In this document: positions 1 to 64,000 of the stretch, piece after piece
How the letters are laid out: each line of letters begins with the position of its first letter
Position numbering within the stretch: position 1 is the stretch's first letter
NCBI GenBank assembly: GCA_964036195.1
Contig: OZ038456.1
Coordinates: forward strand, 22,111,792-22,175,791
From: Sphaerolaimus hirsutus
Lineage: Eukaryota > Nematoda > Chromadorea > Monhysterida > Sphaerolaimidae
Direction of reading: 5' to 3'
Length of the DNA: 64,000 nt
Notes under the pieces: generated by a model
The model's database searches: none
The model's input: only the letters and a program-made list of their open reading frames with translations
Told to the model about the DNA's origin: nothing
Translations under genes and position numbers: made by a program

Positions 1-330
1 ACATTATTGAATAGTGTATAGTAGGGGAGGGGTGTTGGTAACACATTCCGAAAATTTTAGATTGATTTATACCTCTCCCACAGCTCAGAAATCAGTTGGT
101 GCCGGACCTGTGAGGGACACCAGAAAAGCCAATAAAATATGTTGCACTTATGGCGACGCACCCTGTAAGGGTCGCCGCAACCCCCTGAATTCATGCAAAG
201 TAGAGGAGGGTTTCCTCAATGTTTCCCCTAAGTTTCAGCTTCTGACGCACCCTAGAACTGGAGAAAGGATGTCACAAGTAAAATCAAAAATAGGGTGCCG
301 GACGTGGCCGAGACCGGGACCGTTATATTT
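1..330. repeat. Dispersed repeat, partial copy
   Basis: A long open frame here is not a gene. The stretch closely matches 37316-37625, sharing a start resembling 'gaatagtgtatagtagggg' and a block resembling 'gccggacctgtgagggacac'. Parts also recur at 36245-36430 and as both arms of the palindrome at 14243-14542. It is an interspersed repeat cut by the window edge. Confidence 0.6.
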
Positions 331-364
331 CAGGCCGTATATTATCTCAGAAGCTGTTACACAG

Positions 365-1530
365 TTAAACTTTCTAAACTATGGGTATACTCCGGTTACT
401 TTACACCTTGCCCGCGTGGTTCCCGCTGAATGTGTGCCAACTAGTGATGGAATGGCGCCATGGCGCTGGCGCCATTTGAGGGCGCCAAAGGGCGCCGCGC
501 CATGGCGCCATTGGCGCTTGGCGCCCTTTTCCTGTGGCGCCCTTGGCGCCTGGCGCCCACCTTCTGAAAAGCGCCATGGCGCCCTTTCTCTGTGGCGCCC
601 TTGGCGCCAGGCGCCCTGCCATAGAAGGGCGCCAAAATGGCGCCAGCAGGGCTTCAACGTGAGTGTTTCGTAAATGAGGAAAAATAGAAAAGCGCGTCAG
701 TGGATAATGGAAATTCACCAGAAAAATGGACAAAGTAGTGACATTGGATTGAAATTTTTTGGTCCAACCCAACGGTTCATCAGAAGCGTTTGACCAATCA
801 GAAGCTAAGAATGATGAACCATTAAACTTGCAAACCCATAAATCAACGGATTCAAATTGTCATAATTCTATTTTAGTCAATATCAAGAAAACATCCATTG
901 AAGAATTCATGTGAAGTGAATGCATTGTTTTGTCGAATGGAAATATTCATTATGTTTGAATTGAATGTCACGTGGAAGTAGCTAGTCTCGTTTTTGTTGA
1001 TTTCATCCTGGAGAATGTGAATAAGGAAGTGAATTTGTGCAATACAGTGTTGGAAAAAACTTATAGCACACACAGGGTACTATACGTACTTATTTACCCC
1101 GGCGCCCTTGGCGCCTTAATTTTCAAATGGCGCCATGGCGCCATTGGCGCTTGGCGCCCTCTTTCCGTGGCGCCATTGGCGCCTGGCGCCCACTTTTTGA
1201 ATGGCGCCATGGCGCCCTTGGCGCTTGGCGCCCTTTCTCTGTGGCGCCCTTGGCGCCCACTTTCCGAATGGCGCCATGGCGCCATTGGCGCCTGGCGCCC
1301 TTTTTCCTGGCGATTTCCCATCACTAGTGCCAACGATGGTTAACGCGTGCGAGTTTCACAAAACGATGACAAAATTGATTGCTGTTATTATGTTATTCAT
1401 TAACATATTCACATCGATGAATTTTTTCCTCTTTTTACAGAAATCGCATGATTTATTAATCATTGGGTGTCTCCAACACGAGACATAAATCAGTGGGAGG
1501 GCAGAGTATGATGTTCGCCGAGTATATGGA
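365..1530. repeat. Short inverted-repeat element split by a hAT insertion
   Basis: The left part (365-441) reads 'actttacaccttgcccgcg' then 'gtgccaac'. The right part (1327-1530) resumes with 'gtgccaacgatgg' and ends near 'gttcgccgagtatatgg'. Related copies with opposed arms lie at 28790-29050 and 49960-50200. The hAT-like element at 442-1326 sits inside it. Confidence 0.55.
442..1326. mobile_element. hAT-like non-autonomous element, GGCGCC subfamily
   Basis: Ends are TAGTGATGGAATGGCGCC and a matching ...CCCATCACTA. The 8-bp target duplication gtgccaac flanks it at 434-441 and 1327-1334. Dense GGCGCC/ATGGCGCC arrays lie at both ends (450-640 and 1100-1310) around a unique middle. The open frames rich in 'APWRHWRLAP' are translations of these arrays, not proteins. 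Confidence 0.85.
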
Positions 1531-1692
1531 AGGATGGTTAAATTGGCGCCAAAATAGCGCCAACAATTAAATCCATTTTATAAGCATGTAGATCACCACA
1601 AAAGCATGTATCTGCACAGATACCATTTTCCAGACTTGTTAAAAGTACCGAACTTTTTTCAAAGTATACGTAAATGTAGAGCATTTATTTTT

Positions 1693-2571
1693 CAGAGTTG
1701 TGCAAATACTGGTATTTTTAGAAAACGTAAACGTAAACGTAAATACCTTTTCCAAATCAAAAGTATAAATACTAAAACGTAAGGTATTTTTAAAATACCA
1801 AGGAATACGTAAAAAAAACGTAAACGTAAATTTTTTGAACACCGTATTTGCCATTGTGCTTTGGAAAATACCATTTTTTCACCTTTAGATGGGTCAATCG
1901 CTCCATCTGCGCCACTCTCTGTTGAAAGTGTGGCCAAATCCAACTACGCTGGTGAGTCTCGGGGAGTCCCAGATCCTGTGAAATGCCTTGTAAAATGTCA
2001 AATGGCATGCAAAGTGTCTAAAGTCATGCAAAATGCCCTGGAAGGTGGCAAATCTTTGCCATTTTGCTGGTCATTTTACATGAGTTTTGACACTTGCATG
2101 AAATTTTACATTTTACAGGGCATCCTACAGAGTCTGGGATTGGCACTTGAGCTTGCACTCGCCGTGCCAGTTTCAAAACGTGGCTACTCACAGTTGTTGC
2201 AAGTGCGTCGTCGGAATTCATCACAATAAAAATTTATAAAGGTTCCACAAAAAAAACAAAAAGTTTTCTGTGTTCAGCATTGAATTTTTTCATACACCGC
2301 TGTTTTGTATGTATACGTGTTACGTTTATGCAAAAGCATAAGAATATTGTTGGCCGCAGGTGCGGCCCATTTGGACATGTGAACATGTGAACAAGTGTTG
2401 AACGCATGTGATCGCAAGTGTTTTTACGTTTTCCATAGTACCTGGGTATTGTGGTCAGGAAAACGTAACAAAACGTAATGGTATTTTTGGAAAACGTAAA
2501 CGTAAACATAAGTATAAATACCCGAATAACCGGGTATTTCGGGTAAACGTAAATACGTTTTTCCAACTCTG
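1693..2571. mobile_element. hAT-like element carrying a gene fragment (Pack-type)
   Basis: Inverted ends are CAGAGTTGTGCAAATAC and ...TTTTTCCAACTCTG. The 8-bp duplication ttattttt lies at 1685-1692 and 2572-2579. GTAAACGTAAACG repeats fill the zones just inside both ends. The middle (about 1880-2235) is unlike the other GTAAACG elements in the window and looks like a spliced gene 3' end. Confidence 0.75.
1861..2229 (+). pseudogene. Captured 3' gene fragment inside a hAT-like element
   Basis: An open stretch to 1951 ends at a GTGAGT donor. A following segment starts at 2171 after 'cgccgtgccag', keeps the frame (phase 1) and ends at TAA 2227-2229, overlapping an AATAAA-like signal. The putative intron 1952-2170 is itself an inverted-repeat element ('gtcccagatcctgtg' against 'cagagtctgggat'). 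The joined peptide ends in a basic, Ser/Gln-rich tail with 'YSQLLQVRRRNSSQ'. No family is recognised. It may be a transduplicated gene end; chance splice-like sequence is the alternative. Confidence 0.35.
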
Positions 2572-2605
2572 TTATTTTTTACTCACCCCTTGAGTACGGA
2601 GAATG

Positions 2606-3115
2606 TGTAATGGCCGCGTAGTTGCGGTCATTGAGATTTTGCTTGGTGGGGGTTTTGTTATAGAAACGGCAGCCCTAAATATGCTCTAATAAGTGAGTGG
2701 GCAAGTGCCTAATAAATTCCAAGTCCAATTTCCAAACCGGCACTCTTTATTTGGGCAAAATCGGTTCATAAATAATAGAAATTGGGGGAAAATCAAGTAG
2801 GTAGATTTTTAGGAGAAAATATTCACGCGAAAAAAGCGAAAACATTGACTGCCAGCCGATGGAAAAAGTCGGCTGGCGATGGAAAAACATGGGGAGGCCT
2901 ATGGAAAAGTGCCTCAACAAATGCATGAAAAACACACATAATAGTACAAACTGCCCTTGAGCGCGGGCACTTATTTAATGCACACGCAGTGTCGCAATCC
3001 TACCGCGGCGCGTGTGAAACATAAGCAAGGGGGGCATGAAACAGGAAATTCAAATCTACAGTAAGAAATGAATAAAAATATACCTAAAATGAATGGCGCT
3101 TACCGCGGCATAACA
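2606..3115 (-). repeat. 3' LTR of the gag-only retrotransposon
   Basis: About 510 bp, colinear with 7017-7537. The segment from 'acacacataatagtac' to 'accgcggcataaca' is almost identical between the two LTRs, while the other half has diverged with small indels. The element is therefore not brand new. Confidence 0.85.
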
Positions 3116-3127
3116 GCCCCTCCCATG
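3116..3127 (-). promoter_or_regulatory. Polypurine tract next to the 3' LTR
   Basis: On the minus strand the bases just before the 3' LTR read ATGGGAGGGGC, a purine-rich run in the place where plus-strand DNA synthesis is primed in LTR elements. Confidence 0.55.
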
Positions 3128-3391
3128 ACAACAGTTACACTACTTAAAAAAACACTAGTGGAACTGGAAGTCAGATAACAGCTTACATAAAGAAGCTACA
3201 AAACTTTCACCCACATCAAACTCAGTGGAATATTTGAGTTACCCAAATGTAATATGACCGGTAACCAAAAAAACATATCCAGAATCACAAATGGATCAGA
3301 TTGAGATACAGTTGTTGAGAGAAAAAAAACAATTTAAAAAGTTCATTTTCAAAATGGACACATGCACACCCTACAATCATGCCGGCACTCT

Positions 3392-5995
3392 TTAGCCTGG
3401 ATTCCACTGGGTGCTGGAGCTAAGCCTTGCTTTGTGCTTGCGGCGCATGCAGGGCTCGCCCCGAGGGTTGGTCACCAGTTGACCATCGGATTTTCCAGGG
3501 TTCACCAACATGAACTCGGCATGTGGTGAAACGCATTTGGCAGAATTGCGAAAACATTTGGTGGCAGACTTTTTGCGCGGGGGCCTGCCGTAGACATTGC
3601 TGCCCTTGGTGCGTGGCAGTGTAGCGGGCTTCGACGAGTGCGATTTCCGAATGCCAGTAATTGGCGCCAATTCACGATGTGACAGTTTAGTGACCACCGA
3701 TTGTGTTAGCATTTCCCCCATAATCGGAGACCGGCAGGCGCGAATCGATTCCCCCATGGCCCTGGGCATGAAATTGGCTTCGAGTCGCTGGAGCTCAGAA
3801 ATAGCTGTGCGATTCATTTTTAGCGTGCCATAGAGTGCCTCGTGGCCAAACAAAAGCGGGCTCGAAGTGCGCGGGAAGTGTGGTTTCCTTTTAACCACAG
3901 CCCAGATGTCTGCCGATTGCTGTTGTCCACCAGGTGTGGTATGCAGCAAATGCATTTTGTAGAGCGCCAGGTGATGCCCCGGAATCGGCTTGCCGGCAGT
4001 CCCCAAAGCTGAATCAGGGTATGACCGGTACTTTGCCTTCTCCATGCTGGCATTGCACTGTGCGCGTTCCCAAACATCCTCGAGCAGGTGCTCCTCAATG
4101 ATGATCCCCTCCTCACAGCCACTATCAAGTGTGCCTGTGAGCATGCAGCCCATGAAATCCACTTGAGCCAGCGGACGATCACAATGGGGGTGTCGCACGC
4201 TTGCTGGGCTCATGGGGCAACCCATCTGCTTGTGAGCTGCATAGCCGCTAGGGAACCACGTTTCAAAATCATCGGGCTCAGGCTCGGAATCAGATGGCGG
4301 ATTAGAAACATTTTTAGTCATTTTAGTAGATGGATTACCACTAGGTTCGGTGTCAGATTCAGGGGCACTATAGATGTGCTCATCCACTTTCAGATTGAGT
4401 TTGCCACACTCAATGCACATATTTTTCTGAGCATCGTGCTCAGTCTTGCCGGCCTTACGCAGGAAGTCTCGGGCTCGTTCCGCCCGATCCAGTCGATAGG
4501 CAGGAGAATCAGGATTCAAATAGCATTTTGCCGGCTCATGCGGCATGGGTGCACGATGCATGAAATAGGTGCACCATGGACCCTGATGTGTCGTCGGGTC
4601 AAATTTTGACTGCCTTTCCCAGCCATCGTTTTGACTGCCAGATCGACCCGAGGCATTCATGGATGCAGCCACAGCTGGTGGGTCATTGGACCATCCAGCG
4701 TTTCCACTGTTCGACGGATTCGGTGCACGATTAGCATTACGCTGCTCATTTTGTTCGGCCCGATAATGCAGATTTTCCTCACGCGTGATGTCGAGGCGTC
4801 CAACAACATCCGCCAGTTCGATCTGACCATCTTGCCATTTCTCACGCCACGGATACCAAAGAGACATTGGCAGCATTCCTCCAATCTCGAGGAACAATTT
4901 ATCGCCAATCATTTTCTCGCGCTGTGAGTCGTCAATCTGCTCACTAATATAGTGGAATGTGCTGCACAATCTGCTGTACAGGGTGGCCACAGAATCAGTT
5001 GATTTAGCAGAAATTCGGTACCACTCGGCGACGGAATGCGCCTTGCGGTCCACCCGAAAAACACGAGCCAACTTGTCGAGAACATATAGCACAGTGTTGC
5101 GCTTGTCCAGGCGAATAGAAATGTAGTGCGCCTGCGCGCTTCCCTTCAAACATTGCTGGAAAACATTGGTCCAGAACAAATGTTGATATGGTGGGGGAAC
5201 GTTCAGAGCCTGTAGCGCCACATTGTGAAGCCAAAATTTAAAGGGCCCCGACGGCGCGCTCGAATCCCCGTTGAATGGTGTTTGCTTGCTAGCGACGGTG
5301 GCTACATGGCCGCCACTCATGTGATCACTGCAGGAAATTTGTGCCAGCGCATCCACAAGCGACGGAAAGCCATCGGCTGGGACCATGACGTATTGGTCGA
5401 CGTAGGCGGCAATTTGACCGATCAAACCGCCAGGCGATGATGACACAGCCTGCAACCTAGCTTCGGTTGAATCAAGTGGCTGGTTAGTAGATGTAGTAGA
5501 GGGGGTCCTCAATGGACAATGATTGTTTGCGCCAGGTGCCGGTATCAATTGCGAACCCGCGGGCACATTTTGGACCGGTGCCGGATGTGCCGGCACCGCT
5601 TGTGAAGCCAATTGTTGGGCGATTGCAGCCGGGAGTTGTTGGATAGCCGACAAAAGATCGACCATTGTCAGTGCTGCAGCCGGCTGGGCAGCGGCAACAC
5701 CTTGAGGCAGCGTGGGGTCGTCCCCAATGCCTCTGGGCGGTACTTGATCTTCGAGGTCAAGCACCAATTCCAATGTGGTATTTGGGTCAGTGAAATACAG
5801 GTCCATGCACCGCCATACATGCCGAACAAGTGGCACAGTTCCCAGGCGGGGCGGATCACTAATTGTAGGCCAATCATCGCCATCAATTTGAAACTGCAAG
5901 AGCACATTTAGCAAATGCAGCAATTTCTGCCGTTCGGTGCGCTCGACCCATAATTCGACAACTGGCTCCAGTTCCGCTCGCGTATATTGCGACAT
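3392..5995 (-). CDS. gag: Retrotransposon Gag-like polyprotein with protease-like motif
   Basis: A single 867-residue reading frame. It would package element RNA and mature the particle. Residues 1-230 are acidic then Pro/Ala/Gln-rich. Residues about 240-430 form a helical capsid-like region (FKFWLHNVALQALN near the start, 'TLYSRLCSTFHYISEQID' in the middle) resembling Gag domains of LTR elements. Cys/His clusters follow (WCTYFMH, then CIECGK). At about residue 620 'GTLDSGCEEG' resembles the D-S-G active site of retropepsins, with Cys where Thr or Ala is usual. The tail is basic. The ATG at 5995 follows the leader and is the first long-frame start. Whether the protease is active is unknown; Gag identity is inferred from layout and motif, not from a search. 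Confidence 0.75.
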   Translation of the reverse strand: MSQYTRAELEPVVELWVERTERQKLLHLLNVLLQFQIDGDDWPTISDPPRLGTVPLVRHVWRCMDLYFTDPNTTLELVLDLEDQVPPRGIGDDPTLPQGVAAAQPAAALTMVDLLSAIQQLPAAIAQQLASQAVPAHPAPVQNVPAGSQLIPAPGANNHCPLRTPSTTSTNQPLDSTEARLQAVSSSPGGLIGQIAAYVDQYVMVPADGFPSLVDALAQISCSDHMSGGHVATVASKQTPFNGDSSAPSGPFKFWLHNVALQALNVPPPYQHLFWTNVFQQCLKGSAQAHYISIRLDKRNTVLYVLDKLARVFRVDRKAHSVAEWYRISAKSTDSVATLYSRLCSTFHYISEQIDDSQREKMIGDKLFLEIGGMLPMSLWYPWREKWQDGQIELADVVGRLDITREENLHYRAEQNEQRNANRAPNPSNSGNAGWSNDPPAVAASMNASGRSGSQNDGWERQSKFDPTTHQGPWCTYFMHRAPMPHEPAKCYLNPDSPAYRLDRAERARDFLRKAGKTEHDAQKNMCIECGKLNLKVDEHIYSAPESDTEPSGNPSTKMTKNVSNPPSDSEPEPDDFETWFPSGYAAHKQMGCPMSPASVRHPHCDRPLAQVDFMGCMLTGTLDSGCEEGIIIEEHLLEDVWERAQCNASMEKAKYRSYPDSALGTAGKPIPGHHLALYKMHLLHTTPGGQQQSADIWAVVKRKPHFPRTSSPLLFGHEALYGTLKMNRTAISELQRLEANFMPRAMGESIRACRSPIMGEMLTQSVVTKLSHRELAPITGIRKSHSSKPATLPRTKGSNVYGRPPRKKSATKCFRNSAKCVSPHAEFMLVNPGKSDGQLVTNPRGEPCMRRKHKARLSSSTQWNPG

Positions 5996-6245
5996 GACGG
6001 AAAATGTGTAAGGTCACTAAGGCTGCAGGAGCACAATTCAGTGCAATGATAGTGCAGGAGTGTCCAAACACAACTGGAACAGCACTAAGTTAATAATGCA
6101 TGCAATTGCAGCCAAAAATTGTGCAGAACAGGTGCACAATTGGCCTAGCGTAACAGGGCACTTGAGTAAAAAACACGTGGATGACTGTGACCGCACCGAA
6201 ATTTCACACGGCGCAGCACCTAGGTGCAAAAATGGCGCCCAGTAA

Positions 6246-6372
6246 CCAGCGTGTGGGCGTGCCTGACGCTGACTTTGCCGGAAAAAACAGTCCGCACGGC
6301 GCCAGCAGCCAGCGTGTGGGCGTGCCTGACGCTGACTTTGCCGGAAAAAACAGTCCGCACGGCGCCAGCAGC
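6246..6372. repeat. 63-bp tandem repeat, two copies
   Basis: The unit starting 'ccagcgtgtgggcgtgcctg' is repeated at 6246 and 6309 with essentially no differences. It sits in the retrotransposon leader beside the hairpin array. Confidence 0.85.
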
Positions 6373-6390
6373 CAAATGCGCGATATAAAT

Positions 6391-6912
6391 CCGCTGGCCC
6401 CAGTGACTCAGCGGAAAGCAAAAGTTCCCGGTCAGCCCCAGTGGCTGATCGGGTTGACGCGTGATGTGGCGCCTCGCTGGACAGTCGCTGGCCCCAGTGG
6501 CACAGCGACAGCGAATAACGTTGGATTCGATCAGCCCCAGTGGCTGATCGAGTTGAAAAACCGGCGCGAAGCGTCGCCGCTATGTCGCTAGCCCCAGTGG
6601 CAAAGCGACGCTAAAAAACGATGTCGATCAGCCCCAGTGGCTGATCGAAGTGAGCGCTTGGCGGCGCAGCCTCAGTGGCTGATAAGCGGCCGGCCCAGCG
6701 GGTGCGTCGCGGCGCCGCGTCGAGGTGCGTCGCCGCGCCTCGATAAAATGTCGCCGGCCCCAGTGGCACAGCGAGAAAATCGCGATTCCCGGTCAGCCCC
6801 AGTGGCTGATCGGGTCGACGGAAAACGGCTGCGCGGCACGCGCCCCGTCGCTGGCCCCAGTGGCACAGCGAGTCAAAAAACGACTTCCGACCAGCCCCAG
6901 TGGCTGATCGGA
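6391..6912 (-). other. Array of about eleven short hairpins in the retrotransposon leader
   Basis: Perfect or near-perfect stem-loops around a constant CCCCAGTGG core lie near 6391, 6429, 6484, 6528, 6584, 6624, 6666, 6751, 6790, 6848 and 6886. Two stem types alternate: TCGCTG/CAGCGA and GATCAG/CTGATC. The core stays the same while both stem arms change together. The spacing is 40-60 bp except for one gap of about 85 bp. Being in the transcribed leader, it may be an RNA packaging or translation signal. Confidence 0.75.
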
Positions 6913-6996
6913 CCCGGAAAGGTTGCGGAAAAGTGTGCCGCAAATGCCAGGCGATCAGGAAAGCCTGGGCTCGATAAAGCTGGGAGCGAAGTGAAT

Positions 6997-7016
6997 CGCT
7001 CCCAGTACAGTCACCA
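6997..7016 (-). promoter_or_regulatory. Putative primer binding site
   Basis: Directly after the 5' LTR, the minus strand reads TGGTGACTGTACTGGG. Starting with TGG fits pairing with a tRNA CCA end. The tRNA is not identified. Confidence 0.5.
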
Positions 7017-7537
7017 TGTTACGGCCGCGTAGTTGCGGTCGTTGATTTTGCTTGGTTGGGGGTTGTTAATTGATGAGCGGCGGCCAAACTACACTTAATT
7101 GAGTTTAGGCAAGTGCCACAAAATAATTCCAGGGCCCAATTTCCAAACCGGCGCCATTTATTGAGCGAAATCGGTTAATAAATAGTAGAAATTGGGGGGA
7201 AAATAATCGATCAAAAATAGGTAGATTTTAAGGGAAAAACAGCGAGTCGAAAAATACGAAAAACATTGACTGCCAGCCGATGGAAAAAGTCGGCTGGCGA
7301 TGGAAAGAGAACTGGGGAGGCCTACCGAACGTGCCACAACAAATGCATGAAAAACACACATAATAGTACAAACTGCCCTTGAGCGCGGGCACTTATTTAA
7401 TGCACACGCAGTGTCGCAATCCTACCGCGGCGCGTGTGAAACATAAGCAAGGGGGGCATGAAACAGGAAATTCAAATCTACAGTAAGAAATGAATAAAAA
7501 TATACCTAAAATGAATGGCGCTTACCGCGGCATAACA
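7017..7537 (-). repeat. 5' LTR of the gag-only retrotransposon
   Basis: About 521 bp, reading TGTTATGCCGCGG...CCGTAACA on the minus strand. Partner of 2606-3115. The flanking aatg starts at 7538. Confidence 0.85.
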
Positions 7538-8504
7538 AATGTTAAGTAAACTTTTTTTACTTCTACTCATGAGTAAACGTGAGTAAATGTATTTTTCCCC
7601 GCAGAAAACGTAACTGTGAGTACTTTTGAGAAATGTTGCCAAAATTTTCGAGAAAAGTTACTCAAAATCACTCATTTTCATAACTTTTTCCCTGTTTTAC
7701 GCAACTTTGAACTATATATTTGGTTCTATACCCATTTTCAACTAGTTTCCCATATTTTTAGCACATTTTCTCCATTTTTCCCCTTCTATTCCTTTAAAAA
7801 CCTACATAAAATATGATTTAAAATACGTTTTCTGTACTCGAGTACTTTCAAAAAGTATACGTAAAAGCGAGGACCAGAACTTTTTATGGTAGAAACGTAA
7901 ACGTATTTACTCTGTACTCGAGTATACATATTTATCGAGTAAAAGTAAATACGTTTTAACAACCATGCCATTTGCCTCATGGTAAAAAGCCACAAAATGC
8001 ATCCTTTTTTCCTTCTGAGTCATAGCCTTCATAAACCAGCTATAATAAATTTATGTATACTTTGAAAAAAGTACCTGTACTCACTTTTACATATACTTTT
8101 TGGAAGTACTCAAGTACAGAAAACGTATTTTAGGCTATGTAATGGGCTTTTTCATGGCATAGATGGGAAAAAAGGGAGGAAAAAGTGGAAAATTGGAGAG
8201 AAAAATTTACCAAAAATAGCTTTAAAAAGTCTAATAACACATGGACTAGTGAAATTGAAGGTAAAAATGGTCAAAAATGTATGAAAATTAGTGATTTTGA
8301 GTGAAAATTTGGGCAAAATTCCTAAAAGTACTCACTTTTATGTTTTCTGTGGAAAAAAAGTATTTTACTCATGTTTACTTATGCGTAAAAGTAAACAATT
8401 TTTATTTAACGTATTCTGTACTCAGGGGGTGAGTAAAAAATAAATACTTTACGTTTACGTATACTTTGAAAAAGGTTCAGTACTTTTAACAACTCTGCAA
8501 AGGG

Positions 8505-8610
8505 CACCAGAGAAAATGGCGCCAGGCGCCAATTGCGCCATCTACAAAAAATGGCGCTGGGTGCCAAAGGGCGCCAGAAACAATGGCGCCAGGCGCCAGC
8601 AAACACTTCA
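8505..8610. repeat. GGCGCC-rich repeat fragment
   Basis: A run of GGCGCCAGGCGCC-type units without recognisable element ends, probably a remnant of the GGCGCC hAT subfamily. Between it and 8940 I see only decayed TA-type sequence ('gggttattttttgtcag'). Confidence 0.5.
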
Positions 8611-8939
8611 CTGTTTGAGCCTGTAGAAGAAGCATCACAGAAGCATTTATAGAGGAGCAACGTAGGATACCATACGTAGGTTTTCTAATGGTGACTCAAG
8701 CAGCAAAACTAATCTTATCATGAATATTTTATTCCCAGGGGGTTATTTTTTGTCAGCAAGTTTTGAGGGGGTTCATTCAAGGAGGCTTATTCAAGGAGGC
8801 TGATTCGAGGGAGCTCATTCTCGGCAGTTTAATATATTGCATCCACTTTTAAGAAATTATATTATTTTTTCATTGCTTTGCTTGTAACATATTAAAAGCC
8901 AATCAGATGCAGAAAAATTCAACCATCACAGAGATGAAT

Positions 8940-9035
8940 AAGTGTCTATAATAGACATACCGTATTTGCTTGAATAGTGTCTATAGACATACCGTATTTC
9001 CTTGAATAGTGTCTATAGATACACCGTGTTTGCTT
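8940..9035. repeat. Three-copy tandem repeat of a TA-element end
   Basis: The unit 'ataccgtatttgcttgaat' plus 'agtgtctatag' occurs three times with small changes. It is built from the terminal sequence of the CCGTATTT elements. Confidence 0.6.
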
Positions 9036-9078
9036 GAATAATTCCTCCCCTTCAGTAGTTCCCCTTCAAAAAGGGGTA

Positions 9079-9452
9079 CTGTATTTCCTCGAAATACCCC
9101 CAGGGGTTTATTTTTTCAGAGTAAGAATTTTTAGGGTGGGTTACACGAGGGGGGATTTCGAGTGGGATTATTATTTCGCCAGAAAATTTTTGAAGTCCCA
9201 GTACTAAATTGTCGTCTGAAACATACACAGACGTTGAAAAATGCAACAAAAATTTATAAGACTCTAAAGACTTGTATAAGTGCGTAGACAAATAAACACT
9301 GTTGTCACATAACAGAGTCATCGTTTTTAACGTGTGTTCTGCATTGCCCGGATGACAAACCGCAGCCTTTGTCATTTACGTTCTCTATACACTAAATTTG
9401 GGGGGGGTATTTCGAGGGGGTATTTCGAGGGGGGTATTTCGAGCAAATACGG
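9079..9452. mobile_element. TA-flanked CCGTATTT-type miniature element
   Basis: Left end TA-CTGTATTTCCTCGAAATACCCCC, right end ...GTATTTCGAGCAAATACGG-TA. Ends are inverted and flanked by TA. Confidence 0.65.
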
Positions 9453-9759
9453 TATGTAGGTATTTATATAGGCCACCCTGTCCGTTCCGGATGCAACTAC
9501 TATGTTTCCTTGGATAAACCCCCCTGAAAATACCTGCAGATTTGGGAAAACTGCAGAAATCAACCAAACCCCCATAGGTATTTTGTGGAAACAGTGCTTT
9601 GTAAGAGATAATCAATGATGTACGGGGCTCGGAAAAGTCATTTTAGATTGACATACTATGTACAATGGTGACATGTACAATGGTGACTGTGTAAAATATC
9701 ATCTAAATTATATCATTCCACAGAAAAGCCAGTTGAATATGGAAAGTAACCGTGCATCC

Positions 9760-10140
9760 CTGCATTTTGGCGCCATCTCCGCGCCATTGAAAACAATGGG
9801 GCCATGCGCCAAATTGGTGCCAGCAAAAATGGCACCAAACGCCAAGGGCGCCATTCGAAATAATGGCACCAGGTGCGAGATGACGCCACAGAAAAGGGCG
9901 CCAAGTGCCAATGGTGCCATGGCGCTATACGAAATAATGGTGCCAGGTGCCAGATAGCACCCACAAAAAAGAGCGCCAAGTGCCAATGGCGACATGGCGC
10001 AGGGACATGGCGCAGGGGCCGTTTGATGCCATTTTAGGGCACCAGCGCCATGGCGCCATTCTGTCACTACCTGTGAGTAAAAAAAACCCTTACATTTATG
10101 TTTACTTTTGAAAAATTTCAGTACTTTTAACAACTCTGTG
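9760..10140. repeat. GGCGCC array followed by a GTAAACG-type end
   Basis: 9765-10065 is an array of diverged GGCGCC units. 10075-10138 is the terminal 'cagtacttttaacaactctg' of a GTAAACG element. Both look truncated. Confidence 0.5.
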
Positions 10141-10289
10141 ATATACACAAGAGTAAAAATTGGGTGAAATACATATTTTGTATTTATAAATTGTGTGTAA
10201 ATATAAAATAAATTGTCTTTTAATCATAAAAATACATAAAAATTTGACTTTATATCATAAAAATACATGAAAATTGAATTTATAAGATA

Positions 10290-12175
10290 AAATTACTTTG
10301 TATCATTTTACAGGTTGCATGCAACCGTCGACGTAAAATGTTATGACGTAAAATGATTTTTAAATCATTTTACGTCCTATCATTTTATGTCAACATTTTA
10401 TGTCAAATGCAAAAATGAGATTTGTCAGTGATGTAAAATGTTTGATGTAAAATGTTAGACATAAAATGTTTGACAATAAATGTTCGATGTAAAATGTTTA
10501 ACGTAAAATGTTTGACATAAATTGTGTGATGCAGAATGTGATAACATGAAATAAAAAATACATAATTACAAAATGAAAATTTGTACTGAAAATGTGATTT
10601 AATAGAAATGCACATTCCTGTGTCCTATTCTGTTGTACATTGGCCAATTTTGATGCCATTCGAGTATGTTGGGATTTGGGGCTTGGGCTATGATGAATTG
10701 TTTTGGTTTGCTCGAAAAATCCCCCAGTCCCAAGAAAAGGGGGGTCTATAAAAAGGTGGTCATTTTGCACGCATGATCTGCACATTGACATTGAAGCTAA
10801 ATAACTCGGTCATTTCTGGGCCGATTGGGATCGTGCAACACTTAAAATGATCAGGACAACCATAAGATTCAATTTTTGTGGTCGGATTAGTGATGTCTGT
10901 ATTCCGAATGGCAATCTAACCTACTTTTTGACATGAAGAATAGTCATAATAATAATTTTTCAAGACGTTTTTTTGAACATTCTATCATACACTTCAGACA
11001 AAAGGAAGTAATCTAGCCAGAAAATTATTTCAATATCTCGTTCCAGTCAAAAGTTGGCGCACCAGATGCAGCGTGCCAGGTGCCATGGGCGCCACAGGAA
11101 AATGGCGCCAAGCGCCAAGGGTGCCATGGCGCCATCTTAAAGACGAGCGCCAGGCATCAATGGCGCCACAGGAAAAGGGTGCCAAGCGCCAATGGGGCCA
11201 TGGTGTGGTGCTCCTTAGCGCCCTCAAATGGTGCCAGCGGCGTGGCGCCATTCCATCAGAAATGAGAGCATGTTCAAAAAGATGATTTTTTCATGTTTAA
11301 AAACCAGGTTAAATCAGCATACGGAATTTAGACATCACTACTACAACCACAAACATTGAATCTGCAGACTGTCCTGATCATTTTAAGTGTTGAACAATCC
11401 AAATCAGCCTTGAAATGCCTGAGTTATTAAGCTTCAAAGTCAATGTGCAGATTGTCTATTCAAAATTACCACCCTTTTATAGACCCCCATTATCTTGCGA
11501 CTGGGGGATTATTCAAAGAAACCAAGACAATTCGCTATAGACCAGACCCCAAACCCCAACATACTTGAATGACATCAAAATCGGCCAATGTACACCAGAA
11601 TGGGATGCAGGAATGTGCATTTCTATGAAATCATGAAAAAACATAGGTACACTAATTAGTTTGCATGAAAGTTACATGAAAAGTTACAAAAAAATACAAT
11701 AGAAATAATATACACACTTAAAAATCATTTTTACCATTTATTTCACTAAAAAATATATTTTACACATTCATTTTACGTCACAAATAAAAGTATAATTACA
11801 GCATGATGTAAAAAGTTGTTGATGTAAAATGTTTATCAGTAAACATCAATTTATGTCAACGGTCTGACGTGAAAAGATATGACAACTTGCATTTCACATC
11901 AACATTTTACGCAATGTGAAATGTTTCTGATGTGAAATGTTGCTGATGTGAAATGTTTGATGTGAAATGTCGACGTGAAATGATACAATTTTGAAGTACA
12001 ATTAATAACACATTTATTACTTAATATTTTCCAAAACCTTTTTAGGACATTAAACACAATTACCAGGACAACATTATTCTGAAATTACAAGACCATATCT
12101 TTGTCCATTCTCATGTAATCAATTTTACGACATCATTTCACGTTGTCATGTTACGTCCAATCAATGCTGGGCTCT
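10290..12175. repeat. Large inverted-repeat element with 0.6-kb arms
   Basis: The left arm (about 10310-10920) is matched in reverse by the right arm (about 11290-12170). For example 'acattggccaattttgatg' in the left arm has its complement near 11580, and 'atgatcaggacaacc' pairs with 'gtcctgatcattttaag'. The outer arms are repeats of 'gtaaaatgttgacg' type. The centre holds a GGCGCC array (11050-11270). No open frame of interest. Confidence 0.65.
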
Positions 12176-12925
12176 AATTCCGGCTTAAGTAACAAAAAAC
12201 TTGTGCCCAGAAACTAGACTCATGACAAAAAAAACTTGAATTGAACCAGAAAATTAGCTGACTGGAGAAATGGTGCAGAAGTAGTGATGTAAAGAGCGCT
12301 ACAACTTTGGTAAAATACCAAGGCACTTTTCAAAGCCATTTTTTGCTTTGGCGCAAGAGCCTTTTGGCAGCAGTTTTGTAAAAAATGTTTGAGTCATATT
12401 TCGTCATTGCGTGAATCCGTTGAAGAAAGTATTTGTAAAAAAACTGCATATCCTCTAGTAAGACCCCCATTGAATAAACCCCCCTAAAAACTCACCCCTG
12501 TTAGTCGAGTGAGGTTAACATACCCCCCCCCCCAAATAACACCCCGTCAGACGAAAAAATACCCCCGTATTCGAGGATATACGCTCCGTATGAAAACCAA
12601 AATTCCGCATGCGAAAATAAATTGCCAAATAACAGAGATGTCAATCCAGGAAAAACTTGAGATGTGGGGGGGGTAAATCTGGACAGCTTCATCCCCACAA
12701 AAAACATCGAAACAAACCTATAAATATGAATATTAAATCGCCGATAAATTCAGCGAAGCATTTTCTGAGCAATTCGAACGGTGCCGATTTAGCTGCCATT
12801 GAAAATTGCAATTTCATCGTTTTAGAGCAAAATGTGATACGGACTTTCATCCGGATGGCCTGCGGCAAAATTAGGATTATAAATAGTTTCAGCTGTAGAT
12901 GTGACAGAATGTCAAATTACATTTA

Positions 12926-13319
12926 CCGTATTACCTCGAATTATCCTCCATTGAATTAACCCTCCCCCCCCTCAAAATGGGTAGGGGAAATAATAACCCC
13001 CCACGAAATACCCCCCTCCAAAATGTACACCATGTATGCAATGCACATGATGTATTTATTATTGCTAATTTGCATTGCAGCTACACATACCTAGACTAGT
13101 TTGTAGCTATCTAAGTTTTTATGTCCAAATATATCCTGTTTGGACTTATTTATTACCTGTTTTGGGTACGTAAATGCCTACCATTTACTATGATCCTTAC
13201 GAAACTTTCTGACGAAATAATAGCCCCCCCCCTCGAATAAGCGCCACCTCGAATAAACCTTCCTCAAATTTTTCTGACGAAATAATAAACCCCCATGGGG
13301 GCATTTCGGGGTAATACGG
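12926..13319. mobile_element. TA-flanked CCGTATTA-type miniature element
   Basis: TA-CCGTATTACCTCGAATTAT at the left, ...GGGGTAATACGG-TA at the right. The interior holds C-runs and no gene. Confidence 0.7.
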
Positions 13320-13727
13320 TAACTTAACCACATCCCATTTTTTTCAAATACATATTTAGACGCAAATTGTTTGGCCAGTTTTTTATTGGACATTTATATT
13401 CCAGACGTCAAAAAAAAATGAACCAGATGTTTCTGGTTGGCCATAAAAACCGGCTAACGCGATTTTTTAGTGGATGTGAAATGAAGCCGGTCTTTTATGG
13501 CGCCATAAGAATTTGCTTTTATGAGAAAACAGTTGCTCGAAATTTGATTGATGTTTTGAAGCAGACTTTTGGATGCTCCATTTTTCAAAACGACTAGTTA
13601 ATACAGGCTAATCAACTAAGACAGAAGAAAATAAAACTTGGCGAAAACGTAAATCTTTTAAGACACGATGTTCTATACGACCGTGTGCCTGTTGGCGTGT
13701 AACCCGTTTCGCATGTAGACAACGGAT

Positions 13728-13953
13728 CAGGGGTTTCAGGTTTTAACCCTTGCGGGTGCTGGATAGATATGACAAAATGGAGCAAAGTTTAGCGATCTTG
13801 AGTAAAAATTGGGGCTAAAATTGCTCCGGTTTGCTTTGCTCAAGTTTGTTCCACATAGATACCTAGATAGTTGAGTGATTTGTGGGGGGCTCAAGGGATA
13901 GTATGCCTCGGGATAGATAGATAGCTGAGCAGCCCTCCCCCATGAGACCCCCG
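13728..13953. mobile_element. hAT-like element with GATAGATAG repeats
   Basis: Ends CAGGGGTTTCAGGT and ...CATGAGACCCCCG. Flanks caacggat (13720-13727) and caacgggt (13954-13961) match in 7 of 8 positions. The interior carries 'ggatagatagatagctgag'. Same family as 19510-19993. Confidence 0.6.
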
Positions 13954-14013
13954 CAACGGGTCTACATGCCAGGGGGTTTACATGCCAAGCGAGCGTACGC
14001 CGTTCTATACATA

Positions 14014-14652
14014 CCGTATTTCCTTGAAATGCCCCCAGGGAGTTCATTAGCCAGCAGATTTTGAGGGATGGGGGTAATTCGAGGGGGTATCCGAGGGGGT
14101 ATTTTTTGGGCATAAATTTTCGTGAAGGGTCGTAGTAAAGGATAGGTTGTTACATACCCAATTGGGGCACATCAATGTATACAATGCTATACAAACTAGT
14201 GTGTGTAATTCCGATGTAAATTGACCCCAATTAATACGTCATGTAAACACCTTCCCGGTCACGTCCGGCAGCCATTTTTTGATTGTACTTCTTCTATCCT
14301 ATCCCCAGTTCTAGGGTGCCCCCGAGGCTGAAACTTGGGGGAGATATTGTCGCAACCCCCCTCTACTTCGCATGAATTGGGGGGGGGGGGTCGCCGCGAC
14401 CCCCCCAATTCATGCGAAGTAGAGGGGGGTTGCGCCAATATCTCCCCCAAGTTTCAGCCTCGGGGGCGCCCTAGAACTGGGGATAGGATAGAAGAAGTAA
14501 AATAAAAAAATGGCTGCCGGACGTGACCGGGAAGGTGTTTACAATGCATGCTTACATGATGTACATACATTATTTAAGACGGGGGTATTTCGAGGGGGTG
14601 GGCTTTTTTTCCTATGCTCGCTCAAACCTGGGGGTATTTAGAAGAAGTACGG
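14014..14652. mobile_element. TA-flanked element containing a palindromic insertion
   Basis: Left end TA-CCGTATTTCCTTGAAATG, right end ...AGAAGTACGG-TA. The middle is occupied by the palindrome at 14243-14542. Confidence 0.6.
14243..14542. repeat. 300-bp near-perfect palindrome (fold-back element)
   Basis: Starts GTAAACACCTTCCCGGTCACG and ends with the exact reverse complement. The arms pair almost base for base to a G-run/C-run centre near 14390. The arm sequence recurs singly at 37500-37630 and 36245-36430. Confidence 0.85.
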
Positions 14653-14659
14653 TATGTAA

Positions 14660-15222
14660 AAACCATCGCACATCCAAGTTTCTGCGGTATTGTATAGTGT
14701 TGAGAGTTTAGTTTATTGCTCCATAAAATTTTTTAAAGCAATCTATGACGTACGTGCTAACAGCTTCCAGCGATTCCATCTAAAAACTAGTTAGTAAGAA
14801 ATTTAAAAGTTTAACAAAAATAGGTTTCATAATTGAAGCAACAAATGCATTGTGAATAGATAGGGTATAAATGCTGAAAAAATACATAAAGCACCTGAAT
14901 TTCTACTTCAACTTATCAACTATCATATAAAAAACAACCCATCAGATCATATTTCTTTCAAAATAAAACACAACACCAGACTAACTGACAAAATCTGATA
15001 ATAATATTGAAAATATCTTTCAAAATATAAAAACATACATTATATAAATATGTAAAAACAATTTGACAAAACACTGTTGTATATGTGTTAAGGATCTAGA
15101 CACATCAAAAAGTAATACACATTTGACAGAAGCCAAAGGCACCAAAAACGACGAAACGTCCCACTACGATTCTGTTGCGCAAAGGTCCCATGGTAATATA
15201 CCTAGAGTAAATAAAATCAGTA
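14660..15222. other. AT-rich stretch, nothing recognised
   Basis: No open frame with exon-like borders, no inverted ends and no RNA gene seen. Confidence 0.4.
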
Positions 15223-15394
15223 CCGTATTCCCTCGAAATACCCCCAGGGGGTTTATTTTTTCAGAGTACAAATTTTTAGGGGTGTAATTGAGGAAGGAGG
15301 TATTTCGGGTTTTGGTGACAGGGCAAACAGCAGTTTTTGGCAATTACCGTATTTCGAGAAAATACCGGGGGGAGGGTATTTCGAGAAAATACGG
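15223..15394. mobile_element. Short TA-flanked CCGTATTC element
   Basis: TA-CCGTATTCCCTCGAAATAC...GTATTTCGAGAAAATACGG-TA, 172 bp. 15400-16380 is AT-rich with only a decayed inverted-repeat end near 16020 ('cacactagtttac'). Confidence 0.7.
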
Positions 15395-16385
15395 TAGATG
15401 TTTAGTACCGCATTTCTCCTAATAGAACGGGTTACCCCCAATAGAATGGCCACTAAAGTTTCAAAAAAAAAATAAAACTGTGTTACACTTGAAAATTTGT
15501 AAAAAAATTGTAAAAAGGAACAACACCTCCAATAGCATGGCAGGTAAAAAAAGTTGACGAAAAAATAGTACGGCACTCTTATATTAGAAGAAATACAGCA
15601 GTGTGCAGTGTTTAATTAAAATACCCACCTATTTAAAAACTTCAACTACCCAGTCTATCATGACAAAATAAATAGAAACAGTATATCATTTTTTTCTCGA
15701 TGCAACAAAATTTAAATTTCTGGCAAGATTGTGTCATGCTATGTTAGATATAAAATGAATATATGGTGACATTTTGCAACATACATATATTACGATATAA
15801 ACATCTGAAATCAGATGAGCTAAGAAAAAGTTAGGAAGATGATAAATAGCTGCATAATTTAATAACAGACTCTGTAATGCCAAAAATTCAGACCCGGAAA
15901 ATTCCGGGAAAATGTCACCATGGAAATGACTCAGTTTAGAGTTGATCTTCAGTACAGAACAGAATATGAAGACAAATAACTTATTTTGTAAAAATACACT
16001 CTTAAAAAGCCCCCCCCCCCACACACTAGTTTACAACAGGTAAACTGAAAACTTTGTCAACTCATGAATCATGATCATGATTATAACTGTGACACTAAAG
16101 TAAATATTTGTGTTGGTTGCAGGAGTAAATCGCACAAAATACATAAAAATAAAGCATTTAAAAGGCAGTAACAGTGAGACTAGTAATGTAAATATAGAAT
16201 CTGTAATAATAGTTTTCGATAACTTTTTTTGGCAAATATAGTATTCCACTAGCTAAATACATTTGTTAGCGACCCAAAGTCCTAAAAATGTACATTTTTG
16301 GTGCCTTTCAAAAACGCGTTCCCAGCGGTCGACTAGAAATAGAACGGCACAAGGAGCAAGTTTAAATTACTAATGTTCTTATTTA

Positions 16386-17510
16386 CCGTATTACCTCGAA
16401 ATACCCCCATGGGGGTTTATTATTTCGCCAGCAAAATTAGAGGGGGGGGTTATTCGAGGGGGCAAGGACGTAGCCAGGGGGGGGGGCGGGGGGGGCGGCC
16501 GCCCCCCCCCTTCCCGGGCCGGACCAAAAAATGTGCCAGAAATGGCACTTTCAGACGACGATTTTGTCGACAGTTTGAAAAAAATTTTGCGCGCTAGCGC
16601 GCATTCTCCCTTCACAACATATATTTTTGGCTGACCAGTCTCCGCGGCCTAAAAGCCAGCGAAAATAGACTCAATTTCTGTCCATGTCGCTAGGGTTCAA
16701 ACGGGATCCCGATCCCGATCCCGGATCCCGTGAAATTCCGGGATTTACCAGTCCCGATCCCGATCCCGAAACCCCAATCCCGATCCCGATCCCGAAATCT
16801 CAAAAATACCAATCCCGATCCCGATCCCGAAAGTTTTCAAATCCCGATCCCGATCCCGAGAAACTCCCAAGTCCGGGATCCCGATCCCGGAAAAATTAGT
16901 GGAAATTATAAAAAGTGAAATAATGACGCTTTTGCATGCAAAAAAGTGGATGCAAACCCCCAGCGTCAATTTTATGCCACTTTTCTGGCATCCAACAGTG
17001 TTTTGAGACCTTTATGATCAACTGTGAATGCCAGAAAAATGGCCAAAATATCTATCCCTAGAACCCAATCCCGATCCCGGAAAAATGCCTATCCCAATCC
17101 CGATCCCGTGACCCCAATCCCGGCCAATCCCGATCCTGATCCCGATCCCGAAATCTCAAAAACCCAATCCCGATCCCGATCCCGATCCCGAAACCCCAAT
17201 CCCGATCCCGAAATCTCAAAAAGTGAATCCCGATCCCGATCCCGATCCCGAAAAGTCAATCCCGTTTGAACCCTACATGTCGCTGTATATGCCTGTAAAA
17301 TACAGACGTATACTGCTGTTTTGGCGCCAATGCCAACGCTAGTGGCGCCATGGCGTGGCGCCTACGAATGGCGCCAGCGCCATGGCGCCATTCCCCTACA
17401 ACAGGGGTAAAATTTTAGGGGGGGGGGGGAGCGCCGCCCCCCCCGTTCGCCGGGCTCCGTATACAATCCGGGGGGGGGTAATTCAAGGGGGGGGATTCGA
17501 TGTAATACGG
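16386..17510. mobile_element. Three-layer nested miniature elements
   Basis: The outer layer is TA-CCGTATTACCTCG...GATGTAATACGG-TA. Inside lies an inverted copy of the CAAGGACGTAGCCAGG family (from 16469, truncated at about 17465). Inside that lies the CCCGAT element at 16691-17275. The order of insertion is therefore clear. Confidence 0.7.
16691..17275. mobile_element. hAT-like element, CCCGAT subfamily
   Basis: Ends TAGGGTTCAAACGGGAT and ATCCCGTTTGAACCCTA. Perfect duplication catgtcgc (16683-16690 and 17276-17283). Both halves are runs of CCCGATCCCGAT. The open frames rich in 'PDPDPD' or 'SRSRSR' are translations of this repeat and should not be annotated as proteins. Confidence 0.9.
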
Positions 17511-17842
17511 TAATTCGGTTCACAAGTCACTTTTTTCCACAATTTTGTGGAAAGGCTGAATGAGTAAATCTGCAATATGCTTTAAAAAGCTGCCCTTATG
17601 AAGGGTTTGGAAACATTCCAAAATACGACAAAATAGCTAACATCTACCTAAATAACACATTTAGTGGCGTATTTACAATGCGTCAGCTGATATACACTCG
17701 AGCAGTATAACCCCCACCACGTGACTTAAAAAAATTCTCAAGAATACTGAAAACAAACATATTCAAAATTAAAGCAGGTCCACCTAAACACAAACGTTAA
17801 AAACGTAAAATTTCGCAAAATTCTCCCCAAAAACCCATCAAA

Positions 17843-20800
17843 TTAATCATTCCTGTCTTTCTTTATCTCATCCATGCATATGCACAGCGTCACGATGAGG
17901 GAAACGTCAACGTTTGGCGAAATTGCAACGTGATAATCGTGAACGCCGCCAAAAATGCTGCGCGCGTTTTCCGGGCGGTAAATTCTGGCGATCGGGACTC
18001 CGCCTTGTTTCGGCTCGCCGATGTAAATCATCGCTTCGTGCAGATTGAAGTTGCCCTGGGGGGGGGGGTTAAAGTCGGTGTTGTTTTGTTTAACTTGGGT
18101 GAAAATACCGAATTATCCACAAAAAAGATTCCGAAGCTTGCGCTTTTTATAAAAAAATGTTGATTTTTGAAATTTTTTAAAAACTCCTACCATCCTTAAT
18201 CTATACATACTTGATATACCAAAATACAAAATAATCCACAAAAACTGACAGATTTTAGAGCAGAATGAATTTGCATCAACACTAGTTGACAGTCTGCTCA
18301 TTCCGGCAAACTCAAATACATTCAAATTATAAATTTCATTTTTTCACTAATTTATCAATTTCAGGAGTTTTTGTCATCAACAAGTACTGATGCGTGTGTG
18401 TAGAGATAACACTTGATTTTTTCAACTGATTTTTTTAATCTGATATTCTAGATCAGTGCGGTAACTGATTCTTTAAATAAAAAGTAGAAATTTTAAGTTG
18501 CGGGTTTAAAAAAAATTGTTTTTTCAAATAATTTAAAACTCCCGCCAACCTCTTACCAACCACACAGTTAAAACAACAACAGAAAAACAAACCTTGCACA
18601 CGATCTGATACTGCCGTTTATCGTGTCCATTCACAACGACAGTGTCAGCTTTTGCCTTGACCATTGTCCAGTGGGCGTTCAATTTGAACATTTGCTCTTC
18701 GCTGTGCTCCCCACGATAGACCCTGGATTTTAGTGCTTTTGAACTTTCAGGGGTTCAGGGGATAGTAGCCAAAACAATTGCCTACAACTACACTACAACA
18801 AGCTACACTAACATATCACAGCTTATTATGACACAATAGCATGAACAAATGGAAGCTTTCACACTAAAAATGCCTCAAAACCAATGAAAACAATCACAAA
18901 TGTAAAGTGTATGTGAACTTGTGCACTTGCGCAGGGACGTAGCCAGGATTTTTGAGCGGTGGGGCGGATTGTATACGGAGCTCGGCGAACGGGGGGGGGG
19001 CGGCGCCCCCCCCCCCCCTAAATTTGACCCCTGTGGTAAAGGAATGGTGCCTTGGCGCCAGCGCCATTCGTAGGCGCGACGCCATGACGCCATTGGCGTT
19101 TGCATTGGCGCCAAATAGTGCTGTACTTGTATGTATTTTACATACATATACAGCGACGGGAGCGAATTTTCAGTGCTTTTTTGGTCCTAAACCACAGGTA
19201 TAACTAAAATATACTGTGCGGCGCCGAAATGCGCGCTTGCGCGCAAAATTTTTCCGGACTGGTGACAAAATCACTTTACGGAAGCACCAATTTGGGTATA
19301 TATTCTTGTCCGACCCGGGAAGGGGCCGGGGGGGGCGCACCCCCCGCCCCCCCCTGGCTACGTCCTTGCACTTGCGTGCATAAAAAAAGCAAAATACCTT
19401 GTTGTGTTTGTGTGGTCAGTGGTGGGTATTTTCTCCCTAGTTTATGGAAGTCAGCTTGGCTTATTGATTGAAGGTTGTGTTTGAGGTTGTTCTCTGTTGT
19501 TGTGTGAAGCAGGGGTCTCCAATATTTTGGCCCTCGCGGGGGCTGGATAGATAGCAAATCGCTCCTCCAGAGGGATAGATAGCTGTAAAAATTTTCTGGG
19601 GGGGGGCTGGGGGGGGGCTTGGGGGGGCAGAATATATAGGCTTTTTTCAAGGTTAAGAAGGCAGAAAGGGGAAAAAATCGCTAATAATCAGTTAAAAGTA
19701 GCCAAAAGTAGGTATAAAATGGCTAAAAATAGGTATATAACCATGTATATAGCCGGAAAGCACAATTTTGAAGGTGAAAAACTATAAAAAGGTGCGAACA
19801 TTAGTGATTTTGAGCGAAAATTGTGGCAAAATTTCTCAAAAACCACTCCAGATAGATAGATAGCTGAGCGATTTGGGGGGGGGTCTTTTGGGGTAGTAGC
19901 CAAAAATTTTGCCTCGGGATAGATAGATAGCTGAGCGGCCTCCGGGATAGATAGATAGCTGGCCAATTTGGGCCCCCCCCTAGGAGACCCCTGGTGTGAA
20001 GACTGAAGTGGTTGCCTTGGTTTGAGAGTTCAGGTGTCCAGGTTCAGAGATGGATGTTTTCTTTTATTAGAGTGAAGTTGTGAATATTTCACCAATCTAT
20101 AGATACTACTTCTGAAGCAAAAGCCTCTACTTATATATGGCTGGCTGTGTACTAAAACTGCTCCTTAAATCACAACAACTGATGTATAATAACACCCACA
20201 CAAGTAACAGAGCACACTTATCTGCTCATTTGATCACTAACATTCTATTTCAAGCGTCAATAACATTCTATTTCAAGCCTTATCTACTAATTGAATCATA
20301 ACATTACATTTCAGGCGGCACATGAAAGGGGAGATGTTTTGATAGCTGTGTCAGATGAATCACCCCTGCTTGTGTTATAGATGCATGCCTATTTTAAGCT
20401 ACTTACCATATACCTAGGTGTGTACATGTATTAGCTCCCATGTACATATTCACTACTGCTTAAATACTACCACATGTAGTGACACTGATTCTTAGAATAG
20501 TTATTAGATAAATATATTTAAATTATCACAAATAAATCACTCTCTTTTTATTGCCAAGATGGCAACATACTAGGGATGGAAAAAAGCGCTTTTTTTTAAC
20601 GGCCCCGCTTTTTTTTTAAAAAAAGCGCTTTTTTTAAAAAAAACGCGCTTTTTTCGCTTTTTTTCAAAAAATGTTGAGACGTTCCCTAAAAACCTCCCAA
20701 ATATGGTTCTGTATCAATATATACAGGTATATCAGACAAGTGACAGTACTTGTGATGATATATAGCCATATAATGGCTGTGTAGTCATTCAATAACATGA

Positions 20801-23516
20801 TCAGTGGTGATTTCTGCCAAAAAAATTACTTTTTATGTTGACTCATTATGTATATCGCAGTTTGTGAATGTTTCATGACTTCGAGTGAAGTTAGGCATGA
20901 AATAGTGCTTATAAATAAGGCTATAAGAGAAGGCTAATACATTGAGACTAATGTTCCCCACTGTTGAAGTATTTGGGAGCACATTGGCTGAATATTCTAT
21001 ACTACACTAACATATCACAAGTTTTTATTACATGATAGCATGCAGGGATAGAAGCAATGACACTAAAAATGCCACAAAACCAATGAAAACAACCACCAGT
21101 GGTAATTTGCATGTGAAATTTTGCACTTGCCCACAAAACAATAGCAAAATACCTAGTGCATAAGTACAAAATTTTTTGCCAGCGCTTTCTTTAAAAAAAA
21201 AGTGCTGGGACCCTAGCGCTTTTTTTTAAAAAAAAGCGGCGTTTTTTTTAAAAAAAGCGCTTAAAAAAAAGCGCTTGCCATCCCTACAACATACCTAGTC
21301 CATAGTACAAAAAATTTTGGCTGCTATTCAAAAAAAAACAGTTTTGATGCCTGTTTGTTTTAAAAAACGTTTAAAAACACTGGCCATCCCGAGTTTTGAG
21401 GCATTTTTAGTGTAAAAGGTTTCATCTGTTTGTGCTTATGGCGCACCGCACACTGCAAAGTGTAACGGGAAGTTCGGACGATTTTTGCATGGGTGGAATT
21501 CAAAGGCGGAATTAAAAAGAGGGGTGGAATTAAAAATCATCTGAACCGACCCAAATTTCAGTAGTTTTTAGATGTGTTGTAAATAAAATCGTTTGAACTG
21601 ACCTTATAATTCTGCCCGGGCGGAAATTAAAGCGTCCGGACCCGATCGTTACACTTTGCAGTGTGCGGTGCACCATTGTGTCATAATAAGCCGTGGTATG
21701 TTAGTGTAGTATATAATATACAGCCAATGTGCCCCCACCCCACATATCTACTTCTACAGTGTGGAACTAGGGATGGAAAAAAAGCGCTTTTTTTTAACGA
21801 CCCCGCTTTTTTTTTAAAAAAAGCGCTTTTTTTTAAAAAAAACGCGCTTTTTTCGCTTTTTTTCAAAAAATGTCAAGACATTACCTAAAAAGCTCCCAAA
21901 TATGGTTCTGAGCCAATATATACAGGTATATCAGACAAGTGGTAGTACTTGTGATGATATATAGTCATAGAATGGCTGTGTAATCATGAGATAGCATTAA
22001 AAATCCTGATTTCTGCTGAAAAAAATCCAATTTTATGTTGACTTGTAATGTATATCACCATTTGTGAATGTTTCGTGACTTCTAGTGAAGTTAAGCATGG
22101 GATACTTCTTAAATATGGCTATAAGAGAAGGCTAATACATGACACTGATGTTTCACACTGTAGAAAAGTGTGTTGAAGCACATTGGCCGGGTATTATATA
22201 CTTGACTGACATATCACAACTTATTATTACATGATACCATGCAGTAAAAGAAGCAATGGCACTAAAAATGCCACAATACCAATGAAAACAACCACCAATG
22301 GCAATTTGCATGCGGTATTGCGCGCTCGCGCGCGAAAAAATTGCAAAATACCTAGTGCATAGGTACAAAATTTTTTGCCAGCGCTTTTTTTTAAAAAAAA
22401 GCGCTGGGACCCTTGCGCTTTTTTTTAAAAAAAAGCGGCGTTTTTTTAAAAAAAAGCGCTTGAAAAAAAGCGCTGGCCATCCCTATGTGGAACATCACTG
22501 TCAATGTACTTGCCTTCTCTGCTAACCTTATTTAGCACTATTCCAGGCACAACTTCACTTGAAGTCACATATGTTCAACAAACGGTGATATATGTCACGA
22601 GTTGACATAAAAATGGATATTTTTGACAGATATCACCACTTATATGGCTATGCTATGGCTCAACAGCCATTCATTGGCTATATATAACATCACAAAGTCC
22701 TGCCACCTGTCTGATATACCTGTATATGTTGACTCGTAACCACATCTGGGAGCTTTTGAAAAAAACGGGTTTTTAAAAAAACAGATCGTTGAAAAAACCT
22801 TTTTTGGCCATCCCTACTCCGGAGGATCAATTTACTACATATAGGGGGTTCAAATCTACAAAACCCCCGATTCGACCCACAAACTTACTTATAATCAGGC
22901 ACGCCCAGGTTCATCAGTGTCTCCTTGATATTCAGAATCGGATTTCCGGCGAAATCGCACAAAACTTTTTTATCTCTAAATGAAAACGTCTTCCCTTCGC
23001 ACATGAACCAAACCGTGCCATTTCTGGGATCTTTGATTTTGAAATCGTCGCCAGACCACGAAAAGAATTTCTCGCGCAAATGCAGCACAGTCTGAAAAAG
23101 ACGAGTTAAAAATGTTTTTACAATTTGAAAAAAGCATCAAAAACAGAATTATACGCCTGTGGAATGTATGGATGGAAAAACAACGTCGTTTAAACTACCC
23201 TGACTTTCATCAAGTTGTTTTTCAACATGATCTTGTTAAAATGTCGAAAAGTTGGGGTATATGAAAGGGTCTTACAACGGGAGCTTTTCAGACCTTTAAT
23301 TTTATTAAAAAAGTGTTTAAAAACAGGGTCGCCAAAATCGGCCTTATCGCATGCCTAGCAAAGACAAACACACGAGATTTGCAACGTGCCCAAAAATACC
23401 ACAGAACAGAAAAATCAACAAACTTCTTCCTTCATGCAGAATTTTGGATCGAACACCCACAAAGGCTCTCGTTGAGGCTGCAGCGGCTCGTCGTACTTCG
23501 ATGGAACGTCGCCCAT
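17843..23516 (-). CDS. LURP-one-related (LOR/Tubby-like) protein, four coding exons
   Basis: Coding exons on the minus strand: 23424-23516, 22889-23091, 18593-18722 and 17843-18055; all junctions keep phase (0, 2, 0) and give 212 residues, normal for the family. LOR proteins fold like the Tubby C-terminal barrel and phospholipid scramblases; most have no defined reaction. Seen in order: MGDVPSKYDEPLQPQREPLW at the start, 'VFDPKFCMKEE', then 'REKFFSWSGDDFKIKD', 'CEGKTFSFRDKKVL', 'VYRGEHSEEQ' and, near the end, 'HVAISPNVDVSLIVTLCICM', matching the conserved last strand and hydrophobic helix of LOR proteins. The ATG at 23516 opens the exon in frame. The 4.2-kb second intron (18723-22888) holds several hAT-like elements. 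The family call is from motif recall and is strong; function is not predicted. Confidence 0.9.
18932..19368. mobile_element. hAT-like element, CAGGGACGTAGCCAGG subfamily
   Basis: Ends CAGGGACGTAGCCAGGATT and CCTGGCTACGTCCTTG. Perfect duplication cacttgcg (18924-18931 and 19369-19376). The interior has facing G-runs and C-runs and a GGCGCC patch. Lies in intron 2 of the LOR gene. Confidence 0.9.
19510..19993. mobile_element. hAT-like element with GATAGATAG repeats
   Basis: Ends CAGGGGTCTCC and GGAGACCCCTG. Perfect duplication gtgtgaag (19502-19509 and 19994-20001). The interior carries GATAGATAG blocks on both sides. In LOR intron 2. Confidence 0.9.
20571..21286. mobile_element. hAT-like element, GCGC/A-T-run subfamily
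   Basis: Ends TAGGGATGGAAAAAAGCGC and GCGCTTGCCATCCCTA. Perfect duplication caacatac (20563-20570 and 21287-21294). Alternating AAAAAA, TTTTTT and GCGC blocks at both ends suggest repeated binding sites. In LOR intron 2. Confidence 0.9.
21444..21670. mobile_element. Inverted-repeat miniature element
   Basis: Opposed ends CACCGCACACTGCAAAGTG and CACTTTGCAGTGTGCGGTG, 227 bp, inserted in a decayed copy of the GCGC/A-T-run family (its fragments lie on both sides). Confidence 0.7.
21768..22485. mobile_element. hAT-like element, GCGC/A-T-run subfamily, second copy
   Basis: Ends TAGGGATGGAAAAAAAGCGC and GCGCTGGCCATCCCTA. Perfect duplication tgtggaac (21760-21767 and 22486-22493). Interior about as in 20571-21286. 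The region after it (22550-22815) is the right half of a third, truncated copy ending 'ggccatcccta'. Confidence 0.9.
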
Positions 23517-23829
23517 TTTGGCACTGCGCCAAGGTCAACTGATACACGTTGAAACTGCGATAAAAACACACAATTAATTAACTGTAGAGAATCAACAGAC
23601 AAAGTCTAAAAATAAAAACATAACAAGAAACCGTTTGTTTGTTTTACAGAAATAGAAAAACCGCAGCTGAAATTTTTAGTGCTTATTAACTAGGTATTGT
23701 GCGATTGTTGTCACATTGTTTTACCAAAAAATATTCGTGTACATTATAATTGAATGTGCTTGACAAAAGGGATCGCGGCGGAATCAAAGGGATCAAAATT
23801 TAGAAGAAAAATTCATCGCATATCAGTGC

Positions 23830-24460
23830 TTTGCTTTTGGAAGACACCCCGTATGACAAGTTGGTAACCTGCCAAAAAAAATTTGACATCACTATTAATA
23901 AAAATAAAAAATGCTAAAAATGAATATATAGCATACCTATATATATATAGACGAAAACAGCTGATATGAAAGTGAAAACAGACAAAATGAAGCATGCATT
24001 AGCGACTCGAGCAAAAAATTGCGGAGAAATCGCTCAAACATGAACGTGGGTCAAACCGCTATACGCAACTTGAACATTTCGCAACTTGTCATACGTGACC
24101 CGATCAGTACCTTTGATGAGTACCGCCTAGGCCCTCCAAATGTGCAAACGCAAATCACGCACAATGCAATTGAAAAATACGAAAACAGCCAACACGCACT
24201 GACGTTAAGTTAACAACAGCTTTTTGATATCAATTTTAGCGTGCGCGACAATTTTTTTATTTTTTTACAGTCATTGCATCTGATTTGGATTCGGGGAGAT
24301 ACCCCGTATGTAAACTTGGCAGCCGGCCAAAAATGCCAATATTTTTCTCGAAATTACTGTAAATTGAATCAAATTAGGCTAAAAATAGGTATTAAGCCAT
24401 GTATATAGACGAAAATAGCGATGATAAAGATGCAAATAGGTAAAATGGAGCTTTAACTTT
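23830..24460. repeat. Pair of about 170-bp direct repeats
   Basis: The segments from about 23830 and 24290 share 'caccccgtatg' or 'taccccgtatg', 'ttggtaacctgcc' or 'ttggcagccggcc', and 'catgtatatagacgaaaa'-like blocks in the same order. The stretch between has an open frame with no recognisable protein. Confidence 0.5.
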
Positions 24461-24499
24461 GAGCGCTTTCACTCTCGTTCGTACAATATGCAACCGGTA

Positions 24500-26270
24500 A
24501 CTTGGACGTGCGCCAAGTTTATATACGGACCAGATTCACCAATATGCACATGCAAAAATGTTGTTTATTTTACGCGGCCGGAAAACAAATAAAAAAAGAG
24601 ATACCTAGTTGTGTGGAGGGTGCATCACTTCACATCCTAGTCACTTTACATTCCACAGTACTGTGTTCACCGCTCCAGTTTACATCCTACAATAAAATGT
24701 CACATCCTGCACTTTTTGGACACTTCTCATTCCACTGAAAAGCTTCACTTTACATTCTATCAAAAAAGTGATTACAGCAGGCGACACTAATCCTTTATTG
24801 TGCACACATCCCATAAGATAGCAACAGCAAACAACTGTGCATCAGATCATTTGACATATTATACAAACATCACTTTTGTGTTGGCATTTACAAAACAATT
24901 CAAGGGTCATGTAACAGAGGTAAATAATGGAGTGTCCTTAGAGTACAGTAATGAGTTCTGAATTTTGAATATTTTTGTTCTGTGGCCTTCCAAGATTTTA
25001 CTCAGACTCACCAGTCTTTTTCTTCTGATGCTCCATTTGAATTTGATGTTGTTAATTGTGTTTTGCATTTTTTAGGCATTTTTAGATTAGATTTGTTAGA
25101 TGTTTTTTGTTGTGAAATAAAAATTTAAAAACTTCAAAATGACTAAAAATTCTTAAATTTAAAAAATTCACAAGTTTTTGAATTATTTTTTTGAGTTTAA
25201 AATTTTTTCTAAATTGGAATTTTCAGCAATGTAATCAGAAATGTAAATTCAAAAACTTTATATTTTATTTGTTTATTTATAAATTTTAAATTCATGTTTG
25301 AAAACTGATAAAAATTTAAAAAAATTTAACAATCAATTTGAGTACCATATTTCCTCAAAATACCCCCCTCAAAATGGGCACTATGAATTTGTGGTCCGGG
25401 AAATGCATAACAGACATTCAAAACACTTACAGTGTTACATTAGAACATCGTTTATACCATCTACATCCTTATATTAGGCTGTAAAAACTTATAAATGGTG
25501 TTTATTGTTGCATTTTTTACGTTTTCCTCTCAAATTTTTCACTTTGAAAAAATAAACCCCCCAGGGGGTAATTCAAGGAAATACGGTGATCAGGATTGAA
25601 TTAATAAAGATCAGATATCAGTAATCAGATTGAATCAGTAATATAAAGATTTGTAAATTTAACATTTTAATTTGAAAATTCTAAAACTATTTTCAAAAAA
25701 TATTTGTAAAGTGATTTGAGAAAAAACACTTAAAAATCAAAATACTTTTTCCAGAGGGTTTGCAAACACACATGTGACACACAATACAATTGCCATTACA
25801 AATATTTATGTAAATACAATCTGTAGCACAAATCAATAAATAAAGCACATTTTAAGTGTCACCTAGATGTCATTCACACTTACACATCAAAAGTTCATCC
25901 ACTATGCACTAATAGCATAACAGATGTCGAGGTCACAGTACACCATGTAGCATATTAAGTTACAATATCTGCAGCAGACAGTGGGATGTAAAGTATAGCA
26001 CTGTGATGGAATGTAAACTGTGCAGAAAGTAGAGGATGTCAGATTTTTTTAGAGGATGTAAACTAATGCACTATAGAATGTAAACTGCATCAGTACGGGA
26101 TGTAAAGTAAGGCTTTTGGACAGAATGTAAACTGGCTAGGATGTAAACTGGTCTGGCCTCGTTGTGAGTGCAATGTAATTTCAGTAAACGCCATTTTTGC
26201 ATTTGCATATTGGTTGATATTTGTATATTAGACATGTCACCTTTTTTGGATGATATCGGCTGTGTACTCA
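24500..26270. repeat. Large inverted-repeat element with a nested TA element
   Basis: The left arm has 'catcctagtcactttacatt' and 'ccagtttacatcctac'. The right arm has the reverse forms 'ggatgtaaactggtctgg' and 'ggatgtaaagtaagg'. The middle is AT-rich and contains the TA element at 25345-25586. No gene seen. Confidence 0.5.
25345..25586. mobile_element. TA-type miniature element, right TA lost
   Basis: Left TA-CCATATTTCCTCAAAATAC, right ...AATTCAAGGAAATACGG followed by TG rather than TA. Confidence 0.55.
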
Positions 26271-26289
26271 AACTGTATTAAGAAAAATA

Positions 26290-27070
26290 CCGCGGTGTGC
26301 ACTGAATTAGCAGCACGCTGGTGACAAAAAAATGTGTGAATATCTTTACATTATTGTTTTTACAAAAATTGGTTGCGCATAACATCCCCCCACCCAATGA
26401 CTTGACGCCCGAACGTTATGCAAGTTTAAAAAAAAGTTGCCGACAGGTGCCTTATATGGGGGGGCTTTTACGGAGAAATACGGTACATTGCATTCATCAC
26501 CATTCATGTTTCATAATTCATTTAAAGGGGGGGGGTTTATTGATTCATAGTGCCCATTTTGAGGGCTGTATTTGAGGGGGAGGGGGGTAATTCGAGGAAA
26601 TACGGTCAAACTTGAATTTAAAAAAGGTGCCTTGCAACAAATAAATCTGAAATTTGTCATTGGTTCATCATAATGTGTTTTAGCATTTCAAGGAAATACG
26701 GTAGTGCGGAAACATCAAGTGAAAACATACAAGAGCATGCATGGATGCCACCCTTATGTGATTCATGCATTTCTAATCACTCCAAACTTGACATTGCAAA
26801 CAATTATCAATGCATGCGAGTGCTCGGTGCAGTTTTGGATAATCCTGAAACCGTGAAATATACCTGCAGCTAATTTTTACATTTTGTATTTTACTTGTTT
26901 TTTTTAAACAAATATACCAATCACCCCCTCTGCAAAATTTCAGAGGTAAACTGTAATGAACCAGGAACAAAACGCCTGGCGCTGGCCCCTTGCAGTTGCA
27001 GCTAGCGCCATAGTTCTTTCGGCGCTTGGCGCTGGCGCCATGGCGCCCTGCGCCAAATTCCTGGCGTTTT
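26290..27070. repeat. Decayed TA-element ends and a GGCGCC patch
   Basis: Several 'gaaatacggt' ends at about 26485, 26605 and 26700 show overlapping broken TA elements. 26960-27065 is a GGCGCC fragment. Nothing coding is convincing. Confidence 0.45.
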
Positions 27071-27320
27071 TTACATTGTTACGCATGTTTACAATTTTAG
27101 CTCCTGCAAAATGTCCTGTCCTATGAAGTGTAAAACGGCGTGTAAAACGTTACTCAAAATGTCATGAAATTTTTTAATTTCGAATAAAACAATCAAATAA
27201 TTTCTAATTTCACGTGGACCTTTATATGAAATTTCACACTTTACATGAAACATCACAGGGTCTGAAAGTCCCTCTAAAATCATTTCCATAAGCACCAGAA
27301 TACCACCAAATAAATAGGCG

Positions 27321-30300
27321 ATGTATGGCCCACAGCCTATGCCATCAACAGGTGCCAATCACAGACCCTGTAAAATGCCTTGTAAAATGTAAAATGTCAA
27401 GCAAAGTGTCCAAAGTCATGTAAAATGCCCAAGAAAATTGACAAGCATATACATGACCTTTGACATTTTACAGGGAATTTTACAGGGTCTGTGACTGCCC
27501 CCAGGAGCGGTGGCTGGAAGTGCTTGGGACAAAAAGTTGAGAAGTGCACTTCACGAACGCATTCAGGAGGCTATCAGGGAGTATTACCCGCCGGTATGTT
27601 GAGGTGATAAGATGTTGATTTTTGATGTTGTATTTCTGTACCGTATATCCTCGCACAAGACCGCAGGGGAGTGATTAGATCGTCATAAGTTCTGGAGGGG
27701 GAGTTATTCAAGAGGGGGTGTTATTCAAGGGGGAAGGGGGTTATTCCACTTTATTCATTGTATGAATGCATTCCATCAACTCATGTAATTATTGAGGTTA
27801 TTGAAGGGGGATGTTATTCAAGGATGGTCTTATCCAAGGATATACGGTATGTGTGTTTTGTGTGTTTTGTAGTGTCATTACAAGTTTACAACAAGTTTTC
27901 TATTTATGTTGAACCAGAATCAACGGATGACCATTTTTGGCTATAAAGCGGGAATTAGAGCTCAGCGTCGATTCGACGTGAAATGATGACGTGAAATGTC
28001 GTCGTTAAATTAATTACACGAGTGTGGATCATGCTACGGGTCTACAATTTTCTAAGGATAATATATGAATCAATACCTTAGTCGTGTCCAATACTGAGTG
28101 TTATCAGCCACAACTAGAGCGAATTGAAAAATTCAATTTTTATCATTTCACGTCATCATCATTTCACGTCACAGTGTCAGGGAACAACTTGACATTTCAC
28201 GTCAAACTGCTGCTTGCAATAGCAATTAATTTCACGACGTCATTTCACGTCATCATTTCACGTCGAATCGACGCTGAGCTCTAATGCTACGATTACAGCT
28301 CGGGCGTAAAATTCCAGCGTAAAATTCCATCGCAAAATTGATTACATGAAAGTGGATGATGATACAGGTCTGCAATTTTTCATGGAGAATATGTTTATCA
28401 ATACCTTCATTGTGTCCGAGAGTCATCATCCACATTCACTGCCTTTTGATTGTGGAAATTCAAAAATTTCTATTTTACGCTGCAATTTTACGCCAGCTGA
28501 AGAAAAGTCAATTCTACGCTATGCCATTGCATGCAATCACCTGGCGTAGAATTGACTTTTCTTCAGCTGGCGTAAAATTGCAGCGTAAAATCGAAATTTT
28601 TGAATTTTCAGAATCAAATAGAAGTGACCGTGGACGATGACCCTTGGTCACAATGATGGTATTGATAAACATATTGTCCATGAAAAATTGCAGACCTGTA
28701 TCATCATCCACTTTCATGTAATCAATTTTGCGATGGAATTTTACGCTGGAATTTTACGCCCGAGCTGTAATCGCTCCATAATTCCGGCCTAATACACATT
28801 ATACTCCAGTGACTTTACACCCTGCACGCGTGGTTCATGCTGGAACGGTGCCAACCATATATAACGTAATCGATTTTGAAAATTTTTTGAAAAATTCATT
28901 CCTGTTATAACATTATACATCAGTGTAATCCCAACGATGCATTTCTCATCTTTCTACAAGCGTCGCATGCTTTAATTATCATTGGCACGGTTCCAACATG
29001 AGACATAAATCTGTCCTAGTGCAGAGTATCAGATCCGCCGACTATACTAGCGTTATTGTGTCTGCACCTTCGATTCGGTTTCACATTATTCTACACTTTC
29101 ACAACAAAAACATTTCGCAGGCGCCAAAATTTGGCCTGAAAAATGAGTGGCTTATCACCTGGGTCGATTGGGTGTACTGGACACTGAGACGAGCCCAGTA
29201 CAAGCTCACGTTTGATATCGATGGTTTGTGTTAAACGGATTTGATTTGGGCATTTGAACACACCCCCCACCCCCCGCCCGTGTCAGCTGTGTGTGGAAAA
29301 CGCATGGAAAATAAACAAACCCTGGGTTGGGATTTTAAAATTTATTATTTATACAATACAATCTCGGAAAGCCTCTAGATAAAGAATATGTAATTAAACT
29401 ACGTGTTTCCTCCAAATACCCCCCAACGATCTTGATTTTTTAAATTTTGGGGGTATCGATTTTTTAATAAGAAATATAAAATATCGTTATCGAAAATTTT
29501 GAAAAAATATCGAACATCGACATCGAATATCGATTATATTGTCGAATATCGAGAGCCCATGGCCTATCCATATCGAATATCGCGTCTCAGTACAATATAT
29601 CGAATATCGATATCGAAAAGTCATATCATCCGAACCCTAAAATCAAACACTTTTAAATTTGCACAGTGGACGATGCGGAAGACCAAGAGCGCATAATGCA
29701 GTTCGAACGTCACAAACCGATCAGCTTGCGTCGTTTGGTTGAACAGAGCGGCTTCGATGAACAATGGCTCAAATATTTCTATGCAGTTTTTAAGCAGGTG
29801 CCAATTGTGTATAGTGTATAAGTGACAGGAAAAGTGCCAAGTGATAAGTGCTAAGTCAACTAGTAAGTGCCCTGTAGGATGTTAAGTGTAATGTCAAGTA
29901 AAATGTCATGCAAGGTTGCCAAATGATATGCAAAATATCAAGGGCAAGTTCAGCTATAAATTTTTTTTTTTGTTTTAATTGACATTTACTTGATGTTTGA
30001 CACTTTACATTGCACTTTAAAGGGTGTATGACTGCCCAAACTTGTCATTCATGAATTGCCACTTTACTCATACCTTCCAAATTAACTTACCACTTACTAC
30101 TTATCATGTCACTTGATCACTTACGGAACTTGACCAAGGAATGTCCATCATCCGTTATGAATCTGGAGGATTTTTCGCGGCTGATGGGCACTTATTTTCC
30201 GCACTCAATTTCGGACGATTATGCTGAAAGATTGTTCACGTTCTTCGATCAGGACGGAAATGAACAGGTGACGTTTGAGGTGAATTTAGTTATGATGTTT

Positions 30301-33300
30301 CATATTTTGGCGTTCCACACCCAGCGCCAATGGCGCCAGAGCACAACGGCTACAAGCGCCAGGCGTCTTGATCCTGGCGCCATGCAAAAAAGTGCCAAGC
30401 GCCAAAAGCGCCATGGCGCCTTTCGTCGGCATGGTACCACGCGCCAACAGCGCCACAGAAAAATGGTGTCAAGCCAAGCGCCAAGAGTAACATGGCGCCT
30501 TTTCTGTTGGCGCTAGCACCATGGCGCCATTCCATTACTTCCCCCCCCCCCCCCCAGGAACTAGTGATGCGTTTGTCGCAGTTGCGCAGCCCCGAGGTTG
30601 GCACCAGGGCGCAGTTGTTCTATTCGCTGGTGGCTGGGCGCCGGGTCGGCGCCGAGATTGATCAGGGACCCGTTTCTCACGTTGACAAGTCACTTGACAA
30701 GCAAGTGACAAGTCACATTGACTTGGATTTAACACCCCATCAAGACAAGGGTGGATGGGGTGTTGAATTGAAACGCCTTGGTAGTGGCGCCTGGCGCCAA
30801 AACGGATCCCATGGCGATTTTGGCGTCGTTAAAAAAGTCAATTCTTTGGCGCCAAAGTTTGGACATTTCTTCATCACTATGCGGCCGATTTCAAGTGAAA
30901 CATGATATACAGGGGTGGGCATTTTCAGTTACCACTGGAAAAACGCGATAGCTTGAGCTACGGTTGAGCTATCACAGTGAAATTTTAACACAATAGAGTA
31001 GACTCCATAGGACACCTATTCTGAAGTTTGCAACCCAAACGGCCACATTTTGGGTGAGTTGTGGAACACACAGTTTTTACTGTAATTTTGTGACTTGACC
31101 CCCTTATCTCGGGACTGGGGGACTGTTCGAGAGAAAAAAAAGAATTTGGTCGTAGCCCCGACCCCAAACCCCAGCATACTCAAAGGGCATCAAAATCGGC
31201 CAATGTACGACAGAATGGGACGACACCAAAGACCGGTGACCCCCCCCCTCAAATGCCACCCTCGATTTATCCTGTGGGTGACGCCAATACACAAAATTAC
31301 ACTAAAAACTGTGTGTTCCACAACTCACCCAAAATGTGGCCGTTTGAACTTCGGAAAAGTTGTCCTATGGAGTCTACTCTGTTGTGTTAAAATTTCACTG
31401 TGATAGCTCAACCGTAGCTCAAGCTGTCGCGTTTTTCCAGCGGTAACTGAAAATGACCAGCCCTGTATTTGCAGGAAGATAAACCATTTAAAAATGGAAT
31501 TTCAAGTTGTAAGCCGGTTTATTTGTTGCTCAATTGACACTTTTCTTGTCACTTGACAAAGTGCGCAACGGGTTCCAGAACCCACCAAATATCGACTTTG
31601 CTACAATGAGTGACTACGTGGCTTGCCTGTACGAATTGGCGGGTTACAAGGTTACTGGGGAAGTCACACATTTTCACTTTTATGGTCTAAATATTGTCGG
31701 TTCTAAAATTCTGAAATATTATTTTATCAGGCATTTTTGAGGAAGGAATATTTTTGGGGGCATTATTCAAAGGGAATTACTTCTTTTCTTTTCTAGGAAA
31801 CTTTCTAGCATGTTTCTATCAACTCATTTCAAGAAATATGCTTTATTAACTAAATAAGAAGGCATTTATGCTCAAATTGCACACAACAAATCTCTCATAT
31901 GCCTACAGAGGGCAATTATTTGAGAGGGGGGGGGCAATGTTGACCTAACTCCTTAAACAGTGGGGGATTTTTCCAGGGGGGAGATTATTCAAGGTAAGAT
32001 CATTCATCCTAATACAGTAGTATACTTCAAGCTGACCTTTCAAACCTCCATCTACCCCCCAACCCAACCCCCCCCCCCCCCTCAAACATTTCCCCCCAAC
32101 CCCCCAGGTGCTAACCCCCCTGGACGTGGAATCGTGCGCCATGCAAGCGGACTTGCCGCACATCAGATCGGAACTGCGCAAGACCCTGCACAGGGTGCTG
32201 CTGAGCACCAGCGCGTCCGACCCCCTGGTGCTAGGTTCTGTTTGGATGTAGGGGGGTTGGGTGACTGGTGGGAGAGTGAGAGTGTGATATTGAAAATGAG
32301 TGAAATTGGGTGCTGGGTATGCTGTGTGCCAGCTGGTGCCAGTAAAGTGCGCTGTAAAGTGTCAAGTGTCATGCAATGTGTCAAATGTCATGCAAAGTGT
32401 CAAAAGTACAGTAATTCAGTAGCTGAAAGCTTTCTTACAATCGTTCGCTTTTAGCCTCTCTTCAAATCGCTTAAGGCCCCTTTGCAATATAATTCATTAA
32501 AACATTATATTTTTCTTGACATTTTACATGGCACTTTGCCCCAGGTTTCCATGTGAATTCAGATTTAAGGTGCACATGCAGCAATGTCAACAAGAAATTA
32601 ATATTGCTATCTGCATTTGAAAATCGTTTCTCACCCAATCAACTAGAAACTGAATGGAAACCAGTCAGCCCAGTTGACATCCGATGTCATTGTCAACTGG
32701 TATGTGTAGGGCTGAATTTCAGACGCTCACTCTTCCGTCGGGCGGCTTACTTGCGCCCTACATTCAAATTGAACTTGGCACCTGGCCAAAGCGGCCATTG
32801 AGTACGCTGGAGGCAGGGCAGTCACCTATTGCATGGTGGAACAGAAAACCTTGGCTGTGTGGAACGTTGGTCGGGCTTGAATTATCAATATTTGGAACGG
32901 GGCCAGTCCCGCGGCCTGTAAATGTCATGTAAATTCTATGGTAATGTGAAAATATAAATACTGGGAATTTTATGACATCTTACAGGGTACATTTTATACG
33001 CTTATACGGTTTTGACGCTGGCACCGCCCGGAATGTAAAAGTAAAAAAGCACCACGGCGCTTAGCGCTTTTAACATCACTATTGGCCCCACACACACTAG
33101 TTGACCTCGACACCAAATGTCAACTGGTTCCGATCCCAATTCAAAGATTGCGTTCGAACGTCGTTCGTCGGCTCGTCAGCAAGCTTTGAATCGAGATCGG
33201 AACCAGTTGACATTCGGTGTCGATGTCAACTAGTGTGTATAGCGCCAATGGCAACAAAACAACTACACTCAACACAATTCCACCCAACGTCACTCAGAGA

Positions 33301-33847
33301 ATCATGAACGTGCGTTGTCCGCGACGCAGCACGATTACTTCTCGACATTCGACCGGCTCGCCAAAGTCGACCAGGTGCCAATTTCTCCAATGGACAAGTG
33401 TGACAAGTTAAGTGGTAAGTGGAGGTGAAGTGGTAAGTGGTGTTAAAAGTTGCGAGTGATAGAGAAGGTGGTATGAGTGTTAGTAACTGACAATCAAATA
33501 TGTTTATTAAAACAATGCAAGGTTTTCTCATAACATGAATTTACTTACCTCACCATAAATAAAAGTTAAAAAATTATTCGGACCGTAGGCTTACCTATGC
33601 CGCTATTTCGTCAGCACACTTGCGTTGTTTTCGCGGTCAGTTTGAGATTTCGTGGACAGTTTTTACACCGACACGGACTGAAGGTTCAGACAGAATCCTG
33701 CTAGTTATTTTACTCAAAGCCATTTAAAATACTTAACAAATCACTTACCACTTTACTTGTCACTTGTCCACTTGAGAAATTGGCCCCAGACCGGTCAACC
33801 AGCTGACCTACGCTGACATTGTCACCATAAGCATGTGTCCCGTTTGA
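27321..33847 (+). CDS. EF-hand protein with neuronal-calcium-sensor/KChIP-like core
   Basis: In-phase exons: 27321-27351 (ATG), 27505-27593, 29121-29223, 29667-29797, 30139-30279, then 30558 to about 30650. After an N-terminal 'SAWDKKLRSALHERIQEA' segment and a Trp-rich stretch comes 'KYFYAVFKQECPSSVMNLED', matching the Cys-Pro first EF-hand of NCS/KChIP proteins. 'FDQDGNEQVTFEE' has Ca ligands at loop positions 1, 3, 5, 7, 9 and 12. Such proteins bind calcium and regulate membrane partners. Later exons 31562-31650, 32108-32227, 32723-32917, 33298-33374 and 33790-33847 (stop) form a second in-phase chain, but the join from the 30558 exon to 31562 is not in phase, so the back half may belong to another transcript. 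The exact family is uncertain; the EF-hand core is firm. Confidence 0.65.
27352..27504 (+). mobile_element. Introner-like element: a 153-bp inverted repeat that is an entire intron
   Basis: Starts at the splice donor with gtgccaatcacagaccctg and ends at the acceptor with cagggtctgtgactgccc then ccag. The two ends are inverted copies. Splicing it out joins 'MYGPQPMPST' in frame to 'GAVAGSAWDKK'. Related sequence recurs at 1966-2145 and 63820-64000. Confidence 0.7.
27641..27847. mobile_element. TA-flanked CCGTATATCC element in an intron
   Basis: TA-CCGTATATCCTCGCACAAG...CAAGGATATACGG-TA, inside the intron after 27593. Confidence 0.7.
27956..28284. mobile_element. Fold-back element with GACGTGAAATG arms
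   Basis: TTAGAGCTCAGCGTCGATTC at the left and its exact reverse complement at the right end. The arms carry repeated GACGTGAAATG. 329 bp, in an intron. Confidence 0.8.
28286..28775. mobile_element. Fold-back element with GCGTAAAATTCCA arms
   Basis: GCTACGATTACAGCTCGGGC at the left and its near-complement at the right. The centre near 28530 is also self-complementary. A close copy with intact ends lies at 57519-58012. Arm frames such as 'MKVDDDTGLQFFM' are not genes. Confidence 0.8.
28790..29050. repeat. Miniature inverted repeat, CACGCGTGGTTCA type
   Basis: 'ggaacggtgccaacc' faces 'ggcacggttccaac'. Same family as 365-1530 and 49960-50200. Confidence 0.55.
29798..30138 (+). other. Intron starting GTGCCAATT with AAGTG palindromic arms
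   Basis: The intron between the phased exons 29667-29797 and 30139-30279 begins gtgccaattgtg. It has 'aagtgataagtgctaag' near the start and 'cttaccacttactacttatc' near the end, so it resembles the element-introns at 27352 and 33375 but is decayed. Confidence 0.45.
30310..30545. repeat. GGCGCC element remnant in an intron
   Basis: GGCGCC-type units ending 'ggcgccattccattac' just before the C-run acceptor tract of the exon at 30558. A left end is not clear. Confidence 0.5.
30910..31465. mobile_element. Inverted-repeat element with 190-bp arms
   Basis: CAGGGGTGGGCATTTTCAG at the left against CTGAAAATGACCAGCCCTG at the right. Arms share 'gatagcttgagctacgg' and 'ccacattttgggtgagttg' in opposed order. 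In an intron of the EF-hand gene. Its middle resembles the core of the element at 10290-12175. Confidence 0.75.
33088..33240. mobile_element. Hairpin miniature element, CACTAGTTGAC type
   Basis: CACTAGTTGACCTCGACACC faces GGTGTCGATGTCAACTAGTG. Decayed relatives lie near 32640-32720, 35010-35215, 41540-41735 and 62445-62640. Confidence 0.7.
33375..33789 (+). mobile_element. Introner-like element: a 415-bp inverted repeat that is an entire intron
   Basis: Starts at the donor with gtgccaatttctccaatgg and ends at the acceptor with gagaaattggccccag. Further in, 'gttaagtggtaagtgg' faces 'cacttaccactttac'. Both splice sites lie in the inverted ends. Removal joins exon 33298-33374 in frame to the last exon 33790-33847. 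Confidence 0.7.
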
Positions 33848-33953
33848 TTTTAATGAAGTCTTGATGCATGACTGATTGATAAAAATGCAATGGTGTTGCT
33901 CAAATTTGTATTCCAAAATTGGCTCGGCTCAAAATATTTTTAATAGTCACCTA

Positions 33954-34342
33954 CCGTATTTCCTCGAAATACCCCCCCCCCCTCTCGAGACCACTATGAA
34001 ACAATCACCCCCCCCCCCCAAATTGAGTGTAAAGAGAACGTACAATACGTACTGCAATTACTGCAGTTTGTGTTTTGCGAAGTGCAGAACACACGTTAAA
34101 ACAATGTCGGAATCACGTTAGAACAGTGTCTATACCATCTACGTACTAATATTAGTCTACAGGAGTCTATACATGTCAGTTATTGATGCATTTTTCTACC
34201 CCAGCGCACATCACAAACAACGATTTTGTACTAGGATTTCAAAAAAGTTCTTGTGAAATAATAACCCCCCTCGAAATACCCCCCCCCCTCGGGAGCACTA
34301 TGAAACAATCACCCCCCCGGGGGGTATTTCGAGGAAATACGG
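33954..34342. mobile_element. TA-flanked CCGTATTTCC element
   Basis: TA-CCGTATTTCCTCGAAATAC...GTATTTCGAGGAAATACGG-TA. Best-preserved member of this family here. Confidence 0.75.
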
Positions 34343-34860
34343 TATATAAAAGTGTCCGTTGACATTTTTTAATTTTCTATGCACTCGACACAATTCAAGC
34401 AGTTTTTGACACTTCTATTCGTTTTCCTTCTTCAATTTCGTGGCTGCAAAAAAGTCAAAAAGTGTACCTTCTAGTGAAGGTGCCCTTCTAATGGAGACCC
34501 ACCCCTCTAAAAGAAGAAATACGGTAAATATGATAAACGCTGATAAAATATGGCTGTGCATAAAGCATCCGTCAACAGAAGAAAACAGAGTGCAGCGCAT
34601 GCTTTGCACAGAATCCTACCGTAATTTTTTGAATAAAATCCTGTGAGAAATTTCGTAATCAATTATTCCATTGTAAAATCGAAATACTTTGATGAGAAAA
34701 CCTGTAAAAGTTTAGTTCATTATTCAGATGGGTTATGGTAGGGTTTCATGCAAAGTGTGATGTCCGCCGAGTATATTTAGAGACAGCAAATACCCAGAGC
34801 CAAAAAATCATGCCAGCCAACCCCCCCCCCCAAAAAAAAAACCCCGGACACAAATAGCAG

Positions 34861-35000
34861 ACTATTTCGCCACTTTCGGAGCGGAAACTCCGATGCGAGT
34901 GAGAAGAAACAGCAAAATGGTGTTCAACATGGCGCCGCCCCATGTTACAGTTACGGATTTCCACAGGAAGAAAAGCATGGCTGAGTTGGCTTCCATGCCG
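34861..35000 (+). other. Exon-like segment of unknown gene
   Basis: An open stretch lies between 'acaaatagcag' and a GTGAGT donor, 140 bp. It translates to a basic segment including 'PMRVRRNSKMVFNM' and 'VTVTDFHRKKSMAEL'. A second frame is also open over much of it and no neighbour exon was found, so this is weak. Confidence 0.25.
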
Positions 35001-35359
35001 GTGAGTTGACAGTGGGAATACACTTTAGTTGACAGTGATATAGTATGTCAACTGGGGCGACTGGTTTCCATTTAGATTTTAGTTGACGGGTCGCGGAACC
35101 GCGTTCAAATGCACATTACCGCATGGTGGAAACTTTTTGCGTCAGTACCTGCGACCTGTCAACCAAAATCTGAATTGACATCGAAACCAGTTGACACTCA
35201 AGTGTGTGTAGCGCTCATGGTCTAAGTTTTGGACTATTGATTAGTTGTATGTTCAGTGGTTTTGTAAAAGTTGATGCCATGTAAATACGATATCACAGGG
35301 CATTTTACGTGTCTATTGACGCTATGGATGACATTTGAAATTTTACAGGGTCCGGGAGT

Positions 35360-35555
35360 GGCACCTGGTGCCAGTTCCGCAAAATGAGAAGTGAAATGGC
35401 AAAGGCGAAGTGAAATGGCAAGCGGAGAAATTACTTTTTTTTGCTTCGCATTTGCCTATTCGCATTTGCCAATTCACTTGCCATTTCACTTCGCCTTTGC
35501 GCTTTTACTTCGCCTTTGCCACTTCTCACTTTTCATTTTGCGGAACTGGCCCCTG
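35360..35555. mobile_element. Palindromic miniature element, TTCCGCAAAATGAGAAGTG type
   Basis: 'ccagttccgcaaaatgag' faces 'cattttgcggaactgg', with AAGTGAAATGGC repeats inside. Relative at 56895-57220. Confidence 0.65.
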
Positions 35556-36239
35556 GTATGCATGAGTTCATCATAAATACGTATTAATTCGGTTGTACTG
35601 GGCAATGAGATTGATAACAATAGAGCTGTGAGAACATAAGTTCACCCCAATTTCCATCACACTGAGACCATGTGAACCCCGCTCAACTAACTCCCTTGCC
35701 AGCACAAATTAAATTACCCAAAAATACCCCCCCCCCCTCAAACGCAGAGTATAGACCACGAAATAGAATCCCCAGAGTATGCAAGCACCATAATGGGGCC
35801 TTTGCTAGATTTGGAGGATCTGATCAATATGTGATTAATCTAATGTTTTAATGGATGGTTGTGTGGGTGGATAAAAGCAACACTTTTTCCGGCCACAAGT
35901 GTTTGAATTTTTTTGATTAACTAAATTTATTCATGTTTTTATGCATATCTTAATGTAGATATCTAGGTTTGAAAAACCGTTTTGCCCTTGTTTTTAATAG
36001 TTTAACAATCGAGAACATTATTTATATGCAATACTTCGTTTAAACTGAACATTCCTCCTCCAGAATAATAAATAGGTGGCTTAATAGGTCTCAGTCAATA
36101 CACAGTAGGGGATTATACGAAAAGCATGGCGGCTACAGTGGCTAATTCTATACAGAGTTTACGTAACACCGCTTACAAGGCATGCTTAATGGGGGAAAAC
36201 AACCGTAAAAAAAACTAGGTAATCCCGACAGCGACAGGC

Positions 36240-37630
36240 AAATAAACACCTTCCCGGTCAGGTCCGGCACCCTATTTTTGATTTCACTCCGGGTGCCCTA
36301 CGGGCGGAGTAGAAAGCTGAAAATGGGGGGTATATAATTGCAACCCCCTCTACGCTGCATCAATGGGGGAGGCCACAGCGACCCGCTACAGGGTGGGTCG
36401 CCGTATACGCAGAGTTTTTTTGGCTTTTTGAGTGTCACGCACAGGTCCGGCACCCACTTTAATTTGCGACACTTCGGATGCCGTACCTCCAGCTGTGGGG
36501 GTGATAAAGAGCTGCAATTTGGGGGGAGTATAGACAACACCCTCCCCTACTATACCCCCTCAGGGCGGCCTCCGGCGACTCACTAAATTCCCGGTTGCCA
36601 CGGTTCAATGTCATTTCATTGAAAAAATAAACTGTCCCATCGGGTCCGTCACTGGTTTCTGGTTCAAAAATGAACACAGTAGTGTAGAAAATGCTCGATT
36701 AATGTGAAATAAAGCGATTAAAGATGCAATTTGATACATGTATCCAAATTGCAAAATGTACCATGCATATCCAAAACTAATTTTATTTTAAAAGTTGAAA
36801 AATCACTCACTTCGCAGGGTCTCTTTTCGAGCAATTTCATTTCATTGAAAAAATCGACTGTCACATTGACATGACGTTAAAAAACATGACCACCCAATAC
36901 ATGGATGACAAATAATTCACTTTTTTTCACAACTTTTTTTTAGACACTAAAGGGAATGGTTTGATGATTAAAGTTATGTAAAGAACCATACCTCTAAAGT
37001 GCCTGCATTGCAAAATTTACTTAGGGGGGAATTTTATGACATCATGATGCCATCATTTCAGGAACAAAAATTTATAACATTTACACTTTGAAATTCCCCC
37101 CAAGTAAATTTTGCAATGCAGGCGTTTTAGAGGTGTGGTTCTTTACATAACTGTAATCATCAACCCCTTCACTTTAAAGTATTGTAAACCAGCTTTTCAA
37201 GTGTCTAATAAAAAAGTTCCAAAAAGTGAATTATTTGTCACCCATCTATTGGGTGGTCCCGGTTTTTTTAGAGAATAAGAGAATATTTTAGAAATTTTTC
37301 ACATTAATCTCACATTTTTGAATAGTGTATAGTAGGGGAGGGGTGTTGGTAACACATCCCCAAAATTTTAGATTTATAGCCCTCCCACAGCTAAATAATC
37401 AGTGGGTGCCGGACCTGTGAGGGACACCTGAAAAGCCAATAAAATTTTTGTACTTATGGCGACCAACACTCTAAAGGGGTCGCCGCGACCCCCCAAATTA
37501 ATGCGAAGTACAGGGGGGTTCCATCAATATTTCCCCCAAGTTTCAGTTTCTGGCGCACCATAGAACTGGAGATAGGATGTCACAAGTGTCATCACAAATA
37601 GGGTGCCGGACGTGACCGGGAAGGTGTTTA
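36240..37630. repeat. Dispersed-repeat cluster with an internal hairpin element
   Basis: 36245-36430 and 37316-37625 belong to the family seen at position 1 and 14243. Between them 36885-37258 is an inverted repeat ('gaccacccaatacatgg' against 'ccatctattgggtggtc'; 'ttgcaaaatttactta' against 'aagtaaattttgcaa'). No gene. Confidence 0.6.
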
Positions 37631-37639
37631 CATAAATGA

Positions 37640-38560
37640 AAACCGAAATTTCCGAAATTGACAATTTATTTTTTTAAACACGAGTTCACCATTTTTGAAC
37701 CCATCAGCAATAACTGACGGACTCCTCATTACGGTCAACTCAAATGGGTTGACAATAGATAAAGCAGAATTGAAAATTCCTATCATTTACTAAATTGTGT
37801 GCAAATGAAGAGCCAGAGCGACAGAAAATATAAGCAAAATCTCTTAAAGGCGCATAGAAACTGCTGTTTTCGAAACAATTCAAATCTGTGTATTCAATGA
37901 TTTACTCAAAATTTATGGTAACAAACAGTGATAATTTTGACCAAAAATTCAAAATCACAGTTCCCATCTCATATTTATACAATGATTATATTTATGTATT
38001 AATTTCTTAATTACCAACAAATCAGTCAATGTACAGATACAATATATTGCCCCAGGATGTGAAACAAAAAAGTAACCCTAGAGAACCCGGAAGAACTTAC
38101 CAACTTAGGGTTGGAAAGATGCCAAAATATATAGAATTTTGCGAATTATTTCACTTTGAAACCCGAATGTCTATAAAAATACGTATCATCCCAACCCTTC
38201 AAGCAAACTTTCAAGTGACGTATTGATATACGATTGTCGTCTAATTACCACTAAATGCGACCCTTAAATTTTGCGATAAAACATCTGAACTTTTCGTCGA
38301 AAAGGCTGGAATTCTGTCCGTGAAATTAAAATTTTCAAGATATAAATGAATAAATACAGTTAAATAGATTGGTGATAGATTAGTTATAGTTAAAACGAGA
38401 ATTGACGCGTTTCGTGACACTCCCACCGATCACATTTTTACAAATCTGTTTAGCAAATTATTCTTTTATTAGTATTTGTTGGCGCTTCGCCAAGTTGCAT
38501 ACCTAACTTGCCCTTAACCGAATACCAATAAGCCACTTTGTGTATTGACCCCCCCAAAAA
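37640..38560. other. AT-rich stretch, nothing recognised
   Basis: One open frame on the plus strand (38029-38226) has no family resemblance and no clear splice borders. No element ends seen. Confidence 0.35.
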
Positions 38561-38565
38561 AAAAG

Positions 38566-39392
38566 TCAATTCGCCATATGCACAATCAACTCATCCTTAT
38601 GTTCAACTTTAATCCCCCTTCTAGCGGCTCTATCGATAGCATCTGCGAGTCGCCTGGCGTTATCGACATTATCGATCGACAATGGCTGCCTCGATAATGC
38701 CTCTGTTATCGACAATTGGTCCCGTAGGAGCGTGGAGGTTGAGTGGGCGGAGCCTAAGATGGGGTTTGTGTGGTTGGATGAGTTTTTTGTTGTGGGTTTG
38801 TTCTTTGAGAGGCTGGAATGAAGGGATGGCAAAAATTATCAATGTCTTTTTATACATGTTCCCGATAATCTTTTTATATATCAAAAGTAGGGTGAAGAAA
38901 ATGAAAAATGTCAATTTTCTGGTTGTGTGTCAATTATGCAACCAATTGTAATGTAACGGCACACAAGACAAGAGGTTCAATAGATAGTTATCAGATGATA
39001 TAGTGATGTGTGACGTTCCAAAATCCAAAGAAGCAAAATGTCAAAATAATCAGATGTAAAGAAATATGTCAAGTGCCCGTGATCATTCGCTATTTACTGT
39101 ACACTTGACAAATCTGCATGACACTTTGAAAGCACCCCCCCCCCCAATTCCCGCTCTACAGCAAAAAAAAACAACAAAAAATATGGCTCACCGGCTGGTC
39201 GCTTCATGGAACTTCCAGCGCGCCCCAATAAAGCTTGATATTTCTCAATTTTTGCCACAAATTCCGCGTGTCTGGCGCGCTCATTTCCCGCCGATGACAC
39301 GTCGATTATATTCGCTTCCGTTTGAGCCAAAATTCGCCGGAGAATGTCCTGGATTGTGGTTCGAGTTACGCCTTTGTACGAATATAAATGCC
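38566..39392 (-). CDS. Last two exons of an unidentified protein
   Basis: Exon 39192-39392 follows 'gcccccag' and ends at a GTGAGC donor. Exon 38566-38702 follows 'gtcgataacag' and ends in TGA. The junction is in phase and creates a Glu, giving a 111-residue C-terminus. It is helical and charged: 'RTTIQDILRRILAQTEANII', 'RARHAEFVAKIEKYQALL', then 'SIDNVDNARRLADAIDRAAR' and the end 'DELIVHMAN'. I do not recognise the family. Upstream exons are not resolved; a candidate near 39976-40045 (minus) does not fit in phase. The plus-strand frame over 39066-39530 is the shadow of this exon. Confidence 0.5.
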
Positions 39393-39439
39393 CTGGGGGC
39401 AATCCCGCTCCCAGTAAAATGTCGAAGTGTCCGAAAATG

Positions 39440-39690
39440 TAAAATGCCCTGGAAAATGTCAATTCAAGGTGTCAAAAGAAATGTAAAATGCCCTGGAAAA
39501 TGTCAATTAAAGGTGTCAAAAGATATGTAAAACGCCCTGGAAAATGTCAATTAAAGGTGTCAAAATAAATGTATAATGCCCTGGAAAATGTCAATTAAAG
39601 GTGTCAAAAGAAATGTAAAATTCCCTGGAAAATGTCAATTCAAGGTGTCAAAACAAATGTAAAATGCCCTGGAAAATGACAAACGAATCT
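39440..39690. repeat. Tandem array, about five to six copies of a 46-bp unit
   Basis: The unit contains 'tgccctggaaaatgtcaatt' then 'aaaggtgtcaaaag'. It continues the left side of an element whose right side (39800-39960) has reversed 'cattttacatgac' repeats; this fills the intron upstream of exon 39192-39392. Confidence 0.8.
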
Positions 39691-40218
39691 ACAAACGAGC
39701 TATCTCGAAATAAATTCCGAACTGTCTTGCAAGTTTGTCATGCACTTGCCTCTTGGGCGTGAGTTCCTCATAAAATCTGGGGCCCGGTTGAAAGAGGACT
39801 TTTACACTTGACAACTTAAATCACATTTTACATGACTTTTTGCACCTTAGGTATGTGATTCTACACGTTTTACACTATACATGACATTTCATACGAGTTT
39901 TCACTGTTTATATTCACATGACATTTTACATGACTTTTTACATTTTACAGTGCTTTCAGTGCCCCCACATTCACCTGTTCTTCATCTGCGGCGCTGCGAA
40001 ACGGTTCTGAACCGGGCGTATTACCTCCAGCAGCGGAAGAGTACCTGAAAGTTATTTATTTTTTGAAAAAAATTAACGTAGAAAGTGCCGACACGTGGGA
40101 AAGAGATATGCATTCAAGGCTGTGTGAAACAGATTTTAAGGTATACTGAAGGGCAGGTTAATATCAACGAGAATTATCTGCTCTATTTGGAATTAGGCAG
40201 ATCATAAGAACTTCTTGT

Positions 40219-40568
40219 AGCGTGAAAAAAAAATTCCCGGCCTTCCCGGCCAACATAAAAATATTCATCAAATACACTCTGCGCGGCGTAATTTCAACAA
40301 GAGACGTATTCCGATCACACGTAATCATTCGCACCGAGCGCTTATCCTTCCACAAACTCTTTGGCACTGAGCCAAAACAAGCTAAACTCTTCCAAAAAGT
40401 CAGTAAAATGCTCAACAACAAAAATACATTGAACCAAACCCTTCATCTTGTTGATAAGGTCTGGAATCTTGTGCGGAATCGCTCGGAACCAGGTGTCTTT
40501 CATCTTCCGCGGGCGGATAACAACACCAGCAAAGTGATCGCAGCATTTTTTCTTTTTTTCCGGTTATC
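40219..40568. other. Open region, strand uncertain
   Basis: A 131-codon plus-strand frame runs through this region and a good GTAAGT donor ends it at 40568. On the minus strand two partial frames are also protein-like ('DTWFRAIPHKIPDLINKMKG'; 'RSVRMITCDRNTSLVEITPR') but are out of frame with each other. No family match from memory. It may hold an exon of the 38.6-kb gene or of an unrelated one. Confidence 0.25.
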
Positions 40569-40656
40569 AGTAAGTGATGTAGAATTGGATACGAGTGGTA
40601 AAATTAATTTGATGTAGATAACAGAGTAATACCGACTTCAAGAAGTTACTCCGGGG

Positions 40657-41236
40657 CAGAGTTGTTAGAATTACTGAACTTTTTTTAAAGTACCGATATG
40701 TAAACGTAAAGTATTTTTTTTACTCACAACAAAGTATAGAAAACGTCAAATACTTTTTTTTACTCGTACGTACGCGTAAATGTGGGTACTTTTTTGTGAG
40801 TGTAGAAACGACTACTTTTCTTCATAGAATGTGTAAAAGCGGCACTTTTTCATACGTGTACAGCACAACGCATGTTTTTCTATAAGCAAATGACAGATTA
40901 TATAGTTTTCAAGGTCTCTTTTTCTAGGAGATAAAAATCATCGTTCTCCCATCCATTGTCTCCACAACCATTTTGATTTGGTTGCGAATTTTGCAAATTT
41001 TTAAAGGCACTACCCCCGCATATCTAAAATATTCAATGGAACAACTTCTGTAAATACATAGCAGTGTACTTACTTTATAAAGATGTCCCACATTGAATTT
41101 TCATAAATACATTTTCCGTACGCGTACGCGTACAAGTGCGTACGGTATTTTTTTGAAAATTATATGTAAATGTATTTACCGCGTACTCGCGTACACGTAT
41201 TTTTCGAGTAAACGTACGTACCTTTTCACAACTCTG
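40657..41236. mobile_element. hAT-like element, GTAAACG subfamily
   Basis: Ends CAGAGTTGTTAGAATTACTG and ...TTTTCACAACTCTG. Flanks ctccgggg and ctccgagg match 7 of 8. Subterminal GTAAACGTAAAG and ACGCGTACGCG repeats. Confidence 0.75.
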
Positions 41237-42013
41237 CTCCGAGGGACAACCACGCAAACTGTTAAAAATAACATGAATTTGTCCAATGCCATGTCAAGTG
41301 ACAAGTAAAAACAAAAAATTCACAGGGCATTTGCCAGGAGCAAATTTCGGTTGCACTCGACAAGCTTGCATTTTACAGGGTGCGAGAATGGCCGATGAAA
41401 AGTAAGGGGCTCATTTTCTATCATCAGTCATTCAAGGGTTATTGCAGTTTGGTAATTAAGAGTTATAAAAACCCGTGTTTATTCACAGAAACAAACAGTC
41501 ACAAAAGGCACACCGTCAGAAGAACGAAAAAAAGTGACCACGCACACTAGTAGTAAAATCATGGAATTTCGGGAAACTCATATGACCGTTTTAAACACAT
41601 TTTAGTTGAGCACAATGAATAGGGTTTTTTCGCCGTCAACTGCAGTTGACAGACTCCTCTTTTTGAAAACTAAATTGATTTCAAAACAGGTTTACAAGTT
41701 TCACAAATGTGTACTAGTGTGCGCAGCGCCAATTTCGCACGGTAGACTGATTATTTTGGTTATTTTACGCAAGTGTTTGAAAAATGGTGATTTTTGGAAT
41801 GACCGAACGCCCACCGCGGAATATTAAATATTAAACAAATTTGAAATATTTGCGCGATTAGTGCCACTCGATTTTTTAAACCAATTTTTACCACGCAGCG
41901 TTCAGTAGATTTCTTTTCGCCCGATTTTTGGTTCCGAATGCAAAAACGTTCAAACCCGGAATGCAAAACTTCAGCGTACCGTGCGTCAAAACGATAAAAA
42001 CGGTTTTCATTTT

Positions 42014-45000
42014 TTACGTAAATTGAGACTCGCAATCAAGATCCAAATGCAAATTAATATCAGATTCCGGTACACTTTTATTGCACGCGGGACATATAAT
42101 TTGGACTGGAGCGGGACAAATAGATGCAGAATGTTCACCGGTATCGGCAGATCTGAAATTTTTGGAAATTTTTTTCCCGGAGTCACGATTGAAAAATATT
42201 TTCAAAAGACTAACAAATCAATATCACAGTTGGAAGACCCTAAAAGACTGCCGGAACCTGGAAAATATTCATCCAATTTTCTCTGATTTTTGGAATCGAT
42301 TTCACTGGTATTCATTGAACTGGCTGGAATAGAAACGTCTCCATAAGAATATCAATTAAAATTTAAAAAATAAAAAACAGCTGAATTTTTGAAAATTTGA
42401 AAAATCACACTGAAACCCACCAGTTTTGCCACTTGCCTCTTTAAGTTTCAACGATTCGTTTTTCTTTTTCTTTTCGCCCTTCCGTTTCGCATAGTCTTCA
42501 GGCTCAGAAATCTGAAAAGTGCATTCAGTTTTCAGACTGAAAATGCTTTTTCAGACAAGACGACAAAAATGTGGACTTGAATAATTAGATGTATTACAAC
42601 TGGGATAAAAATAGTTCACACAATGGATTTTTTTGGAAGAAATCACCGCTCATAATGCTATCCCATGGCTCCACAGCCATTCTATGGCTATATTTAACAT
42701 CACAATATACTGGCAATTGTCTCATCATAAACCTGTATATGTTGACCCACGTTCGGGAGCTCTTCAAAAAAACGTTTTAAACGTTTTTTTCTGTTGTTAA
42801 ACGTGGGTAAAAACATCATTTTTTCCATCCCTAAGGATCATATAGCAATAAGTCACTCCAGGTGGAAATCCCAAGCCCTGTAAAGTCTAACGTAAAGTGT
42901 CAAATGCAAAGTCAAATGTCAAATGTGAAGTAAAGTGTCAAATGTGAAGTAAAGTTTAAAGTAAAATGTCAAATGTAGCGTCAACTGCAAAGTCAGATGT
43001 CAAATGTAAAGTGAAGTGTCAATTGTGTAACCAAATCTTATGTTTTTGTATCCAAATATCATTTTACGACATAAGATTTGGATAACAAAAACACAATATA
43101 TGGATACGAAAAATAAGATTTGGATACACAATTGACAATTTACTTTACATTTGACACTGCATGACAATTGACATTTGACTTTGCATTTGAGTTTACATTT
43201 GACACTTTACTTTACATTTGACACTTTGCATGACAATTGACATTTGACTTTGCATTTGACATTACATTTGACACTTGACATTACACTTAACAGTTTTTGG
43301 GGCCGCCCCCAGTCTAAAAGAACTAAACGACCTTTGTGTAACTGCCGCCACACTCATTTTGATGCTGTCGCCACCAAAAATCGTTGGCACTGGGCGCCCT
43401 GTTCATTGCTCGTTTTACATACCCAAAATAGGGCGCTTTTGACCTGAAAAATAGAAAGGTTCCGTAGGTTCAAATTATAGGTTGCTTGCAGTTTGTCACA
43501 GAGCAACTTGACAATTTATACGAAGAAAATTTTTCGCAGTGGGAACTGGCTCATTGCCAAAATGGCACAGCGAATAAAAAGTGGACAGACGTATCTGGAA
43601 GATATGTATTGGCAAAACCAATTACATAATAAAAGTTAAAAATGATTGAAAAAACTGTCAAAACTCGCATAACCTACAGTCACAATGATTAATTGCATTT
43701 GTGACGATTGACAATGTCACAATTTATCTGAGTATGAAATTGGCCATGTGTCAATGAGTTTTCATGTTTTGTGTCAACAACTGTCTCTTCATGTTTTGTG
43801 ACGAAATCCAATGCGAAACGATATCGAACATTTCTCAATTTAAAAAAAATTACCCACGAAAATTACCTGCAAATTCCGTCGCACCTCCAAACGTGATTCT
43901 TATAATGTCTCACTTCATCGTGGAAACTATGGTAAACGGTGACATTTGTTCCGGTTAGCGAATTGATTCGGTGCATGTGCGCCAGAAAATTTGGACCGTG
44001 CGCAGAGTGATCCTGAAAATTGACAAAAAAATAAAAAAGTTGTTAAAAAAAAAATAATTTTAATACCGTATATCCTCGAATAAGTCCCCCGGGGAGTTAT
44101 TTTTTCGTCACAGCTTTTTGAGGGGGACATAGCTTTTTGAGTTTTGAGTCATAGCTTTTATAAAGATAACATACACAGGGACGTATCCAGGATTTTTGAG
44201 CGGGGGGGGGGGGCTGCTTGTTTACGGGGGCCGGCGAACGGGGGGGCTCAGCCCCCCCCCCTAAAATTTTTTTCCCTATATAAGGGCGGAAAAGCGTTCT
44301 GGCGCTAGCGCCATACAAAGGCGCCACGCCATGGCGCTATTGGCGTTGGCGCCAGCGCCAGGAACCGCTTTATATCTATGGAAATATGCATACATTTGCA
44401 GCGAAATTTGCAAAAATGTGTTCATTTCCAAGGATTTTGGTTTAAAGGGGCCGATCCACTGAAAATACACTGCATGGGGAGGAACTTGCGCGCTTGCGCG
44501 CAAAATTTTTAAGAAACATCGAAAAAAATATAGGAAAAGTTGCAGTTTCCGGTACTTTTTAGGTCTCACCCCGGGAAGGGGGGGGGGGCTGCAGCCCTCC
44601 CCGCCCCCCCCCCCTGGATACGTCCTTGAACATACATAAAAACGTCTGTCATACATGGACTTCATTGTCACCCATTAAAGAGGGGGGAGTTTTTCGAAGG
44701 GGGAGTTTTTTTCCTCAGTCAGCTAACGGGGGGGAGTTATTCGAAAGGGGGGAGTTATTCGAGGTGGGGGACTTAATCGAGGATATACGGTAAAAGGTTT
44801 TTGATAAATACAATGGGACAATTTTTGCAAACCCGGTTGTTCTCAGTGACGAATAGATATGCGTGTATCATTTCATGCTGCGAGTGGGGGAAAAATTTCA
44901 GTCGATAGTTTAAATAATATGGCAAGTGAATTGAGGGTTAAATTTCTTGATATCGGATACAACAATATAAAATTTTGAAAACATATTGAAATCGCCCATT

Positions 45001-48000
45001 TTCGAGACCGAGAAAAAATTCTTGAAAAGTGATATCGTTTGTAGGGTTGGCCGATGTTTTTTTAAACGTTTTTTATTTAAAAAAACGTTGTTTTTTTTTA
45101 AAACACGACGTCCGAAATGTTTTTTTTTTAAAAAAAACATCGACCGAAATTTTTAGTACTAAGCACTAGGTATTTTGCAAAATTTTTGCGCGCAAGCGCG
45201 CAATTTCAGACACAAATTGACATTGGTGGTTGTTTTAATTGGTTGTGGCATTTTTAGTATCAAAGTATCCATTTCTATGTGCTAGCATGGGTTAATAAGC
45301 CGTCATATGTTGCTGTAGTATATAATATTGAGGTAATGTGCTTCCATGTACCTCCACAGTGTGTAACTTCACTCCCAAAGTAACAACCTCGTTTTATAAC
45401 CTTGTTTGATCACTATTCCGTGCCAAACTTTACCTGAAGTCACGAACATTTGACTATAAGGCGATATACGAACGATATGTCGACGAAAAATGGATATTTT
45501 TGACACAAATCACCACTTATAATGCTATCCCATGGCTCCACAGACATTATATGGTCATATATAACATCACAGAGTATTGCCACTGTCTGATATACCTATA
45601 TATGTTGACACAAGGTCATATCTGGGAGCTTTAAAAAAAAAACGTTTTTTATTTTTTTAAAAACATCGAGTTGAAAAAAAACGTTTTTTTTCCAACCCTA
45701 ATCGTTTGAACCCTGTTTTTCAATACTGCAAGTGCCTTACTAGGGTGTCAAATTTCCGTTTCCGTTTTCCGTTTCCGCATTTCCGCAGGAAAATTTTTTA
45801 CCTTTCCGTTTTCCGTTTTCTGGCAGCTGAACATTTTTTACCTTTCCGTTTTCCGTTTTCCAGCAGCCGAAAATTTTTTACCTTTCCGTTTTCCGGCAGC
45901 TGAAATTTTTTTACCTTTCCGTTTCCGTTTTTCCGGCCCATTTTTCCGTTTTCCGGCTGAAAAATTTTTACCTTTCCGTTTCCGTTTTACCAGGCCATTT
46001 TTCCATTTTCTGGCTCGATTTTCAGTTTTCTGGCTTTTTTCCATTGTTTTTCCAATCTGTATTTATCTTCAATTGGCTCATCCCATTGTGTTGTTTTTGT
46101 CTCTTGGAGCAGCATTGACAACTGGGATTTCAGGGTCAGTGAAACAGGTGCTGTGAACCCAATTGGGTCATATGCTGACACCAATAATTTATTCAAGTTT
46201 TGTCTGGTTGGTGTTGTGATGCTGTCAATTTGCAATTTTGGTGTTGATATTGCCAGCATGTCAGTTTGGTGATTTTATTTCATGCCCATTACTGCGACAA
46301 TTTTATTCACCTTTGGACTCCAGTCATTTTCTGCTATTTCATTCATGACTGATCTGGAGTTTGACAGCCATTCCCTCATGTTCATAGAACATTGGTTAAA
46401 TAAAGCTTTGACTTTGTAATATAGTTCTAAAGCTTCAACTTCATTTGTGACACTCATGATGAAGTTATCGACGTAAATGTTGTTTATTATCATCGCCAAC
46501 TGGTTTTGTTCCCCTTCATTTGCTTCATATTCATTCATGTTGTTTATTGTCACATTCAAATGGTATTTTATGACTGCTCCCAAAATTGCTGGGCTGCAGA
46601 CAAGTCCAAACAGTATGTGTTTAAAACGAAGTACTATTAAGTTATTTTCAGTTACTGGTTTTGAGGCATCTTTCAGCCAGAAAAATCATGTGTAGTCTCT
46701 AGCTTGGTCATGCAATCCTATTTGCAAAAATGCCTTTTCAATATCAGCAATTAATGCTAGATTGCCTGCCCTGAACCTCAGGAGTAGGCCCAGTGCTAAT
46801 GGTGTTGTAATTGGTCCTCTAAAAAAGCACTTGTTGAAACTGGGCTTACCTGCCGACCCATCGTACATGATTCTGCATGATTTCAATTTGCCCGGCATGA
46901 TTACTGGCTGGTGTGGCAGGTAATGAATCCCCTTGTTGTCTGTTTTGTCATCACAGATCTCAATTATTCCCTTTTCTAGTTGGTTGTCCAAAACTTTCCG
47001 GTATTGTTCAAATAAGTTTGGATCTTTGTTGAATCTTCTTAACAGTGATTTAAACTGCACCAAGGCTTCTGCTTTTCCTGTGGGCAGGTCACTGATACTC
47101 TCTTTATATGGCCGATCAATATAGTATTGTTTGTTGCTGTCATTGAATTTTATGCTATTTATTATCATCTCCTCTGCAATGTCGTCATCAATTGCATAGG
47201 GGTCATCAGTGATTCCCACTGCTTCTAGACTGTGAAATTGTCGTAGTGTTTCATTTCCTATGGCCACTATGGCTACTTTTTGATGATTTTTTGTTGGTTC
47301 AGTTAAGCTTGAACTACAAGTGAAGTTACAGGCATGATCCATAGTTGCAGAATGTACAGCTACCACAATCAAAGCCAAACAGGCAAACCTGCATGCAGGT
47401 TTTCCTTCTGCAAATTTGTCTATTACCGTGCTAATTTCACTTTATTTTTTTCCGTTTCCGTGAAAATTTTGCTTTCCGTTTTCTGTTTTCCGGCATTTCA
47501 TTTTACCGTTTTCCGTTTTTCGGCCGACAATTTTTTTTTACCTTTCCGGTTTCCGTTTTCCGCTGAGTGAAATTTTTTTACCTTTCCGTTTTCCGGCAGA
47601 AATTTTTTTGACACCCTATGCCTTACTAAATCAGTCGCAGCAAAATTTAAGGTTTTCTTTATCAACAAAAAAACAAACAATTTCGATGACACGAGCATTT
47701 CGACCTACAAAACTACAAAATCAATACCAAAATGCAAATCTACATCACATCCCGCTACATTTTTATGGCACACGATTAGTGATGGAAAAAGCGCCAGGAC
47801 TTTCGCGCCAAGCGCAAAACGCGCCATGGCGCCTTTTCCGAACCCCAGCGCAAGTGGCCTCAGAGCAAAATGGAGCCAAGCACCATGGCGCTTTTTGCTT
47901 TGGCGCAGCGCCGTGTGTTTTGTTCATGGCGCCGCGCAAAAATAGCGACAAGCGCCATGGCGCTTTTCATTGGTGTGGCGCCATACGCCAATGGCAACAT

Positions 48001-49665
48001 AGCAATATAGCGCCAAGCGCCGTGGTGCTTCTTGCTTTAGCGCTAGCGCCATGCCGCTTCTCCATCACTACACACGATCAGTGGCGTCGCCAGGATTTTT
48101 GAGCGCGAGTGGGGGGGGGGGCGGATAGTATACGGAGCCCGGCGAACGGGGGGGGCGCCCCCCCCCCTAAAATTTGACCCCTGTTATTGCGGAATGGAGT
48201 TATGGCGCTGGCGCCATTCGTAGGCGCCGCGCCATGGCGTGATTGGCGTCGGCGCCAATGGCTACAATATAAGGCCACCCCCTGGCTACGCCACTGCACA
48301 ATATCCAAAAGCAAAACCACTTCCAAAAACCCAAAACACCCAAAACTTCGAACCAACCAGCAAAGTTTCAACCAAATCTTTTCTCGGCCGCAACTTCAAC
48401 AAAGGCTGCGACAATCTGATTGAACACAAACCGCCGCGACCTTCGTACGAGCACAGACCGGCGCACCTGTTTTTGGGGGTCTCCAAGTGAACGCAAGTGA
48501 AACTGGGGGTCTCCAGGGGGCGTTTTCCCTGGGGGTACCTCCCCCCAAATCGCCCAGCTATCTCTCGAAGGCCGGTAAAATTAGGGTTGGCCGATGTTTT
48601 TTTTTTTTAAAAAACGTTGTTTTTTTTTAAAAAACATGACGTCCGAAATGTTTTTTTTTTAAAAAAAACATCGGCCGAAATTTTTAGTACTAAGCACTAG
48701 GTATTTTGCAAAATTTTTGCGCGCAAGCGCGCAATTTCACACACAAATTGACATTGGTGGTTGTTTTCATTGGTTTTGTTGCATTTTTAGTATCAAAACA
48801 TCCATTTCTATGTGCTACCATGGGTGAATAAGCTGACATATGTTGCTGTAATATAGAATATTGAGGTAATGTGCTTCTATGTACCTCCACAGTGTGTAAC
48901 TTCACTCCCAAAGTAACAACCTCCTTTTATAACCTTGTTTGATCACCATTCCGTGCCAAACTTTACCTGAAGTCACGAACATTCGACTATAAGGCGATAT
49001 ACGAACGATATGTCGACGAAAAATGGATATTTTTGACACAAATCACCACTTATAATGCTATCCCATGGCTCCACAGCCATTATATGGTCATATTTAACAT
49101 CACAGAGTATTGCCAGTGTCTGATATACCTATATATGTTGACACTAGGTCATATCTGGGAGCTTTTAAAAAAAAACGTTTTTTTTTTTTAAAAAACATCG
49201 AGTTAAAAAAAAACGTTTTTTTTTCCAACCCTAGGTAAAATATCTATCTACCCCACCAAAAAAAAACGCTGAGCTATCTACCGTCTGGAGCAACATTTCC
49301 CAAATTTTCACATAGAATTGTTATTTTTTCACGTTTTTGCTAAGTTTAACTTCAAAATCAAATAAATATAGTCAATGTAGCATGTTTCAAAATCAATGTT
49401 GACATCACCGTTCCAAAGAAAGCATCGTAACGTCGTCAAAGCGTAGAAAAATGGTAAAGTAATATATGAACACATAAAATGATGAAACTCACAAAGTCAT
49501 TCTGGGGCTCCATTTTACTTCGCACGCGGACAATTTTCCATCGAAAAATCGCTCATTGAAAGACAGAAAAAGTGCCCGAATGTCGGGCGTCGGGTCGATT
49601 TGCTCCCATTTTTGGTCCACCAATGAAAAAGTGAAATCGTGACCCGTAGATTTCGTGGCCTCCAT
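42014..49665 (-). CDS. SPRTN: SPRTN (Spartan) DNA-dependent metalloprotease, complete, eight exons
   Basis: SPRTN cuts proteins crosslinked to DNA at replication forks. Exons: 49493-49665, 48358-48466, 44833-44877, 43867-44012, 43332-43443, 42421-42511, 42215-42323, 42014-42152; every junction keeps phase, giving 307 residues (human 489). In order: N-terminal 'FDGKLSACEVKWSPRMTL' (SprT fold), 'CAGLCSYEGRGGLCSIRLSQ', zinc protease motif HEMIH encoded by a 45-bp microexon, third ligand in 'AHGPNF', zinc ribbon 'WRCDGIC' with 'ECGGSY', 'APYFGYVKRAMNRAPSANDF', a Lys-rich linker, PCNA-binding QRKLDEYF running into the p97-binding-like FPGSGSLLG, and a C-terminal ubiquitin-binding zinc finger (CPAC ... 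HLDLDC). The last intron is only 62 bp. The shorter length comes from the linker; all known functional parts are present. Confidence 0.95.
42555..42836. repeat. Truncated hAT-like element (right half)
   Basis: Contains the conserved interior 'atgctatcccatggctccac' and ends 'ccatcccta' but lacks a left end. In SPRTN intron 5. Confidence 0.6.
42870..43300. mobile_element. Palindromic element of AAAGTGTCAAATG repeats
   Basis: 'taaagtgtcaaatgcaaag' repeats on the left face 'ctttgcatttgac' repeats on the right. The centre 'ccaaatcttatg' pairs with 'cataagatttgg'. In SPRTN intron 5. Confidence 0.7.
44066..44790. mobile_element. TA-flanked CCGTATATCC element with a nested hAT element
   Basis: TA-CCGTATATCCTCGAATAAG...CGAGGATATACGG-TA. 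It was entered later by the element at 44176-44638. Fills most of SPRTN intron 3. Confidence 0.75.
44176..44638. mobile_element. hAT-like element, CAGGGACGTA subfamily
   Basis: Ends CAGGGACGTATCCAGGATT and CCTGGATACGTCCTTG. Perfect duplication aacataca (44168-44175 and 44639-44646). Confidence 0.9.
45042..45700. mobile_element. hAT-like element, ACGTTTTTT subfamily
   Basis: Ends TAGGGTTGGCCGATG and ...TTTTTTCCAACCCTA. Perfect duplication atcgtttg (45034-45041 and 45701-45708). A/T runs with ACG at both ends. In SPRTN intron 2. Confidence 0.9.
45741..47618. mobile_element. hAT-like element, TTTCCG subfamily, carrying a BEL/Pao pol segment
   Basis: Ends TAGGGTGTCAAATTTCCG and ...TTTTTTTGACACCCTA. 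Perfect duplication tgccttac (45733-45740 and 47619-47626). Arrays of TTTCCGTTTTCCGG lie at both ends in the same orientation (45750-46030 and 47445-47610). Between them sits about 1.4 kb of retrotransposon coding sequence on the minus strand. In SPRTN intron 2. Confidence 0.85.
45990..47378 (-). pseudogene. BEL/Pao retrotransposon reverse transcriptase fragment, broken
   Basis: The minus strand reads 'CRIMYDGSAGKPSFNKCFF' and 'ALIADIEKAFLQIGL', typical of the Pao-type reverse transcriptase, then DYT and a stop at about 46683. The same frame resumes with 'YVDNFIMSV' (the polymerase Y-[VM]-D-D box with Asn as last residue), a second stop at about 46275, and a thumb/connection region 'LLVSAYDPIGFTAPV'. 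No protease, integrase or LTRs are attached. It is a decayed internal piece carried by the hAT-like element at 45741-47618. Confidence 0.8.
47777..48070. mobile_element. hAT-like element, GGCGCC subfamily
   Basis: Ends TAGTGATGGAAAAAGCGCC and ...GCCGCTTCTCCATCACTA. Perfect duplication cacacgat (47769-47776 and 48071-48078). SPRTN intron 2. Confidence 0.9.
48079..48296. mobile_element. hAT-like element, CAGTGGCGTNGCCAGG subfamily
   Basis: Ends CAGTGGCGTCGCCAGGATTT and CCTGGCTACGCCACTG, immediately beside the previous element. Flanks cacacgat and cacaatat agree in 6 of 8, so the left duplication may be shared with its neighbour. Confidence 0.7.
48582..49233. mobile_element. hAT-like element, ACGTTTTTT subfamily
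   Basis: Ends TAGGGTTGGCCGATG and ...TTTTTTTCCAACCCTA. Perfect duplication ggtaaaat (48574-48581 and 49234-49241). SPRTN intron 1. Confidence 0.9.
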
Positions 49666-49959
49666 TCTGTGTTTCTAAAATAAACTTAAAAAATTCGAAG
49701 GAAAAAACATGACAATATATGGGAAATTGCACAACCAGAACCATTTATAATTATTAGTGATTCGTTTCGGAGAAATCGTTTATTTGTGTTCAATTCACAA
49801 TATTCAACAAGCAATGGCATAAAATCTTGTAAAAAACGAAAACCACATCAAATAAGATATTTATGGCATAAAATTTACACTATACAAAGTAACCAGCACT
49901 TTTAAATATCACGTTCCAAATATCAATGCTCCAGGGGCAAATTCCAGATCGTGTCAAGT

Positions 49960-50200
49960 GATATACTACAGTGACTTCACACCTTGCACGCGTAGTTCAC
50001 ATTGGAAGCGTGCCAACGATATTGAACGCACATCATTTTCATTAAACGACAAAAAATGATTGATGTTAAACTTAATGTATTACTATTCACAACAATATTT
50101 TTCATATTTTCAAAACGATCACTCGCTATAATTATCGTTGGCACGCTTCCAACGTGAAACATAAATAACTGCGCGTGCAGTGTCATTTCACTCGAGTAAC
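49960..50200. repeat. Miniature inverted repeat, CACGCGTAGTTCA type
   Basis: 'ggaagcgtgccaacgat' faces 'atcgttggcacgcttcc'. It lies between the SPRTN start and the APC11 end, in the only intergenic gap there. 50270-50520 holds a GATAGATAG remnant. Confidence 0.65.
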
Positions 50201-50595
50201 CAACCACCGCCCCCACACAAAATCACCTCAAATGGGTCAAGTCTATTATGCATGTAGACGCATTATAGACACATTATACCTGCAGGGGTAATAAAGGGTA
50301 GCGCCAAACCGCCCAGCTATCTATCTATCCCTGGGGCAATTTTTTGGCCACTTTCCTCTGAACCGCCCCCCCCCCAGCCGCAACTTGCCTAGCTATGTAA
50401 CTATTTTGAGCGCTTTTGAGCTATTTTAGCCTAATTTTCACACAAAATCGCTAATTTTCATACTTTCTATAAATTTTCACATTCAAAATCACTAGTTAAT
50501 GTGTTTTATTGCCTATTTTCGGCATGCCGGGTATAATTAAATACGTGCCGGGTCTACGTGCGTGATGGGTTTACATGCGTAATGGCACAGGGCCC

Positions 50596-52710
50596 CTACA
50601 AAAGTCCGACCCCAACCCCGGTCCCCGCGGGGGGTCCAGCACTAGCGGGGGTCGCACCCCCAGCGGAGGCACCCCCACCCCCTCCAGTGGTCGTCTGCTC
50701 CACCAGCCACACTTGTCTGCACATGGGGCAGCGGGGTCGTTCCGTTTGGGCCTCGCACCATTGGTTGATGCAGTGCAGGTGGAACGCATGGCTGGATGGG
50801 GGGTAAAGGGGGGGTAAAAGGGGGTAAGGGGGGTTGTGATGGGAGTAATGGATAGTAGGGAATGGATATGATTGATGATGAATGATATGTCAAATACACT
50901 AAGGTAGGGACAGTATACCGTAACGAATATTGACTAGGGTTGGCCGTTGTTTTTTTTTAACGTTTTTTAAAAAAACAACGTTTTTTTAATAAAAAAACAT
51001 GACGTCCGAAATGTTTTTTTTTTTTTTAAAACATCGGCCAAAATTTTTAGTACTAAGCACTAGGTATTTTGCAAAATTTTTGCGCGCAAGCTCGCAATTT
51101 CACACACAAATTGACATTGGTGGTTGTTTTCATTGGTTTTGTTGCATTTTTAGTATCAAAACATCCATTTCTATGTGCTACCATGGGTGAATAAGCCGAC
51201 ATATGTTGCTGTAATATATAATATTGTTGTAATGTGCTTCCATGTACCTCCACAGTGTGTAACTTCACTCCCAAAGTAACAACCTCCTTTTATAACCTTG
51301 TTTCATCACCATTCCGTGCCAAACTTTACCTGAAGTCACGAACATTCAACTATAAGGCAATATACGAACGATATGTCGACAAAAAATGGATATTTTTGAC
51401 ACAAATCACCACTTATAATGCTATCCCATGGCTCCACAGCCATTATATGGTCATATTTATCATCACAGAGTATTGCCAGTGTCTGATATACCTATATATG
51501 TTGACACTAGGTCATATCTGGGAGCTTTAAAAAAACACGTTTTTTTAAAAAAAAACATCGAGTTAAAAAAAACGTTTTTTTTCCAACCCTAATATTGACT
51601 ATCTTTAATAACGACCATACATATCGAAAATTTTGAGAAAAATATCGAATATTTAACATTTTTTTCATATCGAATATTGACAATGTGTTCTTCTTGAATA
51701 TCGCTATCGAGGGTCCATATTGTGTTTCAACAAAAAATTTTGAAAATCAATATGAAAAGTCACAACCCTACGTTACACAAAGAATCAACCTACATTGCGC
51801 ACAGATATTTTGCTTTGCATGCGGCGGTCGGCGCAAGCTCCGCCCACTTTCGTGTAAATGCCCACAAGCGCTAACCCCAAAAATAACGAACGTTCCGTCA
51901 GGCTCGCCTTTTTTTGTGTGTGAGCTCAATAACGACAGTTAAATTTCTACGATTTCTTACATTCGACAGAGAATGCACATAATTTTGGCCCCCTGTGCGT
52001 ACGCTCGACACACAATTCCCATCTTTAAGCGCGTGGTGGGACTCGAAAGGTTCGTAAAAATCACAAGTTTGTATAGGGAAAACGACAGGCCCGGCCGAGC
52101 AAAATTCACGTGCAGTTTTAAGATGTAGGCTGGCGCGAGTGCGCGGAGTAACAGTGGGACTTGGGTCGGTGCCAATACGCACAAGAATTTCTGCGCGCAC
52201 TGTACATAAATAAATCACAATTATTTACATTTGACATTACACCGAGAAATTTTGCAGGGTTTAAATAGCAGTCTGGCCCTAACACATTTCAAAGATTTAG
52301 CAGCAATTCAAACCATTCAACCAATCTGCATAAAACCACAAATACCGCCAAACCAGGCTTACAAATAAAAAAAAACGTACGAGCATTTGCCCCACACCAA
52401 AGGACATTGATCCCCAGGGGCCGTACATTCAGCGCAGCAAGCATCGAACGCATTTCGACATATTCCGCAGTCATCCCGGGCAGTCTAGTGGTTAAAAAGG
52501 ACTAATTTAGACAGTTTGGCACGATGCCAAAAACGAAAAAGTGTGAAAAATAGCCCGTACCCATCTCCAAATAGCTGCCGTGCTCCAATCGACTATTTCC
52601 ATGCGTAGTCGAGTTTTTGAAGGTAGTTCTATGGAGTTGCATAGTATAGAACTGCCCAAAAAAGGTGTTTCGGTGCCGGAATGGGGACCGCTTTCACAAT
52701 TGTCAGCCAT
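50596..52710 (-). CDS. ANAPC11: APC11, RING subunit of the anaphase-promoting complex, three exons
   Basis: APC11 recruits the E2 enzyme in the cell-cycle ubiquitin ligase APC/C. Exons: 52561 up to 52602 or 52710, 52381-52484, 50596-50791; junction phases 0 and 2 fit. '[14 protein letters not shown]' matches the conserved start, then '[15 protein letters not shown]', '[12 protein letters not shown]', '[12 protein letters not shown]' and 'CPMCRQVW' supply all RING-H2 zinc ligands in order. Human APC11 has 84 residues. Starting at 52602 gives 113; the earlier in-frame ATG at 52710 gives 149 with an unconserved leader. After the RING comes an extra Gly/Ala/Pro tail of about 35 residues. Intron 1 is 76 bp; intron 2 holds a hAT-like element. 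The minus-strand frame '[15 protein letters not shown]' over exon 2 is a wrong-frame shadow. Confidence 0.93.
50935..51591. mobile_element. hAT-like element, ACGTTTTTT subfamily
   Basis: Ends TAGGGTTGGCCGTTG and ...TTTTTCCAACCCTA. Perfect duplication atattgac (50927-50934 and 51592-51599). In APC11 intron 2. Interior nearly identical to 48582-49233. Confidence 0.9.
51953..52207 (-). other. Exon-like open segment inside APC11 intron 2
   Basis: Lies after 'tttatgtacag' and ends at a GTAAGA donor. Two minus-strand frames stay open across it, one containing '[20 protein letters not shown]'. It has no resemblance to APC11 or any family I recall. It could be an alternative exon, part of a nested gene, or chance. 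Confidence 0.25.
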
Positions 52711-53099
52711 TTGAACTTTTCTTTTTTCTTGATGCATTATTTTTGGATACAGGGTTTGGGTGTGATAGTAACATTGACTGTATTTTCCGTCCGGCCTATA
52801 GCATTGCTTGGGTTGCACGCGGGACGTTTTTTTATAAAGAGTCGCGTCTGCTGACCAAATTGCACGCGTGTGGTTGATTTCTAATGAAAGACACGACCCC
52901 CACACTGCACGCGTATTAATTGCGCCGATTGAATCGACACGTTTCATGCCAACAATTCTGTGCGGAATGGATCAAAGGCTGAACGCGATCGGATAAAACC
53001 TTTCCATCTGTATTTACATGTTATGTCAATTCAAAGTTTACATCGGAATAAATAGTTGGCAGTAGTGAATTTAAACTTTTACAAAAATATATTTTAGAG

Positions 53100-53700
53100 A
53101 TCCATCTACAAGATCTTGAAGTAAGTGGAAATGTAAAAAAAAACATTTGAGAAGTGAGAAGAAACATGAGAAGTGAGATTTAAAATGGCGAAAACTCTAT
53201 AGCGTAAAAAATTAAGTGAACTTTTTCTTCTCATCGTACATAGCTTTTTACGTTTTACTTGCCACTTCACTTATTCCCACTCACTTCCCAAATGGATTTT
53301 ACCTGTCTCACAGCAAAAAATGGGTGTGTGGATGCGCGGTGAAGCGTCGGGAAGTGTCTTCACGCCAACACTTCCCGAACGCTTCACCAAGCTGCCAGCG
53401 CTTCCACACACATCACGAAAATCTGCGTGAAGGCGCTTCACGCTTCTTAATATGGCGCTCCAACGCAAATGTATACGCGGGGGAAGCGTGTGGAAGCGCC
53501 AGCGCCGTGAAGTGTCTTCCACATGTTTGGATGCGCGTGAAGCGCGTGGTGAAGATAGGTGAAGCGTGTGGAAGTCACTTCACCCAGAATCTCGTGATGT
53601 TGGTGGAAGCGTGTGGAAGCGTGTGGAAGCGCGCCGCTTCACGCGCATCCAGCCCGCTTCCACACGCATCACGGATCCGTTTTTTGCTGTGTCTACTTGC
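53100..53700. mobile_element. Two adjoining palindromic elements (AAGTGAG and GTGTGGAAGCG types)
   Basis: 53130-53290 carries AAGTGAGAAG arms. 53319-53692 has ends CACAGCAAAAAATGGG and TCCGTTTTTTGCTGTG with repeated GCGTGTGGAAGC and its complement. The 193-codon plus-strand frame here is a translation of these repeats. Confidence 0.6.
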
Positions 53701-53929
53701 AGAATTAACCCCAAATTATCGCCTCATGCGAACACCCATCACAACGCGATCAGAATCATTTTTTTACGTATACTCGCGGACATCACACTTAGTATGAAAA
53801 CCTACCATAACCCACCTGAAAAATGAACCAATAATATACAGTTTTTTCATCATAATATTTCGTTTTTACTATGGAATCATTAATTACGAAACTTATCACA
53901 TGACTTTATTCATTTAATTATGGTTACAC

Positions 53930-54570
53930 TAAGTGTGGTGTCCGCCGCGTATACTGATGGCAATCTCTTATTGTTATTAAAATCAGCACCCAATCTGAAC
54001 AATAATCCCGACTGAATGCAAAGTTAATCCCATGGCATTCAACCTTTGATCCCTTCCGCCGCCGACCCCGACTTGAGTTCATCATTAAGGCGGGGTCAAT
54101 GCCTAAAAACTTCCCAAGCGCAAGCGGGCAGCGTGCCAAGCCGGACGGAAAGTAGAATCTACCGATAGTAAGTCCATCAGTCAGATCGCAGGGCAAGAAT
54201 TCTTACCTTATGTTGATGAAATTGTACCACGGCGTTGGCGTTTTTTGCAGGCGCCACCCCCCCCCCCACCCCGGAACGTCACTAATTCGGCTGAATTTCC
54301 GTGTCACTTTATTCATAAAATTACGGTAGCACCCTTCGTAGAGTGCGCATTCCGATCAGTAAATCATATCACGGCGACGCAAAAGGATCTAAATGTCACG
54401 GGGGTCGCTAATTCAGGGGCCTATCCCTCTTTTCCCTTGCGCCTTTCCGTTTTGTCAGTTTTCTCCGTGGGTTGCGTCAGCGGCAAGCCTTCTAGCTCGT
54501 CCAAAACCTGGAGCCAGATTGAATTGACCCGATAATTGTTTTTTTGAGGGTAACTGGTTTGCATTTGGTG
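53930..54570. other. Region with two unplaced minus-strand open segments
   Basis: 53924-54196 reads 'GRFYFPSGLARCPLALGKFL' and 54421-54564 reads 'WLQVLDELEGLPLTQPTEKT' on the minus strand. Neither could be tied to splice partners or a family. Confidence 0.2.
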
Positions 54571-54580
54571 TCTGGAATTA

Positions 54581-55348
54581 CCCTATTTCCTCGAAATACT
54601 CCCATCCCCCAAATTGAGCGTACCGTATTTCTCCATGTAAACCGCCCGGGTAGGGGTAGGAAAGAGGGGGGCTGGGGGGTTACCCTTTTGGGAAAAAGTT
54701 TGGGCTACTATCCCCTAACCCCCCCCCAATCGGACAGCTATCTACCTATCTGGAGCGATTTTTGAGAAACACGACCCCAATTTTCGCTCAAAATCATTAT
54801 TTTTCATAACTTTATAGATTTTCACCTCCAAAATCACTAGTTCATGCATCTAACTGCCTATTTTCAGCAATTTTTAGTGGTATATGTGCTTATATACCCA
54901 TTTTTCACCTTTTTTAGCGATTTTTCTCCCTTTTGTTCCTTCTATGTGCCTATATATTGACCCCCCCCCCCAAAAAAAAAAGTTTTTACCTAGCTTCTAT
55001 CCCTCTGGAGGAGTGATTTGCTATCTATCCAACCCCCTGGAGGGTTGAAATCTAGAAGACCCCTGCGCCTGGGTGTTATACAAAACTTGCTGTGTAACGC
55101 CCCGGGCATTGTGCATGGGGGGGGGGGCGGTTTACATCTGGAAATACGATAAACAGCAACAAAAACGGCCATGCATAAGAGTATAGACACATACCTAAGT
55201 ATTTATGTACACGGTATAAACCCTGTTCTAACATAACAGGGCCATTGTTTTTAACGTGTGTTATGCATTGCGCGGATCACAAACCGCAGCTTTTGTCATT
55301 GAAGTTCTCTTTACACTCAAATGGGGAGGGTATTTCGAGGAAATACGG
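54581..55348. mobile_element. TA-flanked element containing a second TA-flanked element
   Basis: Outer TA-CCCTATTTCCTCGAAATAC...CGAGGAAATACGG-TA. Inner 54623-55149 is TA-CCGTATTTCTCCATG...GGAAATACGA-TA and carries GATAGATAG-family remnants. Confidence 0.6.
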
Positions 55349-55979
55349 TATGATAGGCCGCGTATAATACGATACGCACGGCTGCCCGACAAAAACTTAT
55401 CGGGTTAATTAAATCTGGTCCCTGTTGCGCCGCGTCATCGCCTCTGGGATTTGTCACAGTTTGTGACTGCGGAGTACTGCCATCTGCGATAAATGACTTA
55501 TTAAATACCCTATTTATAGGGTGATTTTTTTAATTTCGACTTTGGATTTTCCAAATTTTTGGAATGCTTTCTGGATTTTTCGACTTTTGCACTTTTTTTG
55601 GTTTTCTGGTCAATTTTCAACACGGCTTTATTGTTTTCCGGCCTCAAAGTCGTTGCCGCAGACGCGCTTTTATTTGTTTTCCCGCAAAAATCGATCCATG
55701 TGAAATTCAACCTTTCAGCTTTGAGTTTAAATTTCAAAAATTTTGAATTCCAATTTCAAACCCAAGTCATTGTCAACTCGAACCGGAGCGAACGCTATCG
55801 GCATTCTTGTTTTGCCCCGCAGGGGGACCCCCGGCCAAATGGGCACCCCCCTCCGCCGGCACGCTTCCATCTTGCAATTGAGCGCCGCCGTACGTTTTTG
55901 CCATCTTTTTTTTCTTGCCGCATCCAAATTGCCACAGCAAAGCGCCCTGGGATGGGGTCATATTCATGGGTGATTACTA

Positions 55980-56140
55980 GTGATAGAAACTCGCCAGGAA
56001 AAATGGCGCCAGGAGCCAGAGAAAATGGCGCCAGGGGCACCATAACGCCATTCCAAATAATGGCGTCAGGCGCCAGATGGCGCCACAGAAAAGGGCGCCA
56101 AGCGCCAATGGTGCCACGGAACCATTCCATCACTACCCAT
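55980..56140. mobile_element. GGCGCC hAT-like element without matching duplication
   Basis: TAGTGATAGAAACTCGCCAGG...ATTCCATCACTA with GGCGCC units inside. Flanks do not match, so one end may be rearranged. Confidence 0.55.
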
Positions 56141-56153
56141 TGGCCATTACTAA

Positions 56154-56530
56154 CAGGGACGTATTCAGGATTTTTGAGCGGGGGGAGGCTGCTTGTTTAC
56201 GGATGCCGGCTAGGGGGCGCTCAGCCCCCCCCCCTAAAATTTTTGCTACATAGTGGCGGAATGGCGCCAGCGCCATGGAACGCTGTATATGTATGTAAAT
56301 ATACATACAAAACAGAAAAAAGCACCACATTGGGTGTATTTATAACGATTTGCGGCCACATGGAGCAAATCTGACGATAATATTTACCTTATGTTTGGTG
56401 AAGAATGCGCGCTTGCGCGCAAAATTTATTACGCTGACGTTGAAAAAGTCGCATTTTCCGGTCACTATCTGGTCTGGCCCCGGGAGGTGGGGGTTGCAGC
56501 CCCCCCCCGCCCCCCCTGGATACGGCCCTG
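56154..56530. mobile_element. hAT-like element, CAGGGACGTA subfamily
   Basis: Ends CAGGGACGTATTCAGGATT and CCTGGATACGGCCCTG. Perfect duplication attactaa (56146-56153 and 56531-56538). Confidence 0.9.
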
Positions 56531-56894
56531 ATTACTAACCACCAGCGCTAAAAGAGTCATGCCAATAATCGAAATCAGCACCATTCTGCTGGCTTATTTT
56601 CTGTATTTTGATTTGTTACATTTGTAATTTTTGACTGCCTTTTGCGGTTGTTCATCATTGATTTCATTCAGCCGTGGGAGGAAAGAAAATGGCGACAAGT
56701 GCATTGTGTCTGAAATTCAGTTACTTTATCTGCACATCTGGTGTGAAAAATGATAAGTAAAAGTTGAATTTTAGTTCATCACATCGCTTCCAAAATTATG
56801 CACTTCCTTTCACTATGCCACAAATTCACAAAGCAAGATAGGAAACTTAAAATGAAATGTTCAGAAATTAAAGGTTCCCATTTTCAGGTGAACA

Positions 56895-57220
56895 TTGGCC
56901 TGGGGCCAATTCCGCAAAAGATGATGTGAAAAGCGAAGTAAAAAGTTAGAGTGAAAGTGAAAGTGAAAAGCGAAGTGAAAAATAAATAAAATAAATAAAT
57001 ATAAAGGTAAACGTCAAGGACGAATTCTGATTTAGAAAGCATTTTTTCCGTTGACGGTGATGATGTTTTAGTGGGAAACGGAACTGATTTTCCGCTAGCG
57101 TGGGAACTTTGGAATTGAAAATGTTACCCCATTCAAAAAAGTTCACTTCAAAATTTCACTTCGCTTTTGACTTCGCTTTTCACTACGCTTCCCACTTCAC
57201 TTTTTGCAGAATTGGCCCCA
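56895..57220. mobile_element. Palindromic element, CCAATTCCGCAAAA type
   Basis: 'ggggccaattccgcaaaag' faces 'tttttgcagaattggcccc'. AAGTGAAAAGCG repeats inside. Relative of 35360-35555. Confidence 0.7.
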
Positions 57221-57501
57221 CCCCAGATAGCTTTTTACTCGCTTACATTCGCTTTGAATGCTTCTGGAACGATCTATAGGCTGGACAGACAAACAAATGA
57301 CGCCAGACAAAAATGGCGATAAACGCCACTAGCCCTAAAATGGCGCCAGTGCGTAAGTCCATCACTAGTCCCGAAAGAAAAAAGTGCCAAGGATTAAGAG
57401 GCCAGTATACTTTTTACAAAAATCAGACATTTATTCCATTCCACCAAACCAACACTGATGCAAAATTTGACTTTATTTGAAAATGCAGCGAAAAATTCAT
57501 A

Positions 57502-58390
57502 CCGTAAATGCTCTATTATGCTACGATTACAGCTCGGGCGTAAAATTCCAGCGTAAAATTCCATCGCAAAATTGATTACTCAAAAGTGGATGATGATACA
57601 GGTCTGCAATTTTTCATGGAGAATATGTTTATCAATACCTTCATTGTGTCCGAGAGTCATCATCCACAGTCACTGCAATTTGATTGTGGAAATTCAAAAA
57701 TTTCTATTTTACGCTGGAATTTTACGCCAGCTGAAGAAAAGTCCATTCTACGCCAGGTGATTGCATGCAATGACATAGCGTAGAATTGATTTTTCTTCAG
57801 CTGGCGTAAAATTCCAGCGTAAAATAGAAATTTTTGAATTTCCACTATCAAATTGCAGTGACTGTGGATGATGACTCTCGGACAGAATGAAGGTATTGAT
57901 AAACATATTCTCCATGAAAAATTGCAGACCTGTATCATCATCCACTTTTATGTAATCAATTTTGCGATGGAATTTTACGCTGGAATTTTACGCCCGAGCT
58001 GTAATCGTAGCATTAGGACGACACTCCTCCAATAAAGCGACCTCTCCAATAGTACGACCCCCTTTGGCACGTTGTGTAAATATAAAGCGACCCTCTCCAA
58101 TAATCCGACCCCCTCCAATAACCCGACCCCCAAAGAAAAATTAAAAAAAAGAAAAACGATGTCGCAATCTTCGGACGCCGCTAATTGATATCGTTGACCC
58201 CGAATATTAAGCATTTTGAGAATTTTGTGGCTTTGATGTGATTACCTATTGCTTTACGGTGCCATGCTCATACGCGTTAAATGAAAAGTTGAGTTTTTGA
58301 AAAATACAATACGACCCTCTCCAATAATGCAACCCCCAAAAATGTGCTGAAAACAATAAACCGACCGTCGCCTTATTGGAGCATTTACGG
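57502..58390. mobile_element. TA-flanked CCGTAAATGCTC element with nested fold-back
   Basis: TA-CCGTAAATGCTCTATTA...TATTGGAGCATTTACGG-TA. The fold-back at 57519-58012 interrupts it close to its left end. Confidence 0.75.
57519..58012. mobile_element. Fold-back element with GCGTAAAATTCCA arms, intact copy
   Basis: TGCTACGATTACAGCTCGGG at the left and its exact reverse complement at the right, with a second self-complementary zone in the middle. Close copy of 28286-28775. Confidence 0.85.
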
Positions 58391-58836
58391 TAGGTATAAT
58401 AAATATGATATTTAAACTAGTCCAAAAGAGACTCAACATATCAGCAGCCAACCTGAAACTTCACAAAAAAGTTCAAATGCTTATACAATAGAATTTGTTA
58501 TGAATATTTATGTTGTGATGGCAAAATATGATAAAATGTAAATACTCATTAAAATTGTTCAAAACAGTAGAATTAACTGACTGTAAATACATTCAGGCAC
58601 ATTTGGAAAAATGAGTGTGATCAATTATTGAACAAACTACAAATGCTGAACAAAAGAAAAACATTACCTAGTTCACATTTTGATTGTAAAAGAGGTGTAG
58701 ATGTGAACAAAATGTAACAAAAGTTTTCAACATACACAATACCATAAAATAAAAGTACAGTAAATAAATAATGTATTTTGATGGGCAGAAAAGGCAAGAC
58801 AAATTATACAAATCACATGCTGCAGAAAATCATATC

Positions 58837-61800
58837 TTATGATGTTTGAGGCTTTTCAACATTCTGAACTTCATCTCTGGTTTCAGCGGAATCTGCAGGT
58901 GAAAAAAACTTTTGGTAATGTCATGATGAAATAAAAATGAATGCAAGTCATAAATACCAGTTATTTCTTAATCTGGTATTTTTTATAAAAAGCAAAAAAA
59001 AATGCAAAATCCACACAGCCAAAAATCTACCAAACCATACAAAATGAAATATGACAAACTATTCATTAAGTTCCATTCATTTCATACCCCCAGCTGCTGT
59101 ACCCAAAATCCCAAAGGTAATCCCAAAACCCTACTTCACCCTACTAATAAACCCCCCCACCCACCTTTCCCTTCACACTTCCCCTCACTCTGCTCCCCCT
59201 CAGCACCCTTCTTCTCGCCCTGCTGTATACATTGCACAATGTAGCTCAAATGCTGCAAACTATTGGGCCTCTCCTGAGTCTGCTGTGACGAATTGGCACC
59301 GGACGAATCGGGAACGCTTTGTTGTTGGTTTGGTGATTTTGGCTCCACCTTTCCGGGGGATTGACTGCCAGATGCGTTTGCATTTGTGTCTGGACTGGCG
59401 ACGGGTTGATGGGTTTGACTTGAGCTAGGCTGAGATAGGTTGCTGGTGCAGATTGATGTTGGGGTTTTGTTGTCCATTGTGGAGGTTCTGGGAGGGGAGA
59501 GGTGGTGAAAGTCTTTTTTGAGAATAATGAAGTTTCAACAGTTTTTAATTTATTTTTGACATTTTTTTTCCGCTCAATACAAAAATTTACTTTTGAACTT
59601 TCTTAAAACTCGGGTAAACCATTATGTACCTTTTACAAGAGGACAGTGAAACTTTTGTGCATGTGAAGGGTAAGCATTTCATGCTCTCTAAAATACAGTG
59701 ATGAAATTGAGTTTTTGTGTCAGATTCTTTGAAAAAGCATAGACCCAGTATGTTTCTGGAGGGAATGTAAATGTAAAGACAGCCTGTACACTTGGCACAC
59801 AATAATAAATATATTTTGTGTAAAACATAACTCATTTGCAACTAAATTATTCTCAACAGAGCATTTCATTCAAAAAGATCATTTTATTCACTCCAAACAG
59901 CCTTCAATCCCCACTATCTAAACACATCTTCCACAACTCGCATCCCACCCCAACCCACCTGTTAGCCCCCCTGGCACCCCTGGACCCCCTGCCCCTCCCC
60001 CTGCCTCTGGGGGCACCCCTCGTCTGTGTACCGCTCTGCACCCCACTGGCACCCCCCGCATTGTCGGCGGCGCCGCCCTCTGAAGTGTGCACGGGTGGCA
60101 AATGCGGCAGGTTGTTGGATATGAGTGAGGTTGGCTGGGATTGGCTGGCGGGAATGTTGAGTGGACTCATTCCGGAGTTTGGGGGGAGGGTGTGGGAGAG
60201 GGAGTAGTCTGAGGGTGGGGGGGTCGTTTGAAGGGGGTATATTTTCGGGTGACCAAATGGAATGATGATAAGTAGAATAATGTCTAACGAATCAACGATG
60301 GCAAATTTATCGAATTTTCAGTTTTTTTCTCCACTTTTCGAATTTTTTTCACCACTAGGAAAAACGCGTAAAAATCTAGTAATTTTCTCTCTCGAAAAAT
60401 TCGACAATTCGAACACGTCTTAGTATTTCCTCTCTTTTTCTTCGAAATTTTGTTTGAAAATTAGTATTAGGTAAATGCAGAAACTAATTTCAAAACATCA
60501 ATTTCACATGGATCTGTCGGACGTCGGTGGAAACAGCTTGGAATGCTGCAAAACATAATGATGTTTTCAACATTTAACAGAAAACCTTCGACAATAATTT
60601 AGTGGGGAAAAATTCGAAAACTCGAAGTGTTCCAAAAAATTCGAAAAGTCTGTGAAGAACACTTTAAAATTAAAACACATTCTAAAGAAGTTTTGCCATC
60701 GTTACAACCCACACCCCGATCTCCAAAAAGAAACCCTCAATCAACCCCCCCCCCCCACTTACCCATTTCCTGGACGGGCTGCAAGCACTCCACATTGTGC
60801 TGCTGTTGATGTATATGCGTCACACCCGTTCCCGTCGTATACTCATTCGCGCCGGCGACGTTCATGCCCGGCATGCCGGAGGTGGACATGTTCGACGGGG
60901 AGCTTTGATGGGCTGGCTGGTGCGTCGATTGGGACAGACTTTGGGTGTAATAGATGCTGTCGGGGGGCTGCGGGGGGGGGGGGGTTGATTGAAGTTTTTG
61001 GGTTGTTGTGTGTAATTTCTCTATGTCATGGGATTGTGAGCGATTGTGGTCAAGTTTAAGTAAAATGTCACGTGATAACTCTACTTTTTTTATATATGGA
61101 ACATTTTACACGACATTTTCAAAGGTGCAACAAAGTTTTTGAATTTCCAAAAGAGCAACAAAAGATCAGGCCATTTCCACACACTTCTTCAACCCATGTT
61201 TTGCTGTAATCTCACTAATTATATTGAAGAGCATCAGAAAGAGGGGCGCCATAAATTGATAACAGCCAAAAATCGATTTTTCATTTTCTCTATTTTAATG
61301 TTGTCGCCAGCCTCACCCTGAAACCACGTTGGCGCCAATGTGGCTTGTGGCTACGCGCCAAGCGCCATGGGCGCCACAGAAAAGGGGCACCAAATGCCAA
61401 TGGCACCATGGCCGTATGGCGCCCTCGGAAACCGCCAGTGTAGCGATGGAATAGCGCCATGGCGCTGGCGTCATTTGAGTGAGCCAAATGGCGCCGCGCA
61501 ATGACACCATTTCTGCTTGGCGCAATTTTCTGCCGCCATTCCATCACTACGCCAGTGCTATGGCGTTTTCCCCTCACTACCAACTTTCAAAGTGAGTAAA
61601 AATTAGTGATGTAAAAGCGCCATGGTGCTGGCGCCTGTGGCTAGCGCCTAAGCAAAAAACGTCATGGCGCTTCTGGCGCTATTTGCGCTTGGTGCTAGGG
61701 GTAGGTTTCAAACGGGATCCCGATCCCGATCCCGGATCCCGTGAAATTCCGGGATTTAGCAGTCCCGATCCCGATCCCGAAAATTTTCAAATACCAATCC

Positions 61801-63456
61801 CGATCCCGAGAAACTCCCAAGTCCGGGATCCCGATTCCGGATCAATTAGTGGAAATTATCAAAAGTGAAAAAATGACATTTTTGCATGTAAAAATGTGAA
61901 CGCAAACCCCCAGCGTTCATTTTATGCCACTTTTCTGGCATCCAACAGTGTTTTGAGACCTTTATGAACAACTGTGGATGCCAGAACATTGGCCAAAAGC
62001 TCTATCCCAATACCCCAATCCCGATCCCGAAAAAGTGCCAATCCCGATCCCGATCGCGTGACCCCAATCCCGGCCAACCCCGATCCCGATCCCGAAATCT
62101 CAAAAAACCAATCCCGATCCCGATCCCGATCCTGAAAAGTCAATCCCGTTTGAACCCTAGCTAGGGGTCGGAAAAGCGCCATGGCGCTTGGCACCAAAGT
62201 TCTGGCGCTTTTCACATCACTAGCCCAACCCAACCCACCAAATAATCGTTGCTCTGGTGCTGGTGCGTCTGGTGGCCGTGCAGCACGGCGGTGGCCAAAT
62301 TCGGCGCCAATGCCTTGTTCAATTTTCCCGCGCTGTGCAGCATGTCTTCCAGGGATTCGATGTAGTCGATCGCGTTGCGCAGGATTTCTACCTGGGTACG
62401 GGTTTGAGATTTTGTAGGGAGGTTGAGTTTTTGGCAGTGTGCCCACTAGTTTATTGGCGGTAAACTAAAAGTTTGGTCAACTCATAAATCAACTTTGAAT
62501 GGCATTTGAGTTCACTGGAATTAGGTGTTTGTCAACTACAGTTGATGGAGAGTAGAAATAATCCATTCCAGTAAACACAAATGCGTTCAAGGCCGATTAT
62601 TACGCCTACTAAATTATTAATATTCCATTGGTAAACTAGAATGTGCAGCGATTTTTTTACACACAAGGTATTTGTCAAATTTCCTGTCAATTAATTTCAA
62701 ATTCACTCACAATTATAACCCAAAAATGCACCAATGTCAACGACTTGACAAACCTTGGGCAATCTCTGATTCGGGTTGGCGTGGGTTCTCCGTTTCAAAG
62801 TTTCAAATGCTTCATTCACTTTTCTCAAGCGGCGTCGTTCGCGCATTGTCGCCGCCTTGCGCCGGTCCATCTGTGATTGCTGAAAAAATGGAGCGAGAAT
62901 TTTTGTTTTCATATTTATCACTGCCATTCCATGGCCATGGCGCCATTCAAAATAATGGCGCTGGGCGCCAGATGACGCCAGAGAAAAGGGCTCCAAGCGT
63001 GTGTCGCAGGCCCAAATAAGCATGTGAAGAAATATCATGAAAAATGTTAGATGAACAGTTAAAAACTAACGAAATTTTGACATTTTAGATGAATTTTTAC
63101 ACTTCGCACAACATTTTACATTTACATGAAATTTTACAGTGTCTGATTCTTTACAGGGTTCTACATGTAAACTGCAAAGTACCCACATAAGATAAATTAT
63201 ACTCAATAAAATATCACTGGGCACTTTACATTGACTCAAACCTGAATCAAAACTCGAGACACCAAAATCAATCCCAAAATCGATCCCAAAATGGGTGTCC
63301 CAACCCCCAATAACCCCCCCCCCCCTTTACCCACCGACACAGTTTTCTTCTTGCACGCTTTACACGCCCAAAGGAGACATCTGCGCGGCCCGTGGTGCCC
63401 GTCATGCCCGGCTAACCCTGCGCCCGGTGCTAAGACGTGAGGCACGTGACAGTCGC
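58837..63456 (-). CDS. Myogenic regulatory factor (MyoD/Myf5 family bHLH), seven exons found
   Basis: A muscle-determining transcription factor that binds E-boxes with an E-protein. Exons: 63335-63456, 62754-62870, 62239-62391, 60763-60967, 59959-60208, 59165-59487, 58837-58892; all joins keep phase, about 407 residues. In order: '[12 protein letters not shown]' (Cys/His-rich and basic), '[20 protein letters not shown]' with the muscle-specific Ala-Thr, '[19 protein letters not shown]', '[18 protein letters not shown]' (helix 2), a Gln/Ser-rich middle, a Gly/Arg-rich run '[14 protein letters not shown]', and '[14 protein letters not shown]', matching MyoD helix III. The C-terminus is '[10 protein letters not shown]'. 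The N-terminus is open: an in-frame ATG at 63580 could start it, but the pyrimidine-rich run before 63456 looks like an intron end. bHLH identity is certain. Confidence 0.95.
61441..61549. mobile_element. Very short hAT-like element, 109 bp
   Basis: Ends TAGCGATGGAATAGCGCC and ...GCCATTCCATCACTA. Perfect duplication cgccagtg (61433-61440 and 61550-61557). Inserted in a GGCGCC array (61330-61430) in an intron of the myogenic factor gene. Confidence 0.85.
61604..62222. mobile_element. GGCGCC hAT-like element split by a CCCGAT element
   Basis: TAGTGATGTAAAAGCGCC at the left, GCGCTTTTCACATCACTA at the right. Flanks do not match. The right end lies only 16 bp inside the intron donor at 62238. Confidence 0.6.
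61702..62159. mobile_element. hAT-like element, CCCGAT subfamily
   Basis: Ends TAGGTTTCAAACGGGAT and ATCCCGTTTGAACCCTA. Perfect duplication gctagggg (61694-61701 and 62160-62167). Confidence 0.9.
62925..63260. repeat. GGCGCC fragment and inverted-repeat remnant in an intron
   Basis: 62930-63005 is a GGCGCC fragment; 63090-63250 has 'acatgaaattttacagtg' and 'tttacagggttctacatg' blocks of the introner-related family. Both lie in the intron between the two bHLH-encoding exons. Confidence 0.5.
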
Positions 63457-63825
63457 CTGTAGAGGGGGTAATGATTTGGATACGGGAGTGGATTTGGATA
63501 TGAAGGGGTGGTGGAGGGATATGTGGCGTGAGAATTGGAGAGAATTGGACAAGTGCCAAGGATGGTGGGTTTTCGTTCATTATTAATTAATTAAAGTCTG
63601 ACTTATGTTGATGCACGGAAACTTTGGCATTCACTCGATGAAAACAAATGAATTGAATATCACTGCGAAAAAACTTATACGCCCGAATGTCAAATGACAA
63701 CTCAGTTTTTCGTGAAAGAACCCTACATTAAATTATCAGAGACATCACAGTTCATAGCAATTCCAACAAACAGTCAATCAAATCAAATTAATCAATCAAT
63801 TAACCCCCCCAAAATCCCTCAGGTG

Positions 63826-64000
63826 CCACTCCCAGACCCCATAAAATGCCCTGTAAAATGTCAAATCTCATGCAAAGTGTCAAAAGTCATGTAAATGCCC
63901 TGGAAAATGACATGTGCGTTTGTAATTGTCCAATACGTTTTCCATGACTTTAGGTACTTTGCATGTCATTTGACATCTCACAGGCCATTTTACAGGCTCT
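63826..64000. repeat. Introner-related inverted repeat cut by the window end
   Basis: Begins 'aggtgccactcccagacccc', continues 'aaaatgccctgtaaaatgtc', and the right side has started ('ggccattttacaggctct') when the window ends. Same ends as 27352-27504. Confidence 0.55.

What the first reader, a model, noticed from the sequence alone, without database searches (positions are those of the whole stretch)
27321..33847. Whole introns that are inverted-repeat elements supplying their own GT and AG (introner-like)
Introns 27352-27504 and 33375-33789 start at the donor with GTGCCAAT and end in the inverted copy of the same terminal sequence plus the acceptor AG. Removing each restores an open, in-phase frame. 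A third intron (29798-30138) also starts GTGCCAATT, and the putative intron 1952-2170 and the repeat at 63826 share the internal 'cccagaccctgtaaaatgcc'-type ends. This fits transposons that create introns on insertion, as reported for introners in several eukaryotes.
Basis: partly seen in the sequence, partly recalled or inferred. Interest (0 to 1): 0.85.

Follow-up and report, generated by a model that had tools for sequence, protein, structure and literature searches.

The report
Jumping DNA that becomes introns
Short mobile DNA hairpins in this animal genome land inside genes and appear to be cut out of the messenger RNA as introns, and many seem to use an end signal that normal introns do not use, which would show new introns being made in bulk.

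Summary
Introns 27352-27504 and 33375-33789 are complete copies of two fold-back (MITE) families with many copies in the 348-Mb host genome. The donor GT is the first two bases of the left terminal repeat (GTGCC...; the right repeat has GGG instead). The acceptor AG is not the element's: it lies in the duplicated 3-bp target, CWG. CWG targets and GGG ends match the published NuwaI (PIF/Harbinger-related) transposons; no mobilising transposase was found. Removing an element plus one target copy restores conserved proteins. The surprise is that CTG-target copies sit in conserved exons in the same way: CNOT9 (found at one place in the genome), OSCP1, a trypsin, a permease, an E1 dehydrogenase, a GPCR and a HECW-like gene. 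Exact removal there means GT...CTG introns (3' splice site TG). For the HECW copy no canonical in-frame alternative was found. In two families the acceptor-side target copy is more often CAG than the donor-side copy, as if CTG acceptors work but improve. Introner-like: strongly supported. GT-TG splicing: likely, untested without RNA. Against de novo gain for two window introns: they lie at KChIP positions that I recall as shared with vertebrates.

The parts
27352..27501 (+). Family-1 element = intron body; donor GT is its first two bases. TSD copies CAG at 27349-27351 and 27502-27504
   Evidence: genome copies
27321..27351 (+). putative first coding exon (31 nt, ATG...ACAG); open frame only, no homology support
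27505..27593 (+). putative exon, in frame with 27321-27351 after removal of the element
29667..29797 (+). KChIP/NCS-like EF-hand gene exon ending ...FKQ (131 nt)
29798..30135 (+). degenerate family-2-like element filling the intron; TSD-like CAG 29795-29797 and AAG 30136-30138
   Evidence: removal gives an ungapped match to KChIP4 across the junction
30139..30279 (+). KChIP exon ECPSS...QVTFE (141 nt)
30558..30665 (+). KChIP exon ELVMRL...AEIDQ (108 nt)
30666..31575 (+). 910-nt CAG-flanked element (GGACCCG/GAACCCG repeats) filling the intron; exact excision would be GG-AG
31579..31650 (+). continuation exon NPPNIDFATMSDYVACLYELAGYK (3' end approximate)
32108..32227 (+). exon VLTPLDVESC...STSASDPL ending CTG
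32228..32781 (+). CTG-flanked element (GTGCTAGG/GTGCCAAG repeats) starting at an exon end; exact removal would be GT-TG
33375..33786 (+). Family-2 element = intron body; TSD CAG 33372-33374 and 33787-33789
   Evidence: genome copies
35368..35552 (+). third-family element GTGCCAGTTCCGC/GGGCCAGTTCCGC, CTG TSD; no coding context seen
63823..64000 (+). Family-1 copy after CAG, cut by the window end
1961..2146 (-). degenerate Family-1 copy, inverted, inside putative intron 1952-2170; not end-to-end

Best explanation
These are introners: non-autonomous hairpin transposons (MITEs) of a CWG-target, Harbinger-related (NuwaI-like) kind. Shown from DNA: insertion duplicates CAG or CTG; the element's left end starts GTG and its right end, read inward, GGG; the copies shown to interrupt a conserved domain have the GTG end upstream on the coding strand; removing the element plus one target copy leaves conserved codons in frame. 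Inferred: the host splices it out, with 5' site CWG|GT from the terminal repeat and 3' site at the end of the second target copy. In CAG targets that is a normal GT-AG intron. In CTG targets it is a GT-TG intron, and the T can later mutate to A. The transcript folds into one long hairpin that brings the two ends together and buries the internal AG, which may be why the ends are used. My sub-estimates: introner-like origin 0.9; exact GT-TG removal of the exonic CTG copies 0.6; NuwaI-type mobilisation 0.7.
For: Copies: 3182 first-look candidates for family 1 (40 scored), 207 for family 2 (40 scored). Exact end patterns: CAG|GT 1218, CTG|GT 1067, CTG|GG 946, CAG|GG 645, reversed-pattern control 0 in each. 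TSD: pairing the listed C1 ends up to about 31.2 Mb gave 37 GT/GG elements with equal target triplets (21 CAG, 16 CTG), 2 with unequal, 1 long-range mismatch that joins two neighbouring elements, and 2 GT/GT pairs; 75 of 93 distinct ends in L001-L050 follow CAG or CTG, second base T 43, G 47, other 3. Coding: Pfam domains run through the excision point for CAG copies L063 (Oscp1) and L004 (Neur_chan_LBD), and for CTG copies L097 (Rcd1/CNOT9, 4e-64), L101, L092, L095, L094, L088 (Oscp1) and family-2 L026 (HECW1_helix, 1.2e-15). All 9 have the GT end upstream on the coding strand; 16 antisense ORFs gave 0 hits (one each, 5). CNOT9 was found at one place in the genome, split at the element. L026 has no in-frame GT/GC-AG or AT-AC alternative in the range scanned. 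Acceptor-side targets lean to CAG more than donor-side: family 1 946:645 against 1218:1067 (p 1.6e-4), family 2 23:7 against 37:33 in the 100 of 158 matches that were listed (p 0.028). GPCR paralogues L092/L093 share the CTG element (156 of 168 aligned bases, 28 gap columns) with near-identical exon flanks (268 of 270 and 145 of 150). Hairpins: z -16.4 for L097, -8.4 for 27352; in the 28 elements folded the last internal ACAG is paired at all four bases in 27 and at three in 1.
Against: No RNA data. All 8 family-1 CTG copies tested (L087, L088, L092-L095, L097, L101) also allow an in-frame GC-AG removal that keeps 21 nt. TG is reported in human genes only as an alternative to a nearby AG, never as the sole 3' site (PMC2374985, passages). 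Donor GTGCCA matches the usual donor consensus poorly (recalled). Sense frames were picked by eye before the antisense check. Domain through the joint: 7 of 16 CTG joints and 2 of 18 CAG joints for which a sense ORF was submitted; 4 further CAG joints have a domain beside the joint. Length of the joined open frame did not separate sense from antisense: medians 118 and 109 aa for 13 CAG copies, 110 and 108 for 15 CTG copies. No transposase with matching ends was found: the 6 PF13359 loci read have other ends. Two window element-introns (29798, 30666) lie at KChIP positions that I recall as old (exon lengths 141 = 70+71 and 108). Exact removal of 30666-31578 would be GG-AG.
Confidence: 0.78

Rival explanations
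1. CAG copies are introners with canonical GT-AG ends, but CTG copies are removed by ordinary GC-AG splicing from GT|GCCAGT to the internal TTTTACAG, adding 7 residues to the protein.
For: In-frame and stop-free in all 8 family-1 CTG copies tested; uses a standard AG.
Against: Poor GC donor context (recalled); would insert 7 residues into CNOT9, where the domain aligns 120 residues to 120 profile positions without them; the internal AG lies in the hairpin stem; not found for family-2 L026, whose last AG would leave 61 nt.
Confidence: 0.15
2. Exonic CTG copies are unspliced, recent, damaging alleles caught in one assembled haplotype.
For: The assembly gives one sequence per locus and no reads were available; CTG is rarer than CAG at the acceptor side.
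Against: 7 of 16 sampled CTG copies lie in conserved exons, counting L093, the paralogue of L092 that was not itself submitted to Pfam; one CTG element is shared by two GPCR paralogues and has diverged between them; the flanking frames are open.
Confidence: 0.15
3. The elements are cut out of somatic DNA, as ciliate internal eliminated sequences are, leaving one CWG copy.
For: Precise restoration for both CAG and CTG targets; excision at DNA level would not need AG.
Against: All 9 domain-spanning cases have the GT end upstream on the coding strand, which DNA excision would not require; the acceptor-side lean to CAG points to splicing.
Confidence: 0.04
4. Old introns were invaded or replaced by the MITE; the element did not create the intron position.
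For: Introns 29798 and 30666 lie at KChIP positions that I recall as shared with vertebrates; exon lengths 141 and 108 fit.
Against: Elements run from splice site to splice site with target duplications; several cut conserved domains, and OSCP1 and what appears to be one FAT-like cadherin gene each carry two.
Confidence: 0.25

Closest known systems
Introners of Micromonas, Aureococcus, Symbiodinium and others (PMC9860276: abstract and Results and Discussion section read)
   Same: Repeated MITE-like introns with TIRs and TSDs; in some families one splice site comes from the element and the other from the duplicated target
   Different: CWG target; both A and T versions lie in exons, implying a TG 3' site. 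That survey reports rare GC and GA 5' sites and introners in only two animal groups
NuwaI transposons, PHIS/Harbinger superfamily (PMC4482050: section 7 and passages)
   Same: CWG target duplication, TIR usually starting GGG, found only in animals
   Different: Here the elements read are 0.14-0.96 kb hairpins with one TIR changed to GTG; no partner transposase identified
Amoebophrya introner elements (PMC7789003: passages)
   Same: Direct repeats at the borders, inverted repeats folding the intron into a hairpin, non-canonical ends
   Different: Dinoflagellate with highly variable borders; here fixed GT and CWG borders and defined families in an animal
Fritillaria AG/AC and AG/AT introns (PMC13326754: abstract, one results section and passages)
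   Same: Animal with massive non-canonical introns; a triplet (YAY) at both borders resembles a target duplication (my comparison)
   Different: Other border sequences; there the shift is tied to U2AF duplication, which could not be tested here
Human TG 3' splice sites (PMC2374985: passages)
   Same: TG used as a U2-type 3' site
   Different: There only as an alternative near an AG, never as the sole 3' site
Euglenid nonconventional introns (starts of abstracts in the listing only)
   Same: Hairpin joins the intron ends; non-canonical borders
   Different: No conserved borders; different lineage

Membership tests
Introner | Many similar introns whose similarity runs to both splice sites | tested here: met
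   (splice sites inferred from coding frames, not from RNA)
Introner | Insertion lies in coding sequence and removal restores the protein | tested here: met
   9 domain-spanning joints (7 of 16 CTG, 2 of 18 CAG submitted); the other joints gave no domain through the joint
Introner | TIR and TSD of a DNA transposon | tested here: met
   37 equal against 2 unequal TSD pairs on C1
Introner | Removed from mRNA by splicing | not testable with these tools
   no RNA data
Introner | Intron absent at the same position in relatives | not testable with these tools
   no related genome held; two window introns at positions recalled as old
Canonical GT-AG intron | 3' end AG | tested here: not met
   met by CAG copies; not met by CTG copies under exact removal
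NuwaI (PHIS/Harbinger) | CWG target duplication | tested here: met
NuwaI (PHIS/Harbinger) | TIR begins GGG | tested here: inconclusive
   right end GGG, left end GTG
NuwaI (PHIS/Harbinger) | Autonomous element with DDE transposase and Myb/SANT gene and the same TIR | tested here: inconclusive
   PF13359 copies present, but the 6 loci read (one end each) have other ends; most copies unread

The most novel reading that the evidence does not exclude
This animal's spliceosome removes a mass-produced class of introns whose sole 3' splice site is TG: transposon hairpins that bring GT in their terminal repeat and use whichever CWG triplet they land in, so that about half start life as GT-TG introns and drift to GT-AG by a single T-to-A change.
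Probability: 0.55. Interest if true: 0.93.

Novelty: new variant of a known kind. Interest (0 to 1): 0.82.

Why it matters
It would add another animal case of introners (the one large survey read here reports two animal groups), tie intron birth to a transposon kind with a defined 3-bp target, and give a natural series from GT-TG to GT-AG on which the strictness of 3' splice-site choice can be measured. Because the target CAG equals the classical exon-junction consensus (recalled), it also offers a mechanism for intron insertion at 'proto-splice sites' and for re-use of old positions.

Tried and rejected
Rejected: that the acceptor AG belongs to the element (TSD pairing). Rejected for the copies read: that the abundant PF13359 Harbinger copies mobilise the introners; in the 6 loci read the one visible end is of the GGCCCCACGCACAC or TGGCCCCACAC type. 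Considered and dropped: a second acceptor 13 nt downstream of 33789 for the 33375 intron; exact TSD removal also leaves a plausible open frame. Uninformative: joined-ORF length. A small count of unequal TSDs in L001-L050, made by eye, was first entered as 6 CTG..CAG against 1 CAG..CTG; on recount it is 5 distinct (7 with the duplicated locus L050) against 1 (L005), which is not significant, so I do not lean on it. Species: a bryozoan was guessed from genome size; Membranipora (339.4 Mb, 21 scaffolds) and Flustra (956 and 880 Mb) do not fit 348.5 Mb in 762 contigs; species unknown. The two large window ORFs at 3395-6013 and 46689-47441 gave no Pfam hit. A U2AF1 copy-number search did not complete. 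Literature: the search for introner and Harbinger together returned one paper, PMC8476143, seen in the listing only.
Full report
Setting. The window is part of a 348-Mb assembly of 762 contigs. It is from an animal: it holds a myogenic-type bHLH gene and an APC11 RING exon (Pfam HLH and zf-ANAPC11), and the gene under the finding is a Kv-channel-interacting-protein (NCS) EF-hand gene (a composite translation matches KChIP4 with E 1.2e-16). The species is not known.

What the elements are. Family 1 (27352-27501) has 3182 first-look candidates, of which 40 were scored; family 2 (33375-33786) has 207, of which 40 were scored. Typical copies end as GTGCCARTCNCAGACCCTG or GTGCCAATTYC on one side and, read inward, GGGGCARTC or GGGCCAATTYC on the other. 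The recurrent difference is the second base: T on the left, G on the right. Among 93 distinct ends in loci L001-L050, 75 follow CAG or CTG, and the second base is T in 43, G in 47, other in 3. Exact patterns count 1218 CAG|GT, 1067 CTG|GT, 946 CTG|GG and 645 CAG|GG ends, with 0 for the reversed patterns. Pairing the ends listed on contig C1 up to about 31.2 Mb gave 21 GT/GG elements with CAG at both sides, 16 with CTG at both sides, 2 with unequal triplets, 1 further mismatch at 996 bases that joins two neighbouring elements, and 2 GT/GT pairs. This is a 3-bp CWG target-site duplication. CWG targets and GGG ends are what PMC4482050 (section 7 and passages read) gives for NuwaI transposons, a Harbinger-related group found in animals.

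Splice sites. In CAG targets the insertion yields CAG|GTGCC...CCCC CAG|, a canonical intron whose removal restores the target. So GT comes from the terminal repeat and AG from the duplicated target. The acceptor-like pyrimidines come from the right repeat.

Coding test, CAG. The first 30 CAG|GT ends on C1 were fetched (L051-L080); 13 of the 30 had a right end within 3 mismatches and an equal triplet. In all, sense translations of 18 CAG joints were sent to Pfam: 10 (8 from these 30 loci, plus L004 and a second element in L020), 5 (L041, L030, L029, L039, L018) and 3 (L052, L058, L065). In two the domain runs through the joint (L063 Oscp1, L004 Neur_chan_LBD), in four it lies beside it (L056, L077, L079, L080), in twelve there was no hit. 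L079 and L080 are two elements 1.3 kb apart in what appears to be one FAT-like cadherin gene. In the window, removal of 29798-30138 gives an ungapped 109-residue match to KChIP4 through the joint.

Coding test, CTG. This was meant as a control and became the main result. All 16 CTG elements paired on C1 were fetched (L087-L102); 15 passed the automatic end finder and L087 was handled separately. Sense translations of 16 CTG joints were sent to Pfam: 14 of these 16 (not L093 and L099) plus L026 and one element of L041. After removal of the element plus one CTG, domains run through the joint in L097 (Rcd1/CNOT9, 4e-64, 120 residues on 120 positions), L101 (trypsin), L092 (GPCR), L095 (permease), L094 (E1 dehydrogenase), L088 (Oscp1, 32 on 32; L063 is 0.8 kb away) and the family-2 copy L026 (HECW1 helical domain, 47 on 47). 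The other nine gave no hit. L093 is a paralogue of L092 with near-identical exon flanks and the same element at the same site. The CNOT9 segment is found at one place in the genome, split at the element. All 9 domain-spanning joints (L063, L004 and the seven CTG cases) have the GT end upstream on the coding strand; 16 antisense joint ORFs gave no hit (one each, 5). Sense frames were chosen by eye first, which favours sense, and the length of the joined open frame did not separate sense from antisense in either group (medians 118 and 109 aa for 13 CAG, 110 and 108 for 15 CTG).

What that implies. Exact removal of a CTG copy is an intron GT...CTG. I enumerated GT-AG, GC-AG and AT-AC alternatives around 9 CTG copies. 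All 8 family-1 copies allow one common in-frame alternative, GT|GC...ACAG|, that keeps 21 nt; all 8 also allow other in-frame combinations that change or add residues at the joint. For L026 none was found in the range scanned; its last AG would keep 61 nt. PMC2374985 (passages) states that TG 3' sites in human genes occur only as alternatives to a nearby AG.

A population-of-sites test. If the acceptor-side CTG is a working but weaker 3' site, it should drift to CAG while the donor-side copy does not. Family 1: donor-side CTG 1067 of 2285, acceptor-side CTG 645 of 1591 (Fisher p 1.6e-4). Family 2, the 100 of 158 matches that were listed: donor side 33 of 70, acceptor side 7 of 30 (p 0.028). 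Caveats: donor-side and acceptor-side counts come from overlapping but not identical sets of elements; GT ends outnumber GG ends; GT/GT elements dilute the donor side (on C1, 2 such pairs against 37 GT/GG); and a direct by-eye count of unequal TSDs in L001-L050 (5 distinct CTG..CAG against 1 CAG..CTG) is too small to decide.

Structure. The transcripts of the elements fold into one hairpin over the full length (L097 -114.6 kcal/mol, z -16.4; 27352 copy -63.7, z -8.4). In the 28 family-1 elements folded, the last internal ACAG lies in the stem (27 with all four bases paired, 1 with three), while the outermost bases are loosely paired. Hairpins that join intron ends are reported for Amoebophrya introners (PMC7789003, passages) and euglenid introns (abstract starts in the listing). 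That the hairpin aids end choice here is inference.

Against a simple gain story. The KChIP exons 30139-30279 and 30558-30665 are 141 and 108 nt. I recall vertebrate KCNIP exons of 70, 71 and 108 nt, so introns 29798 and 30666, both filled by CWG-flanked elements, would lie at old positions. A literature search found nothing usable. Re-insertion into the CAG left by an intron loss, or replacement, could explain this; I cannot tell. Exact removal of 30666-31578 would be GG-AG, or a GT six bases further in could be used.

Transposase. PF13359 has 163 matches in the genome (150 of 306 candidates scored). Six loci were read, one end each: four of the large group end in GGCCCC(A/G)CGCACAC, two of a second group in TGGCCCCACAC. 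Neither fits the introners. The mobilising enzyme is not identified.

Verdict. Introner-like transposon introns: strongly supported from DNA. A class of GT-TG introns produced by the same elements: the best reading of the CTG copies, at about 0.6, and decided by a few RNA reads.

Noticed in passing
window 62206-63470, minus strand: Myogenic-type bHLH (MyoD/MRF-like) gene; introns appear to lie after about ...CKKKT and after RLPKV, inside what is one exon in vertebrate MyoD (recalled).
   Followed up: partly
window 33081-33249: A fold-back element whose end (ATTGGCCCCACACACACTAG) resembles the ends of the abundant second Harbinger-type family (L081-L084).
   Followed up: partly
L081-L084 and PF13359 rows: More than 100 similar DDE_Tnp_4 copies, most listed with about 4 in-frame TGA inside the match, perhaps an intron read through.
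   Followed up: no
L085:1924-2115 and L086:2112-2303: A family-1-like element (CTG left, CAG right) nested at the same place in two near-identical Harbinger copies.
   Followed up: no
window 30310-30540, 26990-27060, 9800-10000 and elsewhere: Clusters of GGCGCC/GCGCCA palindromic repeats forming spurious open frames.
   Followed up: no
window 54511-55421: 911-nt CTG-flanked element with GAGCCAG/GGACCAG ends; coding context not examined.
   Followed up: no
target sites: Right flanks of CTG insertions often begin GTG, suggesting a wider palindromic target CACCWGGTG.
   Followed up: no
window 30666-31578: CAG-flanked element whose first bases are GG; if removed exactly it would be a GG-AG intron.
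   Followed up: partly
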